A stretch of 64,000 nucleotides of DNA, taken from NCBI RefSeq assembly GCF_001647275.1, contig NZ_LRMM01000024.1, positions 1 to 64,000 on the forward strand, read 5' to 3'. Of this stretch, positions 1-64,000 are shown piece by piece. A model generated the notes under the pieces. That model saw only the letters and a program-made list of their open reading frames with translations. It made no database searches and had not been told where the DNA came from. The position numbers were made by a program, and so were the translations under genes. Position 1 is the first letter of the stretch. Each line of letters begins with the position of its first letter. The stretch is from Rufibacter ruber (lineage in GTDB: Bacteria; Bacteroidota; Bacteroidia; Cytophagales; Hymenobacteraceae).

Positions 1-58
1 ACAAGTTTGCGTTACTGCGTTTAGAACAGCAAAACGCACTTCAATACCAACTGGAAAA

Positions 59-586
59 CTACCCTGCCTTCGGCTGCGCCGAGGCTTTCATCTGCTCGCG
101 CAGCTGCTTCACTCGGTCTTCAAACAGCGCCGGCGTCTCCTCTTTCACCGCCACCTCGTTGAACAGTTCCATCAGTTCGGGCTCATGGCTGGCGCGTTCG
201 TTCTTGCGCACGTCAATGTAGATGAACTTCGTCCAGAGCACCGACTTCAGCCGTTTCTTCTCGGCGTCAAACATAAGGTGTTCCACCAACATACTGGTCT
301 CGGTCACGTGCCGGATGCTGGTCTGGATGGTCACCAATTCCCGCACCTGCGCCGGGTTCAAATACACTATCTGGTTCTGCCCCACCACCCAGGCGCGGCC
401 GGTTTTCCGGAAGAACGCGTGAATGTCAAGCCCATAGGCCGCCTCTACCTGGTCTTCGCGCTCGTTCTGGAAGTAGTTGAGAAATGCGCTGTTGTTCAGA
501 TGCCCAAAGGGGTCGCAGTGGTCAAACCGGATGCGGGTCTGGCTTTCCAGCACGGCGGGTTTGGGTGAAGTGGTTTGTTCTTTCAT
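59..586 (-). CDS. acyl-CoA thioesterase (hotdog fold)
   Basis: 175-aa protein of the 4HBT/hotdog thioesterase family, expected to hydrolyse acyl-CoA thioesters in the cytoplasm. The N-terminal motif FDHCDPFGHLNNSAFLNYF (about residues 20-38) matches the family's D-x-x-G-H-x-N-N core with the catalytic Asp. A longer reading would run into the operator upstream, so the ATG at 586 is chosen. It is read in the same direction as the upstream TetR gene (42-bp gap). A palindrome identical in its core to the one before tetR lies 10 bp ahead of this start, so the TetR protein probably represses it. The physiological acyl-CoA is unknown. Confidence 0.85.
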   Translation of the reverse strand: MKEQTTSPKPAVLESQTRIRFDHCDPFGHLNNSAFLNYFQNEREDQVEAAYGLDIHAFFRKTGRAWVVGQNQIVYLNPAQVRELVTIQTSIRHVTETSMLVEHLMFDAEKKRLKSVLWTKFIYIDVRKNERASHEPELMELFNEVAVKEETPALFEDRVKQLREQMKASAQPKAG

Positions 587-592
587 AGTTTC

Positions 593-615
593 AAAATAGA
601 CCAATTGGTTTATGA
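593..615. promoter_or_regulatory. TetR operator, copy 1 (thioesterase promoter)
   Basis: The 18-bp core at 596-613 reads ATAGACCAATTGGTTTAT, a palindrome with one mismatched pair. It shares ACCAATTGGTTTAT with the perfect palindrome at 1248-1271 in front of the TetR gene. Its position immediately before the thioesterase ATG suggests repression; this is an inference. Confidence 0.7.
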
Positions 616-629
616 CGGGTTAAAAAATT

Positions 630-1241
630 TTAGAAGCTGCCTAACTCCACCCTCAGCCACTGCTCCAGCTGGTCCAGCACCACCTGCAGCGGCCGTTCTT
701 CATCATACGCCTTCCCCAGCAGAATAGCACCTTCTACCGTGGCAATGAAAAAAGTGGCCAAGGCCTGGGCGTTCGCCTGCGGCCGAAAAACACCTTGCGC
801 CTGTCCCAACTCCAGCAGTTTTCTCACGCCTTTGTGCAGACGGTTGAGCACGTGCACCACGCGCTGGTGCAGGGCGGGCTGGTTGTCATCGGCTTCTACG
901 GCGGTGTTGAGCAACGGGCAGCCACCGGCAATCACGGGGTTGGCCAGGTAAGTGCGGTAGAAGTGCAGCAGCGCCCGCAGCCGCTGCCCGGCATGTTCAT
1001 ACGGCGCCATCACGGCACCCAGTTTGTCAATAAGCAGCTGCGCCGCGTACTCAAAGGCCGCCACGGCCAATTCTTCCTTGCTGGCAAAATGACCATACAA
1101 ACAGCCCTTGGTCACGCCGGTGGCGGAAATCAAATCCTGGTAAGACGTACCCGCAAACCCTTTCTGGTTAAACAGCACGGCCGCCCGCTCTACAATCAGT
1201 TGGCGGGTTTGTTCAGCTTTAGAGGTTGGGGTTTGTTTCAT
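630..1241 (-). CDS. TetR/AcrR family transcriptional regulator
   Basis: 203-aa repressor with an N-terminal TetR helix-turn-helix at about residues 15-60 (GFAGTSYQDLISATGVTKGCLYGHFASKEEL is the typical HTH region; quoted here only to locate it) and a C-terminal ligand domain of the TetR_C type. The ATG at 1241 gives the normal family N-terminus MKQTPTSKAEQTRQLIVERA. The gene precedes the thioesterase and both starts carry the same AACCAATTGGTT palindrome, indicating autoregulation and control of the thioesterase. The inducer is probably an acyl-CoA or aromatic/fatty compound judged by the target, but this is not visible in the sequence. Confidence 0.88.
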   Translation of the reverse strand: MKQTPTSKAEQTRQLIVERAAVLFNQKGFAGTSYQDLISATGVTKGCLYGHFASKEELAVAAFEYAAQLLIDKLGAVMAPYEHAGQRLRALLHFYRTYLANPVIAGGCPLLNTAVEADDNQPALHQRVVHVLNRLHKGVRKLLELGQAQGVFRPQANAQALATFFIATVEGAILLGKAYDEERPLQVVLDQLEQWLRVELGSF

Positions 1242-1247
1242 GGCAGC

Positions 1248-1271
1248 AAAATAAACCAATTGGTTTATTTT
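1248..1271. promoter_or_regulatory. TetR operator, copy 2 (autoregulatory)
   Basis: A perfect 24-bp palindrome with half-site AAAATAAACCAA, ending 7 bp before the tetR ATG at 1241. The same core occurs at 596-613 before the thioesterase. Confidence 0.78.
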
Positions 1272-1306
1272 ATCCAAATCATATTTCCCTGCACGGAACC
1301 GCTTTC

Positions 1307-1355
1307 CTTTCCTGTTTCCGGGCTGTTTTCAGAAAAACAGCCCGGAAACAGGAAA
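1307..1355. repeat. CTGTTTT palindromic element
   Basis: Perfect long hairpin: left arm CTTTCCTGTTTCCGGGCTG, loop around TTTTCAGAAAA. It lies upstream of the tetR start and downstream (3' side) of nothing on this strand. Belongs to the dispersed family described in the findings. Confidence 0.9.
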
Positions 1356-1470
1356 GTGTATGTTCGGTCAAATAAAAGTGCCATACCCCTAAGGAATAGG
1401 GTTCTTTTGGATCACGAAGTAGTCACAAGAACTCTTGGTTTAGCCAGTGAAACCGAAGTAATTTTATTTG

Positions 1471-1511
1471 CCGTTTTCGGGCTATTTTCTGGAAAACAGG
1501 CGGAAAACAGG
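1471..1511. repeat. CTGTTTT palindromic element (imperfect)
   Basis: CCGTTTTCGGGCTATTTT paired with AAAACAGGCGGAAAACAGG. It lies 8 bp beyond the stop codon of the TonB receptor, the commonest position for this family. Confidence 0.82.
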
Positions 1512-1518
1512 AATTACA

Positions 1519-4395
1519 TTACTTCGCCAGTAAGCCGTCTAAGGTAATGGCCACATAGTATAAACCGCCAATGGTAGGCCCGGCCGCGTACTGAATGTAG
1601 CGCTGGTTGAAGAGGTTGGTGCCGCCGGTCTTGAGGGTGATTTTGCTTTCGGGTACGCGGTAGGTCACTTGGGCATCTACAGTGCTGTAAGCCGGCACGG
1701 TACCGTTAGCCAACGGACTCTCCCACAGGAAAGAATCCTGCCAGCGCCACACCACATTGAAGCCCAGGTTCTTCACCACCTCACGGTTCCCAAACGACAC
1801 GTTGGTGATCCAGTTAGGGGTGTTGAAGGCCGTCACGAAGATGTCTTTCTCGGCGTTTGTCTCAATGGCGTTGTAGTTCACGTTCCCAGACAGAGTGAAT
1901 TTCTCATAGAAGTTGTACGTCACGCCCAACGACGAGCCATAGTTGTTGTACTTGTTCTTGGCATTGGTGTACACACGGTAGCGGGTTTGCTGGGCATTGC
2001 GGTTGGCGGCCAGCATGGCAATTACGGCTTCATCGGTGCCCACTTGAACGGTGTTGTTTTTGGGTACACTCACTTCCACCTGACCCAGGAAACCGTCATA
2101 CACGTTGGTATAGGCATCAATGTCAATGACCAGTTTGCTGTCAAACAACACGCTCTTGTAGCCTACTTCAAACGAGTTGATTTGCTCCGGCCGGGTGGCC
2201 GAAAGGCTGGTGATCTGCAGCACGTTCCGGTTCTTCAGCGCGGCGTCATTGGCGGTCATGCCGGCAGTCACGTCTTTGTTCACCGCCGCGTTAAAATCGT
2301 TGACTGAAGTGAGCGTGTAGGAGTTATCCAGATAGCCCAGTCCTTCATTAATGTACCCCAAACCGCCCACGCGCCGCACGTTGCCGTTGTTCACGTAAGA
2401 CACCGCCTCAAACAGCGCCGGGAACCGGAAACCGTTCTGGTAAGAAACCCTAAAATTATGCTGCTCAGACAACGTGTACACGGCGGCAACCCTCGGGTTC
2501 AGTTTCGGGTCAAACTCTGGGTTATAGTCCACTCTCAGAGAACCGAAAACTTTCAATTTATCACTGAAGAAAGTCTTAGTCAGCTGCCCAAACGCCCCGA
2601 ATTTCTTGTAGTACACATTGTTGCCACCGGGCAAGGTGCGCTCATTGATGGGCCGGGAGAAATCCACGAAGTTGTTGCCGTCTGGAATGACTTCGTACAC
2701 GCGGGCATCTGCGCCCACCAACAGATTGGCGAATTTCAGGCGGTTTTCAAAGTTGTATTGGGCATCTGCGTGGTACAACCGGCTTTCCTGCCGCAGCCAG
2801 GCCCCTCCGGTTTCGGGCGCACCGGCCACCACTTTGCCGTGGTCCCAGTTGTTAATTCCCCTGATGGTGTTTTTCAAGGCCTCAAACTGCGGAGTGCCCG
2901 GTTCTGCCCGTCCGGCATCGGCGGCTTGGCGGGCCCGTTGCATGGCGGTTGCTAAATCTGTTCCGGCGTTCAGTTGGGTTTGCAAGGCTGTCTTGAACTT
3001 AGCCCCCCACTCGCTGTTGGAGCCGCCGCTGGTAATGTCCAGGTTGTCTACCATGGGTTTCACGTTGTAAGAATCGCCCGTGTTCTCCAGAGAGACATAA
3101 GACCGCACAAAGTAGTTAGCGCCCTTGAGTTCTAACCGGTGGTTCTGTACCACCACATTGTCCAGCTGTATCTTGTTTCCGCGCTGGAAAACACCATCCA
3201 TTTTGCCGATGCGGTAGCCGTAGGCCAGTTCGGCGTTGTCCCCTAAGCGGTAATGTAAAGCAGCGTCAAATTTCAGGTTGTCTACCCGCGGGCTCACCAC
3301 GTCTTTCTCCCAATAGCCGGTGCGGCGCACCAGAAACGTCTGGTTTTTGCCCTGGTAGTTCACCCCACTCACGGTCACGGCGTTATTGTTCTCGTCGCCG
3401 TACTTGTTCCAGGCATCATAGGCGGGATTGTTGGCTCCGGACAACTCAGGGAAATTGGGATTGGCAGTGTTCAGCGAGTTCGGGTTTTGGTCTGTGGTGG
3501 TGTTGGAGCGCCAGTCGGTGCCGTTCATGTAGCTGGCGTTGATTTTAAAGGCCCATTTATCATGGAAAGCTTTCGCATAGCGGAAGGCCAACTCTGACAG
3601 AATGCTGGGCTCCGCGTCTTTGCCGTCTACGTGGTTCAGACCGGTTTTCTGGTACACGCTCAACCCCTGGTACAGGAAAGGGCTTTTGGTAATAAGGTTG
3701 GCCATGCCGTTGATGGCGTTCATGCCGTACAGCGCCGAGGCCGCGCCCGGGGTAATCTCCACGCTCTCAATGTCCAGTTCGGTGGGCCCGATGGCATTGC
3801 CCAGCGGTACGCCTAACGTGGCGGCCTGCATGTCTACACCGTCTACCAGTTGCATGAACCTGAAGTTGTTGGGAATGTTAAACCCGCGGGTATTGGGCAC
3901 TTTAAAGGTAAGGCTGCTGGTGGTCATCTGCACCCCCTTCACGTTCTCCAGCGCGTCATAAAAGCTGGGCGCGGGCGTTTCTTTAATGGCCCTGATGTCC
4001 AGTTTCTCAATGGCCACCGGCGATTTCAGAATACTCTCCTCCACCCGTGACGCCGACACTACCACTTCTTTGCCCAGCAAGGTCTGGGTGACCAAGGCGA
4101 TGTCCAGGCGGGAGCCGGGCTCTTTGATTTCAAATTCCTGCGGCTGGTAGCCTACCAATGAAATCACTAACGTGAACGGAAATTTTAACCTGGTTTTCAG
4201 GCTGAAGTCGCCGTTGGCGTTGGTGGAGGTTCCGGTGACGGTACCGCGCACAAACACGCTCACGCCTGGCAGCGCTTCTTTGTTGGACTGGTCGGTTACT
4301 CTGCCCGTGATTTCCACCAGGCTGGTTTCCTGCGCGTGCAGGGAAAGGAAAGGAAGTGCGATTAAAATTAAGAAAAGTAAAAGTTTGAGGTTCAT
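1519..4395 (-). CDS. TonB-dependent outer-membrane receptor
   Basis: 958-aa outer-membrane transporter. A Sec signal peptide (MNLKLLLFLILIALPFLSLHAQ, cleaved after AQ) is followed by a carboxypeptidase-regulatory-like beta-sandwich (about residues 27-105), then a plug domain beginning with VVVSASRVEESILKSPVAIEKLD (residues about 110-230) and a 22-strand-type barrel to the C-terminus. It should import a substrate across the outer membrane with TonB energy. No SusD partner is adjacent, so it is not a typical glycan SusCD pair. The 5' region holds a 29-codon leader ORF rich in Cys codons and a terminator-like hairpin, suggesting control by cysteine or sulfur supply; the cargo could therefore be a sulfur compound, but this is inference. 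Confidence 0.9.
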   Translation of the reverse strand: MNLKLLLFLILIALPFLSLHAQETSLVEITGRVTDQSNKEALPGVSVFVRGTVTGTSTNANGDFSLKTRLKFPFTLVISLVGYQPQEFEIKEPGSRLDIALVTQTLLGKEVVVSASRVEESILKSPVAIEKLDIRAIKETPAPSFYDALENVKGVQMTTSSLTFKVPNTRGFNIPNNFRFMQLVDGVDMQAATLGVPLGNAIGPTELDIESVEITPGAASALYGMNAINGMANLITKSPFLYQGLSVYQKTGLNHVDGKDAEPSILSELAFRYAKAFHDKWAFKINASYMNGTDWRSNTTTDQNPNSLNTANPNFPELSGANNPAYDAWNKYGDENNNAVTVSGVNYQGKNQTFLVRRTGYWEKDVVSPRVDNLKFDAALHYRLGDNAELAYGYRIGKMDGVFQRGNKIQLDNVVVQNHRLELKGANYFVRSYVSLENTGDSYNVKPMVDNLDITSGGSNSEWGAKFKTALQTQLNAGTDLATAMQRARQAADAGRAEPGTPQFEALKNTIRGINNWDHGKVVAGAPETGGAWLRQESRLYHADAQYNFENRLKFANLLVGADARVYEVIPDGNNFVDFSRPINERTLPGGNNVYYKKFGAFGQLTKTFFSDKLKVFGSLRVDYNPEFDPKLNPRVAAVYTLSEQHNFRVSYQNGFRFPALFEAVSYVNNGNVRRVGGLGYINEGLGYLDNSYTLTSVNDFNAAVNKDVTAGMTANDAALKNRNVLQITSLSATRPEQINSFEVGYKSVLFDSKLVIDIDAYTNVYDGFLGQVEVSVPKNNTVQVGTDEAVIAMLAANRNAQQTRYRVYTNAKNKYNNYGSSLGVTYNFYEKFTLSGNVNYNAIETNAEKDIFVTAFNTPNWITNVSFGNREVVKNLGFNVVWRWQDSFLWESPLANGTVPAYSTVDAQVTYRVPESKITLKTGGTNLFNQRYIQYAAGPTIGGLYYVAITLDGLLAK

Positions 4396-4423
4396 GATTT
4401 TGATGTTGAAAAAAGTAACATTG

Positions 4424-4454
4424 AAAAAAAGGTTGCTGGCAGATTAGCGGCAAC
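4424..4454 (-). terminator. attenuator-like hairpin before the TonB receptor
   Basis: On the minus strand GTTGC (4454-4450) pairs with GCAAC (4436-4432), with a further inner GC/GC pair, a 6-nt loop and a seven-T tract at 4430-4424. The 5' arm lies inside the third and fourth Cys codons of the leader ORF. The stem is short, so termination would be partial at best. Confidence 0.5.
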
Positions 4455-4533
4455 AACAACAGTAGCGGTGACGTCTGGGCAGGCGGCACATTCGTTGGCT
4501 TTTCAGGCTTACTTTTAAAACATCTGGTTTCAT
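4444..4533 (-). CDS. Cys-run leader peptide (29 codons)
   Basis: A short ORF begins at the ATG at 4533-4531 and ends at TAA 4446-4444. It encodes a basic peptide that starts MKPDVLKVSLKS and ends RHRYCCCCR, with the four consecutive Cys codons (TGT TGT TGT TGC) just before the stop. It lies 48 bp before the TonB receptor ATG. The Cys run overlaps the 5' arm of a hairpin followed by seven T residues. This is the arrangement of a translation-coupled attenuator: ribosomes slowed at Cys codons would cover the hairpin arm and let transcription continue. The ORF and hairpin are seen directly; the regulatory role is inference. Confidence 0.6.
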   Translation of the reverse strand: MKPDVLKVSLKSQRMCRLPRRHRYCCCCR

Positions 4534-4580
4534 GGGTATGTATTGATTTGATATTCTCTTATAAGGCCGCTACCCGTTTG

Positions 4581-4598
4581 CTGTTTTCAGAAAAACAG
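4581..4598. repeat. CTGTTTT palindromic element, inner hairpin only
   Basis: CTGTTTTCAGAAAAACAG core followed by GCCCAAAACG; the left outer arm is lost or degraded. It lies between the tRNA-Cys-like gene and the leader ORF. Confidence 0.6.
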
Positions 4599-4667
4599 GC
4601 CCAAAACGCCTTCCCCACGTATTCACTTGCGGCACTTGTGCACCTTCCTATCCAGCAAGATGCGCTG

Positions 4668-4738
4668 CGGTCACGGGCGGACTCGAACCGCCGTAAAAGA
4701 CTTTGCCGGTCTTTGCCTAGCCACTCAGCCACACGACC
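4668..4738 (-). tRNA. tRNA-Cys(GCA)-like gene with unusual positions
   Basis: A 71-nt cloverleaf is visible. The acceptor GGTCGTG/CGTGACC has two G-U pairs. The D arm lies in GGCTGAGTGGCTAGGC. The anticodon stem AAGAC/GTCTT encloses the loop CGGCAAA, and the T arm is GGCGG-TTCGAGT-CCGCC. The anticodon GCA reads Cys. Two normally invariant features differ: position 33 is G instead of U, and the discriminator (position 73) is G where bacterial tRNA-Cys has U. No CCA end is encoded. It may be a real but unusual tRNA-Cys, a degenerate copy, or carry base errors. It is read towards the leader ORF and TonB receptor. Confidence 0.7.
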
Positions 4739-4957
4739 TAATCACTCTAGCTCACTTCTTAAGAGCGGGTACAGACGTTGTCAGGGTCACCCTACAAGAC
4801 AAGATAGACAAAACCTGCACCCTTACTCTTCATCTCTATAGAATTAGTAGACAAATAGAATAGTTATTCCTGAACCTGCCAAATGATTATTAGAAAATTT
4901 TAATATTAATTTTCCAACCGAAAGATTATCAACTATTTACACCACTATAAACTTAAG

Positions 4958-6337
4958 TCATAAGCTTACTGCTACTAGCCCGTATGCCAGATAGAAATAA
5001 AATACTAACCCCGCTAACGCACTCACACCAATCCAGGTAATCATACCCACTTTAAAGCGGTACATGGCCAGAAAAGAGATAAGAATCCAGGCCAAGGCGA
5101 AGTAGTCCAGCCTCTGGAAAGAAATACCATTGGGGAACAGAACAGCCGTCCCGAAATACACGGTGAGGTTTAGCACCACCCCTACCACTGCAGCCGTGAT
5201 GACACCTAAAATAGATTTCACGGCTGTGTTGCCGCGGGTACGTTCTATGAACGGGGCACCGGCCAGTATAAAGAAGAAACAAGGCAGAAACGTGTAAAAG
5301 GTGGTAGTAAACAAACCCACCGCGCCCATCGCCAGGGAGCCGCCGTACTGGTTGAAGCCTGCCATGAAGCCCACAAACGCCAGCACCATAATAAGCGGAC
5401 CAGGCGTGGTTTCACCCAAGGCCAGGCCATCAATCATCTCCAGCCTGGAGAGCCAATGGAATTTCTCAACCGTTACCTGCGCCGCATAGGGCAACACGGC
5501 ATACGCCCCACCAAACGTCACCAAGGCCGCTTTGGTAAAGAAGGCGATTAGGTTCTCCCAGAACGAATACTGGCTGGTGAGCAGATAAAACAAGGCAAGC
5601 GGTAACGCCCAAAGCGCCAAGGTAACTGCAAAGCGCAGGAGGCTGCGGCCAAACGTGACGCCCTCTCCCACTACTTCGCTGCCGGCGTGCAGGTAATGGC
5701 TTTCTTCGTCATCGGCCTGTTTTTTGGTGGCTTCTTTTTCCTGCAACAGGGCCGGGAAAGCTTTTCTCACCACCAACGCCAACAACACGGCAGCCAGAAT
5801 GATCAACGGGAACGGTACTTTGAAAAAGAAAATGGCCACAAAACTGGCGGCCGCCAAGGCGTAATGGAACCAGCTTTTCAAGGACTTACCCGCAATCTTG
5901 ATCAACGCCAGCGCCACTATGGCCACTACCGCCGGTTTCAACCCATAGAACAGGGCCGCCACCCACGGGATAGTCCCGAAGCTCACGTACACGGCACTCA
6001 GCCCCAGTAAAATAAACACGCTGGGCAGCACGAAGAAGATTCCGGCTACCAAACCGCCCCGTACGCCGTGCATGAGCCAGCCCAAATAGGTGGCCAGTTG
6101 CTGCGCCTCTGGCCCGGGTAAAAGCATGCAATAGTTGAGCGCGTGCAGAAACCGGGAATCTGACACCCACCGTTTTTGCTCCACTATGAACGAATGCATG
6201 ATGGCAATTTGCCCGGCCGGGCCTCCAAAACTGATGAAGCCCAGCTTAAGCCAAAACAGAAAAGCCTCTCTGAAAGAAGGCTTCTCTGGAGCGGTCAATT
6301 TGTGGGCAGAGGTGGTCTCAGGTGTCTTGGTTTCCAT
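4958..6337 (-). CDS. chrA: chromate efflux transporter ChrA
   Basis: 459-aa inner-membrane protein of the CHR family, which expels chromate using the proton gradient. It has the two homologous halves of long-chain ChrA: the first begins FREAFLFWLKLGFISFGGPAGQIA (about residues 22-45) and the second repeats the FGG signature in ALVTFGGAYAVLPYAAQVTVEK (about residue 275). Around ten to twelve hydrophobic segments are present. The length is typical. The adjacent upstream gene on the same strand is a ChrB-AraC fusion, which supports a chromate-resistance role and likely control by that protein (77-bp gap). Confidence 0.93.
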   Translation of the reverse strand: METKTPETTSAHKLTAPEKPSFREAFLFWLKLGFISFGGPAGQIAIMHSFIVEQKRWVSDSRFLHALNYCMLLPGPEAQQLATYLGWLMHGVRGGLVAGIFFVLPSVFILLGLSAVYVSFGTIPWVAALFYGLKPAVVAIVALALIKIAGKSLKSWFHYALAAASFVAIFFFKVPFPLIILAAVLLALVVRKAFPALLQEKEATKKQADDEESHYLHAGSEVVGEGVTFGRSLLRFAVTLALWALPLALFYLLTSQYSFWENLIAFFTKAALVTFGGAYAVLPYAAQVTVEKFHWLSRLEMIDGLALGETTPGPLIMVLAFVGFMAGFNQYGGSLAMGAVGLFTTTFYTFLPCFFFILAGAPFIERTRGNTAVKSILGVITAAVVGVVLNLTVYFGTAVLFPNGISFQRLDYFALAWILISFLAMYRFKVGMITWIGVSALAGLVFYFYLAYGLVAVSL

Positions 6338-6414
6338 AGTGGCGTATTAGTCAGTACAAGAATACGGCACCAGCGAAACTGAGGCTAGCACAGAATTTAC
6401 CTTTTGGATGGGTT

Positions 6415-7263
6415 TTACTTTTTGCGCAAACTTTTCCGGTAATCAGACGGGCTTTGCCCCAGCTGCTGTTTGAAAATACGGGTAAAATGGCTCTGGTCAG
6501 AGAAGCCGGTGAGGTAGGCTATTTCGGCGAGGGTGTAGCCCGAGGTGTGCAGCAGGTTCAGGGCTTTCTCAATGCGCAGTTTCCTGATATATTCGCCGAA
6601 GGAAAGATTGTCAAAGTACCTGGAGAATGCTCGGGAGACGTATGCCGGATTCACGTCCAACGCCTCTGCGATTTCCTTCAGGTTCAAAGTGAGGTTGGTG
6701 TCAATCTGGTCCTGGATGATCTCTTTGAGGTGCTGCGCCCAGGCCGGTACTTTCTGCGGCGCGTCTTTTTTCTCCTCCAGAAACTGGTGGTAAGCCTGCA
6801 GGAAAATCTGTTCAGTAGGGTGCGTGGTGTGTTTCTGTTTCTGCAAATGCTTGGCCCAGCTGTACAGGCCATCATAAATGATCATCCCCTTCTCCAGCAG
6901 TTCCTGGTCATCAGAGATATTAAACGCCATGCCATGCGAGATAGCCCATAGCCCCGCCGACTGTGCCGCCAGCGTGTGGTCATCGGTATCGGCACCACGC
7001 ACAATGAGCGCCAGGGTCTGCAACGCCGGGTCTTGGTGCAGCTGGTGCTTCTCCAGGAAATAATCAAAGGTGCAGCGGTCCTGGTAATGGCTGTATTCCA
7101 CGCCGGGTATGTCAAACGGAATGGCGTTGCGTTCCTTGGCCTGGTCCAGCACCTGGTTTTCGGGCACGTAAATGATTTCCGCCGTGGCGTCTATGAAGCG
7201 TTTGATAAGCCACGGACAGGCCAGGCGGTCAATTTTAGGACGTTCGCGGGTAATCCATTTCAT
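6415..7263 (-). CDS. ChrB-domain / AraC-type HTH fusion protein
   Basis: 282 aa. Residues about 1-140 (MKWITRERPKIDRLACPWLI..., with RGADTDDH) match the C-terminal domain of the chromate-resistance protein ChrB. Residues about 175-280 form a double helix-turn-helix of the AraC family (AEALDVNPAYVSRAFSRYF and LAEIAYLTGFSDQSHFTRIF). ChrB is known as a chromate-sensing regulator in other bacteria, so the fusion plausibly couples chromate sensing to an AraC DNA-binding unit. It lies just upstream of chrA and divergent from an FAD oxidoreductase. The start at 7263 gives the conserved ChrB N-terminus. Function of the fusion is inferred. Confidence 0.85.
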   Translation of the reverse strand: MKWITRERPKIDRLACPWLIKRFIDATAEIIYVPENQVLDQAKERNAIPFDIPGVEYSHYQDRCTFDYFLEKHQLHQDPALQTLALIVRGADTDDHTLAAQSAGLWAISHGMAFNISDDQELLEKGMIIYDGLYSWAKHLQKQKHTTHPTEQIFLQAYHQFLEEKKDAPQKVPAWAQHLKEIIQDQIDTNLTLNLKEIAEALDVNPAYVSRAFSRYFDNLSFGEYIRKLRIEKALNLLHTSGYTLAEIAYLTGFSDQSHFTRIFKQQLGQSPSDYRKSLRKK

Positions 7264-7310
7264 AAGAAAAGAAACTGGTGGGGCACCAGCGAAAGGTACT
7301 TAAAATTCAT

Positions 7311-7356
7311 TTCCTATTTTCGGCCTGATTTTCTAAAAACAGGTCAGAAACAGGAA
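7311..7356. repeat. CTGTTTT palindromic element (imperfect)
   Basis: TTCCTATTTTCGGCCTGATTTT pairs with AAAACAGGTCAGAAACAGGAA. It sits in the divergent region between the ChrB-AraC gene and the FAD oxidoreductase. Confidence 0.8.
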
Positions 7357-7423
7357 ATATTCCTTACGGTCTCCTCCTGATATCTTTCTGTTAAATTAGT
7401 AACTCCTGTATAACCACGCAAAG

Positions 7424-7450
7424 GCGAGTGCGTATAGGTACGCATTCGCT
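7424..7450. repeat. short imperfect hairpin
   Basis: GCGAGTGCGTA and TACGCATTCGC form a near-palindrome in the divergent spacer; it could be a protein-binding site or a transcribed hairpin. No family match was seen elsewhere in the window. Confidence 0.4.
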
Positions 7451-7504
7451 GAAAAGGGCACCCACACTTCCCCATCAATCTTCATCAAAACCGAAGGAAA
7501 CACC

Positions 7505-8926
7505 ATGGAACAGCTGCGTATTGCCATTATAGGCGGAGGTTTAAGCGGTACCCTCACGGCTATCCATCTGCTTCAAGCTGCCCGGGAAGCGACCACAGTG
7601 TACCTGCTGGAAAAAGACGAGCAGAAATGGTGCAGAGGGGTGGCCTACAGTAGCCGTTTGCCGTTTCAGCCCCTGAATGTGCCCGCTTCACGCATGACGC
7701 TGTTTCTAGACAAGCCGAATGATTTCCTGGATTGGCTGCGGGCCCACCAACACCGCTTCCCGCAGGAGCTTCCCCACCCGGTCACCGGCGAAGATTTTAT
7801 CCCGCGGCATATTTTTGGGGAATACGTGGAGCATTCTTTACAGGCCGCCGAAGCCAATGCCCGCCCGGGCGTTCAGTTCATCAGACTCACGGCAGAAGTG
7901 GTTTCGGTTAGTCAGGTTACCGGCGACTCTGGTTTCTTGGTGGCGTTAAACGATTCGAGCACTCTGCAAGTGCAGAAAGTGGTGTTAGGCTTGGGAAATT
8001 TGGCACCGGCGCCCGTCCCTATCCTGAACACCCGTTTTTACCGCAGTTCCCATTACGTGGATTCGCCGTGGTCAAACAATCTGCCGGAAACCTTGCCCAA
8101 AGACGCGTCTCTACTGCTGGTGGGCTCCAGCCTGACCATGGTAGATTTGGTAGGTAGTCTGCTCGCTCAGGGGCACGAAGGCCAGGTTCACGTAGTCTCG
8201 CGGCACGGTTTGCTCCCCCAGCCCCACGCGGTTGATGCCCCGGCCTACACCTTGCGCCACTTGCCACAGCAGCCCCTGACTCCGTTGGCTGCGCTCCAGT
8301 ATGTACGGGAAGAAATAAGGCTGGCGGCACATGCAGGCAACCCGTGGCAAAGCGTCATTGATGCGTTGCGCGACCATGTCCCGGTGGTCTGGCAGAATTT
8401 CACGTTGCCCCAGAAAAAACAATTCCTGCGCCGCCTCAAACCGTACTGGGAAGTGCACCGCCACCGCATGCCGCTGACCTCGCATCTAGTATTGGAGCAG
8501 TTACAGCAGAACGGGCAACTGCACCGCCTGGCCGCCCACGTGCTGGACATGCAGCCGCAAGACGGAAAAGCGGTGGTCACCCTGCGGGAACGCGGAAAAA
8601 TAGCGCCTACCCAGCTGGTAGTAGACAAAGTAATCAATTGCACCGGCCCGCTGGGCGATTACCTGAAAAGCAAAGAACCGCTCCTGCAACAACTTCTGCA
8701 GCAAAACCTCATCGCCCCTGACCCGCTCCACCTGGGTCTGGCTGCCACTATAGACGGCACCGTGCTCAATGCCCAGGGCGAACGGGTAGAGCATCTGTTC
8801 ACGTTGGGTCCGCCGCTCAAGGGTATCTGGTATGAGTCAACCGCCCTGCGGGAAATCAGGCAACAGGCCGCTGCCCTGGCGGGCTTGCTGCTCTCCAATG
8901 AAACCATGTTGACAGCGGCGCTATAA
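7505..8926 (+). CDS. FAD/NAD(P)-binding oxidoreductase
   Basis: 473-aa protein with an N-terminal Rossmann dinucleotide-binding motif (RIAIIGGGLSGTLTAIHLL, residues about 5-23) and the arrangement of the FAD-NAD(P)-binding (pyr_redox_9/HI0933-like) family. A second nucleotide-binding strand appears at LLLVGSSLTMVDLVGSLL (about residue 205). The C-terminal CTGPLGDY and LFTLGPPLKGIWYESTALREIRQQA are typical of this family. The substrate is unknown. A GAAGGA sequence 8-9 bp before the ATG may be a ribosome-binding site. It is divergent from the chromate genes, but no shared role can be shown. Confidence 0.8.
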   Translation: MEQLRIAIIGGGLSGTLTAIHLLQAAREATTVYLLEKDEQKWCRGVAYSSRLPFQPLNVPASRMTLFLDKPNDFLDWLRAHQHRFPQELPHPVTGEDFIPRHIFGEYVEHSLQAAEANARPGVQFIRLTAEVVSVSQVTGDSGFLVALNDSSTLQVQKVVLGLGNLAPAPVPILNTRFYRSSHYVDSPWSNNLPETLPKDASLLLVGSSLTMVDLVGSLLAQGHEGQVHVVSRHGLLPQPHAVDAPAYTLRHLPQQPLTPLAALQYVREEIRLAAHAGNPWQSVIDALRDHVPVVWQNFTLPQKKQFLRRLKPYWEVHRHRMPLTSHLVLEQLQQNGQLHRLAAHVLDMQPQDGKAVVTLRERGKIAPTQLVVDKVINCTGPLGDYLKSKEPLLQQLLQQNLIAPDPLHLGLAATIDGTVLNAQGERVEHLFTLGPPLKGIWYESTALREIRQQAAALAGLLLSNETMLTAAL

Positions 8927-8929
8927 GCC

Positions 8930-8972
8930 TCTGTTTTGGGGCTGTTTTCCAGAAAATAGCCCCAAAACAGAA
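8930..8972. repeat. CTGTTTT palindromic element
   Basis: Near-perfect copy CTGTTTTGGGGCTGTTTT / AAAATAGCCCCAAAACAG starting 4 bp after the stop of the FAD oxidoreductase. Confidence 0.92.
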
Positions 8973-9013
8973 ACTGTCCTTCTCCTGCCCCTTCCGTTCC
9001 CGGTTTATCCAGT

Positions 9014-9057
9014 TCCCCTGTTTTGCTGTTTTCAGAAAATCAGCTCCAAAACAGGGG
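9014..9057. repeat. CTGTTTT palindromic element (second of a pair)
   Basis: TCCCCTGTTTTGCTGTTTTC with right arm AAATCAGCTCCAAAACAGGGG. It is 41 bp after the previous copy, so two elements sit in tandem between the genes. Confidence 0.85.
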
Positions 9058-9232
9058 ACATTTCGCTGTTTGCCTCTTTGGAAAGGCACCTCTTTAAAAG
9101 AATATAGCTTTTTTACAATGATGATGGTCATCTCCCAGACTGCCATTCCCCCTATTCCCCAAAAAAGGGAAGTGCCTACCTTGTGCGTCGGTTCCCTACT
9201 TGGACCCAATACCCATTTCGCATAGCAAAAAC

Positions 9233-11047
9233 ATGGCTTTTAACACCCTGCATTCGTTCCATATTCCGGTCATGGGACTGGCCTTTTCTATTGATTCCCC
9301 GCTTAAAGTAGCCCGCTACGGCATCTCCTCGGTACTTTCGCTTGCCGATGACAAGCTGCTGGAGGAGATGCGGCAGTACTACACCGCCCTGTATCAGCGC
9401 CCCTACGTGCCCATTTCTGAGAAACAGGAAGACTACCGCGCCCAACGCGTGACGGCCTACCTTAACCTGGTAGACGAACTGGTGCAAGAGCAGCTGGAGC
9501 GGGTGCGCCAGGAGGAATTCGCCCCCGGCACCCAGCTCACCAAATACTTTGAGATGCTGCCAGAAAAGTTACCGTTGCGCAAACTTTATGAGCAAATGCT
9601 GAAAGCAGACAGCCAGCCATACCGGGAATTTCTGCAGGAGAAACTGCGCGCAGCCATTCAGCCGGGCGCTATTGACGTGAACATCATGACCAAGCTGGAC
9701 AAGACCAATTACTCCGCAGATGGTTCGCCGCTGCCCGCGGAGTATTCAGACGCACTGGCGGCGTTGCGCGGATTTGCCAACAGCACCGTGCGCTCGTCTA
9801 TTGTATTCTCAGCGGGCATGAACCCGCGGCTGTTCAGTTATATGGAGCAGTTCCCGTGCTTCTTGCCCAACGCCCAGGGCGAATTTGAAAAGACCGTCAT
9901 CATCAAGGTGAGCGATTACCGGTCGGCGGCGGTGCAGGGCAAGATTCTGGCCAAGAAAGGCATCTGGGTGTCTGAATTCAGGGTGGAATCTGGTTTGAAC
10001 TGCGGCGGACACGCCTTCGCCACCGATGGGTTGCTGCTAGGGCCTATTCTGGAGGAATTCAAAACCAACCGTGACGCCTTGAAAGCCGAACTCTGGGTCC
10101 TATGCCAGCAGGCGCTCACCGCCAAAGGTTTGGAGATTCCTGCTGCGGCTCCCGGGCAACGCCTCACCGTGCAAGGCGGCATCGGCACCGCCCAAGAACA
10201 TACGTTCTTTTTAGAGCATTACGGGTTTGACGCCACCGGCTGGGGCACACCCTTCCTGCTGGTGCCCGAAGCCACCACCGTAGATGCCGAGACCCTGACC
10301 AAACTGTCATCGGCCACCGCCAAAGATCTGTACCTGAGCCCTATTTCGCCGTTAGGCGTACCCTTCAACGCGTTGCGCGGCACCACCAGCGAGCAACTGA
10401 CCCACGCCCGTATAGACAAAGGCAAACCCGGCAGCCCCTGCGTGAAAAAGCACCTGGTGTCAAACACCGAGTTCACAGACGAGGCCCTCTGCACCGCTTC
10501 GCGGAAATTCCAGCGCCGCAAACTGGAGCAGCTGCACCAGCAAGGGCTGTCAGAAGCCGCTCTACACGCCGAAGAAGCCAAAATCCTGGCCAAGGAGTGT
10601 CTCTGCGAAGGGTTGGCCAACACGGCGTCGCTGCTGTATAACATGGGTAAAAAAGCGCTGAGCCGACCGGTGGCCATCTGCCCCGGCCCCAACCTGGCGT
10701 TCTTCTCGGGCATTTTCAAGCTGCAGGAAATGGTAGACCACATCTACGGCCGCTTCAACGCCCTGAACCAGACGTACCGTCCGCACGTGTTCATCAACGA
10801 GCTCAAGCTGTACATTGACTACTGGAAAAACAAGAAAGCCGAACAGCTGGACACCCTTACTGATAAGCAGGCCAAATACCTGAACACCTTCTGGCAGAAC
10901 CTGCAATCTGGTATCAGCTACTACAAAGAACTGCTGCCCATGCTGTTCTCTAAAGACGAACTGGAGAAACGGTACATCATGCTGGAAGAACTGCTGGAGG
11001 CCGAAGACCAGCTATTAGAAGCGGCGTTGGTGCGGGTACAGGCGTAA
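9233..11047 (+). CDS. conserved protein of unknown function (604 aa)
   Basis: 604 aa, no signal peptide or membrane segment, so probably cytoplasmic. I do not recognise a named domain. Visible features are a Gly/Cys-containing segment GLNCGGHAFATDGLLLGP (about residue 258), the phrase AIDVNIMTKLDKTNY (about residue 150), a cluster of Cys at CVKKHL, CTASRK and CLCEG (residues about 400-460), and a long helical C-terminus. The ATG at 9233 is preferred over a TTG 33 bp upstream. It is followed by a QueD-like pterin synthase in the same direction with a 377-bp gap full of hairpins, so co-transcription is uncertain. An oxidoreductase-like TIM barrel is possible but unproven. Confidence 0.7.
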   Translation: MAFNTLHSFHIPVMGLAFSIDSPLKVARYGISSVLSLADDKLLEEMRQYYTALYQRPYVPISEKQEDYRAQRVTAYLNLVDELVQEQLERVRQEEFAPGTQLTKYFEMLPEKLPLRKLYEQMLKADSQPYREFLQEKLRAAIQPGAIDVNIMTKLDKTNYSADGSPLPAEYSDALAALRGFANSTVRSSIVFSAGMNPRLFSYMEQFPCFLPNAQGEFEKTVIIKVSDYRSAAVQGKILAKKGIWVSEFRVESGLNCGGHAFATDGLLLGPILEEFKTNRDALKAELWVLCQQALTAKGLEIPAAAPGQRLTVQGGIGTAQEHTFFLEHYGFDATGWGTPFLLVPEATTVDAETLTKLSSATAKDLYLSPISPLGVPFNALRGTTSEQLTHARIDKGKPGSPCVKKHLVSNTEFTDEALCTASRKFQRRKLEQLHQQGLSEAALHAEEAKILAKECLCEGLANTASLLYNMGKKALSRPVAICPGPNLAFFSGIFKLQEMVDHIYGRFNALNQTYRPHVFINELKLYIDYWKNKKAEQLDTLTDKQAKYLNTFWQNLQSGISYYKELLPMLFSKDELEKRYIMLEELLEAEDQLLEAALVRVQA

Positions 11048-11165
11048 ACCAGATTCACCTGAGGCGGCCTGGCTTTCTCTGGATTTTCCTGGATTTTGAA
11101 TGGCTGTTAAGGGTACCGCTCGCTGGTTCCAACGTTGCAGTGTAACGCTCTATGGTCTGGCCTCT

Positions 11166-11194
11166 ATGGCGCGGAAGTTACTTCCGTGACTTAC
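11166..11194 (+). repeat. GGAAGTTACTTCC repeat, copy 1
   Basis: A 29-bp segment centred on GCGGAAGTTACTTCCG. An exact reverse-complement copy lies at 48417-48445, 37 kb away, again between genes and next to other hairpin repeats. Confidence 0.85.
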
Positions 11195-11255
11195 TTTCAG
11201 TAATTTCAACACCAGAGGCAGGGCGTTGCAAGCAGCACCTGACCAGCAACTTTCC

Positions 11256-11307
11256 GGCGCAAGCGGACGAGCAGCCATATGTTCGGACACAAGCGGACGC
11301 TTGCGCC
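11256..11307. repeat. GCGCAAGCG inverted repeat
   Basis: Arms GGCGCAAGCG (11256-11265) and CGCTTGCGCC (11298-11307) with a 32-nt loop that itself contains a further AAGCGGAC copy. It is transcribed with neither flanking CDS stop nearby. Confidence 0.6.
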
Positions 11308-11347
11308 AGAGGAAACAATAGTAGGTTAAAGACAAAATATTACCAGA

Positions 11348-11388
11348 CGTTTTCGGGCTAATTTTCTAAAAACAGGCCGAAAACAGAA
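11348..11388. repeat. CTGTTTT palindromic element (imperfect)
   Basis: CGTTTTCGGGCTAATTTT with AAAACAGGCCGAAAACAG, 37 bp before the queD-like start. Confidence 0.85.
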
Positions 11389-11424
11389 AAGCCGTAGGCC
11401 GCCGCCTGCGCACGTGACAGAACC

Positions 11425-11874
11425 ATGAACCGAATCAGATTAACGCGCCGCTTCACGTTTGAGGCGGCGCACGCGTTAACCCACTATGACGGCGCCTGCC
11501 GCCACATTCACGGTCACTCTTACAAACTGGAGGTCACCGTGATGGGCACCCCGCTGGAAGAGGACAAACACCCCAAAGACGGCATGGTGCTGGACTTCGG
11601 GGATTTGAAGAAGACCGTGAACACGCACGTGCTGCACCTGCTGGACCACGCCCTGCTCCTGCGCGACACCAGTTCCCGCGCCCTTATCTCCCTCTTGGAG
11701 GAACAAGGCCACAAGCTGCTGCTCACCGCCTTCCAGCCCACCTGCGAGAACCTGCTCCTGCACATCAAAGACCAGCTCCAGCCCCAGCTACCAGCCTATG
11801 TGCACCTGCACAGCCTCCGGCTTTGGGAGACTGAGAATGCGTTTGCGGAGTGGTATGCAGCCGATAATGAATAA
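11425..11874 (+). CDS. queD: 6-carboxytetrahydropterin synthase (QueD/PTPS family)
   Basis: 149-aa enzyme that converts 7,8-dihydroneopterin triphosphate to 6-carboxy-tetrahydropterin, the second step of queuosine precursor synthesis, or a related pterin. The zinc ligands are visible: His in FEAAHAL (residue about 14) and the pair in CRHIHGHSY (about residues 26-34), with the catalytic Cys just before them. The C-terminal RLWETENAFAEWY contains the conserved Glu that binds the pterin. Length is typical. No other queuosine gene is adjacent, so a tetrahydrobiopterin-type role cannot be excluded. Confidence 0.88.
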   Translation: MNRIRLTRRFTFEAAHALTHYDGACRHIHGHSYKLEVTVMGTPLEEDKHPKDGMVLDFGDLKKTVNTHVLHLLDHALLLRDTSSRALISLLEEQGHKLLLTAFQPTCENLLLHIKDQLQPQLPAYVHLHSLRLWETENAFAEWYAADNE

Positions 11875-11876
11875 TT

Positions 11877-11918
11877 TCTGTTTATGAGCTAGTTTTTGGA
11901 AAACAGGCCGAAAACAGG
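11877..11918. repeat. CTGTTTT palindromic element (imperfect)
   Basis: CTGTTTATGAGCTAGTTTTT with AAAACAGGCCGAAAACAG, beginning 4 bp after the queD stop. Confidence 0.82.
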
Positions 11919-11925
11919 AGCGGTT

Positions 11926-11963
11926 AGCCCTCCCAGGTTAAAAAAACCTGGTAGGGCTTTTTG
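11926..11963 (+). terminator. rho-independent terminator after queD
   Basis: Arms AGCCCTCCCAGGTT and AACCTGGTAGGGCT (one mismatch) are followed by a run of five T residues. Confidence 0.85.
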
Positions 11964-12052
11964 TTGGCAAAGGCAGCTGGCACAGACGCTCGCAGGTCCT
12001 CCGGACGCTACAAGGTCTTTTCTAATTTGCTGATTGTGACAATGGAATGGAG

Positions 12053-12190
12053 CTGGCGCGAGTCTTCAGACTCGTGACAAGTGATGCTGCGAGTCTCCAG
12101 ACTCGCCGGGAACCATGAGACTAGAACATATCAACTGGAGTCTGGAGACTCCCACCACTCATCGGCACGAGTCTGGAGACTCGCGCCAGT
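12053..12190. repeat. GAGTCT/AGACTC hairpin cluster, copy 1
   Basis: Several short hairpins of the type GCGAGTCTCCAGACTCGC. The segment 12053-12116 is a diverged copy of 48135-48198 (shared GAGCTGGCGCGAGTCT, GCTCGTGACA or ACTCGTGACA, and CGCCGGGAACCAT). Further hairpins follow at 12132-12150 and 12166-12184. Confidence 0.8.
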
Positions 12191-12210
12191 GGAAAGCCAG
12201 AAAAAGCCAA

Positions 12211-12257
12211 CTGCTGTTTTCGGCCTGTTTTCAGAAAAACAGCTCCAAAACAGCAAA
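12211..12257. repeat. CTGTTTT palindromic element
   Basis: CTGCTGTTTTCGGCCTGTTTTC with AAAACAGCTCCAAAACAGCA. Confidence 0.88.
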
Positions 12258-12284
12258 GCCTCTCCAGGAGGAAAGGCTTTGCTG
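12251..12284. terminator. hairpin between convergent queD and the GlcD-GlcF gene
   Basis: Arms CAGCAAAGCCT (12251-12261) and AGGCTTTGCTG (12274-12284) with a 12-nt loop. It overlaps the end of the palindromic element. No long T tract follows, so its terminator function is uncertain. Confidence 0.45.
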
Positions 12285-12298
12285 TATGAATGTGTGTT

Positions 12299-12356
12299 TC
12301 GCAAGTTGAAAACTTGCGGAAATTTGTCCCACAAGTTACGCTGGAGCTAAACTTGC
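12299..12356. repeat. CGCAAGTT/AACTTGCG hairpins
   Basis: CGCAAGTTGAAAACTTGCG forms a tight hairpin, followed by a second looser unit CACAAGTT...AACTTGCGG. Confidence 0.6.
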
Positions 12357-12373
12357 GGGAGTTTTCATTGAAG

Positions 12374-15340
12374 TTACTTCTTCAGTGCCTGCCACAGAAT
12401 CTCGGCGGGGTGCAGGGCTTTTTTGGCGGTGCCGTCTTTGATTTGGTGACGGCAGCTGGTTCCGGCGGCGGCGATGAGGGTTTCCGGGGCGGCGTTCCGA
12501 ACGGCCGGGAACAGCACCAGCTCGCCAATCTGCATGGAGACGTCATAATGCTCGGCCTCATAACCGAACGACCCGGCCATGCCGCAACAGCCCGAGGGAA
12601 TCATCTCCACCTCGTAATTCTGGGGCAGCGACAGGATTTTCTGCGTAGGCGTGAGCACCTGCAACGCTTTTTGGTAACAGTGGCCGTGCAATTTGATGTG
12701 CTTCTTCTCCTGCGTGAAGGCAGCGGCGGTGATACTCCCGTTTTCGGCCTCTTTTTGCAGAAACTCCTCTAAAAGGTAAGAATTGGCGGCTATCTGTTGG
12801 GCGGCGGGCACTAAGTCAGCGGGCACCAAGTCCAGGTACTCATCGCGCAGCGTTAAGATAGCCGAAGGTTCAATCCCGATGATGGGCGTTCCGTTGGCCA
12901 TAGCTTTGTTCAGAAGCTGCACGTTTTTGATCGCAATCTCCTTGGCATCACGCACCAAGCCTTTGGACAGGTAAGTACGTCCGCTTTCCAGGTGCTCCGG
13001 AATCTGCACCGAATAGCCCAACGCTGAGAGTAGTTTCACCGTGGTCTGGCCAATCTCTACATCATTGTAGTTCGTGAACTCGTCGCAGAAGAGATAGACA
13101 GGCTTACCGGTTTTGGCGGCGCTGGCCTTCTCTTTCTGCCATTTCCTGAACCAGCTTTTGAGGGTGGTTTTTCCAACTTCGGGCAGGGAACGGTCCACGG
13201 CAAAGCCCACAGTTTTCTTGATCAGTTTGCTGGTGACGGGGTTACTGATCATGAAGTTGTAGACGCCGGGCACCACGGAGGCCAGTTGCTGCATTTTGGT
13301 GAAGTTGCCCACCATGCGCGTACGCAGCGGAATGCCGTTGGCGTCATGGTAATGCTGCAGGAACTCGGCTTTCATTTTGGCCACGTCTACGCTGCTGGGG
13401 CACTCGCTTTTGCAGGCTTTGCAGCTCAGGCACAGGTCCATCACCTCCTTGATTTCCTTGTGGTCAAACTTGTTGACTTTCTCTGAATTGGTGAGGAACT
13501 GGCGCAGGATGTTGGCGCGGGCGCGGGTGGTGTCTTTCTCCTGGCGGGTGGCCATGTAGCTGGGGCACATGGTGCCGCCGCTCACGTGGGTTTTGCGGCA
13601 GTCACCGGAGCCGGAGCATTTTTCGGCGAGCCGCAGGATTCCCTCCTGGCGGGTGAAGTCAAACAGCGTCTCCACCGGAATGAGCTGCTGGGCCGGGCGT
13701 TCCACGTAGCGCAGGAACTCGTTCATGGGCGGCGTGTCCACAATCTTGCCCGCGTTGAAAATATGCTTCGGGTCGAAAATCTGCTTTACTTCTTTAAGTA
13801 GTTCATAAACTTCCTGCCCCAAAGCTTGCGGAATGAACTCGCCGCGCAAACGACCATCGCCGTGCTCACCGCTCAAAGAGCCGTTGTATTTCTTGACCAA
13901 GGCCGTGGTGTCAGCGAGCACTTCCCGGAAAACCCGCTTGCCTTCATTGGTCTTGAGGTTGATCATGGGCTCAATGTGCAGTTCCCCGGCCCCGGCGTGG
14001 GCGTAGTACGAGGCCTGTAGGTTGTATTTCTCCAGCACTTGCTGCACATCAGTCACGTAGGCGGGCAGATCCTCGGGAGACACGGCGCAGTCTTCAATGA
14101 GGTTCACGGGCTGGGTGTCGCCGGGCAGGTTTCTGATTAAGCCCAGACCGGCTTTGCGCACGTCCCACACGGGTTTGGTGAGGGCGCCGCGCACCACTGG
14201 GTAGGCGTAGCCCAGACCGGCGGCTTTGAGGTCGGCAATCATGGCATCGGCCTTGGCCGTGATTTCGTCCTGACTGTCGGCCATGAATTCTACCATGAGC
14301 AACGCGGCCGGATCGCCTTCAATGAAGAAGCGGTTGGCGTCATAGGTGCGGTGGCCCTTGGTGAAATCCATGATGTATTTGTCCACCAGCTCAGACGACA
14401 TGGGGTGGTGCTTGAGAATGATGATGTTGGCTTCCAGCGCCTCCAGCAATGACGTAAAATGCACGCACACCAGCCCTTCCTCTTTGGGAGGCAGCGGCAG
14501 CAGGTTCAGTTTGGCTTCGGTCACAAAGGCCAGCGTGCCTTCAGAGCCCGCCAGCAGTTTGCATAAATCCAGCGTGGTCTGGCCTTCTTCGCCCGCGCCT
14601 TCGTCTACCAGAAAATCCAGTGCATAGCCGGTATTGCGGCGGGTCAAGGTCTTCTTGGGGTAGTTCTGCTGAATGAGCGCACGGTTTTCCGGGCTACTGA
14701 TGAGGCCGTAGGTTTTGCGGTAAATCTCGCCCTCCAGGTTGGGCAGGGCTAGTTTCTGTTGCAGTTCCTCGTGGGTGAGCGGCTTGAATTCGGCTTCGGA
14801 GCCATCACTCAATAACACTTTGGCCGAGAGCAAATGCGTACGGGTATCGCCCCAGACAATGGAGTGCAGGCCGCAGGAGTTGTTGCCAATCATGCCGCCC
14901 ACCATGGCGCGGCTGGCCGTGGAGGTCTCAGGCCCAAACAGTAGTCCGTGCGGACGGAGCGTGGCGTTCAGGTCGTCCCGGATGACACCCGGCTGCACGC
15001 GCACCCACTGCTCCTGCGGGTTCACCTCCAGGATTTGGGTGAAATATTTGGAGATGTCTACCACCAGGCCATTGCCCACCACCTGACCAGCCAGCGATGT
15101 ACCCGCCGCGCGCGGAATCAAGGTAATCTGATGCTCATTCGCGAAGCGGATTAAGGCTTTCAAGTCCTCCTTTGTCTTAGGGATAGCCACCGCCGTGGGC
15201 ATCTCCTGGTACACCGAGGCATCTGTGGCGTACACCCGCCGCTGGGCCTGGTGCAAAGAAGATTCTGTATTGTAAAACAACTCGCCGGTGAGAGAGGCTT
15301 CCAACTCAGCAAAGGCAGATGTTGATGGGGCGGAAATCAT
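12374..15340 (-). CDS. FAD-linked oxidase / Fe-S fusion dehydrogenase (GlcD-GlcF, D-2-hydroxyacid type)
   Basis: 988-aa fusion. The N-terminal half is an FAD-binding type 4 (PCMH) and FAD-oxidase C domain (about residues 25-530; GTSLAGQVVGNGLVVDISKY binds FAD). The C-terminal half is a GlcF-like Fe-S domain with CLSCKACKSECPSSVDVAKMK (about residue 640) and an HdrB-type GCCGMAGSFGYE motif near the C-terminus. Such proteins oxidise D-lactate, glycolate or D-2-hydroxyglutarate and pass electrons to the quinone pool. The substrate cannot be read from the sequence. Residues around LEEFLQKEAENGS overlap DNA resembling a degenerate CTGTTTT element. The ATG at 15340 is preferred to a start 36 bp upstream. 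Confidence 0.85.
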   Translation of the reverse strand: MISAPSTSAFAELEASLTGELFYNTESSLHQAQRRVYATDASVYQEMPTAVAIPKTKEDLKALIRFANEHQITLIPRAAGTSLAGQVVGNGLVVDISKYFTQILEVNPQEQWVRVQPGVIRDDLNATLRPHGLLFGPETSTASRAMVGGMIGNNSCGLHSIVWGDTRTHLLSAKVLLSDGSEAEFKPLTHEELQQKLALPNLEGEIYRKTYGLISSPENRALIQQNYPKKTLTRRNTGYALDFLVDEGAGEEGQTTLDLCKLLAGSEGTLAFVTEAKLNLLPLPPKEEGLVCVHFTSLLEALEANIIILKHHPMSSELVDKYIMDFTKGHRTYDANRFFIEGDPAALLMVEFMADSQDEITAKADAMIADLKAAGLGYAYPVVRGALTKPVWDVRKAGLGLIRNLPGDTQPVNLIEDCAVSPEDLPAYVTDVQQVLEKYNLQASYYAHAGAGELHIEPMINLKTNEGKRVFREVLADTTALVKKYNGSLSGEHGDGRLRGEFIPQALGQEVYELLKEVKQIFDPKHIFNAGKIVDTPPMNEFLRYVERPAQQLIPVETLFDFTRQEGILRLAEKCSGSGDCRKTHVSGGTMCPSYMATRQEKDTTRARANILRQFLTNSEKVNKFDHKEIKEVMDLCLSCKACKSECPSSVDVAKMKAEFLQHYHDANGIPLRTRMVGNFTKMQQLASVVPGVYNFMISNPVTSKLIKKTVGFAVDRSLPEVGKTTLKSWFRKWQKEKASAAKTGKPVYLFCDEFTNYNDVEIGQTTVKLLSALGYSVQIPEHLESGRTYLSKGLVRDAKEIAIKNVQLLNKAMANGTPIIGIEPSAILTLRDEYLDLVPADLVPAAQQIAANSYLLEEFLQKEAENGSITAAAFTQEKKHIKLHGHCYQKALQVLTPTQKILSLPQNYEVEMIPSGCCGMAGSFGYEAEHYDVSMQIGELVLFPAVRNAAPETLIAAAGTSCRHQIKDGTAKKALHPAEILWQALKK
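12737..12775. repeat. possible degenerate CTGTTTT element inside the GlcD-GlcF gene
   Basis: CCCGTTTTCGGCCTCTTTTTGCAGAAACTCCTC resembles the left arm and loop of the family (consensus CTGTTTTCGGCCTGTTTTCAGAAA is quoted in parts only). The translated segment FLQKEAENGS resembles the peptide specified by clear in-gene copies. It could be chance. Confidence 0.3.
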
Positions 15341-15450
15341 AGGGTATAAATTGTCAGGCAAATATAGAAAGCCCAAAACCGGAATTCTAACATCTTTTAC
15401 TATGTAACGGCAGAGGGCAAAGCTCCTGTAAAAGAAGCAGATCTTTTTCT

Positions 15451-15493
15451 TCTGTTTTTGACCTATTTTAACAAAAACAGGTCAAAAACAGGA
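15451..15493. repeat. CTGTTTT palindromic element
   Basis: CTGTTTTTGACCTATTTT with AAAACAGGTCAAAAACAG, between the GlcD-GlcF start and the TcmP-like stop. Confidence 0.88.
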
Positions 15494-15577
15494 ATGGGTA
15501 GTATGACTGGCCGGGGCTATCCCTGGTGGTTGCCCTGCCTGACTGGTCAACGCAATGGGCAATGACCCGTACTGCCC

Positions 15578-16741
15578 CTACCCCACAAACTTTATCAAGC
15601 ACCCAAAAGACAGCTTGTGCACCTGCTGGGCGGTCTTGGGGTTCAGGAGCAGGATCTTGCCCTGGGCTTTCAGCTGTTCCATGGCCGTGAAGTAGTTGGC
15701 TTTGCAGTAGTTCGTCTCCACGTTGTGCTTTTCGTAGATCTTCTCCAGGCTCAGGCGGTTCAGCCGGGCGGCCTGCTGCGGCAGTTCCTGCACCAGTTTG
15801 TGCAGGGAGAACGGCAGGTACCGGGCGTACTCCGGCACCAACAGCCGCACCGGCTTTACCCCGGCGGCCATCATGGGCACCCCGTCCTCCTGATATTCAC
15901 TGTAGTCTAACAGAATCTCTTTGAGCCGGGTACAGAGCGCTTCACTTACAGAGGCGAACAGCAGGTACTGGTACGGCTGTTCTTTTCCCGGCAAGCCGAA
16001 GGCAAAGGTGACGGTTCTGTACCCTTTTTCCCGCAGGCCCAGTTCCAGGCTTTTCAGCAGAAACTCCTCCCGTTTTTTGCTCTGGCTTCTCCGTTCAAAG
16101 AAAGGCGCAATGGCCGCCGCCTGTGAGCCGAAGAGCTGCTGCACCGGGCCTGATTTGTCTAGACTTTTGGCTGCTGCTTTCAATTTACCCGCCTCAAACA
16201 ACAGGAACAGGTCTGCGGCGCTGTTCCCCAGTGCCTGCGCCAGCACCTCCTGTGAGAATTTGTACCCAAACGGGTCCAGCGCCAGCAGTGCCGGAATCTC
16301 AGAGTGCATTCGCTCCTTGAACGGCAGCTGATTTTCAGGCCCGTTCACAAACCCGGGGGCGTTGCCTAGTTCCGCGTAAAACGGAAGCGCCGGCACCGTC
16401 TGCTCCACCGCGGCCAGGGCTGTTTTATTGGCATCGGCGAAAAAAGTATGGAAAGCTGCGTTCAGGTTCAGCCGAGCCCCGGAATTGGCAAAGATGCTTT
16501 TCAGTACTTTAGCAGGGGCAGTGGTGGCAGGTTGCACTTCCTCCCCCAGCGGAATCCCCGCATTCAGATCCGCAAAGAGTAAGGCAGGCGCTGGGGAGTC
16601 TTTCTGGGCGGCCAGCTTCCCTTCTCCCCAAACGGGTAAGAACTTAGGCAACAGCTCCCCCTTGGTTTCAGAAGGGCTTCTCTTCTGCTGAAAGAAATTA
16701 TTTGGCTCAGTACCTGTCACTACTTCTTCTCCGGCTATCAC
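15578..16741 (-). CDS. TcmP-like (three-Cys-motif partner) protein
   Basis: 387 aa. The N-terminal pattern FFQQKRSPSETKGELLPKFLPVW (located at about residues 15-37), followed by LLFADLNAGIPLGEE, a central LALDPFGYKF (about residue 160) and a late YQYLLFASVSEAL, follows the layout of the three-Cys-motif partner family TcmP, whose members resemble DNA/RNA methyltransferases but have no established function. TcmP genes usually sit beside a Gp37/Gp68-type three-Cys-motif gene; none is adjacent here. The AGPG of typical members is replaced by NAGIP, so cofactor binding may be lost. Assignment rests on pattern recognition. Confidence 0.55.
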   Translation of the reverse strand: MIAGEEVVTGTEPNNFFQQKRSPSETKGELLPKFLPVWGEGKLAAQKDSPAPALLFADLNAGIPLGEEVQPATTAPAKVLKSIFANSGARLNLNAAFHTFFADANKTALAAVEQTVPALPFYAELGNAPGFVNGPENQLPFKERMHSEIPALLALDPFGYKFSQEVLAQALGNSAADLFLLFEAGKLKAAAKSLDKSGPVQQLFGSQAAAIAPFFERRSQSKKREEFLLKSLELGLREKGYRTVTFAFGLPGKEQPYQYLLFASVSEALCTRLKEILLDYSEYQEDGVPMMAAGVKPVRLLVPEYARYLPFSLHKLVQELPQQAARLNRLSLEKIYEKHNVETNYCKANYFTAMEQLKAQGKILLLNPKTAQQVHKLSFGCLIKFVG

Positions 16742-16809
16742 TTTTGCTCTATCCGCCTGTCAGGCATGTTTCCCCAACAGGAACTCTGAAACGGAATACA
16801 AAGGTACTT

Positions 16810-16852
16810 GGCTGTTTTTTGGTCTAGTTTTTCTGAAACAGCAAAACAGCAG
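16810..16852. repeat. CTGTTTT palindromic element (degenerate)
   Basis: GGCTGTTTTTTGGTCTAGTTTTTC and AAACAGCAAAACAGC keep the arms, but the inner stem is broken. It lies between the TcmP-like and Rrf2 genes. Confidence 0.6.
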
Positions 16853-16901
16853 GAGAATATGGGCGGGAAGAAGTTGGCTGAACACAATGCAACAACAGAA
16901 C

Positions 16902-17351
16902 CTATTTCAACGGCTCCTGCTCATTGGTGATAAAGAACATGCCCGTGTTAATGCCGTCTACCAGGGTTTGAATGGTTTTAGCGTTAAACGTCTTGAGCAG
17001 CTGCTCCCGGTACAGTTTGATATCATTGTGCAACGGACACGGGTGGGTATCTGAGCAATGCTTCATGCCCATGCCGCATTTTTTGAAAGCCTCCAGCCCG
17101 TCAATGGTGCGCACCACCTCCAGTATGCTAATATCGGCCGCCGGCCGATGCAGGTAAAAGCCGCCGCCTGGGCCTTTCATAGAAGCGATCACTCCCTTGC
17201 GCACCAGGTCCTGCAGAATCTTGCCAATGAAATGGGTTGGCAGATCCAGTTCCTTTCCAATCTCTTTAATGCCGGACCGGTGACCATTGGCGTCATTCAG
17301 GGCAATGTAGACGATCGCCCGCAGGGCATATTCTGTGGTTTTTGATAGCAT
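16902..17351 (-). CDS. Rrf2-family regulator (NsrR-like)
   Basis: 149-aa winged-helix regulator: MLSKTTEYALRAIVYIAL begins the Rrf2 HTH, and the Fe-S ligand region reads CGMGMKHCSDTHPC (about residues 92-105), three Cys spaced 6 and 5 residues apart, close to the Cys set that holds the NO-sensitive cluster in NsrR. It should therefore sense NO or iron-sulfur status. It is the last gene of a minus-strand operon with a DUF59 protein, a heme-copper-oxidase-like membrane protein and a DUF1858-DUF2249 protein, all consistent with nitrosative stress. The exact ligand is inferred. Confidence 0.85.
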   Translation of the reverse strand: MLSKTTEYALRAIVYIALNDANGHRSGIKEIGKELDLPTHFIGKILQDLVRKGVIASMKGPGGGFYLHRPAADISILEVVRTIDGLEAFKKCGMGMKHCSDTHPCPLHNDIKLYREQLLKTFNAKTIQTLVDGINTGMFFITNEQEPLK

Positions 17352-17388
17352 CTGTTTTCTCTTACCTCTCTATACGGCTGCTAAGATA

Positions 17389-17703
17389 TTAGATCTGTTC
17401 CAGTTGACGCCTTCCTTCTTCGGTAATCATTTCAGGAGACCACATGGGCCCCCACACCACTTCCACCTGCACATCATACCGGGGGAATCTTTTCTGCAGG
17501 ATCTGCTGCGTGGCCGTGGTAATGGTAGCCCCCATGGGGCAGCCGCGGGTGGTGAGGGTAAGCTCTATGTACAACCGCTCCTGGGTGAGCTGCACACTGT
17601 AGACAAGGCCAAGGTCAACAATATTCAGCCCTACCTCTGGATCTATGATGTATTTTAAGGTCTCCAGCACTTGCTGGCGAACCTCAGGGGCGGGCGTTTC
17701 CAT
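17389..17703 (-). CDS. DUF59 / MIP18-family iron-sulfur assembly protein
   Basis: 104 aa, the whole length being the MIP18/DUF59 domain (VRQQVLETLKYIIDPEVGLNIVDLGLVY at the N-terminus, with the conserved DPE and G-L-V-Y). TTRGCPMGATI contains the conserved Cys. Members (SufT, PaaD-like) help mature Fe-S proteins. The gene overlaps the upstream membrane-protein gene by 20 bp and precedes the Rrf2 regulator by 37 bp, so it is part of the same operon, where it may help repair NO-damaged clusters. Confidence 0.88.
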   Translation of the reverse strand: METPAPEVRQQVLETLKYIIDPEVGLNIVDLGLVYSVQLTQERLYIELTLTTRGCPMGATITTATQQILQKRFPRYDVQVEVVWGPMWSPEMITEEGRRQLEQI

Positions 17704-18991
17704 AGGGGAAGGGCTTTAGCTCATGCACTTTGTGCAGCAACAGGTGAAACACGTTGGCGGTGAACAGTACCGCCGCCAACGTTAAGGCTATGGCACCGGC
17801 TAAGATGAGTTGGGGCTCCCTTAGCAGCACCCCCGTCACCAGCACCACAAACCCCAGCAGGTAACTTATGTTCTGCCAGCGTAACAGGGAATGGTTGTAG
17901 AGGTCCTTGGGTAATGGCGTCTTATAACGGCCCACCAGATCTTCATAGGCATGCATCCAGACTATGAACGGCAGCGTCTTAAACGTCTGCCCCAGAATTA
18001 AAGCCGTAATGAAACCCAGGAAAACAGTGAGGCCATACACCAGGTACAGGCTGGAAAGCAGCGGCATGGGTAACGCCACACCACTGCCCACCACCAGTGC
18101 CAATAAAAGCGGAAGCACCAGCAAGCCCAGTGCCACAAATGTCTGCTGCATGCCCAGATCCAAATCTGCCCGCTGCCGGGTTTTCTTCGCCTCCCAAAGA
18201 AAAAGTAAAAAGGCGCCCACCCCGCCGCCCACCAGTAATGCATACAAGGGCAGCAACGGTGTGTGCAGAAACAGGTGGTCAATGATAAAGAGCCCCAGCC
18301 CCGCATTAATCAGGTTATAGGACCAGGTCAGTTGTTTGGTGCCCTCTACGTGCGCCAGCAGAAACATGGGAATCAGTTTAGCGCCCACCCCTATAATCAG
18401 AAGCAGAAACCAACCCGCCATGCCAATGTGCGCGTGCAGCTGGAGGTAGTGCACGTGGTCCTGGGGCAGGAACGGCCTGGACAAGTTTACCGACATCAAT
18501 AAACCAATGAATCCGGTGAGCAGCAGCCAGACAGCCGAGGTTACTATAAAATCTGCCTCAATGGTCCACTTAGGGGCTTTTCTGGCGGTTTGTATGAGAT
18601 TGAGGTTGAAAAGCAGGAAAGAGAGAAACAGGCAGCAGGCCGCCAGGTGCATGGGCAGGCCCACCTTGAAAAACCAGAAACTGTACGCCAGCAAAATAGT
18701 ACCCGTGCCCAGAAACGCAAACGTGCAGAGGGCAAGCTTCTCACTGTACAACCTGCCCTCCAGCACCACCGGCAGTAACTGGTAGAGTGCCCCAAAGATA
18801 ACCATGGTGGCCCAGCCCAGTACTGCCACATGGGTCAAGGTTAAGAGTTTAGGGTGGAAATAGTGTCCGCCAAAAGCATCTGTTGAAAGCAGCAGCAACA
18901 GGCAGAGCCCCAGAAAAGAGACAGCTGAAAACGCGTAATGGGGTAATACCACCCATTTACTGGGGGAATTAGAGGCAATTGCGGTGCTCAT
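17684..18991 (-). CDS. heme-copper oxidase subunit I-like membrane protein
   Basis: 435 aa with about 12 hydrophobic segments. His residues occur at equivalent places inside helices: LTLTHVAVLGWATMVIFGALY (about residue 53) and LQLHAHIGMAGWFLLLIIGVGAKLIP (about residue 185), a pattern seen in proteins related to NorB/cytochrome oxidase subunit I and to NnrS. No separate cytochrome c subunit is encoded beside it. It may bind heme/copper and detoxify or sense NO. It lies 4 bp after the DUF1858-DUF2249 gene and overlaps the DUF59 gene. Function is inferred from context. Confidence 0.7.
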   Translation of the reverse strand: MSTAIASNSPSKWVVLPHYAFSAVSFLGLCLLLLLSTDAFGGHYFHPKLLTLTHVAVLGWATMVIFGALYQLLPVVLEGRLYSEKLALCTFAFLGTGTILLAYSFWFFKVGLPMHLAACCLFLSFLLFNLNLIQTARKAPKWTIEADFIVTSAVWLLLTGFIGLLMSVNLSRPFLPQDHVHYLQLHAHIGMAGWFLLLIIGVGAKLIPMFLLAHVEGTKQLTWSYNLINAGLGLFIIDHLFLHTPLLPLYALLVGGGVGAFLLFLWEAKKTRQRADLDLGMQQTFVALGLLVLPLLLALVVGSGVALPMPLLSSLYLVYGLTVFLGFITALILGQTFKTLPFIVWMHAYEDLVGRYKTPLPKDLYNHSLLRWQNISYLLGFVVLVTGVLLREPQLILAGAIALTLAAVLFTANVFHLLLHKVHELKPFPYGNARP

Positions 18992-18995
18992 CTTC

Positions 18996-19823
18996 TTACA
19001 GTTTATAAATCAGCAGATAGGTCTGGTGAGGGCCTGCGTCTTGAATAGATACCTGAAAGCCCCGGCTCTCCAGTTGCGGCAAGAGAAACTGGGGCACCCG
19101 CTTATGGGTCACGTGCAGTGCCTGCCCCGTAGGGAGCCACTCCAGTTCATTCAGAATGGTTACCATAGGCTGCGGCATTTCCAGCTGACGTACATCTACC
19201 CGCTTCATATTGCCTGAGAAACGGGTCAGCACCTGGTTATATTCATCCGTTTCTGGAGTGACCTCTTCAATATTAGCCACTTCTTCCGTTTGGCGCCAGA
19301 AGTAGGTGTATACCAGTTCCGGCTCATTTTCATGGGTGAAGTTCAAAAAACCGCGTTTTTGCAAAATCTGGAGCAGCGGGGTGGGTTCAAAGGTATTGAT
19401 CAGAACCAGGGCCTGCTTCTCATTCAATTGGTCAACGGCTTGCATAATGCGCAGAAAAGGGTCATTGCCCATGGCTATGTCTTCTCGCACGTCTAGGTAG
19501 GTGAAGGCGTTTTGGGGCAGTTTTTTCAAAAACAGCGGAAAAACAGCCCATGCCTGTGGCACCTGCGGGACCGGCCCCTCTTTTTCTTTCTGCACCACAA
19601 ACCCCAGGGGTGCCAGCCTTTCAAAGAAGGTTTCCACCCCACAGCCCCCAAGGCGGGCTGCGTCTGCAATGGTTACCCGGGCTGCCAGAATCTTGCGCAG
19701 AATGGGGTTCCGGAGTTTCTCAAAATGCCGGTTGATGGAAGCAATAGCCTCAATGGCGGCCGGATTGGCTTTGATCAACGCTGAGATCTTTGTATGGGCT
19801 CCTATTTCCATGGGGTAAAACAT
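18996..19823 (-). CDS. DUF1858 + two DUF2249 domain protein
   Basis: 275 aa. Residues about 5-75 (HTKISALIKANPAAIEAI..., GGCGVETFFERL) match DUF1858, and residues about 103-170 (TYLDVREDIAMGNDPFLRIMQAVDQL) and 205-275 (KRVDVRQLEMPQPMVTILNELEWL) are DUF2249 repeats. These domains commonly neighbour hemerythrins and denitrification genes; the biochemical role is unknown. The first ATG has a GAGG site 4 bp upstream and is preferred over a second ATG 12 bp later. Residues AVFPLFLKKLPQNAF are encoded by a palindromic element inserted in the linker between domains. Confidence 0.82.
   Translation of the reverse strand: MFYPMEIGAHTKISALIKANPAAIEAIASINRHFEKLRNPILRKILAARVTIADAARLGGCGVETFFERLAPLGFVVQKEKEGPVPQVPQAWAVFPLFLKKLPQNAFTYLDVREDIAMGNDPFLRIMQAVDQLNEKQALVLINTFEPTPLLQILQKRGFLNFTHENEPELVYTYFWRQTEEVANIEEVTPETDEYNQVLTRFSGNMKRVDVRQLEMPQPMVTILNELEWLPTGQALHVTHKRVPQFLLPQLESRGFQVSIQDAGPHQTYLLIYKL
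19506..19548. repeat. CTGTTTT palindromic element inside a coding gene
   Basis: GGCGTTTTGGGGCAGTTTTTT with AAAAACAGCGGAAAAACAGCC lies wholly within the DUF1858-DUF2249 gene. It is translated in frame as VFPLFLKKLPQNA and falls in the linker between the first two domains. Confidence 0.75.
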
Positions 19824-19930
19824 AATTCCTCACCGGCTCCTAGATGAGCAGATCAGGTACGTTGAAGCTGTTTAGAGTTTTTGAAACTGGCAGGCACAGG
19901 CTACCGGGTAAGGTTGTTCACCAGCCAGTG

Positions 19931-19979
19931 GTTTCTGTTTTCGGTCTGTTTTTCAAGAAACAGCCCGAAAACAGAAACT
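19931..19979. repeat. CTGTTTT palindromic element
   Basis: GTTTCTGTTTTCGGTCTGTTTT with AAACAGCCCGAAAACAGAAAC, between the hemerythrin stop and the DUF2249 gene start. Confidence 0.9.
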
Positions 19980-20067
19980 TGAATCTTTGCCAAATACCTT
20001 TCTACCAAACCTCTAAACAGCATCTTTGGCAAAATGGGGGTACTTCGTTTTTCGCTATTAATCTGCC

Positions 20068-20571
20068 CTAAGCCGCTGTGGTTTTGGTATTCCAGAAGTC
20101 TGGGCTGAAGGCGTCTTCCCGGGGGGCATGGTTGTGGGCCAGGAGCTTTCCCGCCAGTTCCAGTTCCTCTGCGGGTACCAACGTTTGCAGGTAAGGGAAC
20201 AGGTCCCGCTCTTCCCACCTAATGTGATCAGTGAGGTCTCTGTCCAGCACTTTAAAAAGATCTCGGTTAAGGGGGCTGCCTTCCTGAATGAGATCTATGA
20301 GCTTCTGCAGGAGGCGGTGTTCCTCTTCCAGCCGCAGGCGTACTTCGTGGTCCTGGGGCAGCAGGCGGGCCAAAAGCCACTCCTCTTCGGCACAGTGGGG
20401 TTGGAGCAGGTTCTTCCAGAAATACTGCACATACGCCCGCAGCACTCGCAGCTGGGTGCCATTCTTCAGCCCCTGCCTGATCTTCCAGCAGAACAGCAGC
20501 CCGAAGTGGTGTTCACGGCTCAGGGGAATCAGGCTCTTGTCTCTCTTTTGGGGAGTCACGGTGGTTTTCAT
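20068..20571 (-). CDS. hemerythrin-domain protein
   Basis: 167 aa, a four-helix HHE-type hemerythrin that should bind a di-iron centre. Candidate ligands: SREHHFG (about residue 19), QPHCAEEE (about 58), EEEHRLL (about 83), DHIRWEERDLF (about 114) and HNHAPRED (about 143). Such proteins bind O2 or NO or act with DUF2249 partners. It lies 76 bp after ric on the same strand and probably shares its transcript. No membrane segment is present. Confidence 0.87.
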   Translation of the reverse strand: MKTTVTPQKRDKSLIPLSREHHFGLLFCWKIRQGLKNGTQLRVLRAYVQYFWKNLLQPHCAEEEWLLARLLPQDHEVRLRLEEEHRLLQKLIDLIQEGSPLNRDLFKVLDRDLTDHIRWEERDLFPYLQTLVPAEELELAGKLLAHNHAPREDAFSPDFWNTKTTAA

Positions 20572-20647
20572 GACGGTAATGGGCAGCGCCCGGTTTAACT
20601 AGTGGGAAAGCGGGCGGGCAAATCCTGCACCCGCCCCTTTCTCCTTT

Positions 20648-21604
20648 TTATAACACTTCTTTTTCCAGCTCCAGCGCCTTGGGGAACAGGATGTTGTTCT
20701 CCAGGTGAATGTGGCGGTGCAGATCTTTCTCAAACTCCTGTAGTTTGGCAAAGGCCACACGGTAGGTGGCGCAGGCGTCTTCAGGCAGGGTAAAGTCATT
20801 GGTCAGGGTTCTGATGGCCTCCAGTTCCCCCCCGGCCGCCTCATGCTCCATCTCCATCATGTTTATGGGGTTCTGGATAGAGCCAAAGGCCGCAGGTGCC
20901 AGTTTAGCCCCCTTCTGTTTCGCCTCGTTCAGCTGCTTTATGTAGGGGAAGAGCACGCGCTCCTCTTTGGGCATGTGGCTTTCCAGTTCATTGGCCACAT
21001 TTACAAAATGGTTTGCCACCTGCACCAGCTCGGGGTGGCGGCTCCCGTGCACGCGGGCTATCTTATTGGTGTACTCGTACAAAGCTGGGATGGCCTCCCG
21101 CACATATTTGTGGTGGATGTTCACAATGTAATCTGCCAGGAAAGAAGGATCCCAGCTGGCAAAATCGGTCTCGGCCACGGCCGATGTGTCTGGCAGGGCG
21201 CCCAGCTCCCGCTCTAACTGCTCCTGGCTCACGCCTTTCTCCTCACAGGCCTGGGCAACCGACTTCTTGCCGCCGCAGCAAAAGTCAATGCCGTACTTCT
21301 TGAAGACCTGCGCCTTCCTGAAGTCTTTGGCCACCAACTCCCCCACGGTTTCCCCTTCGGCGGGCGCCAATTTGGTAATTTTCACTTCCCACACCTCCGG
21401 GCCCTGCCCCAGGTACTCCCACTTAAAGACGTTGCCCCGCTCGCCCAGCAGCTGGTAATACAGCGGCTTGGGATCATGGTCATTATGAATGATAAAGGCC
21501 TCGCCCCCGCCCAGGCGGTCAAACCGGTCAAAGATGGTGGGGTGTTTCAGGCGAGGCTCAAGGAGGGTGACATTTAAGATGTCTATGGTTTCTGTAGTAA
21601 TCAT
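20648..21604 (-). CDS. ric: iron-sulfur cluster repair di-iron protein (Ric/ScdA/YtfE)
   Basis: 318 aa with three modules: an N-terminal DUF2249 (about residues 5-80; FDRLGGGEAFIIHNDHDPKPLYYQL), the ScdA_N/DUF542 motif VAKDFRKAQVFKKYGIDFCCGGKKSVAQAC (about residue 105) with the family's Cys pair, and a C-terminal hemerythrin domain with HHKYVREAIP, HGSRHPEL, ESHMPKEERVLFPY, MEMEHEAAGG and DLHRHIHLENNILFPK supplying di-iron ligands. It restores clusters damaged by NO or peroxide. The gene is upstream of a hemerythrin and close to the NsrR-like regulator, consistent with a nitrosative-stress regulon. Confidence 0.93.
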   Translation of the reverse strand: MITTETIDILNVTLLEPRLKHPTIFDRFDRLGGGEAFIIHNDHDPKPLYYQLLGERGNVFKWEYLGQGPEVWEVKITKLAPAEGETVGELVAKDFRKAQVFKKYGIDFCCGGKKSVAQACEEKGVSQEQLERELGALPDTSAVAETDFASWDPSFLADYIVNIHHKYVREAIPALYEYTNKIARVHGSRHPELVQVANHFVNVANELESHMPKEERVLFPYIKQLNEAKQKGAKLAPAAFGSIQNPINMMEMEHEAAGGELEAIRTLTNDFTLPEDACATYRVAFAKLQEFEKDLHRHIHLENNILFPKALELEKEVL

Positions 21605-21844
21605 GGCTGCAATAGTTTATGTCTTTCTTCAATCACCGGAGTAAAGGTAAAAGGGCGGAACGGAAAATAAAAGATAAAAGGGTATTTTATTATTTTAAAT
21701 CTGTTTTACCTTTACCCCCACCAGGCAGCCGCGCCCCCTGCTTCTGAACAGGCACCAGCACTGGTCTTCCGCTCTTTTGAAGACAACATAAGTTTACTGC
21801 AACAGAAAGAGGAAAGGAATGACCGAAGTTCTGTGAACACATGA

Positions 21845-21861
21845 TGTTGATCATGTCAACA
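21845..21861. promoter_or_regulatory. candidate CRP/FNR-type operator
   Basis: TGTTGATCATGTCAACA is a palindrome with 6-bp arms TGTTGA/TCAACA and a 5-bp centre, 199 bp before the nrdJ start. The half-site TTGA..TCAA resembles FNR/NnrR sites but the spacing is one base short of the classical 14-bp core. Confidence 0.4.
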
Positions 21862-21923
21862 GCCTTGCCGGTACGCTAGCTTGCCGGGCCTCGCCACCTG
21901 GCTGTCCGTTTCCATGCACGCCT

Positions 21924-21973
21924 GAGTTTCTGTTTTCGCTGTTTTCTGAAAAACAGCCCGAAAAACAGAAACT
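21924..21973. repeat. CTGTTTT palindromic element
   Basis: GAGTTTCTGTTTTCGCTGTTTTC with AAAACAGCCCGAAAAACAGAAAC split in parts: the left arm lacks the GGC spacer, the right arm keeps it. Confidence 0.82.
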
Positions 21974-22059
21974 AGGCGCGGGAAAGGGTGAATTGCCCTG
22001 GTATGGCACAGGTTATTACCGTCAAATCTTCCTCACATATATACTAAGATTATCTACCC

Positions 22060-25000
22060 ATGAAAGAACAACAGCTAAAGCCGCCGGGGCTCTCCTTCTC
22101 CCGCCGTTTCACCCGGGAGGGTCTCTCCCCTTTTGACCAATACGCCTATGAAAAGCGAACCTCAGTGATCAAGACCCCCGGCGGAGACGTGGTGGCTGAA
22201 CTGAACAATGTGGAGGCACCCTCGCAATGGTCTCAGATTGCCACTGATATCCTGGCCCAGAAATACCTGCGGCGGGCGGGGGTGCCGCAGCCAGACGGCA
22301 GCCTGGGAGCGGAGCATTCTGTAAAACAGGTGGTGCACCGGCTGGCCAACTGCTGGCGCGTCTGGGGCAGCCGCTACGGTTATTTCCAGAGTGGGCAAGA
22401 CGCGCAGGTGTTTTATGAGGAGCTGGTGTACATGTTGCTGGGGCAGTATGCCGCGCCCAACTCACCGCAGTGGTTCAACACCGGCCTGTTTGAGTCTTAC
22501 GGCATCACAGAGAAATCTGAGGGACATTTTTATGTTGACCCAGACTCTGGGGAGCTGCGGGAGTCTACCTCCTCTTATGAACGTCCGCAACCACATGCCT
22601 GCTTTATTCTGTCTGCTGAAGACAATCTGACTCTGAAAGGGGGCATCATGGACCTGCTCCTGCAGGAGGCACGGGTTTTTAAATACGGCTCTGGGGTAGG
22701 CACCAACTATTCCAACATCAGGGGCAAAGACGAGCCCCTCTCCGGCGGAGGCACCTCCTCAGGGCTCATGTCTTTTCTGCGGGTGGGCGACCGGGCCGCC
22801 GGGGCCATCAAATCTGGCGGCACCACCCGCGCGCGGCCAAGATGGTGTGCCTGGACCTGGACCATCCTGAGATTCTGGACTTCATCAACTGGAAGAAAGG
22901 GGAGGAGAAGAAAGTGGCAGCCCTTATTGCCGGGGGCTACTCCTCAGACTATGAAGGTGAAGCCTACCAGACGGTTTCGGGGCAGAACAGCAATAACTCA
23001 GTGCGTATTCCCAATGCTTTCTTTGCGGCGCTAGAGCAACAGCAGGATTGGCCCTTAAAAGCCCGCACCACCGGCAAGGTTGTGAAAACGGTGCCCGCCC
23101 AGACACTCTGGCAGCAGCTCAATGAGGCCGCCTGGGCCTGCGCAGACCCGGGTGTGCAGTTTGACACCACCATCAATGACTGGCACACCTGCCCCGCTGA
23201 AGGCCGCATCAACGCCTCCAACCCCTGCTCTGAGTACATGTTCCTGGACAATACCGCCTGTAACCTTGCCTCTTTGAATCTGCTGGCCTTCTACCATCAG
23301 GAGCGGCAGGAGTTTGACACTGACGCTTTTGCCCATGCCTGCCGCCTCTGGACGGTGGTTCTGGAGATTTCTGTGCTCATGGCCCAGTTTCCTTCTGAAG
23401 CCGTGGCACTGCGCTCCTACCAATACCGCACCATTGGGCTGGGCTATGCCAACCTGGGGGCACTGCTTATGGTGCAAGGACTGCCCTATGACAGTAACGC
23501 CGCCCGCGCCCTGGCCGCCGGCATTACCTCGCTCATGACAGGTGCCAGCTACCAGACATCGGCTGAATTGGCGGCGGCAGCAGGTCCTTTCCCTAAATTT
23601 AGCCAGAACCGGGCCAGTATGTTGCGGGTCATCAGAAACCATCAGCACGCAGCCTATAACCTGCCAGACCAGTATGAAGGGTTAAGTACGCAGCCCCTGG
23701 GGCTTGACCAGGACCTGTGCCCGCCTAACGTGCTTGCCGCAGCCAAACATGCGTGGGCAGAAGCGCTCAGGTTAGGCGGTTTGCACGGTTTCCGGAATGC
23801 CCAGGCCACCGTCATTGCCCCCACCGGTACCATTGGTTTGCTCATGGACTGCGACACCACCGGCGTAGAACCTGATTTTGCCCTGGTGAAATACAAGAAG
23901 CTCGCCGGGGGCGGCTATTTCAAGATCATCAACCAGTCACTTCCGCAGGCGCTGGAACGGCTAGGCTACCCCCCTTCCCACATAGAGGCAATAGTAAAAT
24001 ATGCCAAAGGGCACGCCACTTTAACAGGAGCACCGCACGTGCACCCTGAAGCCCTGGTGGCGCTGGGTTTTTTACCCGAAGACATAGAGAGGCTGGAAAC
24101 CGCCCTCCCTACCGCCTATGACCTTGCCTCTCTGTTCAGCACGAACGTTCTGGGGGAGGCTTGTCTAGAGCGTCTGGGGTTTGCCCTGGCCCATTACCAA
24201 AGCACCTCTTTCCAGCTGTACAGGCGTTAGGCCTTTCGGCTGCCCAGCTACAGGAGGCCAACGACTTTATCTGCGGCACTATGACTGTTGAGGGAGCTCC
24301 CTACCTGAAGGAAGAACACTATGCGGTATTTGACTGCGCCAACCGCTGCGGCACCAAAGGTACCCGTTTCATCAAGGCCCAGGGGCACATTCTCATGATG
24401 GCGGCGGTACAGCCGTTCATTTCTGGGGCTATCTCAAAAACCATTAACCTGCCCCATGAAACCACCCCGGAAGAAGTGGCCAGTTGCTACGCCCTCTCCT
24501 GGCAGCTGGGCCTGAAAGCCTGTTCCCTCTACCGTGACGGCAGCAAACTTTCTCAGCCACTCACTTCTAAAACCACCGCAACCGCCCCTGCAACAGACAC
24601 TGCCCGGGAACCGGAGCAGCAGGAGTTGCTCTACAGCAGCGAACAGGTGCTTAAAGCCGCACAGGCCATTCTGGCCGAATCACCCAATGATTCTTTCAGG
24701 CAGCAGCTGTCACACATGGTAGAGCGCCGTAAACTGCCAGACAAGCGCAACGGGTTCACCCAAAAAGCAAAGATTGACGGCCATACCGTGTACATCAGGA
24801 CCGGGGAATATGCAGACGGCAGTCTGGGAGAAGTCTTCATTGACATGTACAAAGAAGGGGCTTCCTTTAGGTCTATTCTGAACTGTTTTGCCATTTCTGT
24901 CTCCCTGGGATTACAATACGGGGTGCCGTTGGAGGAATTTGTAAACCGCTTTACGTTTACCCGATTTGAGCCCGCAGGCAGGGTAGAGCACCCCAACATC

Positions 25001-25345
25001 AAGCAGGCCACCTCTGTGTTTGACTACCTGTTCCGGCTACTGGGGTATGAGTACCTGAACAGGGCTGATCTGGTGCACGTACCTGATGCACCGCAAAATG
25101 CTTCCGTTGCCCCTGATCCAGCCCCCGCCCCACAGACGGAAGACCCTAAGGCCCCTCCTGCTCCCAAGGCTAAGATTTTAACGGAGGTGGCTTTTTCCAA
25201 CACTGCCCTGCAAGAACAGACCCAGCAGGTGTTGGCCAGCATGATGGGAGATGCTCCCATCTGTACCACCTGCGGACATCTCACCATCCGTTCCGGTACG
25301 TGCTATAAGTGTCTGAACTGCGGCAACAGCCTGGGGTGCAGTTAA
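22060..25345 (+). pseudogene. nrdJ: B12-dependent (class II) ribonucleotide reductase NrdJ, two frameshifts
   Basis: Three overlapping frames together encode a 1095-aa class II RNR, which makes deoxyribonucleotides with adenosylcobalamin and needs no oxygen. Frame 1 (22060 to about 22830) holds QPHACFIL with an active-site Cys. Frame 2 (to about 24219) holds [24 protein letters not shown], with the N-x-C-x-E active site, and the PTGTIG loop. Frame 3 holds ANDFICGTM and the C-terminal zinc-type cluster ICTTCGH...CYKCLNCGNSLGCS. Losing one C near 22831 (CGCGCGCGG instead of CGCCGCGCGG) and one T near 24219 (CTGTACAG instead of CTGTTACAG) explains both breaks. Either a recent pseudogene or two sequence errors. 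Confidence 0.85.
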
Positions 25346-25358
25346 TTTGGGTTAAGCA

Positions 25359-25400
25359 AAAACAGGAAAGGCAGCCACTTGTGGCTGCCTTTCCTGTTTT
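25359..25400. terminator. perfect hairpin between convergent nrdJ and membrane-protein gene
   Basis: Twenty-bp arms (AAAACAGGAAAGGCAGCCAC and its complement) with a 2-nt loop TT and a T-rich 3' flank on the plus strand: a strong bidirectional terminator, immediately followed by a CTGTTTT element. Confidence 0.88.
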
Positions 25401-25433
25401 TGGCCTGTTTTGGTGAAAACAGGCCAAAAACAG
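25391..25433. repeat. CTGTTTT palindromic element
   Basis: Perfect copy CCTGTTTTTGGCCTGTTTT / AAAACAGGCCAAAAACAG, overlapping the right arm of the terminator. Confidence 0.93.
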
Positions 25434-25475
25434 ACTTTCCCAAAGCCTCTTTGTAAGGACAGGGAACGGCTGACT

Positions 25476-26726
25476 TCAGCACACTTGCATTTTGTCTTTC
25501 CACTGGGACATGAAAAACAGCAGCATGCCCGCTGGTAAAAAAATACTCACGCCAAACAGCAGTTCATGGTAGTACGGTATTGCCCCAGCCTCCCACCAAA
25601 ACAGGGCTCCTTGCAGAAATAAAAGCGCTTCTGTAGCAATAAACCCTAGCAGGAACAGGCCCATGCCCCAAAGGCTCTTATTGGTCTGGAGTTGGAGCCA
25701 GCCCTGCTTGCCCATAAATGCAAACAGAAAAAAGCTGATGAACCCAATGAGCACCAGGTGCAGGTATGCAATAATTAAGTACCGGAACCGATAAGCAATG
25801 TCTGCTATATAAGGCAACGCTGTCATCAACTGCAGGAGGTTCTTGGCAATGAAGGCCGCCACTGCCAACCAGAACACCCCCCCGGACAAGCCGGTGAAAA
25901 GCAATTTCAATTTCTGCCTTACAGGCCACACATGCACCAGCAGCAGTAAGACCGCTACTACTTGCGCCATCCCTGACGCGCCTCCTGCCCAGTACACCCA
26001 GGCGGCAGGCTGCGTCCAGAGCACAGAGAGCAGGAAGGCGGGCATAAAGGACCAGAAAAGCAACCGGAAGATGAGATTTCCTTTCTTTCGGCTCACCCCC
26101 AGACCGTGCTGTTCCAGGAGCCAGAAAAAAAGCCCCAGTACCGCAAACGTAAACCAGCCGTTATACTGGAAGTGCAGGTAAAAATAGATGGCGTTGTAGT
26201 AGAGGGAACCCCCGCTGTGACCGGTAGCCATGACAGGCCCCAGCGACCAAGGCCCTAAAGATGACACCGCTAAGAAAAACAAGGCTGCCTTTATAAACCG
26301 GAAAGACAACTGCTGGGAAAAACGTCCCACCCCGGCCCGGTTAGCATCTTTCAAAAACTGGTATATAAACCAATAGTTCAACAGGAGGTGAGCCGTGCTA
26401 AAGGTAATGGAGGCGGCCGCATACCCCTGTACCGGAAAGCTGAGCAGCATGCCCAGCACCGCCGCCTGTGACAGCCAAAACTGCCAGGTATAGGTCTTTT
26501 TGGTACGCAGTCCGGGCGGTAAGAACACCAACAGGAGCACCACCATTACCGCAGTATACAGCCAACCCAGCAAGGCAACATGGGAATGGGCGTGTAGCAG
26601 GTATTTGTAGTTCAGCCCTTCTATGGGGGCTACCAACAGGTACCGCAACAACAACCCCAGACAGGCCACTAGAACCAGCTGCGCGAGCGCCACCAAAAGC
26701 CAATTCTGTCTTGAAACCACCTTCAC
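25476..26726 (-). CDS. second heme-copper oxidase-like membrane protein
   Basis: 416 aa with about 12 hydrophobic segments. In-helix His residues occur in LLHAHSHVALLGWLYTAVMVV (about residue 44), IYFYLHFQYNGWFTFAVLGLFF (about residue 185) and IIAYLHLVLIGFISFFLFAF (about residue 320), the layout of NorB/oxidase subunit I relatives. No cytochrome partner is adjacent. It is the second gene of a pair with a thioredoxin-like gene (11-bp gap), inside the NO/N2O island. It may be an NO-related haem protein; the role is inferred. Confidence 0.68.
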   Translation of the reverse strand: MKVVSRQNWLLVALAQLVLVACLGLLLRYLLVAPIEGLNYKYLLHAHSHVALLGWLYTAVMVVLLLVFLPPGLRTKKTYTWQFWLSQAAVLGMLLSFPVQGYAAASITFSTAHLLLNYWFIYQFLKDANRAGVGRFSQQLSFRFIKAALFFLAVSSLGPWSLGPVMATGHSGGSLYYNAIYFYLHFQYNGWFTFAVLGLFFWLLEQHGLGVSRKKGNLIFRLLFWSFMPAFLLSVLWTQPAAWVYWAGGASGMAQVVAVLLLLVHVWPVRQKLKLLFTGLSGGVFWLAVAAFIAKNLLQLMTALPYIADIAYRFRYLIIAYLHLVLIGFISFFLFAFMGKQGWLQLQTNKSLWGMGLFLLGFIATEALLFLQGALFWWEAGAIPYYHELLFGVSIFLPAGMLLFFMSQWKDKMQVC

Positions 26727-26737
26727 GGGATAAACTT

Positions 26738-27376
26738 CTATATAACCCAGTCTAGTTGTACAGGCACAGCTGCCACCAGGGTGGCTTCTGCCAACGTTAG
26801 AAGATCAAGCTGAACGCTTTGGGCCCGGTCTTTGGCATACCAGGTATGCAGGTGCTGCATCAGCTCCTCTTTGTTGAGATGCGGGTGCTCCGCCTTTAAG
26901 GCCATAAACTGCTGTTGAATGGTTTCGGGACGAGAGCCCCACGTGAAAAGCCGCTCACCTGTTTCGCGGTCTTCACAGATCAGCTTGGGGATAGACCGGC
27001 TCCCGTTGGTCAAGCAGGTATCCATGAGGTGGGGGTTCTGGTCCCGCAGAACAATGACCAACTCCAGGGTAGGTACAGCCGCCGCAATGGCTGCTATAGC
27101 CGGAAGGGTTTGGGCGGCATCACCGCACCAACTTTCTACCAAGACCAGCCAGCGCCAGTCAGGCTGATGCTCCCGCAGAAGGGCCCCCAGCGCCGGCAGC
27201 AAGACAAACTGTTTCTCTCCCCGTTTCATGCGCTGCAGGTTGAGTTTGGTATAGACAATGCGCTCCTGGGTCTGCTCCGGTCCGGTAGCCTTCTTCTCCA
27301 GTACCAGCCGTTCTACCAGATTTCTATACTCAGCGTAGGTGAGCGGGTTTAAAATTTGTATGGGTAAATGGCTCAT
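26738..27376 (-). CDS. thioredoxin-family protein
   Basis: 212-aa cytoplasmic protein with a thioredoxin-like fold. The active-site region is WLVLVESWCGDAAQTLPAI (about residues 79-97): W-C-G-D keeps only the first Cys of CxxC, as in the family of single-Cys thioredoxin-like proteins often annotated in Bacteroidota. RSIPKLICED contains the cis-Pro loop. The ATG at 27376 has a GGAG site 4 bp upstream, so a longer reading into a palindromic element is rejected. An ATGAC-N4-GTCAC palindrome lies 56 bp upstream. Confidence 0.82.
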   Translation of the reverse strand: MSHLPIQILNPLTYAEYRNLVERLVLEKKATGPEQTQERIVYTKLNLQRMKRGEKQFVLLPALGALLREHQPDWRWLVLVESWCGDAAQTLPAIAAIAAAVPTLELVIVLRDQNPHLMDTCLTNGSRSIPKLICEDRETGERLFTWGSRPETIQQQFMALKAEHPHLNKEELMQHLHTWYAKDRAQSVQLDLLTLAEATLVAAVPVQLDWVI

Positions 27377-27431
27377 AATTCTCCTATTTGTTTGGGTGCT
27401 GCAAGTGTACCTGAAATGAAGCTGGGCAACA

Positions 27432-27445
27432 ATGACTCTGGTCAC
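27432..27445. promoter_or_regulatory. ATGAC-N4-GTCAC palindrome
   Basis: ATGACTCTGGTCAC resembles ATGACTTTTGTCAT at 34301-34314 in the nos control region (one arm mismatch) and lies upstream of the thioredoxin and oxidase-like pair. It is a candidate site for the same regulator. Confidence 0.4.
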
Positions 27446-27469
27446 TGCGTCAGCTGCGCAAAGGCAATT

Positions 27470-27512
27470 GCTGTTTTGGTTCTGTTTTGAGAAAAACAGC
27501 CTAAAAACAGCA
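27470..27512. repeat. CTGTTTT palindromic element
   Basis: GCTGTTTTGGTTCTGTTTTG with AAAACAGCCTAAAAACAGC, between the thioredoxin gene and the nosY terminator. Confidence 0.87.
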
Positions 27513-27527
27513 CCTGCCTCTTTCAAT

Positions 27528-27555
27528 AAAAAAGCGCAGGCACTACTGCCTGCGC
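27528..27555 (-). terminator. terminator after nosY
   Basis: On the minus strand GCGCAGGCA/TGCCTGCGC arms with a 4-nt loop are followed by six T residues (27533-27528). Confidence 0.88.
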
Positions 27556-27617
27556 CTCAAACCAAGGGTAGAACCCCATTCACAGATAGTTTACACAGAT
27601 AAAATATGGAATAGAAT

Positions 27618-28385
27618 TTAAAGATCCCTGCGGGCGAAGATCTGGCGGGAGCTGACCATAGGCACCAGGATCCAGAGCAGCATGAGCCCCAATGCCAGGG
27701 AAATCCCCCAGAAGCTCCCCAATATGCTTTTGTACAGGGCGCCAGTGTACCCCATGAGGGCAGAGGCATCCAGGTTCAGCAGCACTATAATTCTGCCAAG
27801 GTCTACGGGGTTCAAGGCAGTTAACACCAAAGTAGGGTTCTCTAAGGGGTAATCACTAAAGGTGAAGAGAATCAGCAGCACCAGTCCATCATAGATCAGG
27901 GCAAAATAAAACCACAGCAAAAGCGCCACCCCTATGCCCTTGGCCTTGTCACGGGTAATGACTGAGGCCAGAAAGGCCATGGCTACAAAAATAAACGTGA
28001 TCAGCACCCCGGTGAGCAGCAGATACCCGCCAGTGGCTGAAGCACCAAACAGCAGCACCGGAACCCCCACCCCCAGCAGGAAAGCCCCTGAAAGAGACCC
28101 TGCCACGCCCAGATACTCACTCATAAAAATCTTGCTGCGGTTAATGGGCTGAGCCACCAGTAACTCTATAAATTCATACGAATTGTAGAAGTGGGTGGTG
28201 GCAAACACAATGCTAATCAGGGGCACGGTGAGCAACACCAGATTAAGCAGGCTCAAAATGGCCTTGTCTGGGTTTCCGCCTAAATGAAAAAGCCCCAGCG
28301 AGAGCAGCAGCAGAAACACCGTGTACGCCAGCACAATCTTGCTGCGCACAATGTCATAGAAGACATATTTGATAATCTTGCCCAT
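27618..28385 (-). CDS. nosY: NosY ABC-type permease
   Basis: 255-aa inner-membrane protein with six hydrophobic segments and a VAQPINRSKIFMSEYLG segment (about residue 80) typical of the ABC-2 permeases of nos clusters. With NosF and NosD it supports maturation of the copper centres of nitrous oxide reductase. It begins 3 bp after nosF and is the last gene of the nosL-D-F-Y group; a terminator follows. Confidence 0.9.
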   Translation of the reverse strand: MGKIIKYVFYDIVRSKIVLAYTVFLLLLSLGLFHLGGNPDKAILSLLNLVLLTVPLISIVFATTHFYNSYEFIELLVAQPINRSKIFMSEYLGVAGSLSGAFLLGVGVPVLLFGASATGGYLLLTGVLITFIFVAMAFLASVITRDKAKGIGVALLLWFYFALIYDGLVLLILFTFSDYPLENPTLVLTALNPVDLGRIIVLLNLDASALMGYTGALYKSILGSFWGISLALGLMLLWILVPMVSSRQIFARRDL

Positions 28386-28388
28386 GGC

Positions 28389-29096
28389 TTAGCCCTCCTC
28401 TTTCATGATTTTAGCAATTGCCCGGCTCAGCCGGTTTTCCTGGGTTTGTTCTTTCAAGGCTGCAATGGTCTCATGGAACTTCAAATGGCCATCCATGAGA
28501 CACATTACTTCATCTGCCACTTCTTCAATCTCACTCATGATGTGGGAGGTGATCAGAATAAGACGTCCCCTTTTTTTCTCCTTCAGGATTTTAGCCTTCA
28601 GGATTTCAGCAGAGACAGGGTCTAATCCGGCGGTTGGCTCATCCAGAATAAGTATCTGGGGGTTGAACAGAAACGCCAGCGCTGCACTCACCTTCTGCCT
28701 TGTACCCCCAGACAAAGACCCCATGGGTTTGTCATACATCTCTTTCAGCCCATACAACCCAATCAGTTCCTCATCTATTTCCTGCACCTCTTTTCTCATG
28801 TCCCTGACCATGTTCAGCACCTGCCTGATCTTCATGTTCTCTGGATAGCGGCCAATCTGGGGCATATAGCCAATCTGGCTGCGGTAGGCATGTTGTTTCA
28901 GTATAGACTGGTTGTTTATCTTAATGTCTCCGGCATCTGGCAGCACCATTCCCAAAATGCATTTGCTCATAGTGGTCTTTCCGGAACCGTTTGGGCCAAT
29001 GATAGAGACTACCCTTCCTGCCTCAAACCGCACATTCACGTCTTTCAGAACAGAAAGCTTACCGTACCGTTTTTGTAAATTCTCTATGGTTATCAT
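28389..29096 (-). CDS. nosF: NosF ABC-type ATPase
   Basis: 235-aa ATPase with Walker A GPNGSGKTT (about residue 34), the signature LSGGTRQKV (about residue 130), and Walker B LILDEPTAGLDP (about residue 150). It powers the NosFY transporter that delivers sulfur or another component for the NosZ CuZ site. The start overlaps the end of nosD by 38 bp, which argues for translational coupling. Confidence 0.93.
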   Translation of the reverse strand: MITIENLQKRYGKLSVLKDVNVRFEAGRVVSIIGPNGSGKTTMSKCILGMVLPDAGDIKINNQSILKQHAYRSQIGYMPQIGRYPENMKIRQVLNMVRDMRKEVQEIDEELIGLYGLKEMYDKPMGSLSGGTRQKVSAALAFLFNPQILILDEPTAGLDPVSAEILKAKILKEKKRGRLILITSHIMSEIEEVADEVMCLMDGHLKFHETIAALKEQTQENRLSRAIAKIMKEEG

Positions 29097-30357
29097 CCTT
29101 AATCCTCCTCATCACTGGGTGTTCATCAATCAACTGGTCTGGGATAAAGCTGGGCAGCACTTTCTCCACATTGTCCATTAGGTCTACCATAAAGCTGCGC
29201 ATAAACATGACCGAAGAAGGTACCTTCTCTATCAGCATGCTGTAAAGGCTCACCGGCCGGTAAGGCACGTCGCCCACTTTGTCTTTGTTGAGGTCATAGC
29301 CCGTGTACTTGTCCCAGTAGTTGTTTTCAAAGCGGTTGAGGGTAGAGTTTCCGTTGGTGCTCACATCAAAGGAATTGCCCGTGAAATTATTTTGGGAGAA
29401 TACATCTTCTGTACAGCTGCTCAGCAGCCGTATGGCCCAGCCGTTACGGTCAAAGGTGTTGCGCTGTACATCCAGGCGGCTGGAGCTTTCCATATAAATG
29501 CCGCTGGTGTTCTGCCTAAAGGTGTTGTGGTAAATCTGGCTGTTGCTGATGTCTTTCAGAAGTAACCCGTAAGACGCTGCCCCCCAGTTGTTTTCAAAGG
29601 TGTTGTATTCCATCCTGATGTTTCTGGTGTACATAACGGCCACGCCCGCCCCGTTTTTCCGGAAGGTATTGTGCGTGTACACGTTGCCGTCTGAGAACAT
29701 GAAGTGCAGCCCGTACCGCAGGTTGTTCTGGCTCAGGTTGTCTTTCACATGGCTGTCTTTCACAAATTCCAGATAGATACCATCTCGGTGCCCCCGCAAT
29801 GTATTGCCTGTGATCACCGCGTTATTGCAATGCCACAGATGAATAGCATTGCCCAGCGCCGACTCATTCTGACCCGCCACGTCTTTCCCGCTCACCACGT
29901 TGCCGCGTATCTCACAGAACTCAGCGTTCTGCAGGTAAATCCCGAAGTAGGTGTTCAGGATGGTGTTGTTCAGTATTTTTACCTGGTGGCGTTCCACCAC
30001 CCGTATAGCCGCATCATCACGGGTGTAACTGGTGGCAATATTTTTTAACGTTAACCCCTTCACTACCACATGGTCTGCCATGATGGTAATGATCTGGCCT
30101 TTGAAGTTACCGTCCAGCACCGGCCGGTTCACCCCCACCAACGTGAGCGGTTTTGTGATTTCAATGCCGGCCTCTTGGTACACCCCGCCGTTCACCACCA
30201 CCTTATCACCGGACTTGGCCGCTTTCACCGCTTGCTTCACCGATGTATAGGTGCAAGTGTTGCACACGTTAAGCGTACCGCCCTTTACCTGAAAAGACAA
30301 GGGCAGCAGCACCAACGTGCACACCAGCAGCAGAAGATGATTACTGAGGGTTTTCAT
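29059..30357 (-). CDS. nosD: NosD periplasmic copper-site maturation protein
   Basis: 432 aa with a signal peptide (MKTLSNHLLLLVCTLVLLPLSFQVKGG), then a right-handed beta-helix (PbH1 repeats such as NNTILNTYFGIYLQNAEFCEIRGN and NTFRKNGAGVAVMYTRNIRMEYN, located about residues 120-330). The ATG at 30357 overlaps the nosL stop by 17 bp and is preferred to a start 90 bp upstream. NosD works with NosFY in building the CuZ cluster of NosZ. Confidence 0.92.
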   Translation of the reverse strand: MKTLSNHLLLLVCTLVLLPLSFQVKGGTLNVCNTCTYTSVKQAVKAAKSGDKVVVNGGVYQEAGIEITKPLTLVGVNRPVLDGNFKGQIITIMADHVVVKGLTLKNIATSYTRDDAAIRVVERHQVKILNNTILNTYFGIYLQNAEFCEIRGNVVSGKDVAGQNESALGNAIHLWHCNNAVITGNTLRGHRDGIYLEFVKDSHVKDNLSQNNLRYGLHFMFSDGNVYTHNTFRKNGAGVAVMYTRNIRMEYNTFENNWGAASYGLLLKDISNSQIYHNTFRQNTSGIYMESSSRLDVQRNTFDRNGWAIRLLSSCTEDVFSQNNFTGNSFDVSTNGNSTLNRFENNYWDKYTGYDLNKDKVGDVPYRPVSLYSMLIEKVPSSVMFMRSFMVDLMDNVEKVLPSFIPDQLIDEHPVMRRIKDDNHREFTKTVR

Positions 30358-30802
30358 TGTTTTTAACGGCCTGCAAAACCTGTTGCCAGGAGAGAATACG
30401 GCCGCCCTTCTCTTGTTGCAGTTGGGTTGCAGTGGCCTCATTGGCAACCGCCACTAAATTCATGCCCATAGGGCTGGGCAGGTTTTTAGATTGAAGAAAA
30501 AAGCCATTGCGGGCATCTACCAGTTCAGTGGGTTTGGTAAAATCAGTGACCAGTACAAACGCCGCTTTTTCGCCTTCGGCTGCATTCTCGTTCAGGTAGG
30601 CCATCAGGCACTCCGCAGAGTCAAAGAAGAAGGGTTTGCCTTTGTCATTCACCAGTTCTGCTCCAAACCGGTTGTCTGCCACCGTCATGTTGCAATGTGC
30701 GCAGTTGGTGGCACCGTAGGGAATTGGTTTTGACTCAACCGCGCAACTCTGCAGCAGGCCAATCAACACCATGAAGAAAATGAGCTTCAGAAAGAATTTC
30801 AT
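30341..30802 (-). CDS. nosL: NosL copper-binding lipoprotein
   Basis: 153 aa lipoprotein; the signal MKFFLKLIFFMVLIGLLQSC ends in a lipobox with Cys 20. The metal motif CAHCNMTVADNRFGAEL (about residue 34), with C-x2-C-x-M, is characteristic of NosL, a Cu(I) chaperone for NosZ. It overlaps the upstream membrane-protein gene by 4 bp and nosD by 17 bp. Confidence 0.93.
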   Translation of the reverse strand: MKFFLKLIFFMVLIGLLQSCAVESKPIPYGATNCAHCNMTVADNRFGAELVNDKGKPFFFDSAECLMAYLNENAAEGEKAAFVLVTDFTKPTELVDARNGFFLQSKNLPSPMGMNLVAVANEATATQLQQEKGGRILSWQQVLQAVKNNENPQ

Positions 30803-31410
30803 ACCAAAGCGGGTTTATGATTCACAGTAATAGGTTTCTTAGTGGGTGCGGCCGTGAAAAAGAACACCGCCAATGAAAGCAGAACCGCCAGTGCAATGCC
30901 CAGACTGCCCCAAGAGGGCAAAGAAAGCGCGTCAAAGTTGAGCAGTTGCTTGCTGCCCAAAAGAGGCGGCACGTAGGTCATGCCCGGCACTTTAATAGGT
31001 GCCATGGGACTCAGGTTGGTCCCAAATTTTTCCAGCCACAGGTAGAAGTCCACGATCCCAACCGCGCCGGCTACCATAAGCAGCACGCTCCAGGTCAGAA
31101 CCAGTTTACGCGTACCTATAAGCGCCACCATCAATCCGGCAGCCATGAACCCGATGACCACGTACGGCATGATTTTCAGCTCCGCGAAAGAGTCTTCGTG
31201 AATGGGTTCCATGCCAATGTAGTGGTTCAGGATGTTGAAGTTCTGGATGGAGCTTTCAGTGTCACCGGCCAGCTTGTTTACCCAGATGTGCATTTCCAGC
31301 CCCTCAGGGTATTGCGGGGCCTTGAGGTAAATCTTCCACATAGGAAAGAGAAACAACAAACCTAGGGAGAAGGCGGCCAGCGCCATAAGTACTTTAGAAG
31401 AAGTTTTCAT
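30799..31410 (-). CDS. membrane protein of the clade II nos cluster
   Basis: 203 aa with four hydrophobic segments (about residues 8-26, 80-102, 107-127 and 170-190) and a periplasmic stretch with HIWVNKLAG and NILNHYIGMEPIHEDSFAELKIMPY. It occupies the position of the small membrane protein found after nosZ in clade II nos operons and is expected to link NosZ to the quinone or cytochrome chain. The reading is translationally coupled to nosL (4-bp overlap). It is 210 bp after nosZ, with a terminator and two palindromic elements between, so it may have its own promoter. Confidence 0.75.
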   Translation of the reverse strand: MKTSSKVLMALAAFSLGLLFLFPMWKIYLKAPQYPEGLEMHIWVNKLAGDTESSIQNFNILNHYIGMEPIHEDSFAELKIMPYVVIGFMAAGLMVALIGTRKLVLTWSVLLMVAGAVGIVDFYLWLEKFGTNLSPMAPIKVPGMTYVPPLLGSKQLLNFDALSLPSWGSLGIALAVLLSLAVFFFTAAPTKKPITVNHKPALV

Positions 31411-31466
31411 CTTGTTTAGAGTTAGATGAAAGTGAAGTTGGCAATGTTGCGCCTCCGGCGGAAGCC

Positions 31467-31505
31467 GTTTCTGGCCTGTTTTTTAGAAATCAGCCTGAAA
31501 ACAGG
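31467..31505. repeat. CTGTTTT palindromic element (imperfect)
   Basis: CGTTTCTGGCCTGTTTT with AAATCAGCCTGAAAACAG, upstream of the nos membrane-protein gene. Confidence 0.8.
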
Positions 31506-31530
31506 TGGGTGCCCCTTTGCCCTATTTTTT

Positions 31531-31567
31531 GTTTTGGTGCTGTTTTGGAAAAAACAGCCGGTAAACG
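31531..31567. repeat. CTGTTTT palindromic element (second of a pair)
   Basis: GTTTTGGTGCTGTTTTGG and AAAACAGCCGGTAAAC, 25 bp after the previous copy. Confidence 0.78.
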
Positions 31568-31572
31568 GAAAT

Positions 31573-31611
31573 AAAATCAGCGGGACTGCCGGAGCAGCCT
31601 CCGCTGATTTT
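31573..31611 (-). terminator. terminator after nosZ
   Basis: Arms AAAATCAGCGG and CCGCTGATTTT enclose a 17-nt loop. On the minus strand the hairpin ends in a T-rich tract, 10 bp after the nosZ stop. Confidence 0.8.
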
Positions 31612-31620
31612 TAATATCAC

Positions 31621-33657
31621 CTACTTATGTGCCACTACCGCCGGTTTCTTTTTGCCGGTAGAGAACGCGATAGGAACCTTAGAGCCTTTAGGAGACACTC
31701 TCATGTAGCCTTGCATCTCCTGGTGCAGGGCAGAGCAGAAGTCTGTGCAGTAGAAGGGGAAAACGCCTTCTTTCTTAGGCACCCATTTCAGGGTCTGGGT
31801 AGCGCCTGGCATAATAAGAGTTTCGGCGTTGTTAGCCCCCATGATGGCGAAGCCGTGCGGTACGTCCCAGTCTTGCTCCAGGTTGGTCACGTGGAAGTAA
31901 ACGGTATCCCCTACTTGCACCCCTTCAATGTTATCTGGCGTTAAGTGGCTTCTAATGGCGGTCATTTTCACGTGTACCACATTGCCTTTTCTGGACACAT
32001 CTGTACTGGCTTCGTTCTTAGCCACATAAGGGTGCCTGTTTTCGTCCAGCTTATGGATTTTCACACTCTTTGGTGCTACAATGCTAGCCTGAATGGCCTG
32101 GGCATAGTGCGGTTCACCAATGGTGGGGAAGTCAAGGAGCAGTTTCATTTTCTCGCCGCTAATGTCAATGAGCTGGGCAGACTGGGTCAACTCGGGCCCG
32201 GTGGGCAGGTACCGGTCTTTGGTGATTTTGTTCATGGCCAGCAGGTATTTGCCATGCGGTTTTTTAGTATCACCACCCGGAATCATCAAGTGACCGATGG
32301 AATAATACACTGGAATTCTGTCTACTACTTTAAAATCACTCAGCTTCCATTTCACCACTTCAGAAGACACGAACATAGAAGTGTAAGCGTTTCCTTTGCC
32401 GTCAAACTCCGTGTGCAACGGCCCTAAGCCCGGCTCTTTTACTTCAGCCTGCAGCACAGACTCATATTTCAGCACGGGAATTCCGTTTTTTTCGCCATCA
32501 AACTGTTTGTTTTTGATGGCATTCTGGAATTTGGAGAAAGAGAAAACCGGAATAGCGGAGGCCAGTTTACCGCTTACCACCATGTACTCACCACTTGGGT
32601 CTACGTCTATGCCATGCGGTGATTTAGGTGCGGGCAACAGGTACATCATACCGGGGCATTCTTCCGCCAATAAATAGCGCACCTTCTTTTTTACAGTTGA
32701 TTTGGCTGTGTGCGTTGCTTTATCCAACTTGTTATGGTAGTAGTTGGCGGGCATTTCCCGGGCTTTGCCTTCTCTGGCATATTGAGCGGCTAGCTTCCAG
32801 TTTACGGCTGCCAGAAAATCTTTGTCATTCTGGGAGGCGCCAACTTCTTTCAAGGTACCGGCTTTCTCAGAGTTGTAGGTGGTAAAAAACACCCAGTCTT
32901 CTGACGGCCCTTTGCCACCGTTAGCCAGATCATAGTCAAAACCCGGCACCAGAATCTGGAAGTCAAGATCCATGTCACCTTTGTCAGGATCTACCTTGAT
33001 AAAGGAGATGGAGCCTCTGAACTGGTCTGCATAATCAGCAAGGCTTACGTCTTTGGTACCTCCTTTCATATCCAGCGGAACGCTGAAGCGGGTACCGGCA
33101 ATCACGTACTCATTGTTGTTGGTAGGGTACGGGGAGCAGTGGTTGCCGGCAGAGTTTGGCAACTCTATGATCTCAGCAGTCTCAAAGGTGGTCAGGTCAA
33201 TGCGGGCCACCCGCGGAGTGTTGTTGCCGTTCACAAACAGCCAGCGGCCGTCGGTCATGCCGTCTTTGCGAGACAGTTTAGGGTGGTGCAGGTCATCCCA
33301 GGGCACAAACCCATGGGAGGTGTTCAGCATGGCCTTTGACTCCTCAGAATAGCCGTAGCCGTTCTCCGCATGCTGGCTGAACACCGGAATGTTTCTCAAC
33401 AACCTTCCGGAAGGCAGGCCATAGACAGATACCTGGCCACTGAACCCGCCTGACAGGAAAGAGTACAGCTCATCATGGGAGCCCGGTTTCACATATACCT
33501 GTGTGGCGGCATCAGAAGAGAGTGCTGAGGCGGTGGCTCCGGTAGCATCACTGCCTTTTGTGTTGCTGCAGCCTTGCAGCATCGCACCCGCGGCCACTGC
33601 TACCAGCAGGGCAGCTTTGGGTGCATTTTTCCAAAGTTTAGTAGCGAAAGTTTCCAT
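31621..33657 (-). CDS. nosZ: nitrous oxide reductase NosZ, clade II (lipoprotein-type signal)
   Basis: 678-aa terminal enzyme of denitrification, N2O + 2 e- + 2 H+ to N2 + H2O. The signal ends in MLQGCSNTKG, a lipobox, not a twin-arginine motif, which is the hallmark of clade II. CuZ His ligands are seen in DDLHHPKLS, AGNHCSPYP, PHGIDVDPSG, GPLHTEFD, IGHLMIPGG and EPHYAQ. The CuA domain has DWDVPHGF and FYCTDFCSALHQEMQGYM (about residues 629-646). All ligand motifs look intact. It follows the cytochrome c gene by 24 bp and probably shares its promoter. Confidence 0.97.
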   Translation of the reverse strand: METFATKLWKNAPKAALLVAVAAGAMLQGCSNTKGSDATGATASALSSDAATQVYVKPGSHDELYSFLSGGFSGQVSVYGLPSGRLLRNIPVFSQHAENGYGYSEESKAMLNTSHGFVPWDDLHHPKLSRKDGMTDGRWLFVNGNNTPRVARIDLTTFETAEIIELPNSAGNHCSPYPTNNNEYVIAGTRFSVPLDMKGGTKDVSLADYADQFRGSISFIKVDPDKGDMDLDFQILVPGFDYDLANGGKGPSEDWVFFTTYNSEKAGTLKEVGASQNDKDFLAAVNWKLAAQYAREGKAREMPANYYHNKLDKATHTAKSTVKKKVRYLLAEECPGMMYLLPAPKSPHGIDVDPSGEYMVVSGKLASAIPVFSFSKFQNAIKNKQFDGEKNGIPVLKYESVLQAEVKEPGLGPLHTEFDGKGNAYTSMFVSSEVVKWKLSDFKVVDRIPVYYSIGHLMIPGGDTKKPHGKYLLAMNKITKDRYLPTGPELTQSAQLIDISGEKMKLLLDFPTIGEPHYAQAIQASIVAPKSVKIHKLDENRHPYVAKNEASTDVSRKGNVVHVKMTAIRSHLTPDNIEGVQVGDTVYFHVTNLEQDWDVPHGFAIMGANNAETLIMPGATQTLKWVPKKEGVFPFYCTDFCSALHQEMQGYMRVSPKGSKVPIAFSTGKKKPAVVAHK

Positions 33658-33681
33658 AAGAATATGGGAATGTAGAAGTGC

Positions 33682-34194
33682 TTAAATGGCTTTGTCGTTT
33701 TGTCTCAGGAATTCCAGAATGGCGCGGGCGTCTTGCTCATTCACATTCTGGTTGGTCATTTGCGTTAAGTGTTCAGCCAGCAATTTTTTAGCCGTAGCAT
33801 CTTTTTTGGTCATCTCTTCTGGATTGATGATCATGTTCATCACCCATTCCGGCTTGCGCCTGTCAGTGACCCCGGCGAGGCCAGGCCCCACCACTTTCTG
33901 GTCAGACAGTTGGTGACAGGCAGAGCACTTGCCGTCAAAGATCGACTTCCCGTTTTCAGCGAGGGCCTGGTCAATGTCTGCGCCCAGGTCTACCGTTTTC
34001 ACCGGCCCAACTCCTTTGCCATCTTCTTCAGCGGGAGCTTCTTGAGCAGCAGCCTGGTTTGTCTGCTCCTGTTTGTACTGGTCAGCATAGCCTTCACTGC
34101 CGCCAGACGAACAGTTGAACAGCAGCATGCTGCCTATTATGGCTACAGCCGTACGCTGCAGCAGGGTTTTAACAGTGGTACTTGCCTTTTTCAT
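33682..34194 (-). CDS. cytochrome c lipoprotein (electron donor of NosZ)
   Basis: 170 aa. The ATG at 34194 gives a clean signal ending at the lipobox SMLLFNCSS; a linker rich in Ala, Glu and Gln follows, then a class I cytochrome c domain (about residues 85-170) with haem motif CSACH and the distal Met in MTNQN. It lies first in the transcript with nosZ, so it most likely carries electrons to NosZ. A candidate promoter lies 55 bp upstream. Confidence 0.92.
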   Translation of the reverse strand: MKKASTTVKTLLQRTAVAIIGSMLLFNCSSGGSEGYADQYKQEQTNQAAAQEAPAEEDGKGVGPVKTVDLGADIDQALAENGKSIFDGKCSACHQLSDQKVVGPGLAGVTDRRKPEWVMNMIINPEEMTKKDATAKKLLAEHLTQMTNQNVNEQDARAILEFLRQNDKAI

Positions 34195-34248
34195 GGCTCT
34201 TGAGATTAAAGGGTAAGATGTAAGGTGCTTTGGTGATTGATTCTGTGA

Positions 34249-34256
34249 CAAAAGTA
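34249..34256 (-). promoter_or_regulatory. candidate promoter of cytochrome c-nosZ
   Basis: The minus strand reads TACTTTTG, matching the Bacteroidota -7 box TAnnTTTG, which would start transcription near 34242, about 48 nt before the cytochrome ATG. No clear -33 TTTG is seen. A palindrome TAGAAGA-N8-TCTTCTA (34276-34297) is centred at about -44, and the FNR-like palindrome at about -65. Confidence 0.5.
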
Positions 34257-34275
34257 GAAGGGGAACAAAAGAGAA

Positions 34276-34297
34276 TAGAAGATATTAATCTCTTCTA
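34276..34297. promoter_or_regulatory. TAGAAGA-N8-TCTTCTA palindrome
   Basis: Perfect 7-bp arms in the divergent nos control region. It is a candidate operator, possibly of the Rrf2-type regulator, centred between the two divergent candidate promoters. Confidence 0.5.
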
Positions 34298-34300
34298 TTA

Positions 34301-34314
34301 ATGACTTTTGTCAT
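34301..34314. promoter_or_regulatory. FNR/CRP-like palindrome ATGAC-N4-GTCAT
   Basis: ATGACTTTTGTCAT has perfect arms around TTTT with the 14-bp length of FNR-type sites. It is centred about 42 bp before the predicted start of the plus-strand gene at 34368, the classical class II activator position. Confidence 0.55.
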
Positions 34315-34315
34315 T

Positions 34316-34344
34316 TTTGACCATAGCGGTCTGCAGGATCTTTG
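34316..34344 (+). promoter_or_regulatory. candidate promoter of the envelope-protein pair
   Basis: TTTG (34316-34319) and GATCTTTG (34337-34344, one base from TAnnTTTG) separated by 17 bp; predicted start near 34350, 18 nt before the ATG at 34368. The non-ideal box would suit an activator-dependent promoter. Confidence 0.4.
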
Positions 34345-34367
34345 CCCCTAGGAAAAAGTACCACCAG

Positions 34368-34790
34368 ATGAAACGGCTCCTCTGCCTCCTTTTAGTAGTA
34401 AGTACCCTTGCCTTGGTGCTGAGCAAAACAGGGCTGTACTTCCTATTCAAAGTAGAGCAGCCTTATATAGCCCGGCACTTATGTGAGAAAAAGAACGAAC
34501 CGCAGACCAAGTGCCAGGGAAAATGCTACCTGAAAAAGCAACTGAAGAAAGAGACGCAGCGCGAACGGCAGCAGGCGGGGCAGGAAAAGAAACCCTTTTT
34601 AGATCTGCAGCTCATGGCGGCCCAGGTAGAGGTGGCAAAGCCTATTATCTTACCTGCACCACAAGACTTCATTCCCCATTCCTTTTCAGGTGACTGCACC
34701 TCCCCTGTTTCCGGGATTTTCCATCCGCCAAGGCATTTGACCTCATTCGTTGAATGGCAAGCCTTCAGGAAAATCACATTTACTTTTTAA
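34368..34790 (+). CDS. small secreted Cys-motif protein
   Basis: 140 aa with an N-terminal hydrophobic signal or anchor (about residues 3-28), then CEKKNEPQTKCQGKCYLKKQLKK (located about residues 38-60) with three Cys, and a His/Pro-rich C-terminus. Small proteins with a C...KCxGKCYLxKQL motif recur in Bacteroidota beside outer-membrane transport genes; their function is not established, and a metal role is a guess from the Cys motif and the nos context. The ATG at 34368 is chosen because longer readings would run through the operator. The next gene starts 12 bp downstream. Confidence 0.7.
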   Translation: MKRLLCLLLVVSTLALVLSKTGLYFLFKVEQPYIARHLCEKKNEPQTKCQGKCYLKKQLKKETQRERQQAGQEKKPFLDLQLMAAQVEVAKPIILPAPQDFIPHSFSGDCTSPVSGIFHPPRHLTSFVEWQAFRKITFTF

Positions 34791-34801
34791 AGATCTGAGT
34801 T

Positions 34802-35725
34802 ATGAAAAAGATATTACTCATTGCCCTGGCGTTATTAACGCTTGGTTTCAACAGCAGCGCCTGTGACGGGGGCTGCACCATGGGCGGAAGCTATTTGGGC
34901 ATTCTGCCCCAGTTCCATAAAAACTTTGCCGGGGTACGCTACACCACCCGCAGCTACACCATTCACACCACCCACACCCATCTGCATGATGGCATGCCTA
35001 TGACGCATGCAGACGTGATGGATGAAGTGTACACCACCGCAGAAGCCTGGGGCCGTTTTGTCCCCTTCAGAAATGTGCAGGTGTTTGCTTTTGTGCCGTA
35101 TGCCTTCAATGAGCAGCGCACTAGCCGGGGCAATACCAGGTACTCTGGTCTGGGTGACATCACTTTGCTAGCCAACTACGCGCTGGTAAACACCGGTGAC
35201 AGCACCAACAGATCTTTCAAGCAGACCCTGCAACTAGGGGGTGGGGTGAAACTGCCTACCGGCGCCCATTCACTTCACAGTGGCGAAGAAGGGGTGGCCA
35301 CCAGCCTACAACCCGGCACCGGCGGCACAGATTTTATAATGAACGGAATCTATACGGTGCGCTACAGCAAATGGGGCCTGAATAATGATTTCACCTACCG
35401 TATCAACTCCAAAAACAGTGACGGCTACAAGTTTGGGAATCGTCTGAGCGCTTCTACCAACCTGTTTTACTGGTACAACCTGGAGAACCTCCTTACCCTT
35501 TTGCCTAGCACCGGCTTGTATTATGAGCATGCCCAGGCAGATGAGTTCAACAGTGACCATGATGCCAAGGCGGGAGACGCTTACTATGCCAACCTGGGAT
35601 TGAATGTCTACGTGAAGAAAATAGCCTTTGGAGGCACGCTGCAACTTCCCCTTACCCGCCATGACGGGGAACACGCCACCCAAAACAACCAGCGGGCCAT
35701 GGTGAACCTCAGCTACCTCTTCTAA
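34802..35725 (+). CDS. outer-membrane beta-barrel protein, His-rich
   Basis: 307 aa with a signal peptide (MKKILLIALALLTLGFNSSA), a short CDGGCTMGG Cys pair at the mature N-terminus, and alternating beta strands ending in the aromatic C-terminus VNLSYLF typical of outer-membrane barrels. His-rich segment THTHLHDGMPMTHADVMDE (about residues 58-76). It resembles transporter-type barrels found near copper and denitrification genes. It forms an operon with the small Cys protein and is divergent from nosZ; delivery of copper to NosZ is a reasonable guess. Confidence 0.72.
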   Translation: MKKILLIALALLTLGFNSSACDGGCTMGGSYLGILPQFHKNFAGVRYTTRSYTIHTTHTHLHDGMPMTHADVMDEVYTTAEAWGRFVPFRNVQVFAFVPYAFNEQRTSRGNTRYSGLGDITLLANYALVNTGDSTNRSFKQTLQLGGGVKLPTGAHSLHSGEEGVATSLQPGTGGTDFIMNGIYTVRYSKWGLNNDFTYRINSKNSDGYKFGNRLSASTNLFYWYNLENLLTLLPSTGLYYEHAQADEFNSDHDAKAGDAYYANLGLNVYVKKIAFGGTLQLPLTRHDGEHATQNNQRAMVNLSYLF

Positions 35726-36038
35726 GCAAACCCCACCCGGGCAGGAGCTTGCCCCACTACCCTGCGTTCTCACTCTTGCCCCACTGCCCTTAGGGAGTGC
35801 AAGCATCTCTGGTTAGGAACACATACGGGGTAGTGGGGCTTTTTACATTCTCCAGACCTAAAGTTCGCAACTAAACCAGGTGCAGCTACAGAAGTGGTAT
35901 TTTCCAGTTCAATCTCATACTATGGTCAGGGAAAAGACAGAAGGGAGCAGGCGGAATGGGGATCTTTGCCTGCTGGGCAGCTGATGCCCAAAGGAAGCTC
36001 GCAGACTCCCTCTTCATCTCTACAGACCCTAAACTGCT
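35726..36038. other. 313-bp region between convergent genes
   Basis: Contains the terminator at 35751-35844. The remainder shows no gene, repeat or clear signal. Confidence 0.6.
35751..35844 (+). terminator. long-loop terminator after the barrel gene
   Basis: Arms GCCCCACTACCC (35751-35762) and GGGTAGTGGGGC (35828-35839) followed by TTTTT. The 65-nt loop is unusually long and could hold a small RNA-like structure. Confidence 0.65.
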
Positions 36039-36998
36039 TTACTGTTCATCTAAGGTAAGCGCCATCTGGATGTTGCACCGCTGATAGGGTGTAGCAGGAC
36101 CTACTACTTTCTTAAACCCGAGCTTCTGGTACAGGCCAATAGCAGGCTTCAGGAGGGTGTTGCTTTCCAGGTAAAGGGTTTTCGCGCCAAGGGATTGGGC
36201 TTTTTGGAGGGCGGCCTGCCCCAGCAGCCAACCTATGTTCTTTCCCTGGAATCTGGGGGAAACCGCCATTTTAGCCAGTTCATAGTCATACGCTGAGTCC
36301 TCCATCTTCAGGAGGGCACACACCCCCGCCGGCTCCCCCTCATAGAGCGCCACCAAAATATGCCCCCCCTTTGCCAAAATGTATCCTTCAGGGTTATCCA
36401 GGGCCCTGTGGTCTGCCTCTTCCAGCTTGAAGTAGGTGGAAATCCACTCTTCGTTCAGCGCTTTGAAGACGGCGGCGTACGGGGGGGTGTAGTCCACCAC
36501 CTGCACCTGCCGGCTTTCCCGCTGTTTCTGCTGCTCCTGCACCCGGCGTAGCAACGACTTCTGCTCCAACAGAAACTCCCATTCCTCCACGGCCTTCCAG
36601 AGGTCATGGGTTGCCTGGGCGGAGACTTCCTCCAGGGCGCTGCTCACGTCCTGGTACTGGCGTTGGATCTTAGCCGTCACCTCCTGCCCTTTCTCAGAGA
36701 GCCGCACCATGTTTCTCCGGCCGTCGGTCACATCTTTCTCTTCCACCACCAGACCGCTTTTCACCATTTCTCTGATGATTTTGCTGACCGAGGGGTGGGA
36801 ATGCCCTATTTCCCGGGCAATGGCTGTAATGGTTTTCAGCTCCCCCTGTGACAATACATAGTACACCGGAAACCACTTGGGCTGCAGCTCAATGCGGTAG
36901 AGTCTGTAAATCTGGGCTGCGTCTTCTGTGATTTTCTCGGTTAGCCTTCTCAGACGACTGCCTAGGGCTACTTTGCCAATCTGGTTGAAAAATTCCAT
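36039..36998 (-). CDS. MarR regulator fused to GNAT acetyltransferase
   Basis: 319 aa. Residues about 1-150 form a MarR-type winged helix (ITAIAREIGHSHPSVSKIIREMVKSGLVV and DGRRNMVRLSEKGQE). Residues about 165-319 form a GNAT domain with the acetyl-CoA motif VSPRFQGKNIGWLLGQAALQKA and YQKLGFKKVVG. This bifunctional architecture is known in Bacteroidota; the acetylation target is unknown. The ATG at 36998 is preferred over a GTG three bases earlier. A CGTAACT/AGTTACG palindrome lies 3 bp before the start. Confidence 0.87.
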   Translation of the reverse strand: MEFFNQIGKVALGSRLRRLTEKITEDAAQIYRLYRIELQPKWFPVYYVLSQGELKTITAIAREIGHSHPSVSKIIREMVKSGLVVEEKDVTDGRRNMVRLSEKGQEVTAKIQRQYQDVSSALEEVSAQATHDLWKAVEEWEFLLEQKSLLRRVQEQQKQRESRQVQVVDYTPPYAAVFKALNEEWISTYFKLEEADHRALDNPEGYILAKGGHILVALYEGEPAGVCALLKMEDSAYDYELAKMAVSPRFQGKNIGWLLGQAALQKAQSLGAKTLYLESNTLLKPAIGLYQKLGFKKVVGPATPYQRCNIQMALTLDEQ

Positions 36999-37000
36999 CA

Positions 37001-37026
37001 CGTAACTATTTATGTAATCAGTTACG
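37001..37026. promoter_or_regulatory. candidate MarR operator
   Basis: CGTAACT (37001-37007) and AGTTACG (37020-37026) form an inverted repeat touching the MarR-GNAT start codon; the central ATTTATGTAATC repeats the half-site loosely. It suggests autorepression. Confidence 0.5.
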
Positions 37027-37075
37027 TAAATATATTTATTGTTTCTGGAATTCAGGAAGGGACGGAAATATTTTT

Positions 37076-37117
37076 TCTGTTTTGGGCCTGTTTTCTGAAA
37101 AACAGGCCCAAAACAGA
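37076..37117. repeat. CTGTTTT palindromic element
   Basis: Perfect copy CTGTTTTGGGCCTGTTTTC with AAAACAGGCCCAAAACAG, between the MarR-GNAT start and the acr3 stop. Confidence 0.93.
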
Positions 37118-37184
37118 GTACTTGCAGACGTTATTTGACCTCTACTTTTCCTTCGGCCTTACAATAGCAGAAGGAAAGAGAACC

Positions 37185-38273
37185 TTAGTTACCAGCGGGA
37201 AGCGGCTCAGCTGGAGACGGATCAGCATAGTATTTCCTCCGGAACCAGTAGGCCACGTTCACCAGACTTATAAGCGCCGGCACTTCAATCAAGGGCCCCA
37301 CCACACCTGCAAACGCCTGGCCCGAGTTCAGCCCAAACACCCCAATGGCCACCGCAAGGGCCAGCTCAAAATTATTACCCGTGGCCGTGAAGGCAACAGA
37401 GGCATTCTCAGCGTATTTGGCTCCTACCCTCTTCCCCAGGTACAGACTCACCACAAACATGATGGCAAAGTAAATGACCAGCGGAATGGCAATGCGCACC
37501 ACATCCATCGGGATTCTCACGATCAGATTACCCTTGAGGCTGAACATCACCACAATGGTAAAGAGGAGGGCTACCAAGGTGACGGGGCTGATGGCGGGGA
37601 TAAAGGTGTTCTGGTACCAGTCATCGCCTTTGAGGCGGCGGAGGATCAGGCTGGACAGGAAGCCCAGCAGAAACGGAATGCCCAGGTAAATGCCCACGCT
37701 CTGGGCTATGGTGGCCATGCTGATGGTAACTACCTGCCCATCTAACCCAAACCAGGCGGGCAGAACGGTGATAAACACGTAGGCGAACACGCTGTAGAAC
37801 ACCACCTGGAAGATGCTGTTAAACGCCACCAGCCCCGCCGCGTACTGGCGGTCTCCTTCGGCCAATTCATTCCAGACCAGCACCATGGCTATACAGCGCG
37901 CCAACCCAATTAGGATAATGCCCACCATGTAATCAGGGTAGTCCCGCAGAAAAAGAATGGCTAGCAGAAACATGAGTATTGGCCCAATGACCCAGTTCAG
38001 CACCAGTGACAGGGTAATCACCTTTACATTTTGGAAGATCCGGCCCAATTGCGAGTACCGTACCTTGGCCAGGGGCGGGTACATCATCAGGATCAACCCC
38101 AGGGCAATGGGCAAATTCACCGTTCCCGTCTGGAAGGAATCAATCAATGCCTCACTTTCTGGATACACATACCCTATCAGCACGCCTGCCGCCATGGCCA
38201 GAAAAATCCAAAGGGTTAAAAACTGGTTCAGCCGGGAGAGCTTCTTTCTTTTATCTACAGTGCATTGACTCAT
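37185..38273 (-). CDS. acr3: ACR3-type arsenite efflux permease
   Basis: 362-aa inner-membrane protein with about ten hydrophobic segments, exporting As(OH)3 by proton antiport. The conserved Cys occurs in [20 protein letters not shown] (about residue 130) and the essential Glu in [18 protein letters not shown] (about residue 307). Last gene of a minus-strand arsenic operon, 9 bp after the metallophosphoesterase. Confidence 0.95.
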
Positions 38274-38282
38274 AGTCTTTGA

Positions 38283-39062
38283 TTAAGCGGTTCTCAACAT
38301 GGCGGCAAACTCGTTGGGCAACGGACTGGCTTCAATGGCCTGCGCCGCCTTCTCCACGTCATACCCCACCCGCACAAACTCCACCTTGATACTTTCTGGA
38401 TTGGTTAAGCTGCTTTCGGGAGTCAGTTCTAAAATCACATAGCAGCTGCGGGGATCACCGTCTTTGGGTTTGCCCACAGAACCAATGTTAATGGCGTGCC
38501 GGTAGCGGGTTTGGCCAGCTTGCTCATACGCCAGAGCGCGGTGGTACGGCTTGTGGGTGTGCCCGAAGAACAGGATGTCTGCATTGGCCGCTTCAAACAG
38601 ATGCAGGAAACTTTTCTCTGGTCTGTCTTCAAAGAGATACTCATTGATTTTACGCGGGCTGCCGTGCACCATCAGCACCTCTATCTTGTTCCCTGTTTGG
38701 GAATCATCCATAAAAGTGAGCCGGAGGTGGCGCGGGAGGTGGCGCAGGTACTGGCGGGTTTCTGCCGTGACTACGTGGTTGGTGTAGTCAATGGACTGCT
38801 GCCCCAGGCCTTTCTCAGTATCTGTTTTGTAGGCGCAGCCGCAGTTGGGGCTGCCCAGGCCAACGCCTTCATCATAGTTGCCGGCTATGGTGGGGATCTT
38901 GCGCTTTCTGATTTCGGCTACCACCTCATTGGGCCAGGTACCGTAGCCCACCAGGTCGCCCAGGCAATAGAGGGCATCCAGATTTTGGTTGTCCATGTCT
39001 GCCAGCACCGCCTCCAGGGCCGGAAGGTTGGCATGAATGTCACTAAACAAGGCAATTCTCAT
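38283..39062 (-). CDS. metallophosphoesterase (YfcE-like)
   Basis: 259 aa calcineurin-like phosphoesterase. Metal ligands: MRIALFSDIHANLPALEAV (DxH), YCLGDLVGYG (GD), TIAGNYDEG (GN[HY]), VMVHGSPR and FGHTHKPYHRAL (GHTH). It hydrolyses phosphoesters; the substrate is unknown. The ATG at 39062 is used because the upstream alternative is TTG. It lies between a DUF6428 gene and acr3, in tight spacing, so it is part of the arsenic operon. A role in arsenate handling is speculative. Confidence 0.87.
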   Translation of the reverse strand: MRIALFSDIHANLPALEAVLADMDNQNLDALYCLGDLVGYGTWPNEVVAEIRKRKIPTIAGNYDEGVGLGSPNCGCAYKTDTEKGLGQQSIDYTNHVVTAETRQYLRHLPRHLRLTFMDDSQTGNKIEVLMVHGSPRKINEYLFEDRPEKSFLHLFEAANADILFFGHTHKPYHRALAYEQAGQTRYRHAINIGSVGKPKDGDPRSCYVILELTPESSLTNPESIKVEFVRVGYDVEKAAQAIEASPLPNEFAAMLRTA

Positions 39063-39098
39063 ACGTTTCCAGTAAGGTAAGGGCAATTGAGCATAGAA

Positions 39099-39566
39099 TT
39101 AGCAGCAGCCGGAGCCGGGCTCGCACGATGGGCCAGCAATCAGTTGGCTGAGGTCTAGCTTCATTTTTTCCTGCGGAACGCCGCACTTGTCTGGTGCCAG
39201 ACACGTGGTGGTTTTGGCCAGCAAGACAAAGCGTTGCCCGTCATGGCCCAGGTCATACCTCCCAATGGTGCCGCTCTGGTACTCCACCTCAACCTCCAGG
39301 TCTTCCATTCCCAACGTTTTCTCAGAAAGGCCAATAATGTTCAGCAGTTTCTGAGGCTTGAGGCGGTGGTCCACGTCATTGGCATCCCAGAGCTGGAAGT
39401 TGGCGACTTTCTCATTGCGCACAGTGCCGCCGCAGTCAATGAAATGTTTAGATACCACGCCCACTTCTGTGACATGGAAGTGGTCTGGCACCTTATTCCC
39501 GTTTTCTAATGTAAACTCTACGGTTTCAGCTTTTGCCAAAAGAGCCTTTACTTCTGATAGTTTCAT
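39099..39566 (-). CDS. DUF6428 protein of the arsenic operon
   Basis: 155 aa, recognised as DUF6428, a family commonly next to arsR and ACR3 in Bacteroidota. MKLSEVKALLAKAETVEFTL starts the protein; HFIDCGGTVRNE and the late CLAPDKCGVPQEK and CEPGSGCC Cys clusters could bind As(III) or another soft metal. The gene has its own ArsR-like operator in the 91-bp gap after arsR. Biochemical function unknown. Confidence 0.8.
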   Translation of the reverse strand: MKLSEVKALLAKAETVEFTLENGNKVPDHFHVTEVGVVSKHFIDCGGTVRNEKVANFQLWDANDVDHRLKPQKLLNIIGLSEKTLGMEDLEVEVEYQSGTIGRYDLGHDGQRFVLLAKTTTCLAPDKCGVPQEKMKLDLSQLIAGPSCEPGSGCC

Positions 39567-39625
39567 CTTATAAGTGTTTTAAAGTTGCTATACATGCTGT
39601 TCCAATAGGAAAACCATTTTCTCTA

Positions 39626-39645
39626 TTGTGATATCACGATAAACC
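39626..39645. promoter_or_regulatory. ArsR operator, copy 1
   Basis: ATTGTGATATCACGATAAAC matches 15 of 20 positions of the site at 40005-40024 and lies 60 bp before DUF6428, between arsR and DUF6428. Confidence 0.65.
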
Positions 39646-39657
39646 AAGGCAAATTTT

Positions 39658-39990
39658 TTAACAGCAATTCCCCGGGGTTTCCACCTCCTGCCCAAACAGC
39701 TGCTGAAAGACTGCTTTTGCTTGCTGCCAGGCCCGGGGGTCAATGCAGTAACATACTGAGGTCCCCTCAACGGTACCTTGAATGAGGCCCGCCTTCTTCA
39801 GTTCTTTCAAATGCTGCGACACCGTGGCCTGGGCCAGCGGCACCACCTCCACTAAATCCCCACAGATGCACGCCTGACGCTTGAGCAGTTCCTGCAGGAT
39901 CGCCACCCGGGCCGGATGCGCCAGCGCCTTCGCCAAGGCGGCCAGCCTGTTCTGCTCCTGGGTAAAGTTGTCTGTTTTCGTTACGCCCAT
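39658..39990 (-). CDS. arsR: ArsR-family arsenic-responsive repressor
   Basis: 110-aa winged-helix repressor. QACICGDLVEVVPLAQATVSQHLKELKKAGLI (located at about residues 38-69) contains the metal-binding C-x-C at the start of the recognition region, and the C-terminus ends GNCC. As(III) binding would release DNA. First gene of the arsR-DUF6428-phosphoesterase-acr3 operon. A matching operator lies 15 bp before its start. Confidence 0.93.
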   Translation of the reverse strand: MGVTKTDNFTQEQNRLAALAKALAHPARVAILQELLKRQACICGDLVEVVPLAQATVSQHLKELKKAGLIQGTVEGTSVCYCIDPRAWQQAKAVFQQLFGQEVETPGNCC

Positions 39991-40004
39991 GTCTGCTTAT
40001 CTTC

Positions 40005-40024
40005 ATTGCAATAATACGATAAAC
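40005..40024. promoter_or_regulatory. ArsR operator, copy 2 (autoregulatory)
   Basis: ATTGCAATAATACGATAAAC, 15-34 bp before the arsR ATG. Shared with copy 1: ATTG..AT...ACGATAAAC. Confidence 0.65.
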
Positions 40025-40162
40025 TTCCCCAATAGTCAACCCAAAAAATCAGGTAGCTTTAGATTTCCTAAAAAATTGTTTCCCTTACCCCGCGGGCTGC
40101 TGCTTGCCTAAGAATGGAGAAGTGGTGCCCCAGGAGCAGGTAGAGGAGAACTTAGCAAGGAT

Positions 40163-40203
40163 GCGTTTTGGGTCTGTTTTTAGTAAAACAGGCCCAAAAC
40201 AGA
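40163..40203. repeat. CTGTTTT palindromic element
   Basis: GCGTTTTGGGTCTGTTTT and AAAACAGGCCCAAAACAG, between arsR and the tRNA-Ser terminator. Confidence 0.88.
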
Positions 40204-40210
40204 AAACAAC

Positions 40211-40242
40211 AAAAAAGCCCCACCGTTTCTGGTGAGGCTTTT
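40211..40242. terminator. terminator after tRNA-Ser
   Basis: AAAAGCCCCACC and GGTGAGGCTTTT arms with a short loop; A/T tracts on both sides make it bidirectional, and it lies 7 bp beyond the tRNA 3' end on the minus strand. Confidence 0.78.
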
Positions 40243-40248
40243 GTCAAG

Positions 40249-40333
40249 CAGAGAGAGAGGGATTCGAACCCCCGGACCCGCAAAGGTCAACGGTTTTCAA
40301 GACCGCCGCAATCGACCACTCTGCCATCTCTCT
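40249..40333 (-). tRNA. tRNA-Ser(TGA)
   Basis: 85-nt class II cloverleaf with a variable arm (TTGACCTTTGCGGGTCC). Acceptor AGAGAGA/TCTCTCT, anticodon loop CTTGAAA in stem CGGT/ACCG, anticodon TGA. T arm GGGGG-TTCGAAT-CCCTC. CCA is not encoded. Confidence 0.95.
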
Positions 40334-40343
40334 AAATGTGACA

Positions 40344-40374
40344 CAAAAGTAATAGGCAAAAGTGAACCTGTCAA
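40344..40374 (-). promoter_or_regulatory. promoter of tRNA-Ser
   Basis: On the minus strand TTGA (40374-40371), a 19-bp spacer, then TACTTTTG (40351-40344), matching the Bacteroidota -33 and -7 boxes. Predicted start is a few bases before the tRNA at 40333. Confidence 0.7.
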
Positions 40375-40498
40375 GAGGTGAGCGCAGATTTTTCTTCTGT
40401 TTTGCAAGAAAAATCTCCTGAGGCCTTCCCTCCAGGGCACAACTAGATGATTTTTACCACCTTGGCTGCGCTGCGGTCCTGCAAAAAAAAAGGACCTG

Positions 40499-40534
40499 GT
40501 TTAGGGTTGGTTTCAGAAAAACAGGCCAGAAACG
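40499..40534. repeat. CTGTTTT palindromic element (degenerate)
   Basis: GGTTTAGGGTTGGTTTCAG and AAAAACAGGCCAGAAACG: the left arm is decayed; it follows the yihY stop at 6 bp. Confidence 0.6.
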
Positions 40535-40540
40535 CCCCTC

Positions 40541-41473
40541 CTATTTTTCTTTCTCTTTTACCAGCCGCCGGGTGAGCGCGTCAATGCTGATATTGACCTC
40601 AAACCCCACAATCAGGCTCATGCACACAAAATCCAGCCAGACCATCAACCCTATAAGAGCGCCAATGGAGCCATAGAATTTATTGTAGGAGTCAAACTTG
40701 CCAATGTAAAGCGAGAACAGCCACGAAACCAGGAAAATCAGCAGCGTGGCAACCACGCTGCCCGCACTCACAAACGGCCACTTGTCATGCACGGCGGGCA
40801 CGTAGTAGTAAATCATAGACGTGGCCAGAAAGAACAGCAACACCACCGCCACGTACTTCACCGCTATAAACAGCCCGTAGGTAAAAGACTCGGTGACAAT
40901 CTCATAGAACACCAGCGCGTCCAGGATATATGTCCCGAAGAAGATAGCACCAATGGCCACCAGCAAAATAAGCGCCAGCGCTACCGTGAGCGCTGTGGCA
41001 ATGAGGCGCTTGCGCACGTACGTGCGTTTCCGGAAGGTGTGGTATTTTTTGTCAAAGGCATCCATGAGGCTCATGATGCCGTTGGTGGAGAGCACCAGCG
41101 CAAACAGAAAACCGAAGGACAGCAACCCCCCGCGCGGCTTGTTGATGATATCGGCAATGGTGTCTGCGGCCACGTTATAAATCTCAGGGGGCATTACGTC
41201 TTCCAGAAGGCCCAGAATGTCGCGGTCCAGGTGCCCCACCGGAATGTAGGGCAAAAGCGTGAACAGGAAGATGATGGCCGGGAAAATAGCCAGCGTGAAG
41301 TTGAACGCCATGTAAGACGCCCGCTTGGTGAGCGAGTCGCGGTTCAGCTCCTCAATCATGACCTTGAGCACGTGGTACACGCTTACCCGGCCCTCCACAA
41401 AGCGCAGCCGCTTGAGAAAGACAATGAGCTTCCGGTATGGCCGGTTGTGGGTGAGGCGCTCCGTTAGGGTCAT
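40541..41473 (-). CDS. YihY/BrkB-family inner-membrane protein
   Basis: 310 aa with six hydrophobic segments of the YihY/UPF0761 family: SYMAFNFTLAIFPAIIFLFTLLPYIP (about residues 53-78), DIINKPRGGLLSFGFLFALVLSTNGI (about residue 115) and a terminal GSIGALIGLMVWLDFVCMSLIVGFEVN. The family's function is not settled; despite an early annotation, it is not an RNase. It starts 1 bp after the thioesterase stop, so the two genes are co-transcribed. Confidence 0.88.
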   Translation of the reverse strand: MTLTERLTHNRPYRKLIVFLKRLRFVEGRVSVYHVLKVMIEELNRDSLTKRASYMAFNFTLAIFPAIIFLFTLLPYIPVGHLDRDILGLLEDVMPPEIYNVAADTIADIINKPRGGLLSFGFLFALVLSTNGIMSLMDAFDKKYHTFRKRTYVRKRLIATALTVALALILLVAIGAIFFGTYILDALVFYEIVTESFTYGLFIAVKYVAVVLLFFLATSMIYYYVPAVHDKWPFVSAGSVVATLLIFLVSWLFSLYIGKFDSYNKFYGSIGALIGLMVWLDFVCMSLIVGFEVNISIDALTRRLVKEKEK

Positions 41474-41474
41474 T

Positions 41475-41885
41475 TTAGGCGTAGTAAGAATCTAACCTGG
41501 CGTGAATATACGCAGGAATGGGCGTGGGCCGGTTGCTTTTCATGTCAACAAACACCATGGTGGTTTCCCCCACGTTCAACAGCTCCCGGGCCTCATTGTA
41601 GACCTCGTACTCAAACTTGATGCGCGCGCCGCTGGGCCGGTCTTTCAAGAGCAGCTTGACGGTGAGCAGATCATCATACCGCGCCGGCCTGATGTACTTG
41701 CACCGCAGCTCCAGCACCGGCATCATCACACCCTGGGCCTCCATCTCCTTGTAGTTGATGCCCAGCTCCCTGAAGGCCTCTGTGCGGGCCACCTCATAGT
41801 ACGCGCCGTAATTGCCATAATAGACATAGCCCATCTGGTCAGTCTCAGCGTAACGCACCCGTATCTGTACTTCTGATGTAAACAC
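41475..41885 (-). CDS. acyl-CoA thioesterase (YbgC/FadM-like)
   Basis: 136-aa hotdog thioesterase: VRYAETDQMGYVYYGNYGAYYEVARTEAFRELGI (located about residues 9-42) contains the catalytic Asp region D-Q-M-G. The GTG at 41885 gives VFTSEVQIRVRYAETD as start. A longer ATG start at 41942 would encode 19 residues wholly from a palindromic element (MGCFLKNSPKTETH), which I regard as spurious or recently recruited. The gene pairs with yihY downstream. Confidence 0.83.
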   Translation of the reverse strand: MFTSEVQIRVRYAETDQMGYVYYGNYGAYYEVARTEAFRELGINYKEMEAQGVMMPVLELRCKYIRPARYDDLLTVKLLLKDRPSGARIKFEYEVYNEARELLNVGETTMVFVDMKSNRPTPIPAYIHARLDSYYA

Positions 41886-41908
41886 TTTTCTCTGTTTTGG
41901 ATGAGTCT

Positions 41909-41950
41909 CCGTTTTGGGGCTGTTTTTCAGAAAACAGCCCAAAACGGAAA
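41909..41950. repeat. CTGTTTT palindromic element
   Basis: Perfect CCGTTTTGGGGCTGTTTTTC with AAAACAGCCCAAAACGG, directly upstream of the thioesterase GTG. Confidence 0.92.
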
Positions 41951-42165
41951 TCTTATTTTACATACCCGGTTTCAAAAAAGCAGCAAAGGCAGGTCTTCAG
42001 GCGCCTGTGTTGGCAAAGGGGCTAACAGACTTCAGCAGAAGCCGCCTGGAAGGCATTGGGGCAGTGTTTCAGTGAAACGCCCTCTGCTTCACCGGCTACC
42101 GCCAACCCCTTATGTGGCCATAGCCAATTGAACAGAAGCTTTTTGCCACCGGCCTTACGCAGTCT

Positions 42166-42807
42166 TTAATGGAAAGGCAGGCGCTGGTTAGCCGGAATCT
42201 TCTCTGCCGGGTCATAAGCCGCTTTCAGCCGTTTGGCGTTTTCCTCAACGGTACTGGTAAAGCCGGCGGCCTTGCGCCGCTTGTTCACGTTCCTGGGGTC
42301 TTCAATGGGCCAGATGGCGTAAGAACCGTCTTTCCGGAGCATAGAAGTAGCCTGAGACCCATAAATCTGCTTTTTGTTCTGGAACATGAGCAACCGGTCT
42401 TCCATCATGGCGGCAAGCGTTTTGTCGGTTTCGCCCTTGGCGGCCATTTTCTGCAGTTCTGGCAGGTACTGCGCTATGACCCTGGTTGGGGAATGCTGCA
42501 CCACATAGAACAACCCGTTGGCGGCCTTCTCCCCTACCTTGCTTTTGGGCAACCACCCGTACCGGCCTAGAATGGCCTGCACCTGGAGCTGGTTCACTGA
42601 GTCAACCGCCTGCATCTCGGCAAAAAAGGCATTCATGTTTTCCTCTTTCACAGTATCCCCTTTCAACCTGATGCCCTGGTCTGTGTCATGGATTTTCTCC
42701 AGAACTACCCGCAAGGAGTCATAGGGAATCGCCTGCGCCTGACCAGACAGGTGAATGCCACAAAGGCACAAGAGGAGCAGCAACGCTGAAGTGAGGTTTT
42801 TCTTCAT
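42166..42807 (-). CDS. DUF6624 secreted protein
   Basis: 213 aa with a signal peptide (MKKNLTSALLLLLCLCGIHLSGQAQA). The mature protein contains ILGRYGWLPKSKVGEKAANGLFYVVQHSP (located at about residues 83-111) and DPRNVNKRRKAAGF, the pattern of DUF6624, a Bacteroidota family without known function. It stands alone between the thioesterase and mltG, on the same strand. Confidence 0.78.
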   Translation of the reverse strand: MKKNLTSALLLLLCLCGIHLSGQAQAIPYDSLRVVLEKIHDTDQGIRLKGDTVKEENMNAFFAEMQAVDSVNQLQVQAILGRYGWLPKSKVGEKAANGLFYVVQHSPTRVIAQYLPELQKMAAKGETDKTLAAMMEDRLLMFQNKKQIYGSQATSMLRKDGSYAIWPIEDPRNVNKRRKAAGFTSTVEENAKRLKAAYDPAEKIPANQRLPFH

Positions 42808-42879
42808 GATAAAAGTTGGTTTTGAACCGAAAAGTAAAAAAAGGGAATACCCGGTTCAACCTGCCCAAAACGGGAGGTT

Positions 42880-43971
42880 CTATTTCATGATGTTGCGCTG
42901 GTTCATGGCAGCATGGAACCGGGCGGCGTTGCGCCGGTGCTCTGCCTCAGTGGCCGCAAAGGCATGGTAGCCAGAGAAGTCTTCTTTGGCGCAGAAGTAA
43001 AGGTACTCATGCTGCTCAGGGTTGAGCACCGCGTTGATAGAAGAAATAGCAGGCAGGTTGATGGGCCCCGGCGGCAGCCCTTTGTTCAGGTAGGTGTTGT
43101 ACGGGGAGGGCGTGCGCAGGTGCACGTTCAACACCCGTCTAATGGAGAAATCGCCCACGGCGTACACCACGGTGGGGTCGGCTTGCAGGGCCATGCCGCG
43201 CTGTAGGCGGTTCAGGTACACCCCGGCAATGCGGGGGCGCTCATCTGCGTGCACACTTTGTTCGGCCTGCACAATGGAGGCCAGAATAGAGACTTCTACT
43301 TTGCTCAGGCCCACGTCCTGGGCCTTGGCTTCGCGCTCTGCGGTCCAGAAGTTGTCATACTCCTTCTTCATGCGCTCCATCATCTCGGTGGCGGGTGTGG
43401 TCCAATACATCTCATAGGTATTGGGAATGAACATGGTGAGGATGGTGGTGGTGTCAAAGCCCAGCTTTTTAGTGAAAGACGGGCTGTTGAGCAGCGAGTC
43501 AATCTGGGCGGGCGATGCATCTATGAACGTGCTCAGCTTCTGGGCCAGGTCTTTCTTGAGCCGCACGTTGGTGTAGGTGAGCTTCACGGGGTCCTGGTCG
43601 CCGGAGCGTAGCTTGGCAATGAGTTTGTAGTTGGTCATGCCGTCTTTCAGCTCATAGCGGCCGGGTTTTACCAGCTCAGGGTAATCCATGAGTTTGGCCA
43701 TGAACCGCAGGGAGAGGCGGTCAATGACCACTTTTTTGGCGTCTATGGAATCCATGGCCTGTTCATAGGTGGCGCCGCGCGGAATGAGCACATACACCGG
43801 CTCGCCCTTCACCTCCACGTTGGCGGTGTACACAATCTGGTAGGCGTAGTAGGAGAAGCACACAAACAAAAACATCACCAGCACCAGGGCATACGTCCAC
43901 TTGCTGGTCTTGCGGGGCTTGCGCGGGCGTCTGGGGCTCGGCGAAGCGGGAGGCGTGTTCAATTCTGACAT
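42880..43971 (-). CDS. mltG: endolytic murein transglycosylase MltG
   Basis: 363 aa, one N-terminal membrane helix (YALVLVMFLFVCFSYYAYQI, about residues 26-45), then the YceG domain: ILASIVQAEQSVHADERPRIAGVYLNRL (about residue 235), GMALQADPTVVYAVG and a C-terminal LPPGPINLPAISSINAVLNP. It cleaves nascent glycan strands and sets their length. A TACCTTTG box at 43977-43984 would start transcription essentially at its ATG. Confidence 0.93.
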   Translation of the reverse strand: MSELNTPPASPSPRRPRKPRKTSKWTYALVLVMFLFVCFSYYAYQIVYTANVEVKGEPVYVLIPRGATYEQAMDSIDAKKVVIDRLSLRFMAKLMDYPELVKPGRYELKDGMTNYKLIAKLRSGDQDPVKLTYTNVRLKKDLAQKLSTFIDASPAQIDSLLNSPSFTKKLGFDTTTILTMFIPNTYEMYWTTPATEMMERMKKEYDNFWTAEREAKAQDVGLSKVEVSILASIVQAEQSVHADERPRIAGVYLNRLQRGMALQADPTVVYAVGDFSIRRVLNVHLRTPSPYNTYLNKGLPPGPINLPAISSINAVLNPEQHEYLYFCAKEDFSGYHAFAATEAEHRRNAARFHAAMNQRNIMK

Positions 43972-43976
43972 AATAG

Positions 43977-43984
43977 CAAAGGTA
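43977..43984 (-). promoter_or_regulatory. -7 box of mltG
   Basis: TACCTTTG on the minus strand fits TAnnTTTG and lies 6 bp before the ATG at 43971, with TTGA about 21 bp further upstream. The transcript would be nearly leaderless. Confidence 0.5.
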
Positions 43985-43992
43985 AGAATTAA

Positions 43993-44044
43993 ATGAGTGA
44001 ATGAGTCAAGGACTGAAGGCGCGATTGGGTCAAGGAGTGAATGT
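43993..44044. repeat. ATGAGTGA simple-sequence tract, left half
   Basis: Degenerate GTGAATGAGTCAAGGA / GTCAAGGAGTGAATG units that are complementary to 44208-44250 (CATTCACCCATTCACTTC...CCTTCACTCC). The two tracts flank the spacer between mltG and the Sua5-like gene. Confidence 0.5.
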
Positions 44045-44099
44045 TTTGAAAGGGGGGCAGATCCTGCACACCCAAACGGCTTCCTCCTCCTGGAAATGC

Positions 44100-44140
44100 T
44101 GTTTTGGGCCTGTTTTTGGAAAATCAGGTTAAAAACGTAA
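44100..44140. repeat. CTGTTTT palindromic element (imperfect)
   Basis: CTGTTTTGGGCCTGTTTTTG with AAATCAGGTTAAAAACG, between divergent mltG and the Sua5-like gene. Confidence 0.82.
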
Positions 44141-44255
44141 AATTTGGTTTGAGCGTATGTAGGTGAAGTATGCCCAAATAGGTTTTAAAACACGGCCAAT
44201 TTGTGCACTGCATCATTCACCCATTCACTTCACCACTCCTTCACTCCTTAAAAAA

Positions 44256-44885
44256 ATGGCCCAGGCAACCTTACTCAAGATTCACCCAGACAACCCCCAG
44301 ATGAAAGCCATTGCGCAGGCGGTAGACGTTCTCAAGAAAGGCGGTTTGGTCATCTACCCCACAGACACCATCTACGGCCTAGGCTGTGATCTGCACAACG
44401 TGCGCGCGGTAGAGCGGCTCTGCCAGATACGCGGGCTCAACCCCGCCAAGGCCAACCTGTCTTTTATCTGCCATGACCTCACCCACATCTCAGACTACGC
44501 CAAAATCTCCACCCAAACCTACAAGGTCATGAAAAAGGCGCTGCCGGGGCCGTTCACCTTTGTACTGGAGGCCAGCAGCAAAGTGCCCAAGATAGGCGGC
44601 TCCCGCCGAAAAACGGTGGGCATACGGGTGCCGGACAATAAAATCAGCCAGTGCCTGGTAGAGGAGCTGGGCAACCCCATCATCTCTACCTCCATTCATG
44701 ACGAAGACGAGGTGATTGAATACACCACTGACCCGGAGCTGATCTATGAGAAATACCGCAACCTGGTAGACCTGGTCATAGACGGCGGCTACGGCAACAA
44801 CGTGGCCTCAACCGTGGTCAACTGCGAGAATGATGAGTTTGAGGTGCTGCGGCAAGGCGCAGGGGAGATTGACGAATACCTCTAG
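44256..44885 (+). CDS. L-threonylcarbamoyladenylate synthase (YciO/Sua5 family)
   Basis: 209-aa protein of the YrdC/Sua5 superfamily: GGLVIYPTDTIYGLGCDLHN (about residues 30-49) is the substrate-binding core, followed by PGPFTFVLEASSKVPK and RRKTVGIRVPDN. Members make threonylcarbamoyl-AMP for tRNA t6A; the length and sequence are closer to YciO, whose role is less clear. The ATG at 44256 gives MAQATLLKIHPDNPQMKAI, the usual start; a start 93 bp upstream lies in simple-sequence DNA. Confidence 0.85.
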   Translation: MAQATLLKIHPDNPQMKAIAQAVDVLKKGGLVIYPTDTIYGLGCDLHNVRAVERLCQIRGLNPAKANLSFICHDLTHISDYAKISTQTYKVMKKALPGPFTFVLEASSKVPKIGGSRRKTVGIRVPDNKISQCLVEELGNPIISTSIHDEDEVIEYTTDPELIYEKYRNLVDLVIDGGYGNNVASTVVNCENDEFEVLRQGAGEIDEYL

Positions 44886-44900
44886 CGTTTGCTAAAAACT

Positions 44901-44943
44901 TTCTGTTTCCGGGCTGTTGGCCAAAACAGCCCGGAAACAGAAA
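44901..44943. repeat. CTGTTTT palindromic element
   Basis: TTCTGTTTCCGGGCTGTT with loop GGCC and arm AACAGCCCGGAAACAGAA, 16 bp after the Sua5-like stop. Confidence 0.9.
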
Positions 44944-44994
44944 ACCGCCCCATCAACTTCTAGGTCGTTTTTACTTAAAAACCCTTCGTTAGCT

Positions 44995-45117
44995 CTTCCG
45001 GATTTCTAATCCGGAAGCACATACTCCGGGTATTTGTAATCCCCGCACTCCTTGAGCTACACGCGCCGCGGATTATAAGTCCGCAATTCGCTAAATTCGG
45101 GATTGAAAATCACGAAT
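44995..45117. repeat. tandem GGATT/AATCC hairpins
   Basis: CTTCCGGATT-TCT-AATCCGGAAG is a perfect 10-bp hairpin (44995-45017). Related, more diverged units follow at 45027-45045 (CCGGGTATTTGTAATCCCCG), 45068-45084 (GCGGATTATAAGTCCGC) and 45097-45116, roughly every 35 bp. Confidence 0.75.
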
Positions 45118-45250
45118 AGCAGAAGTTAAAATTTGCTTATTGCCATACACCACAGGAAAACAGCAAACACAACAGAAAGAATCATCGCCGCTTTAAAAGT
45201 CAGTTTTATCTTTCATGGTTAAGATTGCATACTGTTTTATGCAGGCATTT

Positions 45251-45784
45251 TCACGCATCTCCGCCGTGGCGGCCATACGCTTCCCGCACCAGCCGCGCCA
45301 TCTCCTCAAACGTACACGTGAGCGCACTCGCTGACAGGGCCACCGGCGTGCCGTACAGTTTATAGTTCAGGCGCATGGCCTTCTGCTGGATGAATGGCTC
45401 CTTCCTGATCACTTCTTCCGGGTTGGTCACAAACACCAGCAGGAAAGGGGTGCCGTACACCTCCCTTTCCTCCAGCCTAACCACCTCCCCCCACTTGATC
45501 AGCCTTCCGCCAAGGGCGCTGGAATTGTCATTGATCCCTATCTGGTCCAGCACCAGCCCCGGCCGGTTGTCAAAGAGCTTGTAGAGACCGTAGCCCCCGC
45601 AGATAACCCCAAAGAACATGAACCCCGCCAGGGCCACCGCCCTGAACAGAGACGCCTGCGGCTCATCTCCCGCGTGGCGCCAGATAAACCAGGAGGCCAG
45701 CACAAACGCAAGGCAGAGCAGCAGCATGATGAGGTTCTTGCGCTTGCTCAAGGGTATGTCAACGGCTGGTATGGCTTTTTGCAT
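45251..45784 (-). CDS. STM3941-like membrane protein
   Basis: 177 aa with two N-terminal membrane helices (about residues 18-32 and 45-68) followed by a soluble domain with the pattern GLVLDQIGINDNSSALGGRLIKWGEVVRLE, as in the STM3941 family of PH-like proteins. Function unknown. It is upstream of no clear partner and read in the same direction as the acyltransferase on its right. Confidence 0.75.
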   Translation of the reverse strand: MQKAIPAVDIPLSKRKNLIMLLLCLAFVLASWFIWRHAGDEPQASLFRAVALAGFMFFGVICGGYGLYKLFDNRPGLVLDQIGINDNSSALGGRLIKWGEVVRLEEREVYGTPFLLVFVTNPEEVIRKEPFIQQKAMRLNYKLYGTPVALSASALTCTFEEMARLVREAYGRHGGDA

Positions 45785-45790
45785 GGGGGC

Positions 45791-45832
45791 TGGTTTTGGC
45801 CTAATATCTGAAAAACAGCTCAGAAACAGAAA
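45791..45832. repeat. CTGTTTT palindromic element (degenerate)
   Basis: GGTTTTGGCCTAATATCTG and AAAAACAGCTCAGAAACAG; left arm decayed. Confidence 0.6.
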
Positions 45833-45847
45833 GTTTTCTGCGCCGGG

Positions 45848-46744
45848 TTAGGCCACCGGCTTCTTATGCTTCCAGCGCTTATGCGACCAGAGGTAGCTGG
45901 CTGGGTACCGGTTCACCCAGGTCTCCAGGTGCCGGGCAAAGGCCTCCGTCAGCAGATGCGGCTCCTCGGGCTCGTTTCTCACCGGGGCCGGCAGCAGCTC
46001 CTGAAACTCAATCTCATAGAAGCCCCGCTTAACCTGGTGCATGCCCACAAAGAAGGTGGTATAGCCAAAAGAGGACCTGATTTTTTCAGCCCCCACAAAA
46101 AAGGCCGTTTCCTGGTGCAGAAAGGTGGTCCAGAACTGGATTTCGCCGTACGGCGGCGTCTGGTCTGTGAGCAGGGTGAGAATGCGGGCTTGGCCTTTAT
46201 GCCTAATCACATGGCGCAGCGTGTCTTTCATCTTCACCAGTGTAATCCCAAACCGGCTGCGCAGATACCACATGAACGCCTCAAAGAAAGAGCTGGCCAA
46301 CGGCTTGTACACGCCGTCAATGGGGTGCCGGAACAGGGCGTTCCCCGCTGCCGACATGTACTCCCAGTTGCCCAGGTGAGCCCCCAGCACCAGCACCATC
46401 TTGCCCTGGTCTAATGGAGCGTTCACCTTTTCCAGCCCCCGGGCTTTGACCCGTCTGCGCAGCTCCTCCGGCGAAAGCGTGGCCAGTTTCAGGGTCTCCA
46501 CCATGATGTCAGTGAGGTTCAGGAAGAACTGCTTTTCAATCTGGCGGAGCTCCTGGGTGCTTTTCCCGGGGAAAGACCGCCCCAGGTTCTGCCGCACCAC
46601 TTTCTTGCGGTAGCCCACCACGTAGTACAGCAAAAAGTAAAGCCCCGTAGAAATGGCGTACAGCACCGGGAACGGCAAAAGTGAAATCCCCTTCAACAGC
46701 CACCAGAGCGGAAGTTGGCCGGGGCGAAGGTCAGGGCGGGACAT
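45848..46744 (-). CDS. lysophospholipid acyltransferase (LpxL/HtrB-like)
   Basis: 298-aa membrane-associated acyltransferase. One N-terminal helix (LLKGISLLPFPVLYAISTGLYFLLYYVVG), then the LPLAT catalytic motif VLGAHLGNWEYMSA (H-x4-[ED], about residue 120), YKPLASSFFEAFMWYLRSRFG and DQTPPYGEIQFWTTFLHQETAFFVGAEKI. It adds a secondary acyl chain to lipid A or another lipid. The ATG at 46744 is preferred over a TTG 9 bp upstream. Confidence 0.9.
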   Translation of the reverse strand: MSRPDLRPGQLPLWWLLKGISLLPFPVLYAISTGLYFLLYYVVGYRKKVVRQNLGRSFPGKSTQELRQIEKQFFLNLTDIMVETLKLATLSPEELRRRVKARGLEKVNAPLDQGKMVLVLGAHLGNWEYMSAAGNALFRHPIDGVYKPLASSFFEAFMWYLRSRFGITLVKMKDTLRHVIRHKGQARILTLLTDQTPPYGEIQFWTTFLHQETAFFVGAEKIRSSFGYTTFFVGMHQVKRGFYEIEFQELLPAPVRNEPEEPHLLTEAFARHLETWVNRYPASYLWSHKRWKHKKPVA

Positions 46745-46756
46745 GGAGGTCAAACG

Positions 46757-46800
46757 TGCGTTTTTAAGGTGTTTTCCAGAAAACAGGCCAAAAACAGGAA
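46757..46800. repeat. CTGTTTT palindromic element (imperfect)
   Basis: CGTTTTTAAGGTGTTTTCC with AAAACAGGCCAAAAACAGG, upstream of the acyltransferase start. Confidence 0.78.
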
Positions 46801-46938
46801 GTTGCCTGGCTGGCCCGGCTTCTGTTGTTCTAGCGCTAAGATAGCTAATTTGGGCGGGCCTCCCAAAACGGTTACGTGTGCCCTCCCAGACCAGCCACTG
46901 CCCCTCCGGCCATGCCCCGGACCCCGCCGAAATAAAAC

Positions 46939-47952
46939 TTAGTCTGCCCTCTTGAAGAAACCGGCCAGGATCTCATAAGACCGCAGCCGGGCGGCGTGGT
47001 CATACACGTTGCCCGCCACCATGATTTCGTCTACGCCGGTCTCCTCTAAGAACGCCTGCATCTCTTCCTGCACCGTGGCGGCGCTGCCCACAAACGAGTA
47101 GCGCAGCATCTGCTGCACGGCGTACCGCTCGTTGGCATCCCAGAGGCCGTCCATGCTCTTGACAGGTGGCTGCATGGTTTTGCCCGTACCCCGCACCACG
47201 TTGATGAACGACTGGTACATGGTAGTAGACAGGAATTTGGCTTCCTCATCTGTATCAGCGGCCACCACGTTCACGCAGGCAATGGCATACGGCTCCTTGA
47301 GCTGCGCCGATGGCTGGAAACTCTCTTTGTACACCCGCAAGGCCGCGTGCAACTGTGATGGGGCAAAATGGCTGGCGAAGGCGTACGGCAGGCCCAGAAT
47401 ACCGGCCAGTTGTGCGCCAAAGGTGCTGGAGCCCAGCATCCAGAGGGGCACGTTAGTCCCTTCGCCGGGCACGGCGCGCACCCGGGCGGTGGGGTCAACC
47501 GGGCCCAGGTAGTTCCGCAGCTCCACCACGTTCTGCGGAAACTCCTCTACCGGCGTCTGCAAATCTCTTCTCAACGCCATGGCGGTAAACTGGTCAGTGC
47601 CGGGCGCGCGGCCCAGGCCCAGGTCAATACGGCCGGGGTACAGCGTACCCAGCGTCCCAAACTGCTCGGCCACCACCAGCGGCGCGTGGTTGGGCAGCAT
47701 GATGCCGCCAGAGCCTACCCTGATCTTGGTTGTATTGCCGGCCACATGGCCAATCAAGACCACTGTGGCTGAGCTGGCGATACCGGCAAAGTTGTGGTGT
47801 TCGGCCATCCAGTAGCGCTGGTAGCCCCACTTCTCCACGTGCTGCGCCAAATCAACGGTGTTTTTAAACGAATCTGCAGCGGTTTTGCCCTCTAAAATGG
47901 GCACCAGGTCCAGGACCGAAACAGGTATATCTGAAAGTTTTTTCGTACTCAT
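46939..47952 (-). CDS. LLM-class flavin-dependent oxidoreductase (luciferase-like)
   Basis: 337 aa, TIM-barrel monooxygenase of the bacterial luciferase family: [39 protein letters not shown] (about residue 45), [21 protein letters not shown] and [14 protein letters not shown]. It uses FMN and O2 on an unknown substrate. The ATG at 47952 gives the usual family start. A promoter box lies 50-57 bp upstream. Confidence 0.92.
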
Positions 47953-48001
47953 AGTAATTAAAGCTTGTGCAACTCTTATGTACGAGCGCATTTCTAAAAG
48001 G

Positions 48002-48009
48002 CAAAAGTA
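48002..48009 (-). promoter_or_regulatory. -7 box of the LLM oxidoreductase gene
   Basis: TACTTTTG on the minus strand, predicted start near 47995, about 43 nt before the ATG. Confidence 0.5.
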
Positions 48010-48134
48010 GCCCCTGAAAGTTCTGCCCTGCTGCCCTTGCCCCGTTACCTTTAGGAAACCAACCGCACCCCTGCGTGGCCCCTTAGGTCTTTTTAGCATT
48101 GCTGATGGTTTATTGCTGGCTGCTTATGCAATGA

Positions 48135-48198
48135 GCTGGCGCGAGTCTCTGGCTCGTGACAAAGTGTGCTGGGAGTCTCCAGGCTCGCCGGGAACCAT
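48135..48198. repeat. GAGTCT hairpin cluster, copy 2
   Basis: GAGCTGGCGCGAGTCTCTGG...GGGAACCAT (ends only) parallels 12053-12116, with the hairpin GGGAGTCTCCAGGCTCGCC. Confidence 0.78.
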
Positions 48199-48416
48199 AT
48201 AAAAATCAGCAATGAGAGGAACCTACCCCTTCAGAGGAGGGGAGTTACCGGGAATGCGTGCGAGCGTATGCCATACGCCCTACACCTGTAATGCTCTGAT
48301 CGGTAGGTGCATACCCCCTCTTTCTGAGTTTCGCTCGCTGCCTCAAACTCACGTTTGGGCAATCCTCAAGGGGAGACTTCCCCTTCGCCCCCTTCAAAGG
48401 GAGAGTATCTGCTGTG

Positions 48417-48445
48417 TAAGTCACGGAAGTAACTTCCGCGCCATA
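48417..48445 (-). repeat. GGAAGTTACTTCC repeat, copy 2
   Basis: Exact reverse complement of 11166-11194, centred on CGGAAGTAACTTCCG. Confidence 0.85.
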
Positions 48446-48522
48446 GCGGGTGCAGATTGCGGGCTGTAGACCAAAGCAACAGTGAGAATAATATGCACTG
48501 CCAGGGGTAACAGCTACTGTTT

Positions 48523-48563
48523 TCCGTTTCCGGGCTACTTTCATGAAAACAGGCCGAAAACGC
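48523..48563. repeat. CTGTTTT palindromic element (imperfect)
   Basis: CCGTTTCCGGGCTACTTTC with AAAACAGGCCGAAAACG. Confidence 0.78.
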
Positions 48564-49032
48564 AGAGCCTCCCTGGCAGTACCTGCGGGAGCGGGCAACG
48601 CAGTGCCGCCAGGCACGCAGCCGCTTAGCGGGAGCAAGCAGAGACGGTTCAAAACAATAATGGCTACCGTAGCAATGGAACAGACGGCAATTGCCAGGTG
48701 CGTAATTAAACGAAGGGAAGCCTGTCTGAGCGGCAGCGAGTTCTTCCCTTCTTGATTCTTTTGTTAGGTTGAGCATCAAGGATCAACGTGACATACACCA
48801 GCAGAAAGTAATCCAGCTAGAGGTTTGTTAAATAAAGCAGCGGGAGCAAAGGCAGTTTAGGTGGTTGGTGAGAACACGCAACAACGGCGGGGGAACAGAC
48901 GGGAGAGAAACATTTACCAGCACTGCGTAAGAGACAAGGCAGTGCCTGGTCTCTACAGATGGAATTACCACCATTCAAAAATTTATGAAAAGATAAAATT
49001 CCCGTACTTGCAAAGATTACACGCACCACTGC

Positions 49033-49650
49033 ATGCAACTCCTCATAGAACTCCAGTACAACCCCAACCTTCTTTTTTTCCAAAAGGCTTTTCAAGCCGA
49101 TGAACTTCTGTTTGAGGCGCAGGAGCACTACCAGAAGCAGAGCTACCGCAACCGCTGCCATATTCTTACGCCGCAGGGCGTGCAGCCGCTCAGCATTCCG
49201 GTGGTGAAAGGCAACCGCAAGACCCTCATCACCCAACTGGAGATTGACTACAGCCAGCGCTGGCGCGACAACCATTGGCGTACCATCCAGAGCGCCTACG
49301 GCAACGCTCCCTTCTTTGAGTACTATTCAGACTACATAAAAGACATCTATGACCGGGAGCCCGCCAAGTTATGGGACCTGAATATGGATTTATTCAAACT
49401 TTTCGCTAAATTCCTGAAGTTAAACAAACCCATACACCTTACTCAAACGTATGTAGAAACCTACGAGGAGCCGGTGCTGGATTGGCGCGGGAAACTTCAC
49501 CCCAAGAAGGAACCTGACATTTTGCGTCTCCCTCCCTACCGGCAGGTGTTTGGCAAACAATTTGCATCAAATCTGAGTATACTGGACTTGTTGTTTAACC
49601 TTGGCCCAGAGGCATCTATTTACCTACAGAATTCTGCGGCTTTCTGTTGA
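49033..49650 (+). CDS. WbqC-family protein
   Basis: 205 aa, whole length matching WbqC: MQLLIELQYNPNLLFFQKAF, EAQEHYQKQSYRNRCHILTPQGVQPLSIPV (located at about residues 29-58), WRTIQSAYGNAPFFEYYSDYIKDIYDRE. WbqC-type proteins are found in surface-polysaccharide and other contexts; enzymatic function is not established. It ends 94 bp before clpC, in the same direction. Confidence 0.85.
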   Translation: MQLLIELQYNPNLLFFQKAFQADELLFEAQEHYQKQSYRNRCHILTPQGVQPLSIPVVKGNRKTLITQLEIDYSQRWRDNHWRTIQSAYGNAPFFEYYSDYIKDIYDREPAKLWDLNMDLFKLFAKFLKLNKPIHLTQTYVETYEEPVLDWRGKLHPKKEPDILRLPPYRQVFGKQFASNLSILDLLFNLGPEASIYLQNSAAFC

Positions 49651-49744
49651 ACATTTGCCCCACTCAGCTTGTTTTATTACTAGCGTAGCCTTGGCAACCA
49701 ACCGTTGCAGTACACGCACACAACATTTTACTAGACTAGACTAC

Positions 49745-52357
49745 ATGGAAGCCAAATTCTCAAATAGAGTGAAAGAGGTGATCTCTCTCAGTCGCGAGGA
49801 AGCCATACGTTTGGGGCATGATTACATCGGCACCGAGCACCTGCTTCTGGGTATGATTAGAGAGGGAGAAGGCACCGCAATCGCTTTGCTTAAAAAACTG
49901 GGGGTACCCATGGAGGAACTCAAGTACGCGCTTGAGCAGGCCACCAAAAATACCGCCAGCCCCAATACCAATATTACCGGCAGCATACCGCTGACCAAGC
50001 AGACGGAGAAGGTCCTGAAAATAACGTACCTGGAGGCCAAAATCTTCAAGTCAGACATCATAGGTACTGAACACCTGCTGCTGTCTATTTTGCGGGATGA
50101 GGATAATATTTCATCGCAAACCTTAGCCAAATTCAACGTGAACTATGAAGCCATCCGGGATTCGTTAGACTACCATGCTAACAACCCACTCGCCTCTTCA
50201 GATACTGACGACAACGACGACAACGACAAACTCTTCGGTTCCTCTTCCTCTAAAGGAGGCGCGGGTTCAACCGCCAAGAAGGGTGCCGAGAAATCCCGCA
50301 CCCCGGTGCTGGACAACTTCGGCCGTGATCTCACCAAGTTGGCCGAGGAAGGCAAACTAGACCCAATTGTGGGCCGTGAGAAAGAGATTGAGCGCGTGGC
50401 CCAGGTACTGAGCCGCCGCAAGAAAAATAACCCCATCCTGATTGGTGAACCGGGGGTAGGTAAAACGGCTATCGCCGAAGGTCTGGCTCTGCGCATCATT
50501 CAGAAGAAAGTATCGCGCGTGCTGTTCGGCAAACGCGTGGTAACCTTAGACCTGGCCTCTTTGGTGGCCGGAACTAAGTACCGCGGCCAGTTTGAGGAGC
50601 GCATGAAAGCCGTGATGAACGAGCTGGAGAAATCGCCTGACGTGATTCTGTTCATTGATGAGCTGCACACCATTGTAGGTGCCGGCGGTGCGTCTGGCTC
50701 GTTAGATGCGTCTAACATGTTCAAACCAGCCCTCGCCCGCGGCGAAATCCAATGCATTGGCGCCACTACGCTAGATGAGTACCGCCAGTACATTGAGAAA
50801 GATGGTGCGTTGGCCCGTAGGTTCCAGATTGTGATGGTTGACCCAACCACGCCAGAGGAAACCATTGAGATCCTGCACAACATCAAAGACAAATACCAGG
50901 ACCACCACCACGTCAACTACACAGACAAAGCCATTGAGGCCTGCGTGAAGTTGAGTGACCGCTACATGAGCGACCGTTTCTTACCAGACAAGGCCATTGA
51001 CATTCTGGACGAGGCCGGTGCCCGCGTACACATCAACAACATTATTGTTCCTGATGATATCCTGAAACTGGAAGAGTCTATTGAGAACATCAAGGAAGAG
51101 AAAAACCGCGTAGTGAAAAGCCAGAAATACGAAGAGGCGGCCCAACTGCGTGACAAAGAGAAAAAACTTTTAGACCAACTTGACTCGGCTAAGAAAAGCT
51201 GGGAAGAGGAGACCAAGAAGAAGCGTTACACCGTGAAAGAGGAAAACGTGGCCGAGGTAATCGCCATGATGACCGGTATTCCGGTGAAGCGTATCGCCCA
51301 GAACGAAGGCCAGAAGCTGCTCAACATGGGCGAAGAGCTGAAAGGCAAAGTGATTGGCCAGGACAAAGCGATTCAGCAGTTGGTGAAAGCCATCCAAAGA
51401 ACCCGCGTTGGTCTGAAAGATCCTAAAAAACCCATCGGTTCATTTGTGTTCCTGGGTCCAACCGGGGTTGGTAAAACTGAGCTGGCCAAAGTGCTGGCGA
51501 CCTACCTGTTTGACAAGGAAGATTCTCTGGTGCGCATTGACATGAGTGAGTACATGGAGAAATTCAGCGTATCTCGCCTGGTGGGAGCGCCTCCAGGCTA
51601 TGTGGGCTACGAAGAAGGTGGTCAGCTGACTGAAAAAATCCGTCGTAAGCCATATTCAGTAGTATTGCTGGATGAGATTGAGAAAGCGCACCCAGACGTA
51701 TACAACCTGTTGTTGCAAGTGCTGGATGACGGCGTTCTGACAGACGGTTTAGGCCGTAAAGTTGACTTCAGAAACACCATCATCATCATGACCTCCAACA
51801 TTGGGGCGCGTGACTTGCAGGACTTTGGGGCTGGAGTTGGTTTCGCCACCAAAACCCGCCAGGAAAACATGGATGACATCATGAAGGGTACCATTGCGGC
51901 CGCCCTGAAGAAGACGTTCTCCCCTGAGTTCCTGAACCGTCTGGATGATGTGATTGTGTTCAACTCACTGGCCAAAGAAGATATCCATAAAATCATTGAT
52001 ATCTCTCTGCGCAAGTTGCTGGAGCGTGTGAAAACATTGGGCTACACCATTGAGATCACAGACAAAGCCAAAGATTTTGTGGCTGAGAAAGGGTATGATT
52101 CCAAATATGGGGCGCGTCCGTTGAACCGGGCCATCACCAAGTACATGGAAGACCCAATCGCGGAGGAAATCCTGAAAGCGGAGTTGGCGCAAGGGGACAT
52201 CATTCAGATAGACTACGAGGAAGGCAAAGAAGAGCTGAAATTCACCAATCGCAAGAGCGAGAACCACGTGAAAGACACCTCAGATGAATTGCCAGATGCG
52301 TCAGCGTCTTCTGAAGAAGAGGAAACCACGCCCACAGACGGCAAGAAGAAAGACTAA
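49745..52357 (+). CDS. clpC: ClpC AAA+ unfoldase
   Basis: 870 aa Hsp100 protein that unfolds substrates for ClpP. Clp-N repeats at about residues 1-140, AAA-1 with Walker [14 protein letters not shown] (about residue 240) and Walker [11 protein letters not shown], a UVR/middle domain ([17 protein letters not shown], about residue 460), AAA-2 with Walker [13 protein letters not shown] (about residue 575) and [14 protein letters not shown]. The C-terminus is acidic. The ATG at 49745 gives [15 protein letters not shown], the family start. A strong terminator follows. Confidence 0.96.
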
Positions 52358-52380
52358 GCGTTAATTTCTATTAGATTTTG

Positions 52381-52420
52381 GGAAAGGCTGACAGACATTC
52401 TGTCAGCCTTTCCTGTTTTT
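52381..52420 (+). terminator. terminator after clpC
   Basis: Perfect 15-bp arms (GGAAAGGCTGACAGA and complement) around CAT, followed by TGTTTTT. Confidence 0.92.
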
Positions 52421-52452
52421 GAGCTGTTTCCGGAAAAAGAGGCAGGAAACGG
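52411..52452. repeat. CTGTTTT palindromic element (degenerate)
   Basis: TCCTGTTTTTGAGCTGTTTCC with GGAAAAAGAGGCAGGAAACGG. Confidence 0.6.
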
Positions 52453-52468
52453 AAGCCAGAAAATGGAG

Positions 52469-52632
52469 CGTCGTTACCCTGTAACGACGTGTGTCCCTGA
52501 AACGGAAAAATCTCATCTAAGACCAAAATGAAATCCTGGGCAAAATAGAAGGTATCAGTTGCAAAGACACGTTCTTATCTTAACTGAAAGGGTATTGTTG
52601 CATAGAAGCCACGTCGTTACAGGGTAACGACG
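52469..52632. repeat. inverted pair of CGTCGTTA hairpins
   Basis: CGTCGTTA-CCCTG-TAACGACG (52469-52489) and its reverse-complement-type copy CGTCGTTA-CAGGG-TAACGACG (52612-52632) are each hairpins and also pair with one another across 122 bp. Confidence 0.75.
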
Positions 52633-52641
52633 CTATATCTT

Positions 52642-52672
52642 GCGTTTTGGCCTGTTTCCTGAAAACAGCACG
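52642..52672. repeat. CTGTTTT palindromic element (fragment)
   Basis: GCGTTTTGGCCTGTTTCCTGAAAACAGCACGC: right outer arm lost. Confidence 0.55.
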
Positions 52673-52802
52673 CAAGATATACACAACCCTTTCACCCCCA
52701 GTTTTTCCGCGCGAAACGTATAGATTATCAATTTATTTCGGGGGTGGCTTTACATTCCGGAAGAAAAGCGTAACAAAAATTTTACACTGGCCTATTCTTT
52801 CC

Positions 52803-52810
52803 TAAATTTG
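52803..52810 (+). promoter_or_regulatory. -7 box of the acyl-CoA carboxylase gene
   Basis: TAAATTTG fits TAnnTTTG; predicted start near 52817 and a leader of about 23 nt before the ATG at 52840. Confidence 0.55.
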
Positions 52811-52839
52811 GTCTCTTGTACCAACACCAAAACTGCTCA

Positions 52840-54402
52840 ATGTCAGACACCAATCCTTTGAACAGCAAATTTGAGATTTTAGACCGCAAAAATGCCGAGG
52901 CCCACTTAGGAGGCGGCCAGGCGCGCATTGATGCCCAACATAAAAAAGGCAAACTCACCGCCCGTGAACGCATTGACCTGCTCCTGGATGAAGGCTCTTT
53001 TGAGGAGATAGGCAAGTTTGTGATGCACCGCTCCAAAGACTTCGGCCTGGACAAGGAATACTACCTGGGTGACGGCGTGGTAACCGGCTACGGCACCGTG
53101 AACGGCCGCCTGGTGTACGTATTCTCCCAAGACTTCACTGTTTTTGGCGGGTCCCTCTCAGAAACCCACGCCGAGAAAATTGTCAAGATCATGGACCTGG
53201 CCATGAAAAACGGCGCACCCGTGATTGGCTTGAATGATTCAGGCGGGGCAAGAATTCAGGAAGGCGTGGTTTCCCTGGGCGGCTACGCCGATATCTTCTA
53301 TAAAAACACCCTCGCCTCGGGCGTGATTCCGCAGCTGTCGGGCATTATGGGGCCTTGCGCGGGCGGCGCGGTGTACTCGCCGGCCATCACTGATTTCATC
53401 CTGATGGTGGAAGACACGTCCTACATGTTTGTGACCGGCCCCAACGTGGTGAAAACGGTGACACATGAAACGGTGACCTCTGAGGAACTGGGCGGCGCCA
53501 GCACCCACAGCACCAAAAGCGGCGTGACCCATTTCTCCTGCGCCAATGAGGTAGTGTGTATTCAGAACATCAAGCAGCTGCTGAGCTATATGCCACAGAA
53601 CTGCGAGGAACTGCCGCCGTCTGCACCCTATGAGCCCCAAGCAGACGAAACCCGTGAGGTCTTGAACACCATTGTGCCCGAAAACCCGAACCAACCGTAT
53701 GACATGCGCGAGGTGATTGAAGGCATCATTGACAGCGGCTCATTCCTGGAAGTGCATAAAAACTTTGGCGAAAACATAGTAGTGGGTTTTGCCCGGTTGG
53801 CGGGCCGTAGCATAGGCATTGTGGGCAACCAACCGGCGGTGTTAGCCGGGGTTCTGGACATCAACGCCAGTACCAAGGCTGCCCGCTTCGTGCGTTTCTG
53901 TGACTCGTTCAACATTCCGTTGCTGGTGCTGGAAGACGTGCCCGGTTTCCTGCCTGGCACTGACCAGGAGTGGCGCGGCATTATCACCAACGGGGCTAAA
54001 TTACTCTACGCGTTCTGCGAGGCCACCGTGCCGCGCGTGACCGTGATTACCCGCAAGGCCTACGGCGGCGCCTATGACGTGATGAACTCCAAGCATATTG
54101 GCGCTGATTTAAATTATGCCTGGCCTACGGCCGAAATTGCCGTGATGGGCGCCAAAGGTGCCGCTGAAATCATCTTCAAACGCGAGATTGCCGCCGCCGA
54201 AGACCCGGAAGCCAAACTGGCCGAGAAAGTGGCCGAGTACCAGGAGAAATTCGCGACGCCGTACCGGGCGGCCCACCGTGGCTTTGTAGACGAGGTGATT
54301 TACCCGTCTGAGACGCGTGCCAAGCTGATCAAGGCGTTCAAGATGCTGGAGAACAAGGTAGATCAGCTGCCCAGGAAAAAACACGGCAATATCCCGCTGT
54401 AA
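52840..54402 (+). CDS. acyl-CoA carboxylase beta subunit (propionyl-CoA type)
   Basis: 520-aa carboxyltransferase subunit: [18 protein letters not shown] (about residue 42), [22 protein letters not shown] (about residue 140), [20 protein letters not shown] and [33 protein letters not shown]. It transfers carboxyl from biotin to propionyl- or methylcrotonyl-CoA-type substrates; the biotin carboxylase is not in this window. The ATG at 52840 fits the promoter; a TTG at 52816 would start in the leader. Confidence 0.93.
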
Positions 54403-54407
54403 AAAAG

Positions 54408-54471
54408 ATGTCAGACGCTGGAATATAGGCCTTAGACTTATCCAGGCAACCTAACCTCCAGCGTCTGACAT
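54408..54471. repeat. ATGTCAGACGCTGG inverted repeat
   Basis: Arms ATGTCAGACGCTGG (54408-54421) and CCAGCGTCTGACAT (54458-54471) with a 36-nt loop, just after the carboxylase stop. A six-A run lies on its 5' side, so it resembles a terminator only for the minus strand. Confidence 0.6.
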
Positions 54472-54596
54472 GCCATAACCAACAACCGCCCCAAAGGCAT
54501 GGGCCATGTGAAGCACCCCGTGCCTTTCCACAACCACTTACACTAACACACAACAACGAACCGGAGAAGTGCTTCGCTCCACATTGACGAAAGCAT

Positions 54597-55667
54597 ATGA
54601 GAGAAGAAAGCTTTGATTTTCTGCAAAAGTATCTCAACAACGCCGCCCCCACCGGCTTTGAATCTGAAGGCCAGAAACTTTGGCTGGCGTACATTAAGCC
54701 GTACATTGATGAGTATTTTGTAGACACCTACGGCACCGTAGTGGGCGTAATCAACCCAGAGGCTGACTACAAAGTAGTCATTGAGGCGCACGCAGATGAG
54801 ATTGCCTGGTTTGTGAACTACATCACCCCAGAGGGTTACATTTACGTACGCCGCAACGGCGGGTCAGACGCGGTCATTGCTCCGTCAAAACGGGTAAACA
54901 TTCATACCAGAAAAGGGCCCGTGAAAGCAGTCTTTGGGTACCCGGCCATTCATGTGCGCAAGGTGGAGCAGGACAAAGCCCCTACCGTAGAGACCATTTT
55001 CCTGGACTGTGGCGCCGCCAACCGCCAGGAAGTAGAAGACATGGGCATTCACGTGGGCTGTGTGGTCACTTTTGATGACGAGCTGTGGGTGATGAATGAC
55101 AAGTATTACGTGGGCCGGGCGCTGGACAACCGCATTGGTGGGTTCATGATTGCAGAAGTAGCCCGTATGCTCAAAGAGAACGGGAAAAAACTGCCCTTCG
55201 GTCTGTACATTGTGAATGCCGTGCAGGAAGAGATTGGTTTACGCGGCGCCGAGATGATTGCCCACCGTATCAAGCCTAACCTGGCCATCATCACAGACGT
55301 GACCCATGACACCCAGAGCCAGGGCTACGAGAAAAAAACCAACGGTGACCTGCACTGCGGCAAAGGCCCTGTATTGACCTATGGCCCGGCGGTACAGAAC
55401 AACGTGCTGAACATGCTGATTGACGTGGCAGAGAAGAATGAGATCCCCTTCCAGCGTGCCGCCGCCACCCGCGCCACCGGCACAGACACAGATGCGTTTG
55501 CCTATTCCCATGAAGGCGTGGCTTCGGCGTTGATCTCGTTGCCGTTGAAGTATATGCACACCACCGTGGAGACCGTTCATAAAGACGATGTAGACAACAT
55601 CATTCAGCTGTTCTACCAGTTCCTGAACCAGCTGGAGAGCGGCCATGACTTTAGATATCTGACCTAG
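54597..55667 (+). CDS. M42-family metallopeptidase
   Basis: 356-aa cytoplasmic aminopeptidase of the M42 (glutamyl aminopeptidase/endoglucanase-like) family. Metal and catalytic residues: IEAHADEIAWFV (His, Asp; about residue 61), GRALDNRIGGF (Asp; about residue 175), NAVQEEIGLRGAE (Glu-Glu; about residue 208), ITDVTHDTQSQG (Asp), and YMHTTVETVHKDD (His; about residue 320). The length is typical. Confidence 0.93.
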   Translation: MREESFDFLQKYLNNAAPTGFESEGQKLWLAYIKPYIDEYFVDTYGTVVGVINPEADYKVVIEAHADEIAWFVNYITPEGYIYVRRNGGSDAVIAPSKRVNIHTRKGPVKAVFGYPAIHVRKVEQDKAPTVETIFLDCGAANRQEVEDMGIHVGCVVTFDDELWVMNDKYYVGRALDNRIGGFMIAEVARMLKENGKKLPFGLYIVNAVQEEIGLRGAEMIAHRIKPNLAIITDVTHDTQSQGYEKKTNGDLHCGKGPVLTYGPAVQNNVLNMLIDVAEKNEIPFQRAAATRATGTDTDAFAYSHEGVASALISLPLKYMHTTVETVHKDDVDNIIQLFYQFLNQLESGHDFRYLT

Positions 55668-55706
55668 CTGTTTTGGGGCTGTTTTCAGAAAAACAGCCCC
55701 AAAACG
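55668..55706. repeat. CTGTTTT palindromic element
   Basis: Begins at the base right after the M42 stop codon: CTGTTTTGGGGCTGTTTTC with AAAACAGCCCCAAAACG. Confidence 0.93.
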
Positions 55707-55788
55707 CAATTTAAAGACCTGTGGGGAAAAGATACCTGCAGGTTTTTGCCTTTCCACGGCCTCTGTTGCCCCATTACCACCGCTGCAC

Positions 55789-56334
55789 ATGGAACTGTCC
55801 ACCCCGCGTCTCCTGCTCAGGGAATTTCAGGAAAATGACTGGCACTTCACCCACCTGTATGAATCACAGGAAAGTGTTATGCGTTACCAGACCAGCCACG
55901 TACGCAGCAGCCAGGAAAGCCGGGACTATCTACTCCAGTGCATGGCCGAAGCCAGGGAAGATCCCCGCACCCTCTTTGACCTGGCTGTTGTTCTGAAAAG
56001 CACCAACATGCTCATTGGCCGGGTGGGAATGAAGGTAGACTATGACGCCGAGGAAGCCGCGCTCTGGTACCTCCTGAACCCCACCTACTGGAACAAAGGC
56101 TATACCACAGAGGCCGCACGCGCCCTCATCAAATACGGGTTTGAGGAGCTGCACCTGCACCGCTTCTGGGCCGACTGCGACCCGCGCAACGTGGGTTCTT
56201 ACCGCGTAATGGAGAAACTGGGCATGCGCCGTGAAGCCCATTTCAAGGAGAATATCTTCATCAAAGGCGAGTGGTGTGATTCACTGGTATACGCCCTGTT
56301 AGACCATGAGTGGCAGCACAGGCAACCATTGTAA
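55789..56334 (+). CDS. GNAT acetyltransferase (RimJ/RimL type)
   Basis: 181 aa. MELSTPRLLLREFQENDWHF start, central VGMKVDYDAEEAALWYLLNPTYWNKGYTTEAARALIKYGF (located about residues 83-122) with the acetyl-CoA binding pyrophosphate loop, then RFWADCDPRNVGSYRVMEKLGMRREAHF. The acetylated substrate is unknown. Confidence 0.88.
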   Translation: MELSTPRLLLREFQENDWHFTHLYESQESVMRYQTSHVRSSQESRDYLLQCMAEAREDPRTLFDLAVVLKSTNMLIGRVGMKVDYDAEEAALWYLLNPTYWNKGYTTEAARALIKYGFEELHLHRFWADCDPRNVGSYRVMEKLGMRREAHFKENIFIKGEWCDSLVYALLDHEWQHRQPL

Positions 56335-56357
56335 AGCTTTATTTTCAACAGATCCTA

Positions 56358-56402
56358 TTTTTGTTTCCGGGCTACTTTTCCAAAAACAGGCCCAAAACAG
56401 AA
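56358..56402. repeat. CTGTTTT palindromic element (imperfect)
   Basis: TTTTTGTTTCCGGGCTACTTTTC and AAAAACAGGCCCAAAACAGAA, 24 bp after the GNAT stop. Confidence 0.8.
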
Positions 56403-56508
56403 GCTCTGATTGTTCAGTATAGGTATTGGGAGTCATTAGCAGCCGGTACTTTAGAAGTCATCAGCCGTTCCGGGGCATTGGGTAGGCCGGAGCCGTGAAA
56501 ATGTGTTG

Positions 56509-57353
56509 ATGGAAACTCCTTCTTCGGAATTAAACCACCTAGACCAACATACCTTGCAGTTTTTAGATCAGATGCACCGGCAGGTTGACTTGCCACAGTT
56601 TCCGGAACGGATTGTGTCCTTGGTACCCAGTCAGACAGAATTGCTGTTTCACCTGGGGTTGGGTGACCGCGTGGTGGGCGTGACCAGATTCTGCCTTCAC
56701 CCAAGAGAGGAGGTCAGAAAGAAGACCAGGGTTGGCGCACCAAACAGTTTCACCTGGAGGTGATTGACCAGTTGGCGCCAGACCTTATCATTGGCAACAA
56801 AGAAGAGAATTACCAGGAAGGCATTGAGGCCCTTGCGCAAAAGTACCCCGTCTGGATGAGTGACATCCTTACCCTGGAAGACAGCCTGCAAATGATGGCC
56901 TGGGTAGGGGAAATCACCAACACGGCCACCAAAGCCCAAGAACTGGTTTCTCAATTACAGGAACACTTTTTACAGTTACACCCCATTTCCCCCCGCATTC
57001 GCACGGCTTACTTTATCTGGCGCAAGCCGTACATGGCCGTGGGCGGAGAGAATTTCATAGACCATGTGTTAGCCCGTTGCGGTCTGGAGAATGTGGTTGC
57101 TGACATGCCCAGGTACCCAGTCATCACCCCTGAACTGCTGCAGGAACGCGCACCCCAGCTAATTCTGCTTTCTTCTGAACCTTACCCTTTTCAGGAGAGA
57201 CATCTGGCTGAGTTCCAGCAGATCTGCCCGGACGCCCTGGTGAAAGTGGTAGATGGGGAGATGTTCAGTTGGTACGGTAGCCGGCTTTTACATTCGGTCC
57301 CATACCTTCAAGATCTCCTGCGGCAGGTGCAGCAAGACCTTCCTCCCCAATAA
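56509..57353 (+). pseudogene. BtuF-like substrate-binding protein, one frameshift
   Basis: Two overlapping frames join into a 281-aa helical-backbone metal or cobalamin binding protein (periplasmic binding protein type III): [32 protein letters not shown] in frame 1, [20 protein letters not shown] in frame 2, then GEITNTATKAQELVSQL and YFIWRKPYMAVGGENFIDHVLARCGLENVV. A missing G near 56736 (GGCGCACC where GGCGGCACC restores the reading) causes the break. No signal peptide is evident, which is common in this cytoplasmic-like branch; its ligand (B12 or another) is unproven. It is either inactivated or affected by a base error. Confidence 0.75.
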
Positions 57354-57390
57354 AAAAGCCCCGGCCTCTGTTACAGAGGCCGGGGCTTTT
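57354..57390. terminator. bidirectional terminator
   Basis: Arms AAAAGCCCCGGCCTCTG and CAGAGGCCGGGGCTTTT with a 3-nt loop between two convergent genes; A and T tracts on both flanks. Confidence 0.95.
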
Positions 57391-57410
57391 CTTCCATTCT
57401 TACAGTACCA

Positions 57411-57944
57411 CTACTTGCTGGCAACTGCATTCTTCAACTCCTGGGCTTCAGCTAAGTGTTGCTTTAAAACGGGCAACACCTGGTCAATAAACGCCTGGAT
57501 TTCCTGATCTTTCAGTTCCTTTTCTGCTTGCTCATAAAGGGCCACTGTCTCTTTCTGTACTTCCAGCTGGGCATCTGTGAAGGTCTGGTCAAAAGCCTCG
57601 CCTTCTTTGGTTTCCAGACTGTCTACAATCGCTTTCTTTTCTGAGGGCATCTCATTGGGCAGTTCTACCCGGCGCTGCTTAGCCATGCTTTCTAAAACCG
57701 GGCTGGTTCTGGAATGCACGTGCACCAGTTGCTGGCCATACGCGTCTACTTTTTTCCCTTGGTCTGCGGCCATCATCCCGGCCATTAACTCAAAACGGTC
57801 AGTGGCCACTGCTTTCTGGAGGAACTGCTCTACTTTGGCATGGTCAGCCGCAGAGGCTTCCTGCTTGTTGCTACTGCATGACACTAATGTAGTGCTACTC
57901 ATAGCAAACACACTCCCGATCAATAACAAACTTATTTTTTTCAT
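57411..57944 (-). CDS. DUF4142 lipoprotein
   Basis: 177 aa. The signal ends at the lipobox TTLVSC (Cys 18), followed by KQEASAADHAKVEQFLQKAV and an all-helical DUF4142 domain (about residues 30-177). Its fold resembles ferritin-like DUF305/DUF4142 proteins; function unknown. The ATG at 57944 is preferred over an earlier start. It is a paralog of the next gene. Confidence 0.85.
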   Translation of the reverse strand: MKKISLLLIGSVFAMSSTTLVSCSSNKQEASAADHAKVEQFLQKAVATDRFELMAGMMAADQGKKVDAYGQQLVHVHSRTSPVLESMAKQRRVELPNEMPSEKKAIVDSLETKEGEAFDQTFTDAQLEVQKETVALYEQAEKELKDQEIQAFIDQVLPVLKQHLAEAQELKNAVASK

Positions 57945-58180
57945 AGTTTTAGGTCTTCGTTCTACAGCACTCACGTATGAGCATCTTCTAACGTTAAAAC
58001 TAAAGCAAGGTTAAAATAGTTCAGAACTACACTTCCAATTCATACATTAATACCTGAATAACATTTATTTAATTCAAATTCACCCACCCCAATTCCTGTC
58101 ACAAGGCTTCTATCAATCATATCATTCACCACTCCTATCATCCTATAAATTTATATTTTCACCTTTGTAAGCAGACAAAA

Positions 58181-58211
58181 AAAATCAGCCCATTGTTTTA
58201 GCAATGGGCTG
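58181..58211 (-). terminator. terminator after the second DUF4142 gene
   Basis: CAGCCCATTG/CAATGGGCTG arms with a 6-nt loop; on the minus strand the 3' arm is followed by ATTTTTTTT. Confidence 0.88.
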
Positions 58212-58235
58212 TTTTTAAACGTAGGCAAACAACTG

Positions 58236-58784
58236 TTACATGCCGTCTACTTTCGTCTTTGTGTCTCGGGCATGCTGCAGGTGCGTTCTCAGCTTTGGCA
58301 AGGTTTCGTCAATAAAAGCCTGCACTTCAGCATCTTTTATCTCTTTGTCAGCCTGCTCATATAAAGCAATGGCTTCCTGGTGAGCCTGTACCTGTACCGC
58401 AGCAAAATCTTTATCAAAGGGCAGTCCGTCTAAACCGTTCAGGCGGGTCATGATTTGCTGTTTGGGAGCGGGCATGGTCATCTGCAACTGAATATCCCGT
58501 TCATCTGCCATGTCCATGATTTTATTGCTTGACAGGGTATGGTCACGTACCAGCATGGCCCCTAACGTTTCAACATCAGAGGTTTCACCTTTCACTTGTG
58601 CCATCTGACCGGTCTGAATCTCAAACATGTCACTCACGGCCGCATTCTGGAAGAATACCGCCACCCGCTGCCGGTCTTGCTCCATCAGGGCATCCGCATC
58701 CTCATCGTCGTCATCACATGACACCAGTAGCACACTGCTCAGTAACAGGGAGCAGAAGAGCACCCATACGTTCGTTTTTTTCAT
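58236..58784 (-). CDS. DUF4142 lipoprotein (paralog)
   Basis: 182 aa. The lipobox LLVSCDDDDED (Cys 23) is followed by a very acidic stretch and then the DUF4142 helices (RVAVFFQNAAVSDMFEIQTGQMAQ, about residues 40-63; EVQAFIDETLPKLRTHLQHARD at the C-terminus). Function unknown. It has a terminator of its own, so the two paralogs are probably transcribed separately. Confidence 0.85.
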   Translation of the reverse strand: MKKTNVWVLFCSLLLSSVLLVSCDDDDEDADALMEQDRQRVAVFFQNAAVSDMFEIQTGQMAQVKGETSDVETLGAMLVRDHTLSSNKIMDMADERDIQLQMTMPAPKQQIMTRLNGLDGLPFDKDFAAVQVQAHQEAIALYEQADKEIKDAEVQAFIDETLPKLRTHLQHARDTKTKVDGM

Positions 58785-59106
58785 ATTAGATTGGTTAACA
58801 AATTATTTATTCAGGGTTCTTTTACGGGTTCAACTGGAATCGGCTTGCGCTCAAAAGACATCTACCCTCATTTTCAGTATAAACCAGAATCCTTATATAG
58901 CGCTCCCAGCCTATCGAGCCCAAACCATTTAACCAATTCATAACCAATCAACTAAGACAACCTCAACCCATTTCACCAGATCCTCTGCTGTTACAAGGGG
59001 CAAATGAAGTTTTAGTACTTGCCGCAACCGTCTACAGAGGTTTCCGTTTTCACAATACCGGTGCTACAACAGCACTCGGGCCCTGTATGATGTAAAGAAT
59101 ACCGTG
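58785..59106. other. 322-bp divergent intergenic region
   Basis: AT-rich with several CCAATTCATAACCAATCAA-like repeats near 58935-58950; no clear -7 box, repeat element or gene. Confidence 0.55.
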
Positions 59107-60255
59107 ATGGAAAATGCACCTTTGCGCCGACAGTTCCTCAAGCAACTGGGATTGGGTTTGGCCGCAGCAGGAATCGCTCCCCTTCAAGCAGCAGCATCTC
59201 CCTTTCTAACTTCAAACACCGCACCTATGGCAGAGAAAAAACTAGGCTGGGCCATTGTGGGCCTGGGCGAATTCGCGACCAAGCAACTCATTCCTTCCTT
59301 TCCGCTATGCAAGAAATCAAAGCTGGTGGCTCTGGTGAGCGGAGACCCCGCCAAAGCCCAGCGCATTGCCGCTGAAAACGGGGTAGATCCTAAAAACATC
59401 TACAACTACCAGAACTATGACTCGCTCAGAGACAACCCAGAGGTAGATGTGATCTACATTGTGCTGCCCAACAGCATGCACGCGGAGTACACCATTAGAG
59501 GGGCGCAAGCAGGCAAACATATCATGTGTGAGAAACCCATGGCCACCACCGTAGAAGACTGTGAGAAAATGATTGCCGCCTGCCAGAAGGCGGGCAGGAA
59601 ACTCATGATTGCCTACCGCGCCCAGTATGAACCCTACAACCTGAAAGCCATTGAACTAGCCCAAGGGGGGCAATTAGGCAAACTCAAGGTTATCACCGCT
59701 GACCACGGCCGCATCCTGGACCCCGCAAAACCGCAGGACAAGTGGCGTGCTGAGAAAAAATTGGCGGGTGGCGGCTCCCTGATGGACATTGGCATCTACA
59801 GCCTGCAGGCGGCCAGGTACATTACCGGTGAGGAGCCCGTTGAAATCTCAGCCATGCTGCACAGCACGCCCCATGACCCCAGGTTTAAAGAGGTGGAGGA
59901 AAACGTGAATTTCGTCCTGAAGTTCCCCAGCGGGGTACAGGCCAACTGTACCTCCAGCTACGGCTACTCAGATACCAAACGCTTTCAGGTCTTTGGGTCA
60001 GAGAAAGTACTTACCTTAGACCCTGCCACTGATTACTATGAACACCACCTCACCCTCAGCGGAAAAGAGGGCAAGCAGGAGATGAAAATCAAAGAAGAGA
60101 ACCAGTTTGCACTGGAAATAGACCATCTGTCTGAATGCATTCAACAGAACAAGAACCCCAAAACACCCGGCGAAGAAGGCCTGCAGGATGTCAAGCTCAT
60201 GATGGCCATCTATGAATCTGCCAGAAAAGGAAAACCGGTGGTGATCAAGAATTGA
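59107..60255 (+). CDS. Gfo/Idh/MocA-family oxidoreductase, Tat-type signal
   Basis: 382 aa. The N-terminus RRQFLKQLGLGLAAAGIAP is a twin-arginine signal, so the enzyme probably works in the periplasm with its NAD(P) bound before export. The Rossmann domain begins LGWAIVGLGEFATKQLIPS (about residue 45), and the EKPM motif CEKPMATTVEDCEKM is at about residue 140, characteristic of Gfo/Idh/MocA. It oxidises or reduces a sugar or polyol; the substrate is unknown. It ends in a strong bidirectional terminator. Confidence 0.9.
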   Translation: MENAPLRRQFLKQLGLGLAAAGIAPLQAAASPFLTSNTAPMAEKKLGWAIVGLGEFATKQLIPSFPLCKKSKLVALVSGDPAKAQRIAAENGVDPKNIYNYQNYDSLRDNPEVDVIYIVLPNSMHAEYTIRGAQAGKHIMCEKPMATTVEDCEKMIAACQKAGRKLMIAYRAQYEPYNLKAIELAQGGQLGKLKVITADHGRILDPAKPQDKWRAEKKLAGGGSLMDIGIYSLQAARYITGEEPVEISAMLHSTPHDPRFKEVEENVNFVLKFPSGVQANCTSSYGYSDTKRFQVFGSEKVLTLDPATDYYEHHLTLSGKEGKQEMKIKEENQFALEIDHLSECIQQNKNPKTPGEEGLQDVKLMMAIYESARKGKPVVIKN

Positions 60256-60278
60256 GAATTAAGAATTAGGAATGAAGC

Positions 60279-60332
60279 ATAGAAAAGGAAAGCCGCTGTT
60301 ACGAGATCGTGACAGCGGCTTTCCTTTTCTAT
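60279..60332. terminator. bidirectional terminator
   Basis: 21-bp perfect arms (ATAGAAAAGGAAAGCCGCTGT is 21 bases long, positions 60279-60299; quoted as AAAGGAAAGCCGCTGT) with a 12-nt loop, between convergent Gfo/Idh and aroA genes. Confidence 0.92.
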
Positions 60333-60377
60333 GAGGGGTTCAATTTGTTTCTGTAGAGAAATGAGGTATTAAAAGAG

Positions 60378-60424
60378 CTTCCGTTTATGGTCTATTTTTT
60401 GAATAACAACCCCAAAACACAAGA
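60378..60424. repeat. CTGTTTT palindromic element (degenerate)
   Basis: CTTCCGTTTATGGTCTATTTTTTG and AACAACCCCAAAACACAAG; arms diverged. Confidence 0.5.
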
Positions 60425-60455
60425 AACCGCCTAACTCAAGAATAATTCTTAATTC

Positions 60456-61694
60456 CTAATTCTCAATTACTTGAAACCCCGCATTCTGCATCTCCTCCCA
60501 GTACCGCGGGTACGATTTGCACACCACCTTGGGTTCTTCAATGATCACGGGTTGTTTCAGCGCCAGCGGCGCGAAAGCCATGGCCATGCGGTGGTCTTCA
60601 TAGGTGTGCACGGCAGGTACGTTTTCGGGCTGTTTTTGTAAAAACACGGCAAAAACGTCTGGCTCGGTTTCTTTCAGCTCAGCGCCAAATTTCTGTACCT
60701 CGTTCTGCAGGGCGGCAATGCGGTCGGTTTCTTTGATGCGCAGACTTTCCAGGCCGGTCATGTCAAACTCCACGCGCAAACCAGCCGCCAAGGCCACCAC
60801 CGTCTGCGCCAAATCTGGGCAAGCCGAAAAATCAATACGTGCAATTTTCTCCTGCACCGGCTGCTTGGTTAGGCGCACGCCTTCGGCGGAAAACTTGGTT
60901 TTCACGCCAAACGGGGCCATCAACGTAGGCAGCACACTGTCTCCTTGCAGGGAATTGCTTCTAAGGCCAGGCAGGAAAATATCAGCTTCCTTGGCCAGGG
61001 CCGTGATGCTGTACCAGTAACTGGCCGCGCTCCAGTCAGACTCCACCGTGAACTCCTGCGGCTGGTATTTTTGCGGTGCAACCGAAATCAAATTCCCTTC
61101 AAACGTAGCCTGCACCCCAAAGTGCGCCATCTGGGCCAACGTCATTCTAATATATGGCTCTGAACTGATTTTCCCTTCCAGGGTGAGTTCCAGCCCCTGC
61201 GGCAGCAACGGCCCAATCATCAACAGCGCCGAAATATACTGGCTGCTGATGTCTGACCGCACGGTAAGTTGGTTGGTGCCGGTGCCTTCAAAACCGTTCA
61301 TCTGCATGGGTGGGTAACCCTCCTGCCCAAGATATTCAATCTTAGCCCCCAACTTCCGCAGGGCATCTACCAGAACGCCAATGGGGCGCTGGCACATGCG
61401 GGGCGTGCCGGTGAGTTTGAGTTTCTGGCCGGTGGCGGCGTAATAGGCCGTCAAGAAACGCATAACGGTGCCCGCATCTTCGGCGCTCACTTCTTCGCCG
61501 GCAGGCGTAGAGAGCAAACGGTTCAGGAGTTGGGTATCATTGGCGTCTGACAGGTTATGGATGGGGAAATCCTGACCGGAAAGGGCCCTGATAATCAAAG
61601 CGCGGTTGGCTTCACTTTTAGAGGCGGGCAAAGTCACTTGCCCACGCAACACGCCCGTGGGGTGCGACACGCGCACAGCAGCAGCTGACATCAT
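60456..61694 (-). CDS. aroA: EPSP synthase (3-phosphoshikimate 1-carboxyvinyltransferase)
   Basis: 412-aa shikimate-pathway enzyme joining shikimate-3-phosphate and PEP. Motifs: LPASKSEANRALIIRAL (about residues 22-38), DAGTVMRFLTAYYA (about residue 77), RPIGVLVDALRKLGAKIEY, LRIKETDRIAALQNE (about residue 320) and TYEDHRMAMAFAPLAL (about residue 363). The segment VFAVFLQKQPENVPA just before TYEDHRM is encoded by a palindromic element inside the gene, where E. coli AroA has a loop of about the same length. The gene overlaps aroB by 4 bp. Confidence 0.95.
   Translation of the reverse strand: MMSAAAVRVSHPTGVLRGQVTLPASKSEANRALIIRALSGQDFPIHNLSDANDTQLLNRLLSTPAGEEVSAEDAGTVMRFLTAYYAATGQKLKLTGTPRMCQRPIGVLVDALRKLGAKIEYLGQEGYPPMQMNGFEGTGTNQLTVRSDISSQYISALLMIGPLLPQGLELTLEGKISSEPYIRMTLAQMAHFGVQATFEGNLISVAPQKYQPQEFTVESDWSAASYWYSITALAKEADIFLPGLRSNSLQGDSVLPTLMAPFGVKTKFSAEGVRLTKQPVQEKIARIDFSACPDLAQTVVALAAGLRVEFDMTGLESLRIKETDRIAALQNEVQKFGAELKETEPDVFAVFLQKQPENVPAVHTYEDHRMAMAFAPLALKQPVIIEEPKVVCKSYPRYWEEMQNAGFQVIEN
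60619..60658. repeat. CTGTTTT palindromic element inside aroA
   Basis: ACGTTTTCGGGCTGTTTTTG with TAAAAACACGGCAAAAACGT, wholly within aroA, read as VFAVFLQKQPENV in the aroA frame. Confidence 0.8.
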
Positions 61695-62728
61695 AAGGTT
61701 TGGTAATAACGCAAGGCGCTCTGCACCTCGCTCAAGGTAATGGGTTGGTCATACACGGCTTCGCCAATTCTCTGCAACAGCGTGCAGTTGATGGTGGCGC
61801 CGTCGTTCTTTTTATCATGCAGGCAGAGCTGACTAATGGCTTCCAGGTCGCCGGCCGGCAGTTTCACCTTCTCATAGATGGAGAAAATAAAAGTTTCTAT
61901 CTGCTCCAGCTCTTCTGCCATGAGCAACCCGCGCTGTACAGAAAGCCAGGCCTCGCAGACCATGCCTACGGCAATGGCCTCGCCGTGCAGCAGCTGCTGC
62001 CCCGGCTTCTCCAGGTAAAAACTCTCCACAGCGTGGCCAATGGTATGCCCAAAGTTCAGGATTTTGCGCAGGCCGCTCTCCAGCGGGTCTGCGGTCACCA
62101 CCCGTGATTTAATTTCAATAGAATGGCGAATCAAATCAGTCCAGTCTTCAGTGAACAGACCTATGTAACGCTGCTCCTGAAACTTGGCGGCGTCTAAGAT
62201 GAGCCAGTGCTTGATGATTTCGGCGTAGCCGGATTTCATCTGGCGCATATCCAGGGTCTGCAGAAAATTTGGGTTCACCAGCACCGCCAGCGGCTCCTGA
62301 AACACACCCAAATGGTTCTTGAAACCCATAAAGTCAATGCCGGTCTTGCCGCCCACGCTGGCGTCTACCTGTGAGAGTAACGTAGTAGGCACGTTCACAA
62401 ACCGGATGCCGCGCTTGTACAGGCTGGCGCAGAAGCCGCCCAAATCTGTGAGCACGCCGCCGCCCACGTTCACCAGCAAGCTCCAGCGGTCCAAGCCCTG
62501 CTCAGTGAGTTCCCGCCACACGTGCTCGCAGGTGGCCAGGGTTTTGTTCTCTTCGCCGCTTTTGATGTGCACCAGGTGGTGCGGCGGCAGGATTGGTTTC
62601 AGCAACGGGTAGCAGTGCCGGTGGGTGTTCTCATCTACCAGCACCACTATCTTTTGGAAGGCCCGGCTCTGCAACAGGTGCTCCAGTTGGGGCAAGGCCT
62701 CCGGTCCTATGAAAATTTCTTCGGTCAA
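61691..62728 (-). CDS. aroB: 3-dehydroquinate synthase
   Basis: 345-aa shikimate-pathway enzyme making 3-dehydroquinate from DAHP with NAD and zinc. SLLVNVGGGVLTDLGGFCASLYKRGI (about residue 87) and PTTLLSQVDASVGGKTGIDFMGFKNHLGVF (about residue 115) are the NAD and substrate segments; LNFGHTIGHAVES (about residue 238) carries zinc ligands. The aroB-aroA pair overlaps by 4 bp, so they form an operon. Confidence 0.96.
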   Translation of the reverse strand: MTEEIFIGPEALPQLEHLLQSRAFQKIVVLVDENTHRHCYPLLKPILPPHHLVHIKSGEENKTLATCEHVWRELTEQGLDRWSLLVNVGGGVLTDLGGFCASLYKRGIRFVNVPTTLLSQVDASVGGKTGIDFMGFKNHLGVFQEPLAVLVNPNFLQTLDMRQMKSGYAEIIKHWLILDAAKFQEQRYIGLFTEDWTDLIRHSIEIKSRVVTADPLESGLRKILNFGHTIGHAVESFYLEKPGQQLLHGEAIAVGMVCEAWLSVQRGLLMAEELEQIETFIFSIYEKVKLPAGDLEAISQLCLHDKKNDGATINCTLLQRIGEAVYDQPITLSEVQSALRYYQTL

Positions 62729-62747
62729 GGTACTCTTTTAAATTAGT

Positions 62748-62783
62748 GCGTTTGCTGTTTTCTGAAAAACAGGCCAAAAACGC
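62748..62783. repeat. CTGTTTT palindromic element (short)
   Basis: GCGTTTGCTGTTTTCTGAAA and AAACAGGCCAAAAACGC; the left outer arm is short of three bases. Confidence 0.78.
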
Positions 62784-62994
62784 AATGAAGGCTCAAAAAC
62801 GGGAATGTCTGGGGGAGTTCAAAATAAAATCTTCAGAAATTGCGGCTTTTCCCTTTTCTTCTGGCAACAGCGCTTAAAATCAGTTACAAAAATTGCAAAG
62901 AACAACTTCGGCCAGGGGCCGAAGGAAAGGGTAAGCTCTTCTTTACGCCTTTTTCCTGAAATGAACCGGAAACAACTAACAGCCGTTTTTACGT

Positions 62995-63002
62995 TATCTT
63001 TG
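62995..63002 (+). promoter_or_regulatory. -7 box of the proline dehydrogenase gene
   Basis: TATCTTTG matches TAnnTTTG; predicted start near 63009, immediately before the first copy of the direct repeat. No TTTG is seen at the expected -33 distance. Confidence 0.55.
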
Positions 63003-63012
63003 TGGCGCTTTA

Positions 63013-63043
63013 CTAACCAGCGAGAACCCATTCAATATGAACC
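63013..63043 (+). repeat. 31-bp direct repeat, copy 1
   Basis: Identical to 63080-63110 and includes an ATG (63037) that opens only a 7-codon ORF. The second copy contains the real or internal start of the proline dehydrogenase. Confidence 0.9.
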
Positions 63044-63076
63044 AAGATCGCCCATATTAAGCGACAACTTTACATC

Positions 63077-64000
63077 ATGCTAACCAGCGAGAACCCATTC
63101 AATATGAACCCTGTCCCGAACGTCTCTTTTGAAGACACCGCCATCGCCTTCGCTGATAAATCTGACGCGGAATTATATAAAACCTACCTCCTGTTTGCCG
63201 CCATGAACAACAACTCCCTGGTGAAAATGGGCGGTGGCCTGATGAAGAAGGCTCTGAGCTGGAACCTGCCGGTCAAGTTTCTCATCAAGAAAAGCATCTT
63301 TGAGCAGTTCTGCGGCGGCGAGACCATACAGGAGTGCAAGCCTACCATTCAGAAGCTGGGGGCCTCGGGCATTGGCACTATCCTGGACTACTCGGTAGAG
63401 GGCGAGAGCAACGAGGAAAGCTTTGACCATACCGTGCAGGAAATCATCTCCACCGTTGAGATGGCCGCCAACTCCACCCACATTCCGTTCAGTGTGTTTA
63501 AAGTGACGGGGGTCGCTGACCCGGCATTGCTGGCCAAAGCGCAAACTGACCAAGAACTGACCCCCACTGAGAAAGCCGCCTACGGCAGGGCGCGCGCGCG
63601 GGTAAAGGCCATCTGCCAGCGGGCGTATGAGCGGGGTGTGCGCGTGTTCATTGACGCCGAGGAAAGCTGGCTGCAGGAAACCATTGACCAGCTCTGCTAT
63701 GAGATGATGGAACTCTACAACCAGGAGCGCCCCATTGTCTACAACACTTACCAGCTCTACCGCCATGACCGGCTAGACGTGATCAAACGTGACTACGAGA
63801 ACGCGGTGAAGCGAGGCTATTACCTGGGCGGCAAACTGGTGCGGGGCGCCTACATGGAGAAAGAGGCGCGGGTGGCGCAGGAGAAAGGCTACCGCAACCC
63901 CATCAACCCCAGCAAACAAGCCACAGATGACTTATATAATGAGGCGCTGAAATTCTGCCTGGAGCACATTGACCGCATTGCCATCTGCGCCGGTACCCAC
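63077..64000 (+). CDS. proline dehydrogenase (partial, runs off the window)
   Basis: The first 308 codons (from ATG 63077, or 63104 in the same frame: MNPVPNVSFEDTAIAF) of a PutA-type proline dehydrogenase, an FAD enzyme oxidising proline to pyrroline-5-carboxylate. Recognisable segments: ASGIGTILDYSVEGE (about residue 95), GVRVFIDAEESWLQETID (about residue 180), YNTYQLYRHDRLDVI and GYYLGGKLVRGAYMEKEARVAQEKGY (about residue 250), which holds the substrate-binding Arg region. Stops are absent to the window end. The gene continues beyond 64000. Confidence 0.9.
   Translation, partial: MLTSENPFNMNPVPNVSFEDTAIAFADKSDAELYKTYLLFAAMNNNSLVKMGGGLMKKALSWNLPVKFLIKKSIFEQFCGGETIQECKPTIQKLGASGIGTILDYSVEGESNEESFDHTVQEIISTVEMAANSTHIPFSVFKVTGVADPALLAKAQTDQELTPTEKAAYGRARARVKAICQRAYERGVRVFIDAEESWLQETIDQLCYEMMELYNQERPIVYNTYQLYRHDRLDVIKRDYENAVKRGYYLGGKLVRGAYMEKEARVAQEKGYRNPINPSKQATDDLYNEALKFCLEHIDRIAICAGTH
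63080..63110 (+). repeat. 31-bp direct repeat, copy 2
   Basis: Second copy, 67 bp after the first. It overlaps the start codons of the proline dehydrogenase. Confidence 0.9.

Follow-up and report, generated by a model that had tools for sequence, protein, structure and literature searches.

Attenuators of the trp and his type carry a leader peptide that holds codons of the end product, and CymR is a cysteine regulator of the Rrf2 family. Leaders with Cys codons were predicted in Actinobacteria without terminators, and Rho was suggested to act on them (PMC1262725, excerpt). Polycysteine leader ORFs and cysteine genes under translation attenuation are known in mycobacteria (Canestrari 2020 as cited in an excerpt of PMC13236596), and a flavobacterial transcriptome paper mentions hints that amino-acid operons are preceded by attenuation through leader peptides (PMC9723704, excerpt). 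A related case is tRNA-Other of Bacillus cereus, a pseudo-tRNA with a role outside translation and regulated transcription (PMC3399842, excerpt). In our search of the open-licence literature, judged mostly from titles and abstract openings, we saw neither Cys leaders reported for Bacteroidota nor a tRNA-like element of the kind described below.

Here, we found that a TonB-dependent receptor gene of Rufibacter ruber, which probably belongs to the sulfate/cysteine regulon, is probably controlled by a cysteine-responsive leader-peptide attenuator. As far as the excerpts describe them, the mycobacterial (PMC13236596) and actinobacterial (PMC1262725) Cys leaders resemble it in having a short ORF, Cys codons near the stop and cysteine genes downstream, with no conserved terminator. 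The mycobacterial ORFs are leaderless according to the cited title (PMC13236596), whereas the Rufibacter leader lies in a presumed long 5' UTR and in another phylum; a promoter-like site and a palindrome are located several hundred nt upstream of the leader ORF. Compared with both groups as excerpted, the Rufibacter system adds a TonB receptor as the target, a tRNA-Cys-like element, a helix between the leader start and the receptor start, and SAM-I riboswitches combined with metY leaders. Relative to known Cys leaders, both the phylum and the kind of target are new, and a tRNA-like part is added. With this case, the range of Cys-codon leaders comes to include Bacteroidota and outer-membrane uptake.

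Like attenuators of the trp/his type, the Rufibacter leader peptide holds codons of the end product; unlike in them, the terminator is not conserved, and the target is a receptor instead of a biosynthetic operon. The presence of an Rrf2-family gene and a palindrome linked to sulfur genes recalls CymR and other Rrf2 cysteine regulators, but site and regulator are here those of Bacteroidota, and gene and site are paired by linkage alone. The Rufibacter element is tRNA-derived like tRNA-Other and differs from it, as excerpted (PMC3399842), by its position in a presumed mRNA 5' region, next to a leader that also relates to cysteine.

A conserved Cys-run leader upstream of the receptor

The features of the receptor and its leader are as follows.
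1519..4395, minus strand: TonB-dependent receptor of 958 aa with CarboxypepD_reg, plug and barrel domains, assigned from Pfam, orthologs and neighbours
4444..4533, minus strand: leader ORF of 29 codons ending in CCCCR, open in 9/9 Rufibacter-group orthologs
4450..4461, minus strand: Cys codon run TGT TGT TGT TGC, the presumed stall site

The first-pass annotation of the window (the whole stretch of 64,000 nucleotides of R. ruber DNA that was analysed) had described a 29-codon ORF with four Cys codons, an Arg codon and a stop, followed by a hairpin, seven T residues and the receptor ATG, and each of these parts was found in place. The leader ORF starts with the ATG at 4533, encodes MKPDVLKVSLKSQRMCRLPRRHRYCCCCR and stops at 4446-4444, which leaves 48 nt to the receptor ATG at 4395. 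Four consecutive TGY codons alone are frequent in the genome (167 places, compared with 10 for the reversed pattern). The longer pattern TGYx4-MGN-TAA occurs at two places (control 0), and both are leaders located 5' of sulfur-linked genes, namely the receptor and metY.

The conservation of the leader was evaluated in 16 genus-level genomes, nine of which carry the receptor, and in 80 receptor loci kept from a larger set, 79 of them with 300 nt upstream. We defined a leader as an ATG-started upstream ORF with consecutive Cys codons. All nine Rufibacter-group orthologs have an open leader with three to four consecutive Cys codons and a stop 25-49 nt 5' of the receptor ATG; the Cys run is at most two codons from the stop in eight of them, while in L003 the distance to the stop is ten codons. 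Among the 79 orthologs, at least two consecutive Cys codons were found in 39 (2.5 in shuffles, 5 on the reverse strand), at least three in 21 (shuffle mean 0.08, reverse strand 0) and at least four in nine (0 in both shuffles and reverse strand). By the ATG-start rule, a leader with even two consecutive Cys codons was not found in 40 of the 79. As a control, 586 other genes at the same loci were scanned, and runs of at least three and at least two Cys codons preceded 4 and 33 of them, respectively; three of those four genes belong to a PhyH cluster upstream of the receptor (L135, L139, and L150). The claim that a conserved Cys leader precedes the TonB receptor was borne out in the nine Rufibacter-group orthologs, and the leader recurs in other Bacteroidota. 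The existence of the Cys-run leader and its conservation are confirmed, and the locus has the short upstream ORF with a Cys run before the target gene that is expected of a Cys-responsive leader-peptide attenuator.

Outside the Rufibacter group, the leader peptide varies in sequence while the Cys runs recur. In the set of 79 orthologs as a whole, no more than two residues follow the last Cys in 26 of the 39 leaders with at least two Cys. An alternative reading is that the Cys-rich peptide is itself the product, a metal- or redox-active small protein, as the Cys clusters and Arg/His residues of the Rufibacter peptides would allow. However, the sequence outside the Cys run differs between genera, and several peptides have only 10-20 residues with Cys directly before the stop, which makes this alternative very improbable.

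Cys-run leaders of metY, the cysH operon and other loci

Two further Cys-run leaders were found in the same genome, one before metY and the other before the cysH-cysD-cysN-cobA-cysJ-cysI-cysG operon. The metY leader (L049, outside the window) has about 44-49 codons with a Cys run at its end and lies behind a SAM-I riboswitch, which was present 5' of the leader in all five metY loci run against Rfam. Such leaders occur at 10 genus-level loci and at one locus of another family (L033), and a weak consensus structure was obtained for ten of them. Apparently, metY is under tandem control by SAM and Cys.

The leader peptide of the cysH operon is MVYPSHIERMRFCCCSPCCCCC. It is present in 13/13 genus-level genomes with cysI, and 3/16 genomes are without cysI. 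Across the 13 genomes, the DNA over its Cys codons (L238) is almost invariant, and because this holds for synonymous positions as well, it suggests that the Cys codons are under a constraint at the RNA level besides coding. The last Cys codons and the stop form a hairpin with the downstream sequence, which pairs in 94.0% of cells and has no T tract; two of its pairs changed on both sides (64/500 shuffles match this), and its covariation score was matched by 1/500 shuffles. Taken with metY and the receptor orthologs in other genera, the predicted targets of these leaders are sulfur and cysteine genes.

The search for the TGYx4-MGN-TAA pattern listed 44 places in 36 of 98 genomes, and 30 of these were obtained as loci. 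Eleven precede metY-like genes (two called by family search, the remainder by the appearance of the first residues), two precede the receptor, and the other 17 include many on the opposite strand within coding sequence. A second pattern search gave about 93 places in 55 of 148 genomes, with about 55 for the reversed control; among the 47 places examined (30 loci and 20 regions, 3 shared), only two intergenic leaders, L224 and L247, were found besides the cysH leader. L224 precedes a gene for an extracellular solute-binding protein (SBP_bac_11), which perhaps belongs to a sulfate ABC transporter. L247 has a run of seven Cys and precedes a gene for a PhyH-type dioxygenase, as do the Cys-run leaders in L135, L139, and L150, where the PhyH-type genes form a cluster leading to the receptor. 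The occurrence of PhyH-type genes behind Cys leaders hints at an organosulfur pathway. A possible Cys-run leader (MKNFLIISFLQTNNCCCCS) was also seen in L038, before a gene for a thioredoxin-reductase-like flavoprotein.

The receptor and its link to sulfur

The protein was classified as a TonB-dependent receptor by its plug and beta-barrel domains in Pfam. It is not a member of the SusC/RagA subfamily by score (92 bits vs the TIGR04056 cut-off of 368.25). A PDB sequence search with the receptor returned only colicin I receptors, and since these match over the plug alone, no conclusion on the cargo was drawn from them.

A sulfate or cysteine gene (CysI, J, N, D, H, CysK, MetZ, or siroheme-methylase) lies beside the receptor at 35/80 loci. 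This count rises to 53/80 when the cluster named CysG-TauE is included, about a third of which consists of short members that are maybe TauE alone; cluster names were taken from one representative each. ChrA and ChrB were found at 9/80 and 7/80 receptor loci, respectively. In the six Rufibacter-group loci with 6 kb of flanking sequence, no sulfur gene adjoins the receptor, and its neighbours are chromate genes; in the window, genes for a chromate transporter and a ChrB/AraC fusion occupy 4958-7263, upstream on the same strand. For the Rufibacter group, the proposed sulfur link is drawn from the leader, the palindrome, and orthology.

The first-pass annotation had suggested that the receptor may take up a sulfur source. 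A tie of the receptor to sulfur supply was supported by the Cys leaders before metY and cysH in the same genome and by the sulfate-assimilation genes that adjoin many receptor orthologs, though not those of the Rufibacter group. A sulfur source is a plausible cargo, and the cargo of this widespread TonB receptor can be sought among sulfur compounds, given its tie to the sulfur regulon.

Promoter-like site, palindrome and Rrf2-family regulator

Two features lie far upstream of the leader.
4852..4883, minus strand: Bacteroidota-type promoter-like pair of TTTG, about 20 nt and TCTATTTG; a weak match, with the same arrangement visible in 9/9 Rufibacter-group loci
4835..4855, minus strand: palindromic operator TTTGTCTA-N5-TCTATAGA, which overlaps the promoter-like pair and is probably a site for an Rrf2-family regulator

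Compared with the Bacteroidota -33/-7 consensus, the second box is off by one place, and a strict consensus regex gave no match at the promoter-like site or between this site and the leader. The perfect palindrome has two matches in the genome, the other of which precedes a 1-Cys peroxiredoxin. With up to two mismatches, it was found in the 750 nt preceding the receptor at 30/80 loci vs five matches elsewhere in 1.05 Mb. At three mismatches, the genome-wide count (57) was no higher than that of the control (58), so only near-perfect palindromes are meaningful. In Adhaeribacter and in L146, the palindrome comes immediately before the leader. An Rrf2 gene adjoins the receptor in Adhaeribacter, and its R. 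ruber ortholog shares a contig with the peroxiredoxin palindrome, at a distance of about 1.4 kb. From this linkage, we infer that an Rrf2-family regulator may bind the palindrome. For the 5' region as a whole, the earlier reading was right about the leader and its Cys run and had missed the palindromic operator, the tRNA-Cys-like element, and the helix between the leader and the receptor start.

Hairpin and transcription termination

One feature of the leader resembles a terminator.
4424..4457, minus strand: hairpin spanning the final Cys codons and the stop, followed by a T tract; terminator-like in this species only (1/9 loci at -5 kcal/mol or better)

In classical transcription attenuation, which the first-pass annotation had proposed for this locus, the Cys-codon hairpin and the T tract would terminate transcription at plentiful cysteine, and a stalled ribosome would block the hairpin. 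The R. ruber sequence agrees with this, as the hairpin at 4457-4432 has a stability of -7.7 kcal/mol, its 5' arm is the Cys run, and it is followed by a C and seven T residues at 4430-4424. However, a terminator at -5 kcal/mol or better is confined to the R. ruber window among the nine Rufibacter-group loci, the eight relatives being without it and one of them having a weak hairpin of -3.4 kcal/mol. Terminators of this strength were found at 6/38 wider loci vs 2.2 expected from mononucleotide shuffling, and no alternative antiterminator was seen. A stricter scan for terminators (loop of at most 8) did not list the R. ruber leader hairpin. The folding check thus upheld the stability of the hairpin and not its conservation, and an intrinsic terminator was rejected as a conserved mechanism. 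We consider classical attenuation quite improbable as the control of this receptor.

Long-range helix and translational attenuation

A second structure joins the leader start to the receptor start.
4509..4524, minus strand: 5' arm of the long-range helix, located in leader codons 4-9 and identified by cognate vs non-cognate pairing
4402..4418, minus strand: 3' arm of the long-range helix, directly 5' of the receptor start codon

In all nine Rufibacter-group loci, leader codons 4-9 pair with a sequence that ends 1-10 nt before the receptor ATG. The mean energy of cognate arms was -12.3 kcal/mol vs -9.7 kcal/mol for non-cognate arms (permutation p 0.00065 over nine loci, with relatedness not corrected), and the helix has compensatory double changes, for example, from GATGTT/AACATC to GATGTCTT/AAGACATC. 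When a slightly wider segment was folded, four of six Rufibacter-group loci had a shuffle fraction of at most 0.05, and the other two had 0.28 and 0.13. RNAalifold returned five pairs only for the nine leaders, whose arms were aligned poorly by MAFFT. At 33 non-Rufibacter loci, the cognate mean was -7.6 kcal/mol vs -6.1 kcal/mol for non-cognate arms (permutation p 0.0002), a gap that we suspect is driven by GC-rich vs AT-rich groups. Most of these loci were unremarkable against their own shuffles; the helix is clear in the Rufibacter group only, and it was not relied on as a phylum-wide mechanism.

We calculated the cost of opening the receptor start in the nine sequences. It was 6.1-11.3 kcal/mol in free RNA and 2.2-6.6 kcal/mol when a ribosome was initiating on the leader. 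With one ribosome stalled on the first Cys codon, the cost was 7.8-12.1 kcal/mol, and with a ribosome at the leader stop, it was 1.9-9.1 kcal/mol. A ribosome queue back to the leader start lowered it to 1.3-3.0 kcal/mol in 9/9 sequences; part of this lowering is built into the calculation, in which every base as far as the Cys run was kept unpaired. A single stalled ribosome does not open the receptor start, and initiation on the leader alone already cuts the cost. The queue energies and the compensatory changes in the helix between the leader start and the receptor start favour translational attenuation.

The mechanism that we propose builds on what can be read in the sequence, namely the leader, its Cys run and conservation, the helix with its compensatory changes, the palindrome, the tRNA-like element, and the link of the receptor family to sulfur genes; to these it adds, as proposals, the transcription start, the common transcript, stalling, queueing, the direction of the response and the regulator. 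Transcription would start at the promoter overlapped by the Rrf2-type operator and would yield one presumed transcript in which a spacer separates the tRNA-Cys-like element from the leader ORF and the receptor. With Cys-tRNA in good supply, the leader would be finished, codons 4-9 would pair before the receptor ATG, and the receptor start would be closed. When Cys-tRNA is scarce, ribosomes would stall on the Cys run, a queue would cover codons 4-9, and the receptor start would be free. We infer such translational attenuation by a ribosome queue for the Rufibacter group, while control is probably achieved by other means elsewhere in the phylum.

The main rival to translational attenuation is Rho-dependent control, in which the ribosome would leave at the stop and a pyrimidine-rich, G-poor gap would load Rho, unless a stalled ribosome next to the stop covers the gap. 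The position of the last Cys within two residues of the end in 26/39 leaders fits this rival, and so does the gap of six Rufibacter-group loci, which taken by itself is G-poor (G 0.04-0.12). Rho was also suggested for the actinobacterial Cys leaders without terminators (PMC1262725, excerpt). The gaps in Hymenobacter are not G-poor, however, and the helix between the leader and the receptor start offers a simpler route in Rufibacter, so we regard Rho-dependent control as somewhat unlikely and retain translational attenuation by a ribosome queue as the preferred reading.

A tRNA-Cys-like element in the presumed 5' UTR

The last feature lies between the palindrome and the leader.
4667..4738, minus strand: tRNA-Cys-like element in the presumed 5' UTR, a cloverleaf with GCA anticodon, no U33, and G73, identified with ARAGORN and Rfam

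The R. ruber copy scored 46.2 bits against the Rfam tRNA family in a narrow search; the fast search reported the element at 6/9 loci and did not list it in the whole window. ARAGORN called it tRNA-Cys at eight of the nine loci and tRNA-Phe at one. When 4380-4960 was compared with Rfam up to E 1, tRNA and mir-1788 were the only families listed, with no T-box match. The element is present in 9/9 receptor-bearing and 0/7 receptor-less genus-level genomes, and in all nine the palindrome is 97-123 nt upstream of it and the leader 134-371 nt downstream. Among the 80 receptor loci, ARAGORN found it upstream in six, all of the Rufibacter group (the upstream sequence is shorter than 1500 nt at five loci). 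The element has the appearance of an insertion specific to this group, which entered the 5' region and was retained afterwards, and it represents a conserved tRNA-Cys-derived element in an apparent mRNA leader.

The cloverleaf is kept in 94.2% of cells, with little covariation because the element varies little (102/500 shuffles reach it), and conservation stops abruptly after the acceptor plus GC, followed by A in 8/9. U33 is near-universal in tRNA, and U73 is a determinant for CysRS. None of the nine elements has this combination of a functional tRNA-Cys: U33 is absent and position 73 is G in 9/9. The GCA anticodon is present in 8/9.

The element could be no more than an additional tRNA-Cys gene of the ordinary kind, located in a tRNA-mRNA operon and without regulatory significance, considering the intact cloverleaf and the ARAGORN calls, and its sole other match in the 16 genus-level genomes is the normal tRNA-Cys. 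Against this, the element has lost U33 and U73 throughout and GCA in one case, it is strictly tied to the receptor, and a normal tRNA-Cys is present elsewhere in eight of the nine element-bearing genomes (15/16 genus-level genomes in total, G009 being the one that misses it). We consider an ordinary tRNA gene unlikely. A more speculative reading, which we hold to be rather unlikely as a whole, is a two-part cysteine sensor composed of a captured, translation-dead tRNA-Cys copy and the poly-Cys leader. The mimic, transcribed only once the sulfur regulator has left the promoter, would bind CysRS or another handler of tRNA-Cys, or would be cut by RNase P/Z, and would thereby tune stalling or the processing of the receptor mRNA.

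In G009 (L099), the element is changed in the T and D loops, and the absence of a normal tRNA-Cys from this assembly is possibly an assembly gap. A plasmid search gave one match only, in which 70 nt of a Pedobacter plasmid correspond to the tRNA-like stretch and no receptor is annotated nearby. Between the element and the leader, a hairpin-type repeat (CTGTTTT ... AAAACAG) is located at 4598-4581, and it has 12 matches in the window.
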